From assembly GCA_937122485.1 (NCBI GenBank), contig CAKZKH010000123.1:1-38881 (forward strand): DNA of 38,881 bases. Direction: 5' to 3'. A program made the position numbers and the translations under genes. The notes under the pieces are model-generated. The model saw nothing but the letters and a program-made list of their open reading frames with translations. It did not search any database and was not told where the DNA came from. Positions within the stretch are counted from its first letter, which is position 1. The number at the start of each line of letters is the position of its first letter. This document shows positions 1 to 38,881 of this stretch, one piece after another. This DNA is from an uncultured bacterium. GTDB lineage: Bacteria > Bipolaricaulota > Bipolaricaulia > Bipolaricaulales > Bipolaricaulaceae.

Positions 1-56
1 ACGGGCCCGCGAATGGCGGTGATCCAACCCTCTGGCATGTCTTTGACGTTGGCCAT
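1..56 (-). CDS. atpD: ATP synthase F1 beta subunit, N-terminal fragment (runs off the left edge)
   Basis: Only the first 18 codons lie in the window. On the minus strand an ATG at 56 overlaps the atpG stop by one base (TGATG). It encodes MANVKDMPEGWITAIRGP, and the ITAIRGPV-type segment is typical of the start of the F1 beta barrel domain. Beta is the catalytic subunit of F1, making ATP in the cytoplasm-facing head. Its place directly after atpG is the standard atpAGDC order, which is the main support. The nucleotide-binding domain is outside the window, and atpC presumably follows there too. Confidence 0.85.
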   Translation of the reverse strand, partial: MANVKDMPEGWITAIRGP

Positions 57-907
57 CACTCCTCCCGAAGCGCTTCGGCGCCGCCCATGATGTCGGCCAG
101 CTCCGCCGTGATGCGGTGCTGGCGGGCCTTGTTGTACTGAACCACCAACTTCTCCAACAGCTCGTCGGCGTTGTCCGTAGCAGCTTTCATGGCCTCGCGG
201 CGAATCGCGTGTTCGGCGGTCTTGGCGTGCAAGAAAATCTCCAGCAGCCGGCCCACCAGAACCGTCCGGGCCAACCCTTGGGCCACCTCTTCCAGGGCCG
301 GCTCCACGAGGAGGTTTAGGGGCTGCGCCTCCGGAACGGGCAAGGGAAGCAGGCGTTCCACCCGCACCTTCTGCACCAGCTCCCCCCGAAAGTGCATGTA
401 CACGGCATGGACTTCCCCCACGTCCTTGCCGTACAGCTCCAACAGGTCTTCAGCCACCTGGCGGGCAAACGCAGGGCTGGGGCGGTCGTAGCTCCGCAGG
501 TAGGTGCGCACGATCCGCCATGGGCGGCGACGGAACGGCCGGTAGGCCTTGTCCCCCCCGAGGAGAAGCAGGACCTGGGGGTGGGCTGTTGCGAACTTTT
601 CCGCGGCCTCGTTGATGTCCCCTACGTAGCGGCCGCACAGACCACGGTCGGAGTTCACCACCAACAGGCCTTGGCCGCGGGCGTTCACCCCGTGCAAGAG
701 GTCCAAGTGGAGGGACTCCTGGCGGAGGGTGGCGGCGAGCCCCGCCAGCAAGGGGAGGGCAGCTTCGCTGAACGGGCGGGCTGCGGTGAGGGCCTTGCGG
801 CGCTGGATGACCTGGGTGGCGGCAATGGTGTACATGGCCGAGGTGATTTGTCGCACGTGGCGAATGTTGTGAATGCGGCGGTAAAGGTAGCGGGCGCGGG
901 CAGGCAT
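56..907 (-). CDS. atpG: ATP synthase F1 gamma subunit
   Basis: The 283-residue product is the central rotor shaft that couples c-ring rotation to conformational change in the alpha/beta hexamer. The N-terminal helix carries the family signature (RIHNIRHVRQITSAMYTIAATQ), and the C-terminal helix carries EAMKAATDNADELLEKL and ITAELADIMGGAEAL, the two strands of the coiled-coil shaft. A Rossmann-like middle part has SDRGLCGRY, also a gamma hallmark. Length is normal. The ATG overlaps the atpA stop by one base (TAATG), so translation is probably coupled. Confidence 0.97.
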   Translation of the reverse strand: MPARARYLYRRIHNIRHVRQITSAMYTIAATQVIQRRKALTAARPFSEAALPLLAGLAATLRQESLHLDLLHGVNARGQGLLVVNSDRGLCGRYVGDINEAAEKFATAHPQVLLLLGGDKAYRPFRRRPWRIVRTYLRSYDRPSPAFARQVAEDLLELYGKDVGEVHAVYMHFRGELVQKVRVERLLPLPVPEAQPLNLLVEPALEEVAQGLARTVLVGRLLEIFLHAKTAEHAIRREAMKAATDNADELLEKLVVQYNKARQHRITAELADIMGGAEALREE

Positions 908-2415
908 TAGGCGCGGAATCCCTCCTTGAACTTGGCTACGGCCGCCTCCAAACCCTGCCGGACCCCTTCGGTGAGCCTCCGCTCCCGCCGCAGCTCGTCC
1001 AGTAGGGCAGCTTGCTGCTCCCCCAGGAACGCCAGAAATCCTCGTTCGAACTCGCTCACGGCCTCCACAGGGATGTGGTCGAGGTGGCCTCCCACCGCCG
1101 CGTACAAGACCGCGACTTGCTCTTCCACGGGCATGGGCTGGTACTGGCCCTGCTTGAGGATCTCCATGATCCGCTCACCCCGCGCGAGCTGGGCTTGGCT
1201 GGCCTCATCGAGCTCCTGGGCAAACTCGGCGAAGATGGCGAGGTCCCTGTACTGGGCCAGCTCCAAGCGGAGTTGACCGGCCACTTCCTTCATGGCGGGG
1301 ACCTGGGCCGCCCCCCCCACCCGGGACACGGAAAGCCCCACGTTCATCGCCGGACGCTGGCCCTTGTTGAACAAGTCGGCCTCCAAATAGATCTGGCCGT
1401 CGGTGATGGAGATGAGGTTGGTGGGGATGTAGGCGGTGATGTCCCCGGCCTTGGTTTCCACGATGGGCAAGGCTGTAAGCGAGCCTCCCCCGTGCTGGGC
1501 GTTCATCCGCGCTGCCCGCTCCAAGAGCCGGGAGTGGAGGTAGAAAATGTCCCCTGGGTACGCTTCCCGTCCGGGAGGTCGTCGCAAGAGAAGGCAGATC
1601 TCCCGGTAGGCCACCGCGTGCTTGGAGAGGTCGTCGTAGACCACGAGCGCATCCTCCCCCCGGTCGCGGAAGAACTCCCCCATGGCACAGCCGGCGTAGG
1701 GAGCCAGGTACTGAAGGGGCGGGGGATCCTCGGCGGCCGCAGCCACCACGATCGTGTAGTCCAGGGCCCGATGGCGGCGCAAGGCGTCCACCACCTTGGC
1801 GATGGTCGAGGACTTCTGCCCGATCGCCACGTACACGCAGTACACCCCTTGGTCCCGCTGGTTGAGGATGGTGTCCACCACCAAGGCCGTCTTGCCCGTG
1901 CGGCGGTCGCCGATGATGAGCTCCCGCTGGCCCCGGCCAATCGGGGTAAGGGCGTCCACCACCTTGAGCCCGGTCTGCAACGGGGTGTTGACCGGTTGGC
2001 GGGTGATCACCCCGGGCGCCTTTTCGTCGGTCTTGCGGTAGCCCTCCGGCTCGATGGGCGGACCTCCGTCGAGGGGCTGGCCCAAGGGGTTCACCACCCG
2101 ACCCAGGAACCCCTTCCCCACCGGGGTCATGAGGATGCGTCCCGTGCGCCGAACCTCGTCGCCTTCCCGGATTCCCCCGTCGTCCCCGAGGAGAGCTACC
2201 CCCACCGAGTCCTCGGTCAGGTCCAACACCAGGCCGTACACGTCCCCGGGGAAAACGAGGAGCTCCGACGCCAGGGCGGAACGCAGGCCCCAGACCTGGG
2301 CAATCCCATCCCCCACTTCTACCACCACCCCGGTTTCCTCCATCCGCAGGTCTGCGCCCAGTTCGGCGATCTGCTTTTTGAGGATGGCCACAATCTCTTC
2401 TTTGCGCGGACTCAT
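907..2415 (-). CDS. atpA: ATP synthase F1 alpha subunit
   Basis: The 502-residue product is the non-catalytic nucleotide-binding subunit of F1. Residues 1-95 form the N-terminal barrel ([15 protein letters not shown]). The Walker A motif at 169-176 reads GDRRTGKT; most alpha subunits have GDRQTGKT, so a Q to R change sits in the P-loop. [14 protein letters not shown] and the C-terminal helical bundle follow. Length and domain order are those of the family. It starts 3 bases after the atpH stop and overlaps atpG by one base. Confidence 0.98.
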
Positions 2416-2418
2416 CGT

Positions 2419-2955
2419 TCACCCCTTGAGGCGTTCCTTCAGCCGGGCCAGGCGGCCCCAGGCCGAGAAGTCCAACCTCTTCCCCCGCACTTCCAGTTCG
2501 GCTCCGGCCAAAAGCTCTGGGCTGTCCTCGCTCTCTACGGCCACTTCCTTCCCCAAAGCCGCGGCCAACGTGGCCTTGAGCTGAGCCAAATGGGCCGGAT
2601 CGAGAGGGCGTGCCGTGCGAACCCGGACGTACACAAGGCGCCCCCGCTCCTCGGCTGCTCGCAAGAAAAGTGAGGCCAGCTCAGGGATCAGGGAGGCTCG
2701 CCCGTGGCCTACCATCACGGCCAAGGCGTTGAGGGTGTAGGTGTGGACCGAGCCGGCCAAGGCAGCCCGGAGGGCGCGAACCTTTTCCTCGGCCGACACC
2801 AATGGGTGGACCAGGAAGGCGCGCAGCTCCTCGTCGGATTCCCACAAGCTTCGAAGCAACACGAGGTCTTGGCCCACGGCGTCGGTGGCGTGGGCTGCGG
2901 CGCTCAGTTCGTACAGGGCAGCCGCGTAGCGAACGGCCACGTTGGGTTGAGCCAT
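2419..2955 (-). CDS. atpH: ATP synthase F1 delta subunit
   Basis: The 178-residue product is the peripheral-stalk subunit that joins the b-subunit dimer to the top of F1 (OSCP homologue). The N-terminal six-helix domain begins VAVRYAAALYELS, the usual delta/OSCP start (the family pattern is ..RYA.ALF..A). The C-terminal part has RLVYVRVRTARPLDPAHLAQLKATL, the conserved delta C-domain region. Sequence is otherwise weakly conserved, as is usual for delta. Its position between atpF and atpA supports the call. It starts 2 bases after the atpF stop. Confidence 0.95.
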   Translation of the reverse strand: MAQPNVAVRYAAALYELSAAAHATDAVGQDLVLLRSLWESDEELRAFLVHPLVSAEEKVRALRAALAGSVHTYTLNALAVMVGHGRASLIPELASLFLRAAEERGRLVYVRVRTARPLDPAHLAQLKATLAAALGKEVAVESEDSPELLAGAELEVRGKRLDFSAWGRLARLKERLKG

Positions 2956-2957
2956 GG

Positions 2958-3452
2958 CTAGCTCAGGACCCGAGCGTCAAGACGGCCCGTGAGTTCGGCG
3001 AGCAGGCGCTCGTGGTCCTGAGGTTTGACCTCCCGACCCAACACTTCGGCAGCCCCCAACACCACAAGTTCCGCGTAGGACCGGCGTAGGTCCTCCAAGG
3101 CCTGTTCCTGAAGTCGGCGGGCGGCTTCTTGGGCGGCCTGGAGGATGGATTGGGCTTGGGCCCGGGCTTCCAGGCGGGCCTCGGCTAGGGCCCTCTTGGC
3201 CTCGGCCTCGGCCCGGGCCAGGATTTCCCGCGCTCTTCGGTTGGCCTCGGCCAGGAGTTGCTCCCGTTCAGCCACTAGGGCCTGAGCCTGCTCCAGGGCC
3301 TTTTGGGCTGATGCCAGCCGTTCCTCCTCGGCCTTCCTCCGGGCTTCGAGCCAGGCCAGAATCCGTGGGTATGCCCAGCGGCGCAGCGCCCACACCAAGA
3401 TGGCGAAGCTCGCTAGGTTGGCCAGGAAGGTGCCCAGTTCAAACGAGAGCAT
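2958..3452 (-). CDS. atpF: ATP synthase F0 b subunit
   Basis: The 164-residue product is the peripheral-stalk stator. It has a single N-terminal membrane helix (about residues 5-28, FLANLASFAILVWALRRWAYP) followed by a very long charged, alanine-rich coiled coil (about 35-130), then a short C-terminal segment that would bind delta. There is one b gene here, not a b/b' pair, so a homodimer is expected. It begins 3 bases after the atpE stop. The ribosome-binding site is weak, so coupling to atpE is likely. Confidence 0.95.
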   Translation of the reverse strand: MLSFELGTFLANLASFAILVWALRRWAYPRILAWLEARRKAEEERLASAQKALEQAQALVAEREQLLAEANRRAREILARAEAEAKRALAEARLEARAQAQSILQAAQEAARRLQEQALEDLRRSYAELVVLGAAEVLGREVKPQDHERLLAELTGRLDARVLS

Positions 3453-3455
3453 AGC

Positions 3456-3707
3456 CTAGGCCACAAAGATGAGGACCAGCGCGATGATCAACGAATAGAT
3501 CCCCGTGGTCTCGGCGATGGCGTCGGCGATGACCATGTTGCGGAGCAAGGTGTTGGCCATTTCCGGCTGGCGGGCCATGGCGTCCATGGCGTGGGCCCCG
3601 ATGTAACCCTCACCTACCCCCGGCCCAATGGCCCCGATCCCCATGCAGATTCCCGCTCCCAGGTACTTGGCCGCTTGCACGATCGCTTCCCTTACCGCTG
3701 GATCCAT
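3456..3707 (-). CDS. atpE: ATP synthase F0 c subunit, predicted Na+-type
   Basis: The 83-residue hairpin forms the ring that carries the coupling ion through the membrane. Two membrane helices flank the polar loop ARQPE (45-49). The essential carboxylate is E66 in AIAETTGIYS. Helix 1 has GPGVGEGY, placing a second acid, E33, where Ilyobacter-type Na+ rings have Gln32. T67, T68 and Y71 match the other Na+ ligands of that family (Ser66, Thr67, Tyr70). I chose ATG 3707 because a strong AAGGAGG precedes it; the frame is open to 3731 but that would overlap atpB. Na+ specificity is inferred from these residues. Confidence 0.96.
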   Translation of the reverse strand: MDPAVREAIVQAAKYLGAGICMGIGAIGPGVGEGYIGAHAMDAMARQPEMANTLLRNMVIADAIAETTGIYSLIIALVLIFVA

Positions 3708-3717
3708 GCGCTCCTCC

Positions 3718-4485
3718 TTATTCTGCAGCACCTTGGATGTACGCTATCGCCAACAGGGTAAACACCAGGGCTTGAATTAGCCCGGCAAACAGCCCAAACC
3801 ACCCGTTCAAGATCACAAACACTGGGGTCACCAGGGGAGGGGCCAACACCCGAGCTGCAAGCTCCACCGAGCCTGGCCCCAGGCCCAACAGCCCCCCGAG
3901 AACGGCCTGCAGCGACACCCCAAGCAGCCGGCTCACCACCACGGGCGCCACCCCCATGAGCAAGACCCCTCCCAACATGTTCCCGAACAACCGGAACCCG
4001 TGGGACATCGTGCGACCCAAGTCCCCCACCACGTTGAGGGGAAGAAGGAAGGGGAAAGGCTGCAAATAACCCTTGAAGTGGTGGGCCATTCCTTTCTGGC
4101 GAATCCCATAGTAGTGGGTGAGGACGTAGACCATGAGGGCGAGGCCCACCGTGACGTTGACGCTTTGCGTGGGGGGCAGCACAAATGGGATAGGCAAAAC
4201 GCTCAACCAGTTGCAAAGCAGGATGTACAAGAACAGGGTGAGCACCAAGGGGAACAGGGCCTGTCGGAGGCCCGCTGACATGCCGCCCAGGGTGCTGTCG
4301 CGGAAGAACTCCACCACAGCCATGACCACGGTGGCCCGCCGGGATAGAGGGCCATCGGGCCTCGAGGGCAAGCCGCGGAGGACCCACCACCCCAGGACCC
4401 CCAAAAGCCCCACCACAGCCCAAGCCCCCAGCACGACGACTAGATCGAAGGCGAGCTCGACCCCGCCCAGGGCCACCGTCACCAC
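3718..4485 (-). CDS. atpB: ATP synthase F0 a subunit
   Basis: The membrane stator subunit provides the two half-channels next to the c ring. About 255 residues with five to six hydrophobic helices are visible. The essential arginine is R165 in the family signature SHGFRLFGNMLGG, and the C-terminal helix pair ends NGWFGLFAGLIQALVFTLLAIAYI. The frame is open to 4641, but that would overlap atpI by about 150 bases. The first plausible start after the atpI stop is GTG 4485 (GTG 4482 is also possible). Neither has a clear ribosome-binding site, so the start is uncertain while the identity is firm. Confidence 0.93.
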   Translation of the reverse strand: MVTVALGGVELAFDLVVVLGAWAVVGLLGVLGWWVLRGLPSRPDGPLSRRATVVMAVVEFFRDSTLGGMSAGLRQALFPLVLTLFLYILLCNWLSVLPIPFVLPPTQSVNVTVGLALMVYVLTHYYGIRQKGMAHHFKGYLQPFPFLLPLNVVGDLGRTMSHGFRLFGNMLGGVLLMGVAPVVVSRLLGVSLQAVLGGLLGLGPGSVELAARVLAPPLVTPVFVILNGWFGLFAGLIQALVFTLLAIAYIQGAAE

Positions 4486-4492
4486 CCACCGC

Positions 4493-4843
4493 TCAGCCCA
4501 TGGACCGGACAAGGCGCACCGTCCAAATCCAGCGGCCGAGGGTGGGCAAGAGCAGCCCGCCGGCCAGCGCCAGTGGGGGCAAGCCCAAGGCCGGCCCGGC
4601 CAAAGCCAGCCCGGCCACCAAGGCCTGCCGCCCGACGGCAATCAGCCCGGCCGCGCGCGGCCCCGAACCTTCCCTCAACGCCACCCCGATCAGGGCCCAG
4701 CGGACGGCCCGCCCAACCGCCACCGCGCCCCAACCCCACAGAAGGCCCAGCGGCCAGTGGGCTCCCCACCCGGCGAGAACCACGGCCACAGGGACTCCCA
4801 GCCAGAAACCCTCCCGTACCCCCACCCAAAGCGCGGACTTCAT
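4493..4843 (-). CDS. atpI: Probable ATP synthase assembly protein AtpI-like
   Basis: A 116-residue, very hydrophobic protein with about four predicted membrane helices and few charges. It has no catalytic motif. Its position first in the atp operon, its size and its four-helix plan match AtpI/subunit I, which in other bacteria helps assemble the c ring. The sequence itself diverges too far to confirm this by eye. ATG 4843 follows a G-rich stretch; a GTG at 4855 overlapping the frr stop is an alternative start. It ends 7 bases before the atpB start used here. Confidence 0.65.
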   Translation of the reverse strand: MKSALWVGVREGFWLGVPVAVVLAGWGAHWPLGLLWGWGAVAVGRAVRWALIGVALREGSGPRAAGLIAVGRQALVAGLALAGPALGLPPLALAGGLLLPTLGRWIWTVRLVRSMG

Positions 4844-4851
4844 TCCCCCCC

Positions 4852-5409
4852 TCACAAGGTCCGCATCTCCTGCACTTTCTTTTCCGTCAGTTCGTCGATC
4901 TTCTTGGTGAACTCCGCCGTGACTTGGTCCAGTTCCTCCCGCAGCTTGAACAGGGCGTCCTCGGAGATCTTGCCCTCTTTCTTCTCCTGGTCAAATTTCT
5001 CCCGCACGTCCCGGCGGATGTTGCGCAACGCCACCTTGGCCTCCTCGGCCTTTTTCCCCACCAGCTTGGCCAGTTCGTTGCGGCGCTCCTCGGACAGGCG
5101 GGGGACCTTGACGCGGATCATCTGCCCGTCGCTTTGGGGATTGAGACCGAGCTCGGCCGCCCGGATGGCCTTCTCGATCGCCCCCAGCTGGCTGCGGTCA
5201 AACGGGCGAACGAGAATGGAGTCAGGGTCCGGAGCCACCACGTTGGCCACGTGCTTGAGGGGGGTGGGGGTCCCATAGTAGTCCAGGACAATTCCCTCCA
5301 CCAAGGAAGGATTCGCCCTTCCAGTTTGGATTTTACCCAGTTCAGCCTTGAGGACCTCCACGGTCCGGGTCATGTGAGCTCTCGTTTCCTTGAGCAAGGG
5401 ATGTTCCAT
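4852..5409 (-). CDS. frr: Ribosome recycling factor
   Basis: The 185-residue product (same length as E. coli RRF) splits post-termination ribosomes together with EF-G. It shows the family hallmarks KIQTGRANPSLVEGI, YYGTPTPL, FDRSQLGAIEKAI and LGLNPQSDG, then RVKVPRLSEERR and KVALRNIRRD. The frame is open further upstream to 5475, but ATG 5409 has GGAGG five bases ahead and gives the family length. It is the first gene of what looks like one transcript with the ATP synthase genes, not the usual pyrH-frr arrangement. Confidence 0.98.
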   Translation of the reverse strand: MEHPLLKETRAHMTRTVEVLKAELGKIQTGRANPSLVEGIVLDYYGTPTPLKHVANVVAPDPDSILVRPFDRSQLGAIEKAIRAAELGLNPQSDGQMIRVKVPRLSEERRNELAKLVGKKAEEAKVALRNIRRDVREKFDQEKKEGKISEDALFKLREELDQVTAEFTKKIDELTEKKVQEMRTL

Positions 5410-5425
5410 GTTGGCCTCCGTAGGG

Positions 5426-5454
5426 ATCGTAGCCGTGCTGTCCCGGGTGTGCAA
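5426..5454 (-). promoter_or_regulatory. Promoter for frr-atp operon
   Basis: On the minus strand TTGCAC (5454-5449) and TACGAT (5431-5426) are separated by exactly 17 bases. The predicted start of transcription is near 5419, leaving a leader of about 10 bases before ATG 5409. This overlaps the opposing cca promoter, so the two may interfere with each other. Confidence 0.6.
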
Positions 5455-5466
5455 CTGAGCGATAAT
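5438..5466 (+). promoter_or_regulatory. Promoter for cca, predicted leaderless
   Basis: GATAAT at 5461-5466 lies 7 bases ahead of ATG 5474, so transcription would begin at or next to the start codon. A poor -35 (CTGTCC, 5438-5443) is 17 bases upstream. No Shine-Dalgarno sequence precedes the ATG, which fits a leaderless message. Confidence 0.45.
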
Positions 5467-5473
5467 TGCGGGC

Positions 5474-6904
5474 ATGCGGATTCTCCTGGAGGCTGCGCTC
5501 GCCCGTCACCCCTTTGCCGAGGAGATTCTCCACCGTCTAATCCAAGCGGGGTTTGAGGCCGTGGTGGTGGGGGGGGCGGTACGGGACGTGCTCCTGGCCG
5601 AGCTGCGCGGGCAGCCGTGCCTGGTGCAGGACGTGGACATAGCCACTTCGGCTCCCCCTGAGGTGGTTCACAGGTTGTTTGCTGACCGCCGGGTGCTCAC
5701 GGTGGGGGAGAGCTTTGGGGTGGTGGTGGTCGTGGCCGCGGACGGAAGGCAGTACGAGGTGGCCACCTTCCGGTCCGAGGGAGGCTACAGCGATGGACGC
5801 CGGCCGGACCAGGTGGGGTGGGGGAGCCTGGAAGAGGACCTTGGGCGGAGGGACTTCACGGTCAATGGAATGGCCGCCCGTCCGGACGGGGAGCTGGTGG
5901 ATCCCGTGGGGGGGGTGGCCGACCTGGAGGCGGGGCTTGTCCGGGCCATCGGCCAGGCCGAGGTGCGGTTTGCCGAGGACCACCTGCGCATGCTGCGGGC
6001 GGTGCGGTTCGCCTGTCAGCTGGGGTTTGCCTTGGAAGAGGAGACGGCGCGGGCCATTCGGGACCAAGCAGCGAAGATCACCGCCATCTCTTGGGAGCGC
6101 ATTCGGGACGAGCTCCTTCGCATTTTGGCCACCCCCCGCGCCGCCCAGGGTCTGGCCCTCCTCCGGGAACTTGACCTTCTTCCTCATATCCTGCCCGAGG
6201 TGAGCAAGCTTCAGGGAGTGCCTCAGCCCGAGGACTATCATCCTGAGGGCGATGTCTTTACCCACACCGAGGCGGCGTTGGCCATAGCCGACGGGATTTG
6301 GGATGTTCCCCTCCTCAAGTTGGCCGTCCTCTTCCATGATGTAGGGAAACCTTCAGCTCTGGCCCGCTCGGGAGGGGAGAACATGGGAGGCCACTGCCAC
6401 ATCGGGGCTGAGCTGACCCGAGCCGCCATGACCCGGCTTCGCCTTCCCAGACGGGAAGGGGAGCACGTGGTGTACCTTGTGCGGGAGCACATGAGGGTGG
6501 GGCGGCTCCCGGAGATGGGGCTGGGCAAGCAGGTCCAACTTATGGCCCACGACGAACAGGTGGGCGAACCCTTGGACCAGCCCGTGGCTCGCTTTCCCCT
6601 CTTTGCCGACCTGTTGCGATTGGCCATCTGCGACGCCGAGGCTTCGGCGCACCGCGCGGGTACTTGGTTGCCCCTCCTGGCCCGCTCGGTGGGACTCCTC
6701 CTGCACCTTCGCCAGATCCAAGGCCTTCGGAGGGCCAGGGACCTGGTGACAGGGGACGACTTGGTGGCCCTTGGGGAACCTCCGGGACCCCGCTTGGGGC
6801 AGGTGCTGGCTCAACTTCACGAGCGCATTTTGAGCGGGCAGATCACCACCCGGGAACAAGCCCTGTCCGAGGCCGCGCGGCTGTTGGCCAGGGAACGAAC
6901 GTAA
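5474..6904 (+). CDS. cca: tRNA nucleotidyltransferase / poly(A) polymerase family protein (CCA-adding type)
   Basis: A 476-residue class II nucleotidyltransferase, expected to add or repair the CCA end of tRNAs. The head domain has GGAVRD (33-38) and the metal-binding acids D53 and D55 in DVDIAT, then RRDFTVNGMA. The neck has LRMLRAVRFACQLGF, and the C-terminal half carries an HD phosphohydrolase-like domain (HTEAALA, FHDVGKPS, HCHIGAEL). The HD domain occurs in many bacterial members and may give 2',3'-phosphatase activity. CCA addition versus A-only addition cannot be told from sequence. No tRNA gene is nearby. Confidence 0.93.
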   Translation: MRILLEAALARHPFAEEILHRLIQAGFEAVVVGGAVRDVLLAELRGQPCLVQDVDIATSAPPEVVHRLFADRRVLTVGESFGVVVVVAADGRQYEVATFRSEGGYSDGRRPDQVGWGSLEEDLGRRDFTVNGMAARPDGELVDPVGGVADLEAGLVRAIGQAEVRFAEDHLRMLRAVRFACQLGFALEEETARAIRDQAAKITAISWERIRDELLRILATPRAAQGLALLRELDLLPHILPEVSKLQGVPQPEDYHPEGDVFTHTEAALAIADGIWDVPLLKLAVLFHDVGKPSALARSGGENMGGHCHIGAELTRAAMTRLRLPRREGEHVVYLVREHMRVGRLPEMGLGKQVQLMAHDEQVGEPLDQPVARFPLFADLLRLAICDAEASAHRAGTWLPLLARSVGLLLHLRQIQGLRRARDLVTGDDLVALGEPPGPRLGQVLAQLHERILSGQITTREQALSEAARLLARERT

Positions 6905-6987
6905 CCTGCGTCACCGCCCGAATGTCCTCCCGGGGTTCCTCAGCCGCCCGTGGTTTGGGTGAACTTTCCTCTACCCTTCGCGCCGCC

Positions 6988-8316
6988 ATGAGCGTTCTTC
7001 ATCTTGGACCTGAGCTGGAACTCCCGGTGGATGACGTGGTAGGCCAGTGCGTGGCCGTGTTGGGCATCCGCGGATCGGGCAAGTCCAACACAGCCGGCGT
7101 GATCCTCGAAGAGCTTCTGTCCATCCGTTTCCCCCTGACGGTCGTGGACATCGACGGGGAATACTTTGGCCTGCGGGAGAAGTACGAGCTGTTGGTGGCC
7201 GGCGGCGAGGGAGGGGATGTGGCCCTGGAACGGGCAACGGCCGGAGAGATTGCCCGCCTGTCCTTGAAGGAGAGTCTGCCGGTGATCCTCGATGTCTCCG
7301 GGCTTCTGACCGACGAACGGGAAGCTTTGCTTTTGGACTACCTCACCTCATTGTGGACCGTGGCGGGAACCCTGCGGGCCCCTTACATGATCGCCATCGA
7401 AGAGTGCCACGAGTTCATCCCCCAAGGCACCCGGACCCCGCTCAAGGAGGTCGTCGCCCGGATCGCCTTGCGGGGGCGAAAGCGGGGTTTGGGGGCGATC
7501 ATCGTCTCCCAACGCTCGGCCAAGGTGGAAAAGGACGTTCTCACCCAAGCCGGTCTCTTGTTCCTGCACCGGGTCGTCCACGAGGCCGATATGCGGGTGT
7601 ACGAGGAACTCATCCCCTGGCGGAGGGTGGAGACCAAGGAAGCCGTGGCCTCGTTGGGGGTGGGGGAGTGCATCCTCATCTCCCAGTCCACCCCCCGCAA
7701 GGTGCGCATCCGGGAGCGCCACACCTTCCACGGGGGCTACACACCCACCTTCGTACCTGTTCAGTCGGCCAAGGTCCTCCAGGTGAGGGAACGGCTCGTT
7801 CAGTCCCTGGGCAAGGAGAGCTACGACCCCCCGAGCGGCCAGGAGGAGTTCCCCTGGGAGGAGGAGTTCGACCAGCCTCCGGTGATGGCGCCGCTGTCCC
7901 GAGGAGAAGACCCTGGGAACGATGAAGATCTCCCCGGACCGGTGATGAAGAAGTTGGAACGCATTGTTCGTCGGGTGGAGCGCTCGTCGGTTCTCCATCG
8001 GAGAATGCTCGGGTTCTTGGTTTCCCGGGAGCCCCGGGCCTACAGCGCCCGGGACCTTGCGGCCTGGCTGGACTGTGCGGAAGCGGCGATCTTGGCCGAG
8101 CCGCCTACGCCCCTTGTGGAACTGGGTCTGCTTTTCCAGGAACGAACCAGCCGGGGGATGTTCTACCGGGCAACCCTCCGCACCTACGTGGAAGAGGCGT
8201 TTGCCCCGTTTGCCCAGGAATTGGGTTCGTCCGGATTGCACCAAATCCTTTCCCATCTGCGTCGGGAGCTTGGGGGGAGGTTGGCCCCCGAACGTAATGT
8301 AGCTTACACCCCTTGA
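6988..8316 (+). CDS. HerA-like/DUF87-type ATPase
   Basis: A 442-residue P-loop ATPase of the FtsK-HerA superfamily. Walker A is GIRGSGKS (26-33), followed by VVDIDGEYFGL. Walker B is PYMIAIEECHEF (about 132-143) and sensor-like segments LRGRKRGLGAIIVSQR follow. The C-terminal third looks like a winged-helix region. HerA proteins usually pump DNA with the nuclease NurA in repair; no NurA gene is nearby, so the role here is unknown. The frame is open to 6664 over cca, but homology-like sequence begins only at MSVLHLG. ATG 6988 lacks a Shine-Dalgarno sequence, and ATG 6922 is an alternative. Confidence 0.8.
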   Translation: MSVLHLGPELELPVDDVVGQCVAVLGIRGSGKSNTAGVILEELLSIRFPLTVVDIDGEYFGLREKYELLVAGGEGGDVALERATAGEIARLSLKESLPVILDVSGLLTDEREALLLDYLTSLWTVAGTLRAPYMIAIEECHEFIPQGTRTPLKEVVARIALRGRKRGLGAIIVSQRSAKVEKDVLTQAGLLFLHRVVHEADMRVYEELIPWRRVETKEAVASLGVGECILISQSTPRKVRIRERHTFHGGYTPTFVPVQSAKVLQVRERLVQSLGKESYDPPSGQEEFPWEEEFDQPPVMAPLSRGEDPGNDEDLPGPVMKKLERIVRRVERSSVLHRRMLGFLVSREPRAYSARDLAAWLDCAEAAILAEPPTPLVELGLLFQERTSRGMFYRATLRTYVEEAFAPFAQELGSSGLHQILSHLRRELGGRLAPERNVAYTP

Positions 8317-8342
8317 CGGCTTGGGCCGATTCGTGGTAGAGT
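8313..8342 (+). promoter_or_regulatory. Promoter for hpf
   Basis: TTGACG (8313-8318) and TAGAGT (8337-8342) are 18 bases apart. The -35 contains the TGA stop of the upstream ATPase gene. The leader would be about 30 bases, ending with an AAGGCGGTGAG ribosome-binding stretch before ATG 8379. Confidence 0.55.
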
Positions 8343-8378
8343 AGGTCCACAAACTCCGGCAAAGGCGGTGAGCGGTCG

Positions 8379-8894
8379 ATGCGGCTTCACATCGAGGCAC
8401 GGCATGGGGCAGGGTCTCCCGCAGTGGAAAGTTACGTTCGCAAAAAAGCGGAAGCTCTTTCCCGCTACTTCGACAAGATCCTCAAACTCGACGTGGTGCT
8501 GGAGGTGGAGGGGCCGGTCCACCGGGTCCAATTCACGGGTTATCTCCTCAACCACAAGGTGGTGAAGGCCCTGGCAGAGACCAACGACATTTACGCCTCC
8601 ATCGACGAAGCCGTGGACAAGATGCAGCGCCAGCTGGTGCGGTTCAAGGAGCGGTTGCGGGTGGCCCGCAAAGGGGGGCGGGAGGAGAGCTCGCCAGGGC
8701 GAACTCCCGGCCTTCCCCGGGTTCGGGTGGAGGAGGACCACTCCCTCAAGGCCTTGACCGCGGAAGAAGCTGTGCGGGAGCTGGTGGAGACCGGCCGGGA
8801 CTTCCTCGTGTTCTACCATTCCCCGGACGATCTCCCGGCTGTGGTGTATCGCCGAGAGGATGGTGGCTATAGCCTCGTGTTGCCCCGACGGTAA
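8379..8894 (+). CDS. hpf: Ribosome hibernation promoting factor, long form
   Basis: A 171-residue protein that would silence ribosomes and, in its long form, pair them as 100S dimers. The N-terminal domain (about 1-100) has the S30Ae/YfiA fold pattern (LHIEARH..., VESYVRKKAEALSRYFDKI..., NDIYASIDEAVDKMQRQLVRFKERL). A linker (about 101-120) leads to the C-terminal dimerization domain (SLKALTAEEAVRELVETGRDFLVFYHSPDD, VVYRREDGGYSLVLPR), which defines the long form. It has its own promoter and a good ribosome-binding site. The next gene begins 10 bases downstream. Confidence 0.95.
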   Translation: MRLHIEARHGAGSPAVESYVRKKAEALSRYFDKILKLDVVLEVEGPVHRVQFTGYLLNHKVVKALAETNDIYASIDEAVDKMQRQLVRFKERLRVARKGGREESSPGRTPGLPRVRVEEDHSLKALTAEEAVRELVETGRDFLVFYHSPDDLPAVVYRREDGGYSLVLPRR

Positions 8895-8904
8895 GCGCCA
8901 GCCG

Positions 8905-9891
8905 GTGCGGGCCATTGCCCTATACTCCGGCAGCCTGGAAAGCAGCCTGGCCGTTCGGCTGGCCGAGCGAGCGGGCTTGTTTGACATCCTCTTGATCTAC
9001 TTCCGCACGCCATTCTTTCCAGGGGAAGACGAAGTGGGGCTGTTGGCGAAAAGAGATCTGCCCAACTACCCGTTCCGTTCCGTTACCCTCAAACGGGACT
9101 TCCTGCGCATCGCCCTGGTGGGCAATACCTTTCCCTTTCCATGTGGTGCCTGTCGCCATGTGCTCCTGCGTCGGGCTGCCCGGCTGGCCCGGCGCCTGCA
9201 CGTGGAGGTCATCGTCACCGGGGAGGTGGTGGGAAAGGGCGGGTTGAACACAGAGGTCCTTGCTGAGCTGGACCAGAGCTTGGGCCTAAGCGGGCGGGTT
9301 CTCCGGCCGCTGTCGGCCAAGGTTCTTCCTCCCACCATGGTGGAGCACGCGGGCGCTGTCGACCGTTCCCCGCTCCTGGGGTTGGTTTGGAACGGGGCAG
9401 CCCGGGAGGAACTCCAGCACGTAGCCAGGGACCTGGGGTTGGCCGCGTCCGCGGGCCCCCGGGAGTGCCTGCTTTCCGACGAGGCGTTCTTGGGGCGATT
9501 CCGCCAGGCCCTGGCCTGGGAGCGGGCCACGGCCAACACCATCCAGTTGGCGAGGTTCGTTCACTGCTACAAGATCGAACCGGAAGCCAAGGTAGTGATC
9601 GCCTTCACCAAGGAGGAACAAAAGCGCCTGCACACCTTGTTCCTTCCCACCGACGTCCGGTTGTACATCCCCACGCCGGGTTCCCCCCTCGCGTTGGTCC
9701 GGGCCCAGTGGACCCAACGGGCTCCCGAAGAGCGGGCTGCGATCCTCCAGGGGGCCGCCCAAAAGCTATTGGAGGTGGCAGGGCTTCCCACCCATCGCCC
9801 CTGGTCGATCTGCTATCGATGCGAGGGTGAGGAAGAGACCCAACGCATGGTGGTTGCCTGCCCGCAGCCGTCGTCCTTGATCCCTGGGTGA
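8905..9891 (+). CDS. PP-loop ATPase superfamily protein, tRNA thiolation-like, with altered PP-loop
   Basis: A 328-residue protein. The N-terminus (ALYSGSLESS, 5-14) aligns with the PP-loop SGGLDS of tRNA thiolases and N-type ATP pyrophosphatases, but the loop reads SGSLES (G to S and D to E). FPCGACRH supplies C80 and C83, then TGEVVG (105-110), LRPLSAK (133-139) and LPPT follow, a string typical of PP-loop proteins loosely annotated as tRNA thiouridylase or ThiI-like. The C-terminal half resembles their uncharacterised extension and ends with a Cys pair (CYRC). GTG 8905 was chosen because it gives the family's short N-terminus; ATG 8860, overlapping hpf, is possible. The substrate is unknown. 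Confidence 0.75.
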   Translation: MRAIALYSGSLESSLAVRLAERAGLFDILLIYFRTPFFPGEDEVGLLAKRDLPNYPFRSVTLKRDFLRIALVGNTFPFPCGACRHVLLRRAARLARRLHVEVIVTGEVVGKGGLNTEVLAELDQSLGLSGRVLRPLSAKVLPPTMVEHAGAVDRSPLLGLVWNGAAREELQHVARDLGLAASAGPRECLLSDEAFLGRFRQALAWERATANTIQLARFVHCYKIEPEAKVVIAFTKEEQKRLHTLFLPTDVRLYIPTPGSPLALVRAQWTQRAPEERAAILQGAAQKLLEVAGLPTHRPWSICYRCEGEEETQRMVVACPQPSSLIPG

Positions 9892-9904
9892 TCTTGGCTA
9901 TACT
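9877..9904 (+). promoter_or_regulatory. Promoter for fmdB-like gene and rpoC
   Basis: TTGATC (9877-9882) and TATACT (9899-9904) with a 16-base spacer lie over the end of the preceding gene. This is the only strong promoter visible before rpoC, so the small zinc-ribbon gene and rpoC are probably co-transcribed, with a leader of about 50 bases. Confidence 0.6.
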
Positions 9905-9961
9905 CCCCGGGCGCAGCCAGGTCTCTTTTGTCTGTGTTGGTATGAGTTAAGGGAGGTGCGT

Positions 9962-10186
9962 ATGCCGATTTACCGCTACCGTTGCGGACGCTGTGGGGTA
10001 GAGTTTCGCGAGCTCCACGCCGCGGCGGACAAGGTCTTTGTGCGCTGCCCGGGTTGTGGGGCCACCGAGGTTGCCAAACTGTTGCCCCGCTTCGGGGTGG
10101 TGTACAAGGGGAGCGGGTTTTACACCACGGAGTACCGCCGTTCGCGCAGCACCGAGGGGAAGACCAGCAAGTCCAATGGGGACTGA
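9962..10186 (+). CDS. FmdB-family putative regulatory zinc-ribbon protein
   Basis: A 74-residue protein starting MPIYRYRC, the usual FmdB-family opening (MPIYEYRC). C8, C11, C29 and C32 form one zinc ribbon; the rest is a short, Gly/Ser/Lys-rich tail. FmdB proteins are annotated as putative regulators but their function is not established. ATG 9962 follows GGGAGGTG; the GTG at 9956 lies inside that ribosome-binding site and is unlikely. It lies 24 bases ahead of rpoC under the same promoter, an unusual position where rpoB would be expected. Confidence 0.88.
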   Translation: MPIYRYRCGRCGVEFRELHAAADKVFVRCPGCGATEVAKLLPRFGVVYKGSGFYTTEYRRSRSTEGKTSKSNGD

Positions 10187-10210
10187 GCGCCCCAGGGAAG
10201 GGTGATTTCA

Positions 10211-13200
10211 TTGGCAGTTTCCGGGGACGATATCCAACGCATTCGTCTGCAGTTGGCCACCACCGAGGAGATGTTGGCTTGGTCACGGGGGGAGGTGACC
10301 AACTCCGAGACCATCAACTACCGGACGCACAAACCGGAGCGAGGGGGCCTGTACGCCGAGGAGATCTTTGGGCCCGAAAACGATTACGAGTGTGGTTGCG
10401 GCAAGTACCGGGGCAAGAAGTACGAGGGCATCACCTGCGACAAGTGTGGGGTGCTGGTCACGGACTCTTCGGTGCGGCGCATCAACATGGGCCATGTGCG
10501 GTTGGCCAGCCCGGTCGTGCACTTTTGGTACCTGAAAGGGGTGGCCAGCCCCTTGTCCCGGCTCTTGGGAATCAAACGGAGGGACTTGCGGCGCATCGCC
10601 TACTATGAGACCGAGGCGGCCCGGGAAGACCTGTTCATCGTGACCCAGTCCTCCTCCCCCAAGGTCCGATCCGGGGAAACCCTCTACGGAACGGAAGTCC
10701 AGATCCTTTCCCAGGCTTTCACCTTCCAGGTGGAGCGGGCGTTCCTGGTGACGGCGGCGCCCGGGGTTACCGCCGAAGAAGGGGGCAAGGTCAGCATCGA
10801 GGAGCGCAAGCTCGCCACCGGGGAGCCGTTCCGGGCTGTGGTGGTGGGGCGGCGGGAGTACCCCGTGACCATGGACGCCGCACTGTTGGTGGAGTCCGGG
10901 GACAAGGTGGCCGCGGGCCAGACCCTCACCGAGCGCCCAGTAGGAGAAATCTGCTCCCAAACCATGTTTGAGATGCTGAGGGCCCGGTACGAAGGGGTGG
11001 AAGGCCATGCCCTCCAGGAAGTGGTGGACAACTTGGCCCACCTCGTGGTCCGTGTGGAGGCGGACGTGCCCGTTCGGTTGGGCCAGCAGCTTTCTTCTCT
11101 GGAGGTACGGGCTTACGCACGGGCCTACCCCGGGCGGTTCGAGACTTCCACCGGGGCTGAAGGAATCAAGCGGCTCCTGGGGGTGCTGAACCTGGAGGCG
11201 CTCGCGGAGGAGTTGCGGGAGGAGCTGGACCGGGCCACCAACCAGGGGGAAAGGCGAAGAATCCTCCATCGCCTGGAGGTGGTGGAGCAGCTCAGGCGCT
11301 CGGGCAACAACCCCCAGAACATGGTGTTGGAGGTCATTCCCGTGCTTCCTCCGGCCCTGCGGCCCATGATCCAACTGGAGGGGGGAAAGTTTGCCACCAC
11401 CGATCTGAACGACCTCTATCGGCGGATCATCAACCGCAACAACCGGCTCAAGAAGCTGATGGAGATGGGAGCCCCGGAAATCATCCTCCGCAACGAGCGC
11501 AGAATGCTGCAGGAGGCGGTGGATGCCCTCATCCACAATGAGAAGAAGGACAACCCCATTAAGGGTCGGGACAACCGCCCGTTGAAGTCCCTGTCCGAGC
11601 GCATCCAAGGGAAGCAAGGCCGGCTCCGCCGGCACCTGCTTGGACGGCGCGTGGACTACTCCGGTCGGGCCGTGATCGTGGTGAACCCCAACCTCCAACT
11701 CCACCAGTGCGGCCTTCCCCGCAAGATGGCCTTGGAACTGTTCAAGCCGTTCATCTTGGCCCGCCTGAAGGTCCTTCCTTACGCCGACTACGACGAGATC
11801 AAGAACCGGGCCCTCAACGGGGAACTGCCCGAGGTGTGGGACGTCTTGGACCAGTTGATCAAGGAGTATCCGGTCCTCCTCAACCGGGCTCCCACCCTCC
11901 ACCGCCTGTCCATCCAGGCCTTCGAGCCGGTGCTGGTGGATGGCGACGCCCTCCAAATCCACCCTCACGTGTGCCCCCCCTACAACGCCGACTTCGACGG
12001 GGACCAGATGGCCGTACATCTCCCCTTGGGCAAGGACGCTGTTCAGGAGGCCCGAGAGCTCATGCTGGCTCCAAAGAACATCTTGTCCCCGGCCCACGGC
12101 CGACCCTTGGCCCTTCCCACCCAAGACCAGATCTACGGCTTTTACTACATGACCACCGTGGACCCCCAAGGCAAGGGGAAGGGCAAGGCCTTCCGCTCCT
12201 TGGACGAAGCCCAGCGAGCCCTGGAGCAAGGGGTGATCAGCCTCCACGCCCCGATTCGCATTCTCCTTGAGGGCAAGCTCGTGGACACCACCTTGGGAAG
12301 GGCTCTGCTCAACGAGGTTCTCCCCCCTGACCTGCGGGATTACGGGGTCACGTTCGATGTGCGCCGCGTGCGGCGGAAGGTGGAAGACTGCTATCTGAGG
12401 TGCGGCTGGGAAAGGACAGCCCAGGTCTTGGACCGCATGAAGGAACTGGGGTTCCGCTTTGCTACAAAGGCGGGGTTGACCATCTCCATCCCCGACTGCG
12501 TGATTCCTCCCGAGAAGGTGGACCTCGTGCGGGAGGCCCAGGCCAAGGTGGAAAAGATCCAGCGCATGTACGAGCGGGGCTTGGCCACCGAAGAACAGCG
12601 GTACCAGGCCGTGACGCGCGTGTGGCGGGAGACCGTGGACGCGGTGGAAAAGGCCACCATGAACAACTTGGCCCGCAACCCGTTCAACCCGGTGTACGGG
12701 ATTGTGTCTTCCGGGGCCCGGGGCTCGGCCGGCCAGGTCAAACAGTTGGCGGGCATGCGGGGCCTGATGGCCGACCCCCAAGGGCGGGTCCTTGAAGCCC
12801 CTGTGGTCTCCAACTTCCGCGAGGGCCTGACCATCCTGGAGTACTTCATCTCCACCCACGGGGGCCGCAAGGGCACCGCCGATACCGCCCTCCGCACAGC
12901 CGCCGCAGGCTACCTCACCCGCCGCTTGGTGGACGCCTGTGTGGACGTCGTGGTCAAGGAGCACGACTGTGGGACCCAGCAAGGTGTGGAGGTGGACCCC
13001 TTGTACTTCGCCCCCAAGGGGGAAGTGATGGAGGACATCCCCGAACGAATCTATGGTCGGGTGTTGGCCGAGCCCGTTCGCAACCCGGCCACCGGTGAAG
13101 TCCTCGCGGAAGCTGGGACCCTGTTGGACCGGGCTGAAGCCGAGCGTCTGGGCCGGTTCAAGGTGGAAGTGAGCCTCAAACGCAAGAGCCATTACGAGCA

Positions 13201-15121
13201 CATCGCCTACGGCAAGGCCGTGGGGGAGGTGTACGACCCCCAAAGCGGGATCATCCTTGTGCGGGACGGGGAGCAGCTCTCTCCGGAGGTGGCCGAAGAC
13301 CTGCGGGCAGCCAAGATCGATACCGTGACCGTTCGGCCGCGCATCGTGGTGCGATCCCCGGTGACCTGCCAGACGCCGGGCGGGGTGTGCCAGCTGTGCT
13401 ACGGGCTGGACCTGGCCTTCCACCGCCTGGTGGACCGGGGAACAGCTGTGGGCGTGATCGCCGCCCAGTCCATCGGCGAGCCGGGTACGCAGCTGACGAT
13501 GAGGACGTTCCATACCGGGGGCGTGGCCGGGGTGGACATCACCCAAGGCCTCCCCCGGGCGGAGGAGCTGTTTGAGGCACGAAAGACCACCAAGGCCGCC
13601 CACGCCACCGTGGCCCCCATTTCGGGCCGGGTGGCGACGGTGGAAACCACCCGCACCGGGCGAGAGTTGGTCCAGATCACCTCCGATCCCCACACCGTGA
13701 GCCTTCCGGCGGCGTTGGCCCCCTTCCGCGAAGGGGAAGAACTCGACCCCTCGCGGTTCTTCGTGCTGCGGAGCCCCATGGAGGGCCGGGCGTTCCTGTT
13801 CGAAGAAAAGGGCCAGCGGTTCCTGGCCATCCTCGATGACACGAACTTGGACAAGTTTTACGTGGTGCCCCCGCACGCCCGCCCCTGCGTGCCCCACCGC
13901 TCCCAGGTGGAGGAGAAAACCCCGCTCACCTCGGAGTACCACGTGGAGGCCGCGGTGGCCGAGATCGACGGGAAGGTGGAGCTCAAGCAGGAGGACTCGA
14001 CCCGCAAGGTCGTGGTGCGGGGGGCGCGCGGCGAGGTCCGGGAATACGAAGTGCCCTACGGAGCCCAAATCCTGGTGGAACAGGGGGAGAAGGTTCAAGC
14101 GGGGAAAAAGCTGACCACGCGGTCCCGGCCCTTGGCCGTGGTCGCCGACTGCCCGGGCACGGTCCTCGTCAGTGGCGAATCCCTGGCTGTGGTGGCCGAA
14201 GGCAGCAAGGCCCTGGTTGTCCCAGTAACGCCCGACGTGGTCCTGATGGTGGAGCATGGGGCCCCGGTCCGGGCTGAACAGCCCCTGTTCCAACTGGCCC
14301 TCACCCCCGGCGAGGTGTTCTTGGAGAGCGTGGAAGAACGAGGGGACCAGGTGGCGGTGCGCTTCCGGTACCGGGCCCAGGTGGAGTGCAGCGAAGAGGC
14401 CATCGTGCGGGAAGGGGACAAGGTGGAGCGGGGCGAACCCCTTTCCAAGGGCGTCATTCCTCCCCACTACCTCATGGAAGTGGCCGGAGTCCAGAAGACC
14501 CGGGAGTACCTCCTCACCGAGCTCCAGAAGGTGTACAAGTCCCAAGGGGTGGACATCAACGACAAGCACTTCGAGGTGGTGATCCGCCAGATCCTCAACA
14601 ACGTGAGGGTGGTGGACCCGGGGGACTCGTCCTTTGTGTTCAACGACGTGGTTCCCCTTGAGCTTTTCCAGCTGGAGGTGCGCCGCCTGGCCGAGGAAAA
14701 CGAACGGATCCGCGCCTCCCGCGAGGAGCTGATTGGGGCCAAGTTGCTGGCCCCGTTGGCCAAGGGAGGGGTGACCCTCGCCGAGGCGGGGGACAAGCTG
14801 ACGGCCGAGGTTCTCCAGCGGGCTGTGGGTCTGGGGGTCCGCCAGGCCAAGGTTGACCTCCACGGCGAAGCCCGCACGGTTCGGTTGACAGAATACAAGC
14901 TACCCCAGGGAGAACGGGAGCTTCTGCGGATCTCCCGGGCAGCTTTGTTGCGCAAGTCCTGGCTGGCTGCGGCCTCGTTCGAGCGGACCACCAAGGTGCT
15001 CGCCGACGCCGCGTTGCGGGGCGAGGAGGACCACCTCGATGGACTCAAGCCCTGCCTGATGGTGGGGAAGCGCATCCCGGTGGGGACAGGCTTTCCCAAG
15101 AAGGAGAACCCGCCCCGTTGA
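10211..15121 (+). CDS. rpoC: DNA-directed RNA polymerase beta' subunit
   Basis: About 1636 residues, the largest RNA polymerase subunit. In order: zinc finger 1 ([20 protein letters not shown]), an expanded N-terminal segment (about 150-312) where E. coli has under 30 residues, [18 protein letters not shown], the catalytic [12 protein letters not shown] (about 595), zinc site 2 ([13 protein letters not shown]), and an uninterrupted trigger loop ([16 protein letters not shown], about 1092). A long insertion follows (about 1145-1410), then the conserved end ([32 protein letters not shown]). TTG 10211 with AAGGG eight bases ahead is preferred; GTG 10202 touches its ribosome-binding site. rpoB is not upstream. 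Confidence 0.98.
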
Positions 15122-15145
15122 GCGGGCGGACAAGGAAGCTACAAT
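15118..15145 (+). promoter_or_regulatory. Promoter for the str-S10-spc-alpha run
   Basis: TTGAGC (15118-15123) and TACAAT (15140-15145) are 16 bases apart, and the -35 contains the rpoC stop codon. Transcription would start near 15152, about 7 bases before the rpsL ATG at 15159, so the leader is very short. No comparable promoter is visible further down the ribosomal run. Confidence 0.6.
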
Positions 15146-15158
15146 TCGGGGGTCGATC

Positions 15159-15536
15159 ATGCCCACGTTCAGTCAACTTGTGCGTCGGGGACGGAAACCC
15201 AATCCGTCCAAAAGCAAGTCGGTGGCCTTGACGGGCTGCCCCCAACGGCGGGGGGTGTGTTTGCGGGTGTTCACCCGCACCCCCAAGAAGCCCAACTCGG
15301 CTTTGCGCAAGGTGGCCCGGGTGCGCCTGTCCAACGGGAGGGAAGTCACGGCCTACATCCCTGGGGAGGGCCATAACCTTCAGGAGCACTCCATTGTGTT
15401 GGTGCGGGGCGGCCGGGTGAAGGACCTCCCTGGTGTGAAGTACCACATCGTCCGGGGTGCGTTGGACGCCGCCGGGGTGGAGAACCGCAAGCAGAGCCGG
15501 TCTCGGTACGGTGTGCGCCGGCCCAAGGAGGGTTAG
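15159..15536 (+). CDS. rpsL: 30S ribosomal protein S12
   Basis: The 125-residue decoding-centre protein. It shows the universal [20 protein letters not shown] and [19 protein letters not shown]. Both lysines where streptomycin-resistance changes are known are wild type, and the Asp of VKDLPG that is methylthiolated in some bacteria is present. The C-terminus [14 protein letters not shown] is normal. First gene of the run; its ribosome-binding site is weak (GGGGGT), consistent with a very short leader. Confidence 0.98.
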
Positions 15537-15538
15537 TC

Positions 15539-16012
15539 GTGCCCACCTTCGACGTCGTCATCCCTGGTCGCGATGTGGCTGCCGACATTCGGTGCGGGTC
15601 CAAGTTGGTGGAGAAGTTCATTTGCTACGTGATGTGGGATGGGAAGAAGTCGCTGGCCCGGCGGGTGGTGTACGAGGCATTGGATCTGATCGAGCGCCGG
15701 GGCGATGGTCCGGCCCTCGAGACGTTCCTCAAGGCCATTCAGAACTGCATGCCCAAGATCGAGGTCCGTTCCCGGCGCGTCGGCGGGGCAGCTTACCAGG
15801 TTCCGTTCGAGGTCCCTGCCCACCGCCAGACCATGCTCAGCATGCGGTGGATTGTGCAAGCGGCCCGGGCTCGGGGTGAAAAGACGATGCCGGAACGGCT
15901 GGCCGCGGAGCTGGCTGCAGCCGCTCGAGGGGAAGGTGGGGCCTTCCAGAAAAAGCAGGAAGCCCACCGGATGGCCGAGGCCAACCGCGCGTTCGCCCAC
16001 TACCGCTGGTAG
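15539..16012 (+). CDS. rpsG: 30S ribosomal protein S7
   Basis: The 157-residue protein nucleates assembly of the 30S head. GTG start with AAGGAGGG six bases upstream, 2 bases after rpsL. Recognisable segments: KLVEKFICYVMWDGKKSLARRVVYEAL, RSRRVGGAAYQVPFEV (beta hairpin near the E site), MRWIVQAARARGEKTMPERLAAEL and the terminal MAEANRAFAHYRW. Length is normal and nothing is missing. Confidence 0.98.
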   Translation: MPTFDVVIPGRDVAADIRCGSKLVEKFICYVMWDGKKSLARRVVYEALDLIERRGDGPALETFLKAIQNCMPKIEVRSRRVGGAAYQVPFEVPAHRQTMLSMRWIVQAARARGEKTMPERLAAELAAAARGEGGAFQKKQEAHRMAEANRAFAHYRW

Positions 16013-16029
16013 GCCAGCCGGCGGGTTCC

Positions 16030-18120
16030 ATGGCGGGCCTCCCTTTTGACGTCCGGCGGGTCCGCAACATCGGGATCATTGCCCACATCGACGCGGGGAA
16101 GACCACCCTTTCCGAGCGCATCCTGTACTACACGGGGCGCATCCACCGCATGGGGGAGGTCCACCACGGCAACACCGAACTGGATTGGATGGACCAGGAG
16201 AGGGAGCGGGGCATCACCATCACCGCCGCCACCACCACCGTCCCCTGGAGGGAGCACCAGATCAACATTATCGACACCCCAGGGCACGTGGACTTCACCG
16301 CCGAGGTGGAGCGCAGCCTGCGTGTGCTCGATGGGGCGGTCGTCCTGTTCTCTGGCGTCGAGGGCGTGGAGTCCCAGTCGGAAACCGTGTGGCGCCAGGC
16401 CGACCGGTACCGCGTTCCCCGCCTGGCGTTCATCAACAAACTGGACCGGGTGGAGTCGGACTTCTCCCGGGCCGTGCGAGAAATCGAGGAACGGTTGGGG
16501 GCGGTGGTGCTCCCCCTGGCGTTCCCGTGGAGGGACGCCGAAGGCCGCCTCCTGGGGATGATCGACCTGGTGGAGTTTCGCGCAGTTCGGTGGGACCCTG
16601 CCACCCAGGGCAAGGCGTACGCCGCTCTGCCCGTTTCCCCGGAGGTCCAACCCGAGGCCTGGGCTTGGAGGGAGAAGCTGCTGGAGCGCTTGGCGGAGAT
16701 CTCCGACGCTGTGGCCGAGAAGTTCCTGGCCGGGGAAACCCTCGATCCTAGGGAGGCCCGCGTTGTGGCCCGCCAGGCTGTGCTGGAGCGCCGGTGGGTC
16801 CCGGTGCTGGGAGGTTCGGCCCTGGCCAACATCGGGGTTCAACCGGTGCTGGACGCGGTGGTGGACTTGTTCCCCTCTCCCTTGGATGTACCCCCTGTGC
16901 AGGGGTTTTCCTTGGACGGTCACGAAACGCAGGTTCGCAGACCCTCCCCGGAGGACCCCCTGGCGGCGTTGGCCTTCAAGGTGGCGGCCGACCCGTACGC
17001 GGACCGTTTGGTGTACACGCGGATCTACGCCGGCACCGTGGCCGAGGGGCAAGTCGTACTCAACAGCACCTCGGGCCAGCGCCTCCGTTTGACCCGGATC
17101 TTCCGCCTCCACGCCAATCGGCGGGAGCGCCTGGCCGAGGCCCGCGCCGGGGACATTGTGGGGTTGATTGCCTCGGGGACCGTGCTCACCGGGGACACCC
17201 TCTGCGACCCTGAAGCCCCTGTCCTCCTCGAAAGGATAGGGTTTCCTGAGCCTGTGGTTTTCCTGGCGGTTGAGCCCCGGTCGGAGCGGGACGCTGAGCC
17301 CTTGAGGGAAGCGCTGGACAAGATCGCCCAGGAGGATCCCACCTTTCGGGTTCAGACGGACGAGGCCACCGGACAGCTCCTCGTGGGGGGGATGGGGGAG
17401 CTGCAGCTGGAGGTCCAGCTGCGGCGGGTGCGGGAAGAGCTGGGGGTGCCCCATCGGGTCGGGCCTCCCCTGGTGGCCTACAAGGAAACAGTGGCCCGGC
17501 CCCTGGACGTGGTGGAGGAGCTGGACCGCACCCTGGTCGGGCATCGTCAGTACGCCCAGGTTCACCTGAGGATCAGTCCCCTCCCCCGGGGGGCAGGCGT
17601 GCGGTTCGTCAGCCAGGTGGGTCCCGAGGTGCTGCCGGCGGAGTTCGTGTCGGCGGTGAGGCGTGGGGTGGAGGGGGCTCTCACCGCCAGCCCCGTGGGA
17701 GGGTTCCCCCTGACCGACCTGGAGGTGGTGTTGGTGGGGGGTCGGTTTCACCCTGTGGACTCCACCGATGTGGCGTTCGAAGCGTGTGGAACGCAAGCTT
17801 TGCGGAGGGCGGTGGAGCGGGAGGGCACCGTGCTCCTGGAACCGGTGATGCAGGGGGATATAATCACGCCCACCGAGTACCTCGGAGAGGTTGTCTCGGA
17901 CCTGGGTCGGCGAAGGGGAGAGATCCAGTCCATAGAAGCCCGCGGGGTGGTGGAAGTGGTGCGGTGTGCCATCCCCCTCCGGGAGACGTTAGGGTACGCG
18001 ACCCAACTGAGGTCCCTCACTCAAGGACGGGCCGTTCATACCCTTCGGGTGACCCGCTATGCTGAAGTGCCACCGGAAGTGGCCGGAAACATTTTGAGGA
18101 GCCGAGGATACCATGGCTAG
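16030..18120 (+). CDS. fusA: Translation elongation factor G
   Basis: A 696-residue translocase GTPase that also works with RRF in ribosome recycling. G1 AHIDAGKTT (18-26), switch region ERERGITITAA, G3 DTPGHVDF (about 82), G4 NKLDR (most EF-Gs have NKMDR). Domain II, III, IV and V segments follow, including GMGELQLEV and the RGYHG end. The switch 1 region reads GNTELDWMDQE in place of the more common GAATMDWMEQE, so assignment to the main EF-G class is likely by position (between rpsG and rpsJ) but not proven. Overlaps rpsJ by 8 bases. No tuf gene follows. Confidence 0.95.
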   Translation: MAGLPFDVRRVRNIGIIAHIDAGKTTLSERILYYTGRIHRMGEVHHGNTELDWMDQERERGITITAATTTVPWREHQINIIDTPGHVDFTAEVERSLRVLDGAVVLFSGVEGVESQSETVWRQADRYRVPRLAFINKLDRVESDFSRAVREIEERLGAVVLPLAFPWRDAEGRLLGMIDLVEFRAVRWDPATQGKAYAALPVSPEVQPEAWAWREKLLERLAEISDAVAEKFLAGETLDPREARVVARQAVLERRWVPVLGGSALANIGVQPVLDAVVDLFPSPLDVPPVQGFSLDGHETQVRRPSPEDPLAALAFKVAADPYADRLVYTRIYAGTVAEGQVVLNSTSGQRLRLTRIFRLHANRRERLAEARAGDIVGLIASGTVLTGDTLCDPEAPVLLERIGFPEPVVFLAVEPRSERDAEPLREALDKIAQEDPTFRVQTDEATGQLLVGGMGELQLEVQLRRVREELGVPHRVGPPLVAYKETVARPLDVVEELDRTLVGHRQYAQVHLRISPLPRGAGVRFVSQVGPEVLPAEFVSAVRRGVEGALTASPVGGFPLTDLEVVLVGGRFHPVDSTDVAFEACGTQALRRAVEREGTVLLEPVMQGDIITPTEYLGEVVSDLGRRRGEIQSIEARGVVEVVRCAIPLRETLGYATQLRSLTQGRAVHTLRVTRYAEVPPEVAGNILRSRGYHG

Positions 18121-18421
18121 GGAAAAGATTCGCATCAAGGTTCAGAGCTACGACCACGAGCTCGTGGACGCCGCGGTCCGCAAGATTGTGGACACCGCAG
18201 CCGCCACCCGGGCCAAGGTCAGTGGTCCGATCCCCCTTCCCACCCAGCGCCGCCTGTACACGGTTCTGCGCTCCCCTCACGTGGACAAGCGGTCCATGGA
18301 ACACTTCGAGTGGCGGGTTCATCGCCGGCTCATCGACATCAAAGAACCCACTGCGGCCACCATCAACGCCCTCATGGAAGTGGAACTGCCCACGGGGATC
18401 GACATCGAGATCAAGTTGTGA
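18113..18421 (+). CDS. rpsJ: 30S ribosomal protein S10
   Basis: A 102-residue 30S head protein, also the NusE partner in antitermination. IRIKVQSYDHELVDAAVRKIVDTAAATRA, SGPIPLPTQRRLYTVLRSPHVDKRSMEHFE and the RRLIDIKEPTA segment are diagnostic. Starts inside the end of fusA (8-base overlap) after a GAGG ribosome-binding site. First gene of the classic S10 operon order. Confidence 0.98.
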   Translation: MAREKIRIKVQSYDHELVDAAVRKIVDTAAATRAKVSGPIPLPTQRRLYTVLRSPHVDKRSMEHFEWRVHRRLIDIKEPTAATINALMEVELPTGIDIEIKL

Positions 18422-18428
18422 GGCCACC

Positions 18429-19049
18429 ATGTCCATGGAACTTCTGGGCAAAAAGACAGGGATGACGCAGTGGTTCGACGAGGAGGGGCGGGCTGTCCCG
18501 GCCACGGTGTTGTGCGTCGAGCCGGCGGTGGTGGTGGGGATCAAGAGCGCCCATGACCATGGGTACACGGCCCTCCAGCTGGGCGCGGGGGAGGTCCCTG
18601 AACGCAAGCTCGCCAAGCCCGTTTTGGGGGTGTTTCGCAAGGTGGGCCTGAGTCCCCGTCGCCATCTGTTCGAGGTGCGTTTGTCCGAGGCTGGGGAGTA
18701 CCGTGTGGGTCAAGAAGTGGGGGTGGATGTGTTTTCCCCCGGCGAGCGGGTGGACGTAACTGGGACTTCCAAGGGCCGGGGGTTTGCTGGAACGATCAAG
18801 CGCTGGAATTTTCGGTCCCGACCGAAGTCCCACGGGCACAAATGGTTCCGTCGACCCGGTTCGGCCGGTATGGGGCTGCGCAAGGTGGTCAAGGGCAAAC
18901 GGTACCCGGGCCATTATGGGGCGGAGAGCGTTACCGTGCGCAACCTCCAGGTGTTGGCGGTGGACCCCCAGCGGCGGCTCGTGGTGGTAAAGGGCTCTGT
19001 GCCTGGGCCGCGCTCAGGCCTGGTCCGGATAAGGAAACACGATGCCTAA
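18429..19049 (+). CDS. rplC: 50S ribosomal protein L3
   Basis: A 206-residue 50S protein whose loop reaches toward the peptidyl-transferase centre. LLGKKTGMTQWFDEEG at the start, VDVTGTSKGRGFAGTIKRW in the middle, and RRPGSAGMGLRKVVKGKRYPGHYG for the extended loop. ATG 18429 sits five bases after GAGG at the end of rpsJ; ATG 18435 is a less well spaced alternative. Overlaps rplD by 8 bases. Confidence 0.97.
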   Translation: MSMELLGKKTGMTQWFDEEGRAVPATVLCVEPAVVVGIKSAHDHGYTALQLGAGEVPERKLAKPVLGVFRKVGLSPRRHLFEVRLSEAGEYRVGQEVGVDVFSPGERVDVTGTSKGRGFAGTIKRWNFRSRPKSHGHKWFRRPGSAGMGLRKVVKGKRYPGHYGAESVTVRNLQVLAVDPQRRLVVVKGSVPGPRSGLVRIRKHDA

Positions 19050-19683
19050 GCTCAGCCTGTATCGGTTCGACAATTTGCAGGCCCCCCCCGAAGAACTGGC
19101 CGTAGGAGAAGAGTTGTTTGGAGCCGAAGTGTCTGGGGACCTCCTGTGGCGGGCGGTCCGGGTTTACCTGCTCAACCGCCGGCAGGGGACAGCGAGCACC
19201 AAGACCCGTGGGGAAGTGAGCGGCGGCGGCCGCAAGCCTTGGCCTCAGAAGCACACTGGCCGGGCCCGACACGGGTCCACCCGCTCCCCCATCTGGCGTC
19301 ATGGTGGGGTCACCTTTGGGCCCAAACCCCGGGCGTGGGAGTTGGCCCTTCCGCGGAGGATGAAGCGCCGGGCCCTGGCCGCGGCGCTCTCCGCTCGGTA
19401 CAGGGAAGGGCAGGTCAAGGCCATCGATCGCCTGGGTTTCCAGAAGCCCCGCACAAAGGAGGGGATCAGGCTTTTGGGCCAATTGGTGTGCCCGGAGCGA
19501 ACCCTGGTTGTGGTGGCCCCTGAGGAGTTCGTTGTTCCTGTGGCCAAGTCCTTTGCCAACATCCCCGGGGTGCAGTGTGTGCGGTCCGATGCCCTCACCG
19601 CCTACGATGTCCTCGTGCACGAAGGGGTCCTGCTGACCGAGCGGGCCGTTGAAGCCTTGGAGAGGAGGGTCGTCCATGCCTGA
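19042..19683 (+). CDS. rplD: 50S ribosomal protein L4
   Basis: A 213-residue protein with an extended loop lining the exit tunnel (KTRGEVSGGGRKPWPQKHTGRARHGSTRSPIWRHGGVTFGPKPR), followed by the conserved RMKRRALAAALSARY. The start overlaps rplC by 8 bases and has AAGGA ahead of it. In E. coli L4 represses its own operon through the S10 leader; no such leader is visible here. Confidence 0.97.
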   Translation: MPKLSLYRFDNLQAPPEELAVGEELFGAEVSGDLLWRAVRVYLLNRRQGTASTKTRGEVSGGGRKPWPQKHTGRARHGSTRSPIWRHGGVTFGPKPRAWELALPRRMKRRALAAALSARYREGQVKAIDRLGFQKPRTKEGIRLLGQLVCPERTLVVVAPEEFVVPVAKSFANIPGVQCVRSDALTAYDVLVHEGVLLTERAVEALERRVVHA

Positions 19684-19969
19684 GGTTCGCCCCGAAGACA
19701 TCATCCTCCGGCCGGTGCTGTCCGAGAAGACCTGGCGAGGGATGGAAGAGGGCAAGTACACGTTCGAGATTGCCCTCAAGGCCGGCAAGAGCGAGGTGCG
19801 GGACGCTGTGGAGACCCTGTTTGGGGTGAAGGTGGAGAAGGTTTGGGTTCAGCGGCGGGCAGGGAAACCCCGGCGGACAAGGATGGATCGCCGGCACGGG
19901 CGGACGTCGCACCAGAAGCGAGCCATCGTGCAGCTTGCCCCGGGCCACAAGATCGACATCGCGAGGTGA
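19676..19969 (+). CDS. rplW: 50S ribosomal protein L23
   Basis: A 97-residue protein at the tunnel exit that docks trigger factor and [31 protein letters not shown], then [18 protein letters not shown] and the loop [26 protein letters not shown], are family-typical. Overlaps rplD by 8 bases after GAGGAGGGT. Confidence 0.96.
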
Positions 19970-19973
19970 CGCT

Positions 19974-20795
19974 ATGGGCTTGAAGAAGCTGAATCCGGTC
20001 ACCGCGGGGCAGCGCCACGCCGTTGTTCCCGACTACAAGGAAATCACCAAGGACGAGCCGGAGAAGACTCTGGTTGTCCCCCTCAAGAAGCACGCCGGCC
20101 GGAACAGCCAGGGCCGGGTCACGGTCCGGCACCGGGGCGGCGGACACAAGCGGTTGTACCGGGTGGTGGACTTCGGGAGGGACAAGTGGGGCATCCCGGC
20201 CCGGGTGGTGGCGGTGGAGTACGACCCCAATCGTTCGGGCTGGATCGCCCTCCTCCACTACGCGGACGGGGAAAAGCGATACATCTTGGCCCCGGTGGAA
20301 CTTCGCGTCGGGGAAACCGTGGAGGCGGGGGACAAAGCCGAGCCCAAACCAGGCAATGCTCTCCCCCTGCGGGCTATCCCTGCGGGGACCCTGATCCACA
20401 ACTTGGAGCTCTCTCCTGGGTCCAAGGGCAAGGTAGCCCGCGCTGCGGGTACGGCCGCTCAGCTGTTGGCCAAAGAGGAGGATCGGGCGGTGGTGCGGAT
20501 GCCCTCCGGGGAATTGCGGGTGTTCCGGCTGGACTGCCTGGCCACCATTGGCCAAGTCAGCAATCCGGATCACAAGAACGTTCGCCACGGAAAAGCCGGG
20601 CGGGTTCGCCACTTGGGCTGGAGACCGGGGGTGCGGGGCGTGGCCATGGCGGCCGACGATCACCCCCATGGGGGAGGGGAAGGCCGGACCGGCGAGGGGC
20701 GACCCCCCAAGACCCCGTGGGGCAAGTTGGCCCGAGGTGTTCCCACCCGGGGCAAAAAGCCCACCGACAAGGTCATCCTCAAGAGGAGGAAGTGA
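19974..20795 (+). CDS. rplB: 50S ribosomal protein L2, variant motif
   Basis: A 273-residue core 50S protein that bridges the subunits and supports the peptidyl-transferase centre. N-terminal RNTQGR-type segment ([27 protein letters not shown]), the SH3-like middle ([29 protein letters not shown]) and the C-terminal region are normal. The motif that is [13 protein letters not shown] in almost all bacteria here reads [13 protein letters not shown], so three residues before the critical DHPHGGG are changed while the His is kept. GAGGTGA precedes ATG 19974. Confidence 0.98.
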
Positions 20796-20796
20796 A

Positions 20797-21078
20797 ATGG
20801 CACGCTCCAAGCGGAAGGGGCCGTTTGTCGCGCCCGACTTGATGGAAAAGATTGCCCGGTTCCGCAAAGGTGAGATTCAAGAGATCAAGACCTGGTCCCG
20901 GGCCTCGATGATCACCCCCGACATGGTGGGGTTAACCCTCCGGGTCCACAACGGCAAGACCCACGTCCCGGTGCGGGTGACGGAGGCCATGATCGGGCAC
21001 CGTCTGGGGGAGTTTGCTCCAACCCGGACGTTCCGGGGCCACGGTGGGGTGAAGAAGAAGGTCGTGGTGCCCAAGTGA
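20797..21078 (+). CDS. rpsS: 30S ribosomal protein S19
   Basis: A 93-residue 30S head protein at the bridge to the 50S central protuberance. [41 protein letters not shown] and [16 protein letters not shown] are the family signature. The open frame extends over rplB, but ATG 20797 follows GAGGAGG and gives the normal length. Confidence 0.98.
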
Positions 21079-21088
21079 GGGAGAGGCC

Positions 21089-21430
21089 ATGAGGGAAGCG
21101 GTTGCGCGTGCGCGGTTTGTGCGGGTGTCGCCGTTGCGGGTTCGGCTGGTGGCCCGGGAGATCCGGGGTAAGCCGGTGGGGGAGGCTCGGCGGATCTTGG
21201 CCCTCACCCCCAGCAAGGCCAGCCGGTTGATCGGGAAGGTCCTGGACTCAGCCGTGGCCAACGCCCAGCACAACTTCGAGATGGACGGGGATCGGCTGGT
21301 GGTGGTGCGGGCTGTGGTGGATGAAGGCCCGCGCATCCGACGCCTGAACCCTCGGGCTTTTGGGCGGGCGGATATCATCCGCCGCCCCATGGCCCACATC
21401 ACAGTGGCCGTGGGGGAGAAGGAGGCATAG
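21089..21430 (+). CDS. rplV: 50S ribosomal protein L22
   Basis: A 113-residue protein whose hairpin lines the exit tunnel. FVRVSPLRVRLVAREIRGKPVGEARRIL, DSAVANAQHNFEMD and the hairpin segment VDEGPRIRRLNPRAFGRADIIRRPMAHITV are diagnostic. Strong GAGGGAGAGG precedes the ATG. Its stop overlaps the rpsC start by one base. Confidence 0.98.
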   Translation: MREAVARARFVRVSPLRVRLVAREIRGKPVGEARRILALTPSKASRLIGKVLDSAVANAQHNFEMDGDRLVVVRAVVDEGPRIRRLNPRAFGRADIIRRPMAHITVAVGEKEA

Positions 21431-22089
21431 TGGGGCACAAGACACACCCGGTGGGGTTCCGAATCGGCGTACTCCGCAAATGGCGGTCCACGTGGTTTGC
21501 CCCTGCGGAGAAGGTCCCCGAGTACGTGGCCGAAGATCGCCGGCTGCGCGAGGCCATCCAGCGGGACTACCGGGGAGCGGGAATCGCCGAGGTGCTCATC
21601 GAACGCACCATCGAGGGGAGGGTGACGGTGACCATCCGGGCGGCCCGGCCGGGGATCATCATCGGCCGGGCCGGGGCGGAGATCGCTGCCCTCCAGGAGA
21701 GGTTCTCTCGCCTGGTGGGACGGGAGGTTCGCATCGGGGTGGTGGAAGTGGAGAGACCTGAATTGGAGGCTCCCCTCGTGGCCCAGGACGTGGCCTTCCA
21801 GATCGAGAACCGCACCAACCCTTACCGGGCGATGAAGGAGACGATCCGGCGGGTCATCGCGGCCGGGGCCCAAGGGGTGAAAATCCGGGTTTCCGGGCGG
21901 TTGGGGGGAGCGGAGATCTCCCGCTCGGTGGAAATGAAGGAAGGCCGTGTCCCCTTGCACACCCTGCGGGCCGACGTGGACTACGGGCAGACCATCGCCT
22001 GGACCAAGTACGGGGTGATCGGGGTCAAGGCCTGGGTGTTCCGGGGCGAGGTATGGACCTTGGCCCGAGCCACCGGGGAGAGGACCTAG
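21430..22089 (+). CDS. rpsC: 30S ribosomal protein S3
   Basis: A 219-residue 30S protein at the mRNA entry tunnel with helicase activity in E. coli. GTG start overlaps the rplV stop (TAGTG), with AAGGAGG four bases ahead. [21 protein letters not shown] opens it, the KH domain has [18 protein letters not shown], and the C-domain has [38 protein letters not shown]. Confidence 0.98.
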
Positions 22090-22090
22090 T

Positions 22091-22519
22091 ATGCCCGCTC
22101 TGTTTCCCAAGCGCACGAAGTACCGCAAGCAGCACCGCGGGCGGATGAAGGGGATCGCCAGTCGGGGCAACGAAGTGGTGTTCGGGGAGTATGGCATCCA
22201 AGCCCTCGCTCCGGCCTGGATCACCAGCCAGCAGATCGAGGCGGTGCGAACGGCCTTGGCCCGCGCCACCCACCGCGGGCGCGTTTGGGTCCGGATTTTC
22301 CCGGACAAGCCGTACACCAAGAAGGCCGCGGAGTCCCGAATGGGTAAAGGCAAGGGCGAGGTTGAAAACTGGGTGGCTGTGGTCAAACCCGGGCGGATCA
22401 TGTTCGAGCTGAGCGGGGTTTCCTTGGAGGAAGCCAAGGACATCCACCGCAGGGTTTCCTGCAAGCTGCCCATCGCCACCCAGCTGCGGACGAGGTTTCA
22501 ACTGGGAGGAGAGAAATGA
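22091..22519 (+). CDS. rplP: 50S ribosomal protein L16
   Basis: A 142-residue protein next to the A-site t[62 protein letters not shown] and the Arg of SRMGKGKG (the hydroxylated site in E. coli) are present. Overlaps rpmC by 4 bases (ATGA). Confidence 0.98.
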
Positions 22520-22707
22520 AGGCCCGGGAGATGCGGGAGCTGGCCCCGGAGGAGTTGAACCAGCGGGTGAGCGAATGGAAGCGCAAGCTCCTCACCCTGC
22601 GGTTCCAGTTGGCTTCGGGGCAGCTCACCAACACAGCCGAGCTCGTCAAGACCAAGCGGGACATCGCCCGCGCCATGACCATCCTCCGGGAGCGGGAACA
22701 TGCGTAA
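22516..22707 (+). CDS. rpmC: 50S ribosomal protein L29
   Basis: A 63-residue, two-helix protein at the tunnel exit beside L23. [56 protein letters not shown] is the complete family pattern. GGGAGGAG lies four bases before the start, and the last 8 bases overlap rpsQ. Confidence 0.97.
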
Positions 22708-22951
22708 ACAGAGATTGGGACGAGTGTTGAGCGCACGGATGGCCAAGACGATCGTGGTCTTGGAGGAGCGGTTCAGGGAGGACCCCCTGTACCACAAGCG
22801 GGTGCGCCACCGCACGCGGTACTATGCCCACGACGAGAGGGGGGAAGCCCAGGTCGGGGACCTGGTGCGCATTGAGGAGACCCGCCCCCTGTCCAAACTC
22901 AAGCGGTGGCGGCTGGTGGAAGTGGTCCGGCGTGCGGGGGGTGAACGATGA
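22700..22951 (+). CDS. rpsQ: 30S ribosomal protein S17
   Basis: An 83-residue OB-fold protein that binds 16S rRNA early in assembly. [65 protein letters not shown] is complete. It overlaps both neighbours (8 bases with rpmC, 4 with rplN). Confidence 0.97.
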
Positions 22952-23310
22952 TTGTGCCCACCACCGTGCTGACCGTAGCCGACAACACCGGGGTCAAAGA
23001 GGTGGAGTGCATCAACATCCTGGGCAAGAAGAGGGAGGCCACCATCGGGGACATCGTGGTCGCCTCGGTGAAAAAGAGGATTCCCACCTCGGACTTCAAC
23101 AAGGGGGACATTGTCCGGGGGGTGGTGGTGCGGACGAGGGTGGCTTTCCGTCGGGACGATGGGAGCACCCTGCGGTTCGACGACAACGCGGTGGTGTTGG
23201 TGGACAAAGCCGCCCAGCCGGTGGGGACCCGGGTGTTCGGACCGGTGGCCCGGGAGCTTCGGGACAAAGGGATGATGCGGATCGTGTCGTTGGCCCCTGA
23301 GGTGGTGTAG
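22948..23310 (+). CDS. rplN: 50S ribosomal protein L14
   Basis: A 120-residue protein at the subunit interface and the docking site for EF-G and silencing factors. [67 protein letters not shown] and the terminal [14 protein letters not shown] are intact. Confidence 0.98.
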
Positions 23311-23318
23311 GAGGACCC

Positions 23319-23630
23319 ATGCAGAAAGTTCGCAAAGGAGATCGGGTCAAGGTCGTTTCCGGGGAGGACCGGGGCAAGATCGGCAAGGTGCTCCGGGTGT
23401 TCCCCGACCGCGGCCGGGCCCTGGTGGAAGGGGTCAACATCGTGACCAAGCATCAGCGGCCCACCCAGACGGTGCGGGAGCCGGGGATCATCAAGCGGGA
23501 GGCCCCCATCCACCTTTCCAACCTCAAGGTGGTCTGCCCGGAGTGTGGAGCCCCCACCCGGATTGCCTTCACCGTGGTGGAACGCCAGAAGATGCGGCGG
23601 TGCAAGCAGTGTGGAGCAACCTTCGCCTAG
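23319..23630 (+). CDS. rplX: 50S ribosomal protein L24, zinc-ribbon form
   Basis: A 103-residue assembly-initiating protein of the 50S. The KOW motif is at the start ([28 protein letters not shown]), then [13 protein letters not shown] and [15 protein letters not shown]73, C76, C95 and C98 form a C-terminal zinc ribbon that only some bacteria keep. GGAGG precedes the ATG. Confidence 0.97.
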
Positions 23631-23634
23631 ACCT

Positions 23635-24168
23635 ATGAAATACGAACGCTATCGCAAGGAAGTGGTCCCCCGCCTTCTGAAGGAATTGGGGTACCGAAAC
23701 GTGATGCAGGTGCCCAAGGTGGAAAAAGTCGTGGTCAACATGGGTGTCGGGAAGCACGATGACCCCAAGATCCTGGAAGGGGCGATGAAGAACCTCGCCC
23801 AGATCACCGGGCAGAAGCCGGTGGTCACCCGGGCGAAGAAGTCCATTTCCGACTTCAAGATCCGCAAGGGGGATGCCATCGGATGCATGGTGACCCTGCG
23901 GGGAGCTCGGGCCCACTTCTTCCTGGAGAAACTGTTTGCTGTGGCCCTCCCGGGGATCCGGGACTTCAAGGGCGTGTCCCCGGACTCCTTCGACGGGCGG
24001 GGCAATTTCACGATCGGCCTCACCGAGCAGCTGGTGTTCCCCGAGGTGTCGTACGACGACGTGGTCCGCACCCAGGGGATGGACATCACCGTTGTGACCA
24101 CGGCCCGGACCGATGAGGAAGCGCGGGCCCTCCTGGCTGCCCTGGGGTGTCCGTTCCGCAAGAACTAG
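23635..24168 (+). CDS. rplE: 50S ribosomal protein L5
   Basis: A 177-residue central-protuberance protein that contacts 5S rRNA and P-site t[68 protein letters not shown] and the ISFPE-like [26 protein letters not shown] identify it. ATG 23635 lacks a clear ribosome-binding site and lies 4 bases after the rplX stop, so coupled translation is likely. Confidence 0.98.
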
Positions 24169-24177
24169 GGGGCAACG

Positions 24178-24363
24178 ATGGCAAGAAAGGCAATGGTGGA
24201 GAAGGCGAGGCGGACCCCAAAGTTCACGGTTCGAGCCCGCAACCGGTGTCGGTTGTGCGGACGGCCCCGGGGGTTTGTCCGCGACTTCGGGCTGTGCCGG
24301 ATGTGCTTCCGCAAGTTGGCGTTGGACGGGGAGCTGCCGGGCGTGCGCAAGGCCTCGTGGTGA
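24178..24363 (+). CDS. rpsN: 30S ribosomal protein S14, zinc type
   Basis: A 61-residue short, zinc-binding (type Z) S14. C24, C27, C40 and C43 form the finger ([10 protein letters not shown]...[11 protein letters not shown]), and the terminal [11 protein letters not shown] is standard. AGGGGG lies five bases before ATG 24178. No zinc-free paralogue is visible in the window. Confidence 0.98.
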
Positions 24364-24373
24364 AGGAGGAACC

Positions 24374-24781
24374 ATGACGGGAGACCCCATCGCCGACATG
24401 CTCACCCAGATCCGCAACGCCCAAGCACGGTTCAAGGAAGAGGTCTGGATGCCCTCTTCCCGGCTGAAGGAAGAGATCGCACGGATCCTCGTGGAAGAGG
24501 GTTACGTGGAGTCCTGCTCCGTGGAGCCGGGAGAGCATTACCCCATGTTGAAGATTCGGCTGAAGTACAAGAAGGAGGGCCCCCGGACGCGGCGCCCAGC
24601 CCTTCAGGGGGGCCGGCGGGTGAGCCGACCCTCCCGCCGGGTGTACGTGGGCTGCGAAGAGGTGCCCTTGAGCCGAGGTGGCCTGGGCACACCGATCCTT
24701 TCCACGTCCCAAGGGATCATGACCGGACGGGAGGCCCGCCGCCGCAAGATCGGCGGAGAGCTTCTCCTCGAGGTGTGGTGA
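24374..24781 (+). CDS. rpsH: 30S ribosomal protein S8
   Basis: A 135-residue 16S-binding protein. DPIADMLTQIRNAQARFKEEVWMPSSRLKEEIARILVEEGYV opens it, and LSTSQGIMTGREARRRKIGGELLLEVW closes it. In E. coli S8 represses the spc operon. ATG 24374 follows AAGGAGG; the open frame further upstream runs over the rplE end and is not used. Confidence 0.97.
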   Translation: MTGDPIADMLTQIRNAQARFKEEVWMPSSRLKEEIARILVEEGYVESCSVEPGEHYPMLKIRLKYKKEGPRTRRPALQGGRRVSRPSRRVYVGCEEVPLSRGGLGTPILSTSQGIMTGREARRRKIGGELLLEVW

Positions 24782-24785
24782 GCCC

Positions 24786-25331
24786 ATGTCCAAGATCGGA
24801 AAGAAGCCCATCGCCCTACCCAGCAACGTCACGGTGGAAGTGGGGGAGGACCGGGTGGTCGTGCGCGGCCCCCACGGGACCCTGGAGTGCCCTTACGAGC
24901 CCGCGTACGTCTCCATCAAAGTCCAGGACGGCCAGGTGGTCGTGGAACGCAAGGGCGACCGGGCTGCGTTCCGGGCCCGCCACGGTCTGTACCGGGCCCT
25001 CCTCGCCAACATGATCCAGGGCGTGACCCAGAAGTGGCACAAGGCCCTGGAGATCCAAGGGCTGGGTTATCGGGCCCGCTTGGAAGGGAGAACCTTGGTG
25101 TTGGAGCTGGGGTACTCTCACCCGGTGCGGTTCGATCTGCCCCAGGGCATTGAGTGCACCGTTCCTGAGCCCACCAAGATCAACATTCAGGGAACAGACA
25201 AGGCGTTGGTGGGCCAGGTGGCCGCCAACATCCGGGCTCTTCGTCCCCCCGAGCCTTACCGGGGCACAGGCATCCGCTATCGGGGCGAGGAGATCCTCCG
25301 CAAGGCCGGTAAACTTGGAGCCAAAGGGTGA
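24786..25331 (+). CDS. rplF: 50S ribosomal protein L6
   Basis: A 181-residue two-domain 50S protein near the factor-binding site. [30 protein letters not shown] opens it; [29 protein letters not shown] and the terminal [21 protein letters not shown] are diagnostic. Starts 4 bases after rpsH. Confidence 0.98.
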
Positions 25332-25335
25332 AGCC

Positions 25336-25698
25336 ATGGCCCGACCAACACGTAACGATCAGCGCCTGAAGAGAAAAGCGAGGATCAGGAGAAAAGTGCA
25401 GGGGACGCCCGAGCGGCCCCGCTTGTGCGTGTACAAAAGCCTCCGGCACATCTACGCCCAGATCGTGGATGATACGCAGGGGCGCACCCTGGCGGCTGCT
25501 TCTACCTTGACGGAAGCCATTCGGGCGGAGGCCCCCACGGCCACGGTAGCGGCCGCCCAGCGGGTGGGCCACTACCTCGCCCAGCAAGCCCAAGAGAAGG
25601 GCATCCGCAAGGTGGTGTTCGACTGCTCCGGGTACCAGTACCATGGGGCTGTGAAGGCCCTCGCGGATGCAGCGCGGGAGGGAGGTCTTCAGTTCTGA
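25336..25698 (+). CDS. rplR: 50S ribosomal protein L18
   Basis: A 120-residue 5S rRNA-binding protein. [45 protein letters not shown] and the terminal [29 protein letters not shown] (usually [25 protein letters not shown]) identify it. ATG 25336 follows AAAGGGTGA. Its stop overlaps the rpsE start by one base. Confidence 0.98.
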
Positions 25699-26210
25699 TG
25701 CCCAGTGTTACGACAGAGATTCTGCAGGAAGTGATCGATATCCGCCGGGTGGGGAAGGTCACCAAGGGCGGCAAGCGGTTACGGTTCCGGGTGGTGGTGG
25801 TGGCCGGGGATGGGGCCGGCCGGGTGGGCGTGGGGGTGGGAAAGTCCGTGGAAATCCCCCAAGCTGTCCAACAGGGCATCCGCGACGCCATGAAGCGGTT
25901 GGTCAACGTGCCTGTCCGGAACGGGACCATCCCCCATGAGGTGCGGGGCGAATTCGGGGCGGCCAAGGTCCTGCTCAAGCCTGCGTACCCCGGCACGGGG
26001 GTGATCGCCGGGCGGACGGTGGGGGCGGTGTGCCGAGTGGCTGGGATCAAAGACATTCTCACCAAGGCCCTGCGCTCCACCAACCCGCTGAATCTGGCCC
26101 GGGCCACCCTGGATGCCTTTGCCAAGCTGGAGAGCCCGGAGATGGTGGCGGCCCGCCGGGACAAGAAGGTCGAGGACATTGTGGAGGTCGAGGACGATGA
26201 GAATCGATAA
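25698..26210 (+). CDS. rpsE: 30S ribosomal protein S5
   Basis: A 170-residue protein important for decoding accuracy. KVTKGGKRLRFRVVVVAGDGAGRVGVGVGKSVEIPQAVQQGIRDAMK and GTIPHEVRGEFGAAKVLLKPAYPGTGVIAG are diagnostic. The following segment reads AGRTVGAVCRVAGI where AGGPVRAVLE.AGI is common, a minor variation. The start overlaps rplR by one base and the end overlaps rplO by 14, leaving no room for rpmD (L30). Confidence 0.98.
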   Translation: MPSVTTEILQEVIDIRRVGKVTKGGKRLRFRVVVVAGDGAGRVGVGVGKSVEIPQAVQQGIRDAMKRLVNVPVRNGTIPHEVRGEFGAAKVLLKPAYPGTGVIAGRTVGAVCRVAGIKDILTKALRSTNPLNLARATLDAFAKLESPEMVAARRDKKVEDIVEVEDDENR

Positions 26211-26661
26211 CCTGCGCCCCCGCCCAGGCAGCAAGAGGGGCCTCAAGCGGGTGGGCCGGGGTTACAGCTCCGGCCACGGGGGCCATGAGTCGGGCCGAGG
26301 CACCAAGGGGCAGAACTCCCGGTCCGGGGTCACGGTCCGGCCGGGATTTGAAGGGGGGCAAACGCCCTTCTGGATGAGGTTCCCCAAGCGGGGGTTTCAC
26401 AATCCCTCCCGGCAAGAGTTCACCGTGGTGAACGTGGCAGACCTGGAGCTGCGGTTCCAGGCTGGGGAAGAAGTGAACCCAACGGTTCTCCTCCAGCGCC
26501 GGGTGATCAAAAAGATGGACAGGGGCCTGAAAATTCTGGGGGGAGGGCAGTTGACCAAGGCGTTGGTGGTGAAGGCCCACGCCTTCAGCGCCATGGCCAA
26601 GGAAAAGATCGAGAAGGCCGGGGGTCAGGCCCTGGTCCTGGAAGCGACGAAGGAGGGCTAG
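26197..26661 (+). CDS. rplO: 50S ribosomal protein L15
   Basis: A 154-residue late-assembly 50S protein. LRPRPGSKRGLKRVGRGYSSGHGGHESGRGTKGQNSRSG, the GFEGGQTPFWMRFPKRGF segment and the terminal LTKALVVKAHAFSAMAKEKIEKAGG are complete. ATG 26197 lies inside the end of rpsE, after CGAGGACG. It directly follows S5 because L30 is missing. Confidence 0.97.
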   Translation: MRIDNLRPRPGSKRGLKRVGRGYSSGHGGHESGRGTKGQNSRSGVTVRPGFEGGQTPFWMRFPKRGFHNPSRQEFTVVNVADLELRFQAGEEVNPTVLLQRRVIKKMDRGLKILGGGQLTKALVVKAHAFSAMAKEKIEKAGGQALVLEATKEG

Positions 26662-27954
26662 GTGCTGGGGCGACTGGGACAGCTGTTCGCCGTGGAGGAG
26701 CTGCGCAAACGCATTGTGTACACCCTGGGCATGCTCCTGGTGTTCCGAATCGGGGCCCACATCCCGGTCCCGGGGGTAGACACCCGGCAGCTGGCCGAGG
26801 TTCTCTCCGGGGCGTTCGGAGCCGGGCTGTTCCAGTTCATCAACCTATTCACCGGGGGGGCCCTCCAGCAGTTCTCCCTCTTCTCCCTGGGCGTAATCCC
26901 TTACATCAACGCCTCGATCATCCTTTCGCTCCTCATCCCGGTGATCCCCGCCCTGAAGAAGCTTCAGGAGGAGGGGCGGGAGGGACGCAAGAAGCTGACC
27001 CAATACACCCGATGGGGCACGGTCTTCCTTGCCCTCCTGCAGTCCTACGCCATGAGCTACTTGGTGATTCAGTACCAGCTGGCCCAGCCCACGGTAGGCT
27101 TCTTCTTGTCGTCCATCATCGCCCTCACCACGGGCACGATCTTCCTCATGTGGGTGGGGGAGAGGATCACGGAGAACGGGATTGGCAACGGGGTGTCCAT
27201 GTTGATCATGGCGGGGATCGTGGCCCGGTTGCCGGCCGAGGTGCAGGCCACCTACTTGGAGATCTCTGCGGGGACGGTTCACCCCATCTGGGCCCTGGTG
27301 TTGATCGTGGTGTTCGTGGCCGTGATTGCCCTCACCGTGATCATCCAGCAGGGTCAGCGGAAAATCATCATCCAGTATGCCAAGCGGACCACAGGGCGGC
27401 GGGTGTACGGGGGCCATACCACCCACCTGCCCTTGCGCGTCAACCAGGGCGGCGTGATCCCCATTATCTTCGCCTCGGCCATCCTCACCCTCCCCAGCTC
27501 CATCGCCACCTGGATCCCCCAGCTGAACTGGCTTAGGAACTACGTGGAGCCTGGGAGCCTGGCTTACCTGTTGGCCTACGTGGTCCTGATCTTCTTCTTC
27601 ACCTACTTCTACTCCACTTTGGTGTTTGACCCCCAGGAAATCGCCAAGAACCTGCGGGAGGCGGGGGGGTTTGTGCCGGGCGTGCGCCCTGGCCAGCCCA
27701 CGGCCGATCACTTGTCTGAGGTCACCAACCGGCTGTTGGTGGTGGGTGGGTTCTTCTTGGCGGGCATCGCTGTGCTGCCCTATGTTTTCCAGGCGGCCTC
27801 GGGCATCCGTTCGTTCGTGGTCGGGGGCACGTCCCTCCTCATCCTCGTGGGTGTGGGGATTGACACCATCATGCAGATCGAGGCCCACCTGGTGATGCGC
27901 CAATACGAGTCCCTCGTCAAAGGGTCGGCGTTCTTGGGGAGGCGCGGTCTATGA
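26662..27954 (+). CDS. secY: Protein translocase subunit SecY
   Basis: A 430-residue membrane channel of the general secretion pathway. Ten membrane helices are evident. ELRKRIVYTLGMLLVFRIGAHIPVPGVD opens it; GGALQQFSLFSLGVIPYINASII is the conserved TM2 region, and the cytoplasmic loops GQRKIIIQYAKR and the late-conserved loop FVPGVRPGQPTADHL are present. GTG start directly after the rplO stop, with AAGGAGGG ahead. Overlaps adk by 4 bases. Confidence 0.98.
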   Translation: MLGRLGQLFAVEELRKRIVYTLGMLLVFRIGAHIPVPGVDTRQLAEVLSGAFGAGLFQFINLFTGGALQQFSLFSLGVIPYINASIILSLLIPVIPALKKLQEEGREGRKKLTQYTRWGTVFLALLQSYAMSYLVIQYQLAQPTVGFFLSSIIALTTGTIFLMWVGERITENGIGNGVSMLIMAGIVARLPAEVQATYLEISAGTVHPIWALVLIVVFVAVIALTVIIQQGQRKIIIQYAKRTTGRRVYGGHTTHLPLRVNQGGVIPIIFASAILTLPSSIATWIPQLNWLRNYVEPGSLAYLLAYVVLIFFFTYFYSTLVFDPQEIAKNLREAGGFVPGVRPGQPTADHLSEVTNRLLVVGGFFLAGIAVLPYVFQAASGIRSFVVGGTSLLILVGVGIDTIMQIEAHLVMRQYESLVKGSAFLGRRGL

Positions 27955-28571
27955 ACGTGGTCCTCCTGGGTCCCCCGGGAGCTGGCAAGGGTACGTTGGC
28001 AGTCCAACTGGCTCAATGTTTGGGGGTTCTGCACCTGTCAACAGGCGACCTGCTGCGGGATGAGGTGGCCCGAGGCACGCCCTTGGGGCGTCAGGCCGAG
28101 GGGTACATGAAGCGGGGCGAGCTCGTCCCTGACGAAGTGGTATTGGCCATGGTCAAGGAGCGGGTCAACGGCGAGCGGGGAGTACTTCTCGATGGGTTCC
28201 CGCGCACGCTGGCTCAGGCCCGAGGGCTGGAGGCGTTCCTCAAGGTGGACAAGGTGGTGTACCTGGCAATTTCCAAGGAGGAGGTCGTGCGCCGCCTCAG
28301 CAGCCGCCGGGTGTGCACGCGGTGCGGTGCTGTGTTCAACCTTGTGACACAACCTCCCCAGCAGGCCGAGCGCTGTGACCGCTGCCAAGGGCCACTGGCG
28401 GTGCGTCCCGATGACCGGCCGGAGGTGGTGGCCCGTCGGTACGAGGTGTACGAGCGGGATTCGGCCCCTCTGGTGGATTACTACCGGCGGCAAGGTCTGC
28501 TGGTGGAGGTCAACGCCGCGCAGTCCCCTGAGGCTGTGAGGGCTCAGGCCCGAGCTGCTCTTTCCCAATGA
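27951..28571 (+). CDS. adk: Adenylate kinase, zinc type
   Basis: A 206-residue enzyme interconverting AMP, ADP and ATP in the cytoplasm. P-loop GPPGAGKGT (7-15), HLSTGDLLRDEV, LDGFPRTLAQA and DDRPEVVARRYEVY (LID arginines) are present. The LID carries C122, C125, C142 and C145, a structural zinc site as in Gram-positive and thermophile enzymes. Placement between secY and map is the common spc-operon arrangement. Confidence 0.98.
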   Translation: MNVVLLGPPGAGKGTLAVQLAQCLGVLHLSTGDLLRDEVARGTPLGRQAEGYMKRGELVPDEVVLAMVKERVNGERGVLLDGFPRTLAQARGLEAFLKVDKVVYLAISKEEVVRRLSSRRVCTRCGAVFNLVTQPPQQAERCDRCQGPLAVRPDDRPEVVARRYEVYERDSAPLVDYYRRQGLLVEVNAAQSPEAVRAQARAALSQ

Positions 28572-29347
28572 TCGCCCTCAAGACCCACTCTGAACTGGAG
28601 ATCTTGGAGGCGAACGCCCACCTGCTGGCGGAGATTCTTTTGGAGGTGGCCCTGCAGGCCAAGCCGGGGGTGAGCACAGGCGAACTGGATCGCTTGGCGG
28701 AACGGCGAATCCGTCAGGCCAGGGCCGAGCCGGCGTTCAAGGGGTACCGGGGTTTCCCGGCCACCTTGTGCGCCTCCCTCAACGAGGAAATCGTGCACGG
28801 GATTCCCTCCCCCCGCAGGGTGTTGAAGGACGGGGACCTCCTTTCTTTGGACCTGGGGCTTCGCCGGGAAGGGTACTATGCCGATGCGGCGGTGACGGTG
28901 GGGGTTGGCGAGGTTTCCCCTCAAGCCGAGCGCCTAATGCGGGTGACGTGGGAGGCCTTGCGGGCGGCAATTCACTCGGCTAAGATTGGGCGCCACGTTT
29001 CCGACCTGTCTCACGCCATCGAGCAAACGGTGCGCGCGGGGTCTTTTTATGTGGTTCGGGAGTTTGTGGGGCACGGGATCGGGCGGGAGCTCCATGAGGA
29101 ACCGCAGATCCCCAATTTTGGCCCCCCGGGGGTGGGGACGGTCCTCCGCGAGGGGATGGTGCTGTGTCCGGAGCCGATGGTGAAGGCCGATGATCGGCCG
29201 GTGAGGCTCAAGGAAGACGGCTGGACAGCCGTAACCGCCAGCGGGGCCTGGGCCGCCCACTTTGAGGAGATGGTGGCCATCACCGCCGATGGCCCGAAGG
29301 TGCTCACCGAATGGATCGGGGAGGAATTGTGGCGAACAAGGATGTGA
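28568..29347 (+). CDS. map: Methionine aminopeptidase, type I
   Basis: A 259-residue enzyme that removes the initiator methionine of new proteins. The metal ligands are all present: D95, D106, H169, E202 and E233, with H77 in the substrate site. The family segments are [22 protein letters not shown] and [15 protein letters not shown]. The metal-site segment reads LCPEPM where TIEPM is common. The ATG overlaps adk by 4 bases with no clear ribosome-binding site. Confidence 0.97.
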
Positions 29348-29547
29348 TCCGAACCCGGGGGGAAGTGACGGAGGTCTTGCCGGACTCGATGTACCGGGTT
29401 CGCCTGGAGAATGGGCATGAGTCCCTGTGCGTGACCTCGGGCCGGATGAGGAAGAACTTCATCCGGGTCGTGGTGGGAGACAAAGTGGTGGTGGAGTTTT
29501 CCCCCTACGACCTGACCCGGGGGCGGATTGTGTATCGGGAGTCTTAG
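29329..29547 (+). CDS. infA: Translation initiation factor IF-1
   Basis: A 72-residue OB-fold factor, exactly the family length, that blocks the A site during initiation. [60 protein letters not shown] is complete. GTG 29329 follows GGAGGAATT and gives the family N-terminus; the open frame back to 29311 is not used. The start overlaps the end of map by 19 bases. Confidence 0.97.
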
Positions 29548-29556
29548 GAGGCGAGG

Positions 29557-29670
29557 ATGAAAGTCCGGAGCTCGGTGAAGAAGATCTGTGAGAAGTGCCG
29601 GGTCATCCGTCGTCAGGGACGGTTGTGGGTTCTTTGCCGCAACCCCAAGCACAAGCAGAGGCAGGGTTAG
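29557..29670 (+). CDS. rpmJ: 50S ribosomal protein L36
   Basis: A 37-residue protein, read directly from the sequence. It begins [20 protein letters not shown] and ends [13 protein letters not shown]11, C14, C27 and H32 form the zinc site of the zinc-type L36. TAGGAGG lies five bases ahead of ATG 29557, and the stop TAG ends at 29670, 3 bases before rpsM. Confidence 0.97.
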
Positions 29671-29673
29671 GGT

Positions 29674-30039
29674 ATGGCGAGGATTGCAGGGATCAACTTG
29701 CCGGCCAAGAAGAGGATTGAGGTGGCCCTGACGTACGTGCACGGGATCGGGAGGTCCAGGGCCCGGGAGGTCCTGGCCCGTACGGGGGTCAACCCCAACA
29801 CGAAGGTCATGGACCTCACGGAGCAGGAGGTGACCGCCCTGCGCAAAGAGGTGGAAGGGTTCACTGTGGAAGGGGACCTCCGCCGTCAGGTCAAGGGCAA
29901 TATCCAGCGGCTCATTGAAATTGGGTGCTACCGGGGTGTGCGCCACAAGGCGGGGCTGCCCGTTCGGGGACAAAAGACCCGCACCAACGCCCGCACCTGG
30001 AAGGGTCCGCGGCCGGCCAAGGCCGGGAAGAGGAAGTAA
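29674..30039 (+). CDS. rpsM: 30S ribosomal protein S13
   Basis: A 121-residue 30S head protein. [66 protein letters not shown] and a lysine-rich tail (KAGKRK) are the family pattern. Its TAA overlaps the rpsK ATG (TAATG). Confidence 0.98.
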
Positions 30040-30383
30040 TGGCGCAGGGAAAGAAAAAGGCGATTCGGCTGGATCGAGCTCGCGTGCATATCCACTCCAC
30101 CTTCAACAACACGATCATCACCTTGTCCGATCTCCAGGGGAACACGATCACCTGGCAGTCCGGGGGGACCGCGGGGTTCACCGGGTCGCGCAAGGGCACC
30201 CCCTATGCCGCTCAGCTGGCCACCCAAGCCCTGGTCCGTGAGCTCAAGGAGTTCGGAGTTCGCGCGGTGGTGGTGACTGTGGACGGGACCGGACCTGGGC
30301 GGCAGGCGGTGGTCCAGACCCTCCGTTCTTCCGATATCCAGGTGGAGGAAGTGCGGAACGTCACCCCGGTTAGCCACAGCTAG
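30039..30383 (+). CDS. rpsK: 30S ribosomal protein S11, lacking the conserved C-terminal tail
   Basis: A 114-residue 30S platform protein; the usual length is about 129. The body is normal: VHIHSTFNNTIITLSDLQGNTITWQSGG, GSRKGTPYAAQLA and VDGTGPGRQAVVQTLRSSDIQVEEVRNVTPVSHS. Bacterial S11 normally continues HNGCRPPKKRRV, but here the reading ends at SHS with a TAG at 30381-30383 and the rpsD ribosome-binding site starts at once. No frame nearby encodes the missing tail, so this is a real shortening rather than a frameshift. Confidence 0.97.
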   Translation: MAQGKKKAIRLDRARVHIHSTFNNTIITLSDLQGNTITWQSGGTAGFTGSRKGTPYAAQLATQALVRELKEFGVRAVVVTVDGTGPGRQAVVQTLRSSDIQVEEVRNVTPVSHS

Positions 30384-30392
30384 GAGGAGAGG

Positions 30393-31022
30393 ATGGCGCG
30401 GCACACGGGACCAAAATGCAGATTGTGCAGGAGGGAAGGGCAAAAGCTCCTGCTGCGGGGCGATCGGTGCTTTTCCGACAAGTGTTCCATGACCCACCGG
30501 GCCAAGATCCCTGGTCAGCATGGGCGTCTGCGGGCCCGGCGCCGGGCTACCCCCTACGCCATCCGCATCCGGGAGAAGCAGAAACTCAAGAGGATTTATG
30601 GGGTGCGGGAGGCCCAATTCCGCCGGTACGTGGAAGCGGCCAAGAAGTGGAAGGGGGTCACCGGCGAGGCCATCCTCAAGCTGTTGGAACGGCGGCTGGA
30701 CAACGTGGTGTACCGGGCAGGATTTGCCACCTCCCGGGACCACGCCCGGCAGCTGGTCACCCACGGGCACTTCCTCGTGAACAACCGGCACACCCGCATC
30801 CCCTCCATGCTCCTTCAAGAGGGGGACATGGTGGAGCTCCGGCCGGAGTCCCGGGCCAAGCTGAGGGAAGCCATTCGAGGGTGGGCGGAGCGCCGGCCCC
30901 TTCCCAGTTGGATCATGCGGGACCTGGAGGGGTTGAGGGTCCAGGTGGGGGCTGAGCCCAACTTGGAAGAGCTGGACCAGTCCGTGAACATGAGCTTGAT
31001 TGTGGAGTTCTACTCCCGCTGA
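30393..31022 (+). CDS. rpsD: 30S ribosomal protein S4, zinc form
   Basis: A 209-residue 16S assembly initiator. C9, C12, C26 and C31 form the zinc knuckle of the C+ form. The family segments IPGQHGRLRARRRATPYAIRIREKQKLKRIYGV, the S4 domain LERRLDNVVYRAGFATSRDHARQLVTHGHFLVN and the terminal SLIVEFYSR are present. AGGAGG is five bases ahead of the ATG. Confidence 0.98.
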   Translation: MARHTGPKCRLCRREGQKLLLRGDRCFSDKCSMTHRAKIPGQHGRLRARRRATPYAIRIREKQKLKRIYGVREAQFRRYVEAAKKWKGVTGEAILKLLERRLDNVVYRAGFATSRDHARQLVTHGHFLVNNRHTRIPSMLLQEGDMVELRPESRAKLREAIRGWAERRPLPSWIMRDLEGLRVQVGAEPNLEELDQSVNMSLIVEFYSR

Positions 31023-31023
31023 C

Positions 31024-31953
31024 ATGGGCAACTTCGTATATCCGGAGTACGCCAATTGGTTGGAGCACAGCCCGCGGTACGGGAAGCTCGCGGTGGGTCC
31101 GTTGGAGCGGGGGTACGCTACCACCCTGGGCAATGCCCTCCGCCGCACGCTTCTCTCGGCCGTTCCCGGTGCGGCCGTTGTGCGGGTCATGTTCCCTGGC
31201 CATTACCACGAGTACGACACGGCCGAAGGGGTTCGCGAGGACTTGCTGCACGTGATCCTGAACTTGAAGGGCTTGGCCCTGCGCGTGTCCGGCAACGGAC
31301 TGCACCGGCTGTACCTCAACGCCACAGGCCCCAAAGAGGTCCGGGCGGAGGACATTGAAGCCCCTTCCGAAGTGGCCATCATGAACCCCGACCTGTACAT
31401 CGCCACCTTGGAGGAAGGGGGGCGCCTGGAGGTGGAGATGGAAGTGGAGGCCGGCCACGGGTTCCGGACCGCTGAGGAGAACAAACGGGAAGATGCCCCG
31501 GTGTCCCTTATCCCCGTGGACTGCGACTTCTCCCCGGTGGAGAAGGTCAACTTCCAAGTGGAGGAGACCCGTGTGGGGGGCAAGTCCGGGTACGAGCGGC
31601 TCCTGTTGGACGTTTGGACGAACGGAGCTGTGACCCCCGGGGAGGCGGTGGAGCAGGCCGTTCGTGTTCTTTTGGAGCACTTCCACCTCCTGGTCCAGGC
31701 CCAGGGCCGGGAGGAGAAGGCGGCTAAGCCCGAGGTTTCCCAGGACCTGCTCCGGCCCCTGCAGGAAATGGGCTTCGAGGTCCGGGCCTGCAACCTCCTC
31801 CGCGAGGAGGGTGTGGTGACGTTGGCCGACCTGTTGGCCAAGACCCGGGAGGAGATTTCCGACATCCACGGCTTTGGGGAGAAGACAATGGCCCGCCTGG
31901 AGGCGCGGCTCCAGGAGCTGGGCTACACCCTACGTTCGGAAAAGGAGGGCTGA
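31024..31953 (+). CDS. rpoA: RNA polymerase alpha subunit
   Basis: A 309-residue subunit that dimerizes to nucleate RNA polymerase and contacts regulators. The N-terminal dimerization domain has VGPLERGYATTLGNALRRTLLSAVPGAAVV, and the insert domain carries GHGFRTAEENK. The C-terminal domain (about 245-309) has the two helix-hairpin-helix turns (LREEGVVTLADLLAKTREEISDIHGFGEKTMARLEARLQELG). ATG 31024 lies just after the rpsD stop with no Shine-Dalgarno sequence, so coupling is likely; the open frame back to 31000 is not used. Confidence 0.97.
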   Translation: MGNFVYPEYANWLEHSPRYGKLAVGPLERGYATTLGNALRRTLLSAVPGAAVVRVMFPGHYHEYDTAEGVREDLLHVILNLKGLALRVSGNGLHRLYLNATGPKEVRAEDIEAPSEVAIMNPDLYIATLEEGGRLEVEMEVEAGHGFRTAEENKREDAPVSLIPVDCDFSPVEKVNFQVEETRVGGKSGYERLLLDVWTNGAVTPGEAVEQAVRVLLEHFHLLVQAQGREEKAAKPEVSQDLLRPLQEMGFEVRACNLLREEGVVTLADLLAKTREEISDIHGFGEKTMARLEARLQELGYTLRSEKEG

Positions 31954-32303
31954 TGCGTCATCGCCGCAAGGTTCCCAAGCTAAGCATGACCGCGGACCGT
32001 CGCCGATCTGTTCTTCACGGGCAAGCCAAGGCCCTCATTGTGCACGGCAAGGTGGACACCACACCACCACGGGCCAAGGCCACCCAAGCGGTGGTGGAGC
32101 GGCTGGTGACCTGGGCCCGCCAAGGGGACCAAGCCGCCCGCCGCCGGGCGTTCGCGGTGCTGCAGGACAAACAGGCCACGGACAAGCTGTTCGGGGAGAT
32201 TGGCCCCAAGTACAAGGACCGCGAAGGGGGCTACACCCGGATCCTCAAGCTTGGGCCCCGCCGGGGCGACGCCGCGGAAGAAGCCCGGCTCACCTGGGTC
32301 TAG
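31953..32303 (+). CDS. rplQ: 50S ribosomal protein L17
   Basis: A 116-residue protein at the tunnel exit. MRHRRKVPKLSMTADRRRSVLHGQAKALIVHGKVDTT is the N-terminal signature (usually MRHRK..KLGR...HR.A...N). YTRILKLGPRRGDAAEEA closes the conserved part. Start overlaps the rpoA stop by one base (TGATG), with AAGGAGGG ahead. Confidence 0.97.
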   Translation: MRHRRKVPKLSMTADRRRSVLHGQAKALIVHGKVDTTPPRAKATQAVVERLVTWARQGDQAARRRAFAVLQDKQATDKLFGEIGPKYKDREGGYTRILKLGPRRGDAAEEARLTWV

Positions 32304-32305
32304 CC

Positions 32306-32683
32306 ATGCGCCGGGCCATTGCCCCAGCCCACTTGCGCACCGTAGGGCCCTACTCCCCGGCCGTTCAGGCCGGGGATTTGCTGTTCATCTCCGGTCAGAT
32401 CCCCTTGGACATGGAGGGGGGCAAGCTCGTGGAGGGCCCGGTCGAGGTGCAGACCCGCCGGTGCATGGAGAACCTCAAGGCCGTGCTCGCGGCGGCAGGC
32501 GCCAGCCTCAAAGACCTTGTCAAGGTCACCATTTTTCTTGTTGACATGAAGGACTTCGACGCGGTCAACCGGGTGTACGGGGAGTTCTTTGACCTGGAAC
32601 CCCCGGCCCGCTCCTGCGTTCAGGTTTCGGCTCTACCCCGGGGCGCTCGAATCGAGATCGAGGCCGTCGCTTACCGACCCTAA
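32306..32683 (+). CDS. ridA: RidA-family enamine/imine deaminase
   Basis: A 125-residue YjgF/YER057c/UK114-family enzyme that hydrolyses reactive enamines and imines (2-aminoacrylate-type) made by PLP enzymes. AIAPAHLRTVGPYSPAVQAGDLLFISGQIPLD, FLVDMKDFDAVNRVYGEFF and R102 and E119 (PPARSCVQVSALPRGARIEIEAVA) match the active-site layout. It lies 2 bases after rplQ, so it is probably the last gene of the run. The neighbouring tdh and kbl genes feed the kind of intermediate it detoxifies, but a functional link is only inferred. Confidence 0.9.
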   Translation: MRRAIAPAHLRTVGPYSPAVQAGDLLFISGQIPLDMEGGKLVEGPVEVQTRRCMENLKAVLAAAGASLKDLVKVTIFLVDMKDFDAVNRVYGEFFDLEPPARSCVQVSALPRGARIEIEAVAYRP

Positions 32684-32730
32684 CACGGGCAAGTTTTCCG
32701 GCCCAAGTTCTCGTCTCTTCCCCCCAGCTT

Positions 32731-33681
32731 TCACGAGGGCGTGGAGAGAAGTTTCGCCTGGCGCCCTCTGAGCCGGGCCAGCATGTCTTGTACCATCTGG
32801 GGGAGGTTGTACTCGGCCTTCCATCCCCAGTCGTCGCGCGCTGGGGAATCGTCGATGCTCCGGGGCCAGGAGTCGGCAATGGCCTGGCGAAAGTCCGGTT
32901 TGTACTCCACTCGGAGCCCTGGGATGTGTTTGCGGATCTCCGCCGCGATCTCCCCGGGGGTGAAGCTCATGGCCGTGATGTTGTACACCCGGTACCGCAG
33001 CCGCGAGTTTGGGGCCTCCAGGAGCTCGATCGCCGCCCGCAGGCAGTCCGGCATGTACATCATGGGCAGCCGGGTATCCTCCCGGAGGAAACAGGTGTAT
33101 GTTCCCTTCTCCACGGCGGCGTAGAAGATCTCCACCGCGTAGTCGGTCGTCCCCCCGCCAGGAGGCGTTTCGCTGGAGATGATCCCCGGGTACCGCAAGC
33201 CCCGCACATCCACACCGTACTTGCGGGTGTAGTAGTCGCACAACAGCTCCCCGGTGACCTTGGTTACCCCGTACATGGTGGTGGGGTTGAGGCACGCTTC
33301 CTGGGGGGTGCGATCGCGGGGGACATTGGGGCCGAACACGGCGATGGAGCTGGGGAAAAACACCTGATGGACGCCGTGGTTTCGGGCGACTTCCAGCACG
33401 TTGAGCAGGCTTCCCACGTTGACGTTCCAGGCGCGCTGGGGGTCTTGTTCCCCGGTGGCGGAGAGCACGGCGGCCAGATGGTAGATCACGCGGACCTTGT
33501 ACTGGGACACCACCTTCTCCACCGTGGACCGGTCCGTGACGTCCAGGAGTTCAAAAGGAGCGGGGAGGTTGCCGGGCCGACGGGCTGAGGCGATCACGTG
33601 GTCCGCGCCGTACCTCTGGCGCAGGGCTCCCACCAATTCCGATCCGATCTGACCTGTGGCGCCTGTGACCAAAATGCTCAT
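32731..33681 (-). CDS. L-threonine 3-dehydrogenase, SDR type (NAD-dependent epimerase family)
   Basis: A 316-residue extended SDR protein expected to oxidize L-threonine to 2-amino-3-ketobutyrate with NAD. The Rossmann motif GATGQIG (7-13), HLAAVLSATGE, PSSIAVFGPN (S112) and YGVTK (Y137, K141) form the catalytic triad. It resembles the short-chain-type threonine dehydrogenases of bacteria and trypanosomes, not the zinc-containing Tdh of E. coli; closely related UDP-sugar epimerases are excluded mainly by the kbl neighbour. ATG 33681 follows AAGGAGG; the open frame to 33762 lacks homology. kbl diverges 107 bases away. Confidence 0.85.
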   Translation of the reverse strand: MSILVTGATGQIGSELVGALRQRYGADHVIASARRPGNLPAPFELLDVTDRSTVEKVVSQYKVRVIYHLAAVLSATGEQDPQRAWNVNVGSLLNVLEVARNHGVHQVFFPSSIAVFGPNVPRDRTPQEACLNPTTMYGVTKVTGELLCDYYTRKYGVDVRGLRYPGIISSETPPGGGTTDYAVEIFYAAVEKGTYTCFLREDTRLPMMYMPDCLRAAIELLEAPNSRLRYRVYNITAMSFTPGEIAAEIRKHIPGLRVEYKPDFRQAIADSWPRSIDDSPARDDWGWKAEYNLPQMVQDMLARLRGRQAKLLSTPS

Positions 33682-33711
33682 CGAGCCTCCTTGGAATGGG
33701 ATAACCGCCCC

Positions 33712-33717
33712 ATTGTA
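33712..33717 (-). promoter_or_regulatory. Likely -10 element for the threonine dehydrogenase gene
   Basis: TACAAT on the minus strand lies about 30 bases ahead of ATG 33681. A matching -35 at the right spacing is weak (TGCATT-like), so this is tentative. It faces away from the kbl promoter in the same 107-base interval. Confidence 0.35.
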
Positions 33718-33743
33718 CCCCACAACCGCGGCGAAATGCAGGT

Positions 33744-33772
33744 TTGCTCGGGGTTCGCTCAACGGCTAAGCT
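33744..33772 (+). promoter_or_regulatory. Promoter for kbl
   Basis: TTGCTC (33744-33749) and TAAGCT (33767-33772) are separated by 17 bases, giving a leader of about 10 bases before ATG 33789. Divergent from the threonine dehydrogenase gene. Confidence 0.45.
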
Positions 33773-33788
33773 GGGTGGCGAGGAACCT

Positions 33789-34964
33789 ATGGGCAAATAC
33801 GACTTTATCGCAGCTGAGCTTGGGGAATTGAGGCGCCAGGGCCTGTACAACACGATCCGCACCATCGGCAGCGCGGTAGGGGCCTGGACCGTGGTGGATG
33901 GCCGGCGGGTTCTCAACATGTGCTCCAACAACTACCTGGGGTTTGCCAACGACCCCCGGTTGAAGGGGGCGGCCCGCCAGGCCCTGGAGGAGTACGGGGT
34001 GGGGCCGGCGGCGGTGCGGTCCATCGCCGGGACCATGACCCTCCACGTGGAGTTCGAGCGCAAGCTCGCGGCGTTCAAGGGCGCTGAGGACGCACTTTCC
34101 CTGCAGTCGGGTTTCTGCGCCAACTTGGCGGCGATCCCCACCCTCATGGGTCAGGGCCATGTCCTGTTCACGGACGAGCTCAACCACGCCTCCATCATCG
34201 ACGGCTGCCGCCTCACCAAGGCCGAGCGGGTCATCTACCCCCATCGGGACGTGGACGCCCTGGCCAAGGCTTTGGAGGAAAGAAAGGACGCCCCCCGCAA
34301 GCTCATCGTCACCGACGGCGTGTTCTCCATGGACGGGGATTTGGCCCCGCTGCCCGCGATTGTGGAGGTGGCCGAGCGGTACGAAGCGATGGTCATGGTG
34401 GACGATGCCCACGGGGAAGGTGTGTTGGGTCGGGCCGGCCGGGGCATCGTAGACCACTTCGGGGTCCACGGTCGGGTGGACATCGAGATGGGCACGCTGT
34501 CCAAGGCCTTCGGGGTGGTGGGGGGCTACCTGGCCGGGAAGCGGGAAATCATCGAGTACCTCCGCCAGCGGGCTCGTCCGTTCCTGTTCTCCAGTGCCGC
34601 CACCCCAGCTGACGTGGCGGCCTGCATGGCGGCGGTGGACGTCCTGGAGAAGTCCGACGAGCCGGTGCGGCGTCTGTGGGACAACGCCCGGTACTTCAAG
34701 GCGAAGATGAAGGACTTGGGATTTGACCTCGGCCAGTCCGAGACCCCCATCACCCCGGTCATGCTGGGGGAGGCCCCTACGGCTTGGGAGTTCTCCAAGC
34801 GCCTGTTCCAGCGCGACGTGTTTGCTCAGGCCATCGTGTTCCCCACGGTGCCGCGGGGCAAGGCGCGCCTGCGCGTGATGGTGTCCGCGGTCCACACCAA
34901 GGAAGACTTGGACTACGCTGTGGATGCGTTCGCCAAGGTGGGCCGGGAACTCGGCGTGATTTAG
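33789..34964 (+). CDS. kbl: 2-amino-3-ketobutyrate CoA ligase (glycine C-acetyltransferase)
   Basis: A 391-residue PLP enzyme of the alpha-oxoamine synthase family. It should cleave 2-amino-3-ketobutyrate with CoA into glycine and acetyl-CoA. The Schiff-base lysine is K239 ([11 protein letters not shown]); the other family segments are [26 protein letters not shown] and [12 protein letters not shown]. Close relatives BioF and ALA synthase share these motifs; the divergent threonine dehydrogenase gene makes Kbl the best reading. ATG 33789 follows GAGGAA. A strong terminator closes the gene. Confidence 0.88.
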
Positions 34965-34978
34965 GGCGTTTGAAAAAA

Positions 34979-35011
34979 GAGGCGCCCGGCCGAGCGCCGG
35001 GCGCCTCTTTT
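34979..35011. terminator. Bidirectional rho-independent terminator between kbl and the acyl-CoA ligase gene
   Basis: A perfect 12-base-pair GC-rich stem (34979-34990 with 34996-35007) has a 5-base loop. A TTTT run follows on the plus strand and a longer A run precedes it, so it also reads as a terminator for the opposing gene on the minus strand. It sits between two converging genes. Confidence 0.9.
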
Positions 35012-35021
35012 CGGGGTTTAC

Positions 35022-36668
35022 CTACGCTTTCTTTGCGTAAAGGTGCCGTTTGATGTCCTGTTTGGTGGACTTGGCAAACGGCTGATCCACGATGGTGATG
35101 CACTCTTTGTCCTTGAGCCGCTTGAACGAAGCCAGGTTCTGTTGGACGTCCTTGATCTTCTCCCAGAAGTAGGCCTTGGCGGCCTCCGGGCCCTGCACAC
35201 CCTGCTGTTTGAGAAAGTCCCAGGAGGGGTAGATCATCGCCGCCACCATGGCTTCCCCTCGGGAAGTGTCCTCGTGGACAAGGACTTCTTCCACGCCAGG
35301 GATGCGAGCGATCTCCCACTCCACCTCTTCGGGGTGGACCTTCTTTCCCGACTCCAGCACGATCAGGTTCTTCTTTCGCCCGGCTAGGTACAGGCGGCCC
35401 TCGTAGTCCATCCGCCCGATGTCGCCGGTGCGGAACCATCCATCCGGGGAGAGCACTTCCCGGGTCCGCTCGGGGTTTTTGTAGTAGCCCATCATCACGT
35501 TCGGTCCCCAAGCCATGACCTCGCCGTACCCTTCGGCATCGGGTTTGTCGATCTTGATCTTGACCCCAGGGAGTGGGCGGCCCACTGTCCCGGCCTGGGG
35601 GGCCAAAGGCTCACTCACCGACAGCACAGGCGCCGTCTCGGTGAGTCCGTAGCCCTCCATCATCCCCAGGCCCAGGCGGCGCAGGCCTGTGCCCACATCG
35701 CGGGCCAGGGGGGCTCCCCCGGACACAAAGAAGCGGAACTGCTCCCCCAGAAGCTTGCGCTTGAGCATCGTCCCCAAGAGCCGCGGGGTAAACCGGTACA
35801 GAAGGTGCCGGAGCTTGTGGGTCTCGATGTTCTCCACCATCCGCCGCCACAGGGCGTGGTACAGCTTGGGGACGCCAACCAGAACCGTCACGCCCACCTG
35901 TCGGCCCAGGGCCACCAGGTTGCGGTAGTCGTCGGTGTAGGTCACCGAGGCTCCCACCCACAGCGGCGCAAGCAGCGTGGCCGTAAGGCCGTAGATGTGG
36001 TACCAGGGGACAATCGTCACCAGCCGGTCGGTTGGGCTGAATTGGATCACCTTGAGGAAGGCTTCGATGTTGGAGGTGATGTTGCGGTGGCAGAGCATCA
36101 CGCCCTTGGAGTCCCCCGTGGTGCCCGAGGTGTACATGAGCACGGCCAGTTCCTCCGGGTCGGGCCGCACGTCGGGGATGGTGGCCTCGTCGGCGGGGAG
36201 CACGTCCCACAGGGAGACCGCCCCCAACGCCACGTCCACGGAGATGACCTCCTGGAGGGTTCGCACTTCCCCGGCCAAGGGCAGGAGCTCTTGGTACCGG
36301 TGGGGAGCGGTGAACAGGAGTTTGGCCTCGGAATCCTCCATCAACCGCCGGACCTCCGCGGGTTGAAGTCCCGCGTCCATAGGGACAGCCACAGCCCCCA
36401 CCCGTTGGATGGCAAAGAAGGCCACCGCCCAGCCGACCGACGGCTTGGCGATGAGCCCCACACGGTCCCCCGCGCCCACGCCCTGACCAGCCAGCCAGGA
36501 CGCGAGTCTTCCCGACAGGTCCCACAGTTCCTTGTAGGTCACTTCCTGGAACTGGACGGTGCCACCCTTGTTGACGGGCAGGCGAATCGCCACCCGCCGG
36601 CTATGTTCCTGAACCGAGCGGGCCAAAAACTCCGGTATGCTCGGGTAGCGCTTGAAACGCGTTACCAT
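35022..36668 (-). CDS. AMP-dependent acyl-CoA ligase (long-chain fatty-acid type)
   Basis: A 548-residue ANL-superfamily enzyme that would activate a carboxylic acid to its CoA thioester through an acyl-adenylate. Core motifs are YTSGTTGDSKGVML, GYGLTETAP and GWFRTGDIGRMDYEGRLYLAGRKKN; the C-terminal catalytic lysine lies in QDIKRHLY. It looks most like the long-chain fatty acyl-CoA synthetase group, but the substrate cannot be read from sequence. ATG 36668 follows AGGAGG eight bases ahead; the GTG at 36677 overlaps that site and is unlikely. It follows trxB by 21 bases, so the two are probably one operon. Confidence 0.88.
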   Translation of the reverse strand: MVTRFKRYPSIPEFLARSVQEHSRRVAIRLPVNKGGTVQFQEVTYKELWDLSGRLASWLAGQGVGAGDRVGLIAKPSVGWAVAFFAIQRVGAVAVPMDAGLQPAEVRRLMEDSEAKLLFTAPHRYQELLPLAGEVRTLQEVISVDVALGAVSLWDVLPADEATIPDVRPDPEELAVLMYTSGTTGDSKGVMLCHRNITSNIEAFLKVIQFSPTDRLVTIVPWYHIYGLTATLLAPLWVGASVTYTDDYRNLVALGRQVGVTVLVGVPKLYHALWRRMVENIETHKLRHLLYRFTPRLLGTMLKRKLLGEQFRFFVSGGAPLARDVGTGLRRLGLGMMEGYGLTETAPVLSVSEPLAPQAGTVGRPLPGVKIKIDKPDAEGYGEVMAWGPNVMMGYYKNPERTREVLSPDGWFRTGDIGRMDYEGRLYLAGRKKNLIVLESGKKVHPEEVEWEIARIPGVEEVLVHEDTSRGEAMVAAMIYPSWDFLKQQGVQGPEAAKAYFWEKIKDVQQNLASFKRLKDKECITIVDQPFAKSTKQDIKRHLYAKKA

Positions 36669-36689
36669 CGCACGCACCTCCTAGGGCGC

Positions 36690-37637
36690 CTAGGATTTGA
36701 GTCCCTTATTATACTCGTCCGCTGCGAGGGCGGCCAAGGCGCCTTCGGCCGCGGCCACCACGGCCTGGGCCCTCCGCACCTCCGGATCGCGCAGGTCCCC
36801 GGCAGCGAACACCCCCGGTTGGCTTGTGCGCATCATCCCGTCCGTAACCACGTACCCCTTGTCCGTGAGGTCCACTATCCCCCGCAGCCAGTCCGTGTTC
36901 GGTTTGTACCCGATCTTGACGAAGATCCCCTCCACGGGAAGGTCCCTCAGCTCTCCTGTACCCAGGTCCTGGAGAAGAACGCCCCGCACAGCTTGATCCC
37001 CCCGCACTTCGTGCACCACAGCGTTCCACACCACCTCCACGTGCGGGTCGGCCAGGACCTTCTCCTTGAGCGTTGCCGCGGCCCGCAGGGCTTTGGGGTC
37101 TTCCTGGGGATGGCGCACGACCAGGTACACCCTGCGGGCAATCTTGGAAAGGAACAGGGCCTCGGTTAGGGCGCTGTTGCCGCCTCCCACAACGACGACG
37201 TCTTTGCCCTTGTAGAAGTAGCCGTCGCACACGGCGCAGTAGGAGATGCCACGACCGGCGAACTCCCTGGCCCCGGGCACTTCCAGCTCCTTGTAGTGAG
37301 CTCCCGTGCAGAGGACCACCGTTCTGCCCACCACCGGGCCCATCGAAGTGTCCACGAGCCAAGAGCCTTGGGGGGAGGAGAGGCTACGGGCCTCGCCCAA
37401 GACGAACTGGGCGCCCAGCCGCTCGGCCTGGGTCTGCATCCGTTCGGCGAGCTCCGCCCCGGAAATCGGTTCCGGAAACCCCGGGAAGTTCTCGATCAAG
37501 GGGGTTTCCAAAATCTGCCCTCCCGGCAAGGCCCTTTCTAGGACCAGGGTGTCCAACCCGGCCCGCCGGGCGTAGATGGCGGCAGTGAGCCCGGCCGGCC
37601 CTGCTCCCACAATCACCACGTCCCAAACCCGCTCCAT
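36690..37637 (-). CDS. trxB: Thioredoxin reductase-like flavoprotein without the NADPH motif
   Basis: A 315-residue flavoprotein with FAD motif GAGPAG (11-16), the redox-active pair C134/C137 in YCAVCDG, a second nucleotide motif GGGNSA (151-156), and the C-terminal FAD motif FAAGDLRDPEVRRAQAVVAAAEG. These define the low-molecular-weight thioredoxin reductase family. The NADPH-recognition motif HRRxxxR is replaced by VRHPQEDPK (174-182), so NADPH use is doubtful; NADH or another electron donor is possible. ATG 37637 is set by the family N-terminus. A -10-like TAGAAT lies just upstream. Confidence 0.9.
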   Translation of the reverse strand: MERVWDVVIVGAGPAGLTAAIYARRAGLDTLVLERALPGGQILETPLIENFPGFPEPISGAELAERMQTQAERLGAQFVLGEARSLSSPQGSWLVDTSMGPVVGRTVVLCTGAHYKELEVPGAREFAGRGISYCAVCDGYFYKGKDVVVVGGGNSALTEALFLSKIARRVYLVVRHPQEDPKALRAAATLKEKVLADPHVEVVWNAVVHEVRGDQAVRGVLLQDLGTGELRDLPVEGIFVKIGYKPNTDWLRGIVDLTDKGYVVTDGMMRTSQPGVFAAGDLRDPEVRRAQAVVAAAEGALAALAADEYNKGLKS

Positions 37638-37640
37638 GGC

Positions 37641-37669
37641 TTGCGCGGTTGATTCTATCACGGTAGGGT
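37641..37669 (+). promoter_or_regulatory. Promoter for xseA, predicted leaderless
   Basis: TTGCGC (37641-37646) and TAGGGT (37664-37669) have a 17-base spacer. The -10 ends 7 bases before ATG 37677, so transcription should begin on the start codon itself. No ribosome-binding site precedes the ATG. Confidence 0.55.
37652..37660 (-). promoter_or_regulatory. Extended -10 promoter element for trxB
   Basis: On the minus strand TGATAGAAT (37660-37652) reads as an extended -10 (TGn-TAGAAT). No good -35 is visible. It lies only 14 bases before ATG 37637, so the leader would be about 8 bases. It overlaps the divergent xseA promoter. Confidence 0.45.
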
Positions 37670-37676
37670 AAGTTTG

Positions 37677-38881
37677 ATGCGCGAAGTGACCCGCAACGGG
37701 GACTTCTTGATCATCCGGTTTGACTACGACCCGGCACTTGTGGAGCGGGTCAAGGGTCTCCCGGGCCGGCGCTGGGACCCGGAAAACCGTCAGTGGATTG
37801 TACCGGCGGTCTTTGCTCCAGCCGTGGTCCACCTCCTTAGGCCCGAGGGGTTCCTGTTTGGGGAGGGAATCCAGCAGCTAGCGAACGCTCAGGGTGAAGA
37901 GGCACGGGATCACCTGAAAGTGTCCGAGCTCAACCAGCGGGTCCAGGCGGCCCTGAAGCGGGAGTTTCCCGAGCCGGTCTGGGTCGTGGGAGAGATCCTG
38001 GGGTACGGGAAGAGCCTAGGCAAGAACAAGTCCTACGTGGATTTTCAGCTCGTGGAGCGCCTGGAGGGCCGGATTGTGGCCGCAGCGGAGGCCGTTCTTT
38101 TCCGGGAAGAACGGGGGAAGATCGAAGAGAAACTCCACGAGGCGGGAGATCCCTACGCCCTGCAGGACGAGCTTATGGTGCGGGTGCTGGCCCAGGTGGA
38201 CCTCCAGACCCAGTGGGGTCGATACCGCCTGGTCATCCGCGACTTGGACGTCCACTACACCCTGGGGGAAGCGGCCCGACGCAAAGAGGAGATCTTGCGC
38301 AAATTGGCCAAGGAAGGCCTTCTTGAGCTCAACAAGGCCCTGCCGTTCCCGTTGGTGCCCCTGCGGGTGGGGGTCATCACCAGCCTCGGATCGGATGCTG
38401 AACGGGATGTGCTGCGGACGTTGGCGGAGTCGGGCTTCGCCTTCCAGGTGGTCGTGCACGGGGCCCGGGTCCAGGGCCACTACACCGAGCCCTCGATCCT
38501 CAACGCTCTGGACTGGTTCCGCCAAAGGATCGCGGACTTTGACGTGCTTGTGATTTGCCGGGGCGGGGGCTCCCGGGCCGATCTGGCCTGGTTCGATTCT
38601 GAGGTGCTGGGGAGGGCGGTGGCCACCTTCCCCCTGCCCGTGGTGGTCGGCATTGGCCACGAAGAGGACCGGAGTGTCTTGGACGAGGTAGGTTGGCGGC
38701 AAAAAACCCCCACCGCCGCGGCCCAGTTCCTGGTGGCTCGGGTTCAGGAAACGCTCGACCGCCTAGAGAAGAACCTGGTGCAGGTGGTGCAAGAAGCCCA
38801 GGCAGCGGTGGATCGGGCAGGGCAGGGCCACAGGGAGCGGGTGGGCCGCTTCCTCAGGGCGGCGCAAAACGCCGTCAAGAG
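37677..38881 (+). CDS. xseA: Exonuclease VII large subunit with HARP-like N-terminal extension, partial at the right edge
   Basis: At least 401 codons are present and the gene continues past the window. Residues 1 to about 60 (FDYDPALVERVKGLPGRRWDPENRQWIVP) resemble the HARP repeat of SMARCAL1-type helicases and are not part of standard XseA. From about residue 80 the OB-fold domain begins (LKVSELNQRVQAALKREF, VWVVGEILG). The catalytic domain follows with VGVITS, CRGGGSRADLAWFDSEVL, VGIGHEEDRSVLD and KTPTAAAQF. The product would be the catalytic subunit of single-stranded-DNA exonuclease VII, normally paired with XseB (not in the window). The start is inferred from a promoter seven bases upstream. 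Confidence 0.92.
   Translation, partial: MREVTRNGDFLIIRFDYDPALVERVKGLPGRRWDPENRQWIVPAVFAPAVVHLLRPEGFLFGEGIQQLANAQGEEARDHLKVSELNQRVQAALKREFPEPVWVVGEILGYGKSLGKNKSYVDFQLVERLEGRIVAAAEAVLFREERGKIEEKLHEAGDPYALQDELMVRVLAQVDLQTQWGRYRLVIRDLDVHYTLGEAARRKEEILRKLAKEGLLELNKALPFPLVPLRVGVITSLGSDAERDVLRTLAESGFAFQVVVHGARVQGHYTEPSILNALDWFRQRIADFDVLVICRGGGSRADLAWFDSEVLGRAVATFPLPVVVGIGHEEDRSVLDEVGWRQKTPTAAAQFLVARVQETLDRLEKNLVQVVQEAQAAVDRAGQGHRERVGRFLRAAQNAVK

Follow-up and report, generated by a model that had tools for sequence, protein, structure and literature searches.

Phylum-wide absence of the uS11 isoaspartate motif and basic tail in Bipolaricaulota, with a proposed rewiring of the contact to helix 23

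The isoaspartate (isoAsp) motif of ribosomal protein uS11 is found in nearly all bacteria, chloroplasts and mitochondria and has counterparts in archaea and eukaryotes, and its role has been stated to be undefined (Watson et al. 2020, PMC7550191). In the window, which is the whole stretch of 38,881 nucleotides of contig CAKZKH010000123.1 analysed here, the rpsK gene of an uncultured member of the Bipolaricaulaceae ends before this motif is reached. The locus raises the question whether a genuine uS11 can lack the motif and the basic tail behind it, and what would then hold the protein to the 16S rRNA.

The rpsK gene and its neighbours

The rpsK gene of the contig is located between rpsM and rpsD (Table 1), and the translation of its open reading frame ends with ...EEVRNVTPVSHS. 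A preliminary description of this DNA held that S11 stops before the tail NGCRPPKKRRV, which was borne out: the 114-residue protein closes with VTPVSHS and a TAG codon, and only positions 1-109 of the 117 positions of the profile TIGR03632 (uS11_bact) are matched. The score against this profile is 131.4 bits, which is below the full-length equivalog cut-off of 154.5 bits. The S11 body is nevertheless homologous over its length, being matched by the NCBIfam model PRK05309 (E 7.6e-39; 132.8 bits, above the cut-off of 111) and by Pfam PF00411 (106 bits). The proposed lack of space downstream was also confirmed. The stop codon is located at 30381-30383 and the ATG of rpsD at 30393, and in GCTAGGAGGAGAGGATG the Shine-Dalgarno sequence of rpsD overlaps the TAG, leaving no room for the tail. 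Moreover, an alignment to solved S11 chains places H113 at the E. coli-type H118 and S114 at the isoAsp position N119. The Asn-Gly site has indeed been lost, as the preliminary description stated, because S114 is followed by the stop, and neither Asn/Asp-Gly nor Asp-Ser/Gly/Thr occurs after the histidine. The claim that about ten basic residues are missing holds for the number of residues after the Asn position, but only about half of them are basic, and the Asn itself is replaced by Ser. Elsewhere in the window, uL30 (rpmD) is absent between rpsE and rplO (26200-26215), with the rplO frame starting right at the end of rpsE.

Table 1 Features of the rpsM-rpsK-rpsD region of the window
Feature	Position	Strand	Remark
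rpsM (uS13)	29674..30039	+	complete; stop overlaps rpsK start (TAATG)
rpsK (uS11)	30039..30383	+	114 aa; last residue Ser114 corresponds to isoAsp N119 of E. coli
Asn107 codon of rpsK	30357-30359	+	Asn in place of an invariant Asp
VTPVSHS codons	30360..30380	+	His113 = E. coli His118; Ser114 = N119 position
TAG stop and rpsD Shine-Dalgarno TAGGAGGAG	30381..30392	+	overlapping; canonical tail does not fit before the rpsD start
rpsD (uS4)	30393..31022	+	complete, 209 aa

Occurrence of the tail inside and outside the phylum

A profile search for S11 in 100 Bipolaricaulota/Acetothermia genomes yielded one match each in 96 of them, and the cut-off of TIGR03632 was reached by none of the 100. The source genome, which is 96% complete, also contains a single match. 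The other genomes of the family in which S11 was found, two of which consist of a single contig, share the last residue of the S11 of the window. The nearest named relatives (Candidatus Acetothermia/Bipolaricaulota) have S11 ends and downstream bases that are the same as or close to those of the genomes in the set, and the name given to the lineage is based on this resemblance. The motif [HY][ND]G was found in 0 of 120 Bipolaricaulota S11 loci (repeats included), and the tail GCRPPKKRRV is absent from every Bipolaricaulota S11 tail that was read. The isoAsp position is the exact end point of the protein in 44 of 89 distinct loci, mostly with the ending HS (two with YS, one with HN and one with HG), 4 further loci likewise end with HS, and the other 41 have unrelated ends of 4-11 residues (e.g. 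SKGRR, SSKVKR, SSERKR and SHSHSHT). TAG, TAA and TGA are all in use as rpsK stops in the phylum, the flanking sequences are variable, and in most genomes the rpsD start lies close to or overlaps the rpsK end. The tail and the Asn-Gly site are truly absent across the phylum, and their loss is not private to this genome. A member of another family ends with ...AHN and a stop, retaining the Asn and lacking the Gly, which is possibly an intermediate state.

Outside the phylum, HNG or HDG together with the basic tail is kept in all 77 S11 loci that were returned from other groups, covering many phyla. The same holds for the profile matches in two larger samples, which exceeded the TIGR03632 cut-off and extended to profile position 116-117 in 99/99 cases for the phylum of Marinitoga and in 120/120 cases for the phylum to which an Acholeplasmatales genome belongs; many genomes of the latter sample are below 1 Mb. 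The near-universality assumed in the preliminary description is in agreement with the 77 loci read and with 219 of 219 profile matches. Given this conservation and the published distribution of the motif (PMC7550191), the absence in Bipolaricaulota is best read as a derived loss.

Several other causes were considered and rejected. One was the loss of bS21: a search of 40 Bipolaricaulota genomes gave no bS21 match, but the same search gave none in some control genomes either, including Thermotoga maritima, so that the absence is not specific to Bipolaricaulota, and Thermotogota keep the tail. A loss of the isoaspartyl methyltransferase was dismissed because the enzyme family is present in 29/30 phylum genomes; the partner protein bS18 is present in 28/30. 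General genome reduction does not account for the loss because the reduced Mollicutes-type genomes retain the tail (120/120). Shine-Dalgarno sequences have not been abandoned, as the anti-Shine-Dalgarno is intact and TAGGAGG sequences are in use, and an altered meaning of a stop codon was rejected because all three stop codons terminate rpsK.

The S11 body and its contact site in 16S rRNA

In E. coli, three consecutive purine-purine pairs form the surface against which isoAsp119 packs, and A718 is the stacking partner of His118 (PMC7550191), and in known ribosomes the kinked uS11 loop contacts and holds h23-24 (PMC9731571). By analogy with the structures from E. coli and the mitoribosome (PMC7550191, PMC9731571), the rRNA contacts of the tail would be lost in this lineage, as the preliminary description had proposed. 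Moreover, residues of the S11 body that are at least 85% conserved outside the phylum are replaced within it, among them E89 (by Q/N), R93 (by Q/N), D107 (by N) and P84 (by T/A/S). The loss of the acid at D107 beside the lost basic tail would fit a broken charge network.

For the rRNA side, the 16S genes of 30 Bipolaricaulota were aligned with 19 outgroup sequences (E. coli and 18 others); a second outgroup search contributed sequences from five genomes only. All 30 Bipolaricaulota have C at position 718, whereas the outgroups have A (17), G (1) or U (1), that is, a purine in 18 of 19. Position 684 is A in all 30 as opposed to U in 19/19 outgroups, and position 715 is U in 22/30 as opposed to A in 19/19. 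Positions 707 (C in 29/30) and 722 (A in 30/30) also differ from the outgroups. The three purine-purine pairs are presumably 674.716, 675.715 and 676.714, a numbering taken from the sequence and general knowledge. On this numbering, the middle pair 675.715 has become a Watson-Crick A-U pair in 22/30 Bipolaricaulota, and 674.716 and 676.714 are still purine-purine.

The changes are clustered. Of 827 positions that are at least 89% conserved outside the phylum, 16 are changed within it, and 6 of these fall into 673-723 (hypergeometric P 2.6e-5); with a threshold of 94%, 3 of 9 changes do so (P 0.005). Both P values are only indicative because the choice of the helix 23 interval followed the inspection of the changes. 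The base at position 718 is not by itself a predictor of tail loss, as a planctomycete outgroup combines U718 with a canonical S11 tail, although it has a very long branch and its sequence may be unreliable, and U715 is missing from 8/30 Bipolaricaulota that show the same tail loss. In a 16S tree calculated without the h23 region, Bipolaricaulota form one clade (100% SH-aLRT) on a long stem branch, and the tail loss and C718 therefore fall on the same branch. The central-pseudoknot positions 13/20/915 are mostly A/C/G in Bipolaricaulota (24/29, 29/29 and 30/30) as opposed to U/U/A outside, which looks like a covarying base triple.

Competing explanations and the place of the Bipolaricaulota uS11

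With a probability of roughly 0.7, judged from sequence comparison, the protein is a genuine functional uS11 whose clamp and tail were lost once in the ancestor of Bipolaricaulota, with remodelling of helix 23 and of the S11 body. The isoaspartate clamp (HNG) and the basic tail (CRPPKKRRV) would have disappeared on the stem of the phylum, whose S11 chains now end at the isoAsp point or run on for a few unrelated residues. The matching changes in helix 23 are C718, U715, A684, C707 and A722, and the S11 body has lost the otherwise invariant residues E89, R93, D107 and P84. Most likely, the 30S platform would then be held by the remodelled S11-h23 interface, and the isopeptide bend would no longer be needed. 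The rRNA changes may thus compensate for the loss of the tail, and the ribosomes would be otherwise normal. As all changes lie on one stem branch, they count as one joint occurrence rather than as covariation that recurred, and the cause and the order of tail loss and rRNA change are inseparable by sequence.

The main rival is that the tail was lost neutrally, or by packing of the gene against rpsD, and that the helix 23 changes are unrelated drift that compensates for nothing. This is unlikely, albeit a serious competitor: there was one event on a long branch, phylum-specific 16S changes are also found far from S11 (13/20/915, 1080 and 1381), and the rpsD start is near or overlapping in most genomes. 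However, the changes at otherwise conserved positions concentrate in h23 and include the very nucleotide capped by His118, the strongly reduced Mollicutes-type genomes have kept the tail, and the many Bipolaricaulota that add 4-11 residues at this place never have the motif among them. Much less credible is the idea that stop readthrough or frameshifting produces a tail. Although the +1 frame after HS encodes the basic peptide RRRGWRGT in this genome, this is merely the Shine-Dalgarno sequence (AGGAGG) read as Arg-Arg, and in the relatives the frames behind the stop are not conserved, the stops differ (TAG/TAA/TGA), the flanks vary and NG never appears. Least probable of all, and next to negligible, is that the ending is an error of sequencing or assembly, or that this copy is inactive and a full-length rpsK lies elsewhere. 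The source assembly is a metagenome-assembled genome of 246 contigs, but the family relatives that were read, as well as two single-contig genomes, have the identical ending, which refutes an assembly error. Both escape routes named in the preliminary description are contradicted, as the comparison with related genomes that it had called for showed tail loss in every relative examined, which speaks against an indel, and a second S11 match was found in no genome.

We therefore return to the remodelled uS11 and its comparison with known systems. The Bipolaricaulota protein shares with other bacterial uS11 proteins (TIGR03632/PRK05309, E. coli) the place in the order rpsM-rpsK-rpsD-rpoA, the body and His118, but it has neither Asn-Gly nor CRPPKKRRV, and the E, R, D and P residues of the body are changed. 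Without Asn-Gly, the Asn for isoaspartate formation is missing. Archaeal and eukaryotic uS11 proteins belong to the same family and diverge from bacterial uS11 in the segment behind VTP; unlike Bipolaricaulota, they have retained an isoAsp motif of the form Asp-Ser/Gly/Thr (PMC7550191). The mitochondrial uS11m, which carries 1-methyl-isoAsp184, has the h23-24 contact region in common with the Bipolaricaulota protein, but the isoAsp has been kept in mitochondria although their ribosomes were rebuilt (PMC9731571). For an isoAsp-bearing uS11, His118 would be expected to stack on a purine at position 718 of the 16S rRNA, but all 30 Bipolaricaulota sequences have C. An exception in Bipolaricaulota uS11 was not described in the literature that our search could reach, which excluded most subscription papers.

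The contact of the uS11 tail is among the most conserved between proteins and rRNA, and Bipolaricaulota are a genuine exception to it as a whole phylum. Somewhat less firmly than the single ancestral loss, we favour the view that a coordinated rewiring of uS11 and helix 23 has replaced the isoaspartate clamp by a different protein-RNA interface. If this holds true, Bipolaricaulota would be the first phylum known to do without the uS11 isopeptide throughout, and they would be a natural test of what this part of the ribosome does. Moreover, the contact site offers defined substitutions in both rRNA and protein, which would make the purpose of the isopeptide directly testable in E. coli.

Follow-up and report, generated by a model that had tools for sequence, protein, structure and literature searches.

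We found that the exonuclease VII large subunit (XseA) of the bacterial family Bipolaricaulaceae carries, ahead of its OB-fold, a 79-residue extension that is, by profile comparison and predicted fold, a domain of the HARP/DRD type. In fork-remodelling helicases, HARP domains are the parts that recognise branched DNA. We propose that the module in XseA grips duplex DNA or a branch and would thereby load exonuclease VII (ExoVII) on branched DNA. We give this reading, which rests on analogy with other carriers of the domain, a probability of roughly 0.6.

A conserved extension ahead of the XseA OB-fold

The window (the whole stretch of DNA analysed, 38,881 nucleotides) is the entire contig C123. 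It comes from a draft genome of 1.54 Mb that, among named relatives, is closest to metagenome assemblies of Acetothermia/Bipolaricaulota. Its last gene is xseA, the sole Exonuc_VII_L gene detected in the source genome. The frame opens at an ATG at 37677, directly preceded by a TTG at 37674, and is free of stops up to the contig end, which cuts the protein at 401 amino acids. The features are as follows.

36690..37637, minus strand: trxB-like gene, divergent neighbour, outside the fusion (open frame and locus comparison)
37677..37913, plus strand: HARP-like extension (79 aa) at the XseA N-terminus, with beta-beta-alpha-beta-beta-alpha and a final helix predicted (HMM, family profile, structure prediction)
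37713..37796, plus strand: stretch of the extension (residues 13-40) aligned to positions 3-30 of Pfam HARP, PF07443 (HMM)
37914..38246, plus strand: OB-fold (PF13742), residues 80-190 (Pfam model)
38319..38825, plus strand: exonuclease VII catalytic domain, residues 215-383, positions 1-169 of 315 of PF02601, the remainder lying past the contig end (Pfam model)
38406..38408, plus strand: presumed catalytic Asp, D244, opposite the Asp of E. coli 'LHDIL' (8txr alignment)
38559..38561, plus strand: presumed catalytic Arg, R295, within CRGGG (8txr alignment)
38658..38669, plus strand: presumed catalytic H328 and D331, within GHEED (8txr alignment; in the 8txr chain Ala replaces the His)

Read from its sequence, the product is an exonuclease VII large subunit whose XseA start, behind the 79-residue extension, is otherwise normal. 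The NCBIfam model for xseA (TIGR00237) scored 223.4 bits although the protein is truncated, above the curated cut-off of 180 bits, and begins at residue 81. E. coli XseA (8txr) is alignable only from residue 82 onward. That alignment retains the Asp, Arg, His and Asp (D244, R295, H328 and D331) that we take from general knowledge to be catalytic. The sequence-only reading had put about 75 residues (37677-37900) ahead of the OB-fold; we measured 79 (37677-37913), with the OB-fold model starting at residue 80. The motif that it had quoted from this region, FDYDPALVERVKGLPGRRWDPENRQWIVP, is residues 15-43 (37719-37805).

The E. coli enzyme (8txr; TIGR00237) and the Bipolaricaulaceae form have in common the OB-fold, the catalytic domain and the D/R/H/D residues, and xseB lies directly downstream of xseA in the relatives checked. 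The Bipolaricaulaceae form differs in adding the HARP-like domain. No xseB was detected in the source genome, whose contig stops inside xseA, and no helicase domain (e.g., an SNF2 ATPase) was found in the window's XseA as far as the contig reaches. HARP-like XseA is a variant of a known enzyme and no new kind of system.

The extension is conserved in the family. We built a profile (A1) from 23 related loci aligned across the whole extension. Searches with this profile found the extension in frame and free of stops in 33 of 40 Bipolaricaulaceae genomes, spanning 10 genera. This is 33 of the 35 family genomes with a detectable XseA; of the seven genomes lacking the extension, the two of genus g6 carry an ordinary XseA, and in the other five no XseA was detectable. 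In close pairs, dN/dS of the extension was below 1 (about 0.07-0.45), comparable to or somewhat above that of the OB-fold. Sequence change has been faster in the extension than in the core (53% vs 82% mean identity between pairs of the aligned loci). Trp40 is nonetheless invariant, positions 26 and 38 are Lys or Arg in 23/23 loci, and Arg31 is present in 20. The window's copy differs from the family consensus at R24, G62 and A69. The divergent trxB-like/xseA pair is also kept in most of the fusion loci. Because the extension is open across 33 genomes, has a dN/dS below 1 in close pairs and lies in a locus that keeps trxB in most cases and xseB in the relatives checked, the fusion is, on this comparative sequence evidence, a vertically kept arrangement and not a one-off assembly join. 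One orthologue (L016, genome G003) has a much longer coiled-coil region and reaches 622 aa from the start of the extension, compared with about 540-560 aa in the others.

Relation of the extension to HARP and XPB domains

Pfam HARP (PF07443) was the only family that matched the window's extension (E 0.0064-0.0075, 16.5 bits). Of the 23 orthologues it also matched 22 (20.8 bits and E 2.3e-4 at best), and all of these scores, including the window's, are below the gathering cut-off of 25 bits. The HARP-like SNF2 proteins of bacteria and phage that we tested likewise score under this cut-off. Run over whole genomes, the HARP model gave a single match in each of 18 family genomes, and that match was always the xseA extension. 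The sequence-only reading had called the extension HARP-like; the HMM search bears out the kinship, with HARP matching nearly all members, and stops short of formal Pfam membership. We therefore call the extension HARP-like and do not list it as a member of PF07443.

Searched against the PDB, A1 had one match at E<1, the HARP domain of SMARCAL1, a fork-remodelling enzyme of animals (4o66; E 1.5e-4, 24.6 bits). Chance matches of A1, to TsaC-like proteins, reach ~17-22 bits, close enough to this score that the 4o66 match is insufficient alone. Four matches of A1 in a sister family (G064, G026, G034 and G063) were to proteins that look by sequence to be of TsaC/YrdC type and were counted as chance. 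Two other models were compared. XPB_DRD matched weakly in 3 of 23 members. DUF5710 (PF18974) matched just 4 of 23 (best E 0.019, its cut-off of 26.5 bits unmet) and gave no match to the window's own extension; we dropped it as a better label for the extension on these scores.

The predicted structure points to the same group of domains. The model of the extension (pLDDT 86) has the order beta-beta-alpha-beta-beta-alpha-alpha. Structure prediction was a check proposed by the sequence-only reading; the top nine Foldseek rows for this model were N-terminal domains of archaeal XPB and the crystal structure of SMARCAL1 HARP, 4o66, at E-values of only ~0.004-0.04. With VIA-align, the best structural match was the damage-recognition domain (DRD) of XPB (2fz4, 2fwr; Z 6.6, 1.7 A over 55 residues), and 4o66 gave Z 4.2 (2.2 A over 50 residues); these are modest scores for a predicted model. 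The XPB domain has just 9% sequence identity to the extension, and its carrier is a helicase, although in archaea XPB works together with a nuclease, Bax1 (PMC7672443). Structural rows at Z 5-6 for CASTOR1, eIF1 and similar proteins were rejected as homology.

We found the same module on other proteins. A tblastn search of all phages with one family member returned 11 records, some of them named helicase or HepA-related. With A1 we screened 2.9 million viral contigs (IMG/VR) and obtained 15 loci; in 14 of these the domain, in one or two copies, stands immediately before an SNF2-type helicase. The helicase was assigned by sequence in the IMG/VR loci, whereas Pfam was used for the examples from phages and plasmids. 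A profile of the domains borne by SNF2 helicases aligned with A1 over 69 columns (hhalign 99.5%, E 3.4e-23). This position, ahead of an SNF2 helicase, is the usual place of HARP, and it gives independent support for the HARP relation. The XseA extension is thus like SMARCAL1 HARP (PF07443, 4o66) and the bacterial and viral SNF2 HARP domains in profile, predicted fold, size and N-terminal position. It differs from them in that its carrier is a nuclease, not a helicase, and in its scores under the Pfam cut-off.

Two further contexts were observed. In several other lineages, tyrosine-recombinase-like proteins have a HARP-like N-terminal domain before their SAM-like and catalytic domains (loci L121, L122, L123, L124, L127, L129, L130, L131, L132 and L133; three were checked by Pfam). 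We found no paper joining a HARP domain with an integrase in the open-access literature searched. On a viral contig, a protein of at most 314 aa (L108:2233-3174), with no visible helicase domain, has a HARP-like C-terminal end and is a further non-helicase context of the module.

Spread of the fusion and lineage of the XseA core

The sequence-only reading had proposed a survey of other XseA proteins for the extension, and we found it to be family-wide in Bipolaricaulaceae and did not detect it on other XseAs in the genomes searched. XseA was detected in 303 of 389 genomes (E up to 1e-20), 289 of the 389 being from outside the phylum. The listed matches that reach the conserved part of the extension all come from the 33 family members. 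Elsewhere in these genomes, A1 matched SNF2 helicases, XPB/UvsW-like helicases and tyrosine recombinases, and no other XseA.

When a tree was built from XseA cores, all fusion proteins fell into a single clade, grouped with XseAs of Bacteroidota and plasmids (100/100) and apart from those of the sister families and of genus g6. Branches in this tree are long, and the exact neighbour of the fusion clade is unsure. The core of the fusion protein is thus of the Bacteroidota/plasmid lineage and not of the sister-family lineage, and this topology suggests that the ancestor of most Bipolaricaulaceae acquired a foreign-type XseA. The two g6 loci (L024 and L025; genomes G015 and G005) encode an ordinary, extension-free XseA like that of the sister families, which implies that one XseA lineage was replaced by another inside the family. 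No relatives of the XseA core were found in the viral contigs.

Plasmid XseAs of Polaromonas and Variovorax, which belong to the same broad lineage, have an N-terminal DUF5710 domain at the position that the HARP-like domain takes in Bipolaricaulaceae. DUF5710 on these proteins (L137:2989-4719, L138:3016-4749 and L139:2941-4269) scores far above its own cut-off (E 8e-17 to 9e-19). This small domain contains an 'aRWD...W.VP' motif, and its link to the HARP-like module consists of a short common motif, 'RWD...W.VP' (hhalign 69%, 25 aligned columns).

Proposed function of the module

Several published observations bear on what the module might do. HARP domains fused to other SNF2 proteins give annealing-helicase activity (PMC4035279). 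Alongside HIRAN, OB and winged-helix domains, HARP is named as a domain by which enzymes of fork reversal bind DNA junctions specifically, and T4 UvsW has a HARP domain (PMC4666394). ExoVII degrades single strands from either end, 3' or 5', and in E. coli it acts on flaps (PMC6393302). From this literature on HARP and ExoVII we consider it likely that the module would dock at a duplex or branch point and pass the adjoining single-stranded DNA on to the OB-fold and active site.

The sequence-only reading had suggested that the fusion would direct ExoVII to particular DNA structures. In the mechanism that we propose along these lines, the module would grip duplex DNA or a branch point between single-stranded and double-stranded DNA, and the OB-fold and catalytic core would receive the adjoining single-stranded tail. 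ExoVII would in this way be brought to gaps, flaps and forks that have stalled or reversed, or be kept beside the branch, and might depend less on meeting free ends by diffusion. A broader possibility, which we hold only tentatively, is that the ExoVII lineage gained an N-terminal DNA-reading module more than once (HARP-like in Bipolaricaulaceae, DUF5710 on proteobacterial plasmids), turning a non-specific single-strand nuclease into a branch-loaded one; HARP/DRD may then be a portable addressing unit of helicases, recombinases and a nuclease.

The combination of a HARP-like domain with XseA seems to be undescribed. We found no paper naming both 'HARP domain' and 'exonuclease VII', and none on Bipolaricaulota and an exonuclease, in the open-access literature searched. 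With a natural, conserved fusion to a nuclease, it should be simple to ask if a HARP-type module is enough by itself to give structure specificity. It might help to explain the poorly understood choice of ExoVII substrates in cells, and it is a concrete oddity among the repair proteins of a phylum known almost solely from metagenomes.

Other explanations of the extension were weighed against loading at branches. ExoVII is a multi-subunit particle, and extra domains could act in its assembly. The module might therefore have kept the HARP fold, lost the ability to find DNA structures, and come to contact XseB, the coiled coil of XseA or another protein, controlling assembly of the particle. The faster evolution of the extension relative to the core would fit such a role, as would the uncertain placement of the module relative to the core in a predicted full-length model of an orthologue (pTM 0.49). 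However, the aromatic and basic positions (Trp40 and the basic residues at 26, 31 and 38) stay conserved, and the module's other carriers, the helicases and tyrosine recombinases, act on DNA. We consider a role in assembly unlikely. The module could instead be a general anchor that raises processivity by holding single- or double-stranded DNA, without favouring branches, and DUF5710, at the same position on the plasmid XseAs and with a short motif in common, would be a parallel solution. Any added DNA contact may benefit a nuclease. However, in sequence and fold the module is nearer to HARP/DRD, described as junction-specific in the literature, than to DUF5710, and we regard a general anchor as quite improbable.

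It could also be argued that the extension is an artefact of the annotated start, with translation beginning past it, for example at an in-frame GTG at 37920, and that XseA is ordinary. A start at 37920 would fall inside the OB-fold model. The extension itself matches known HARP domains and is predicted to fold confidently. Its open frame and similarity across the 33 genomes, together with its dN/dS, contradict an artefact of this kind, which we consider extremely improbable and have rejected.
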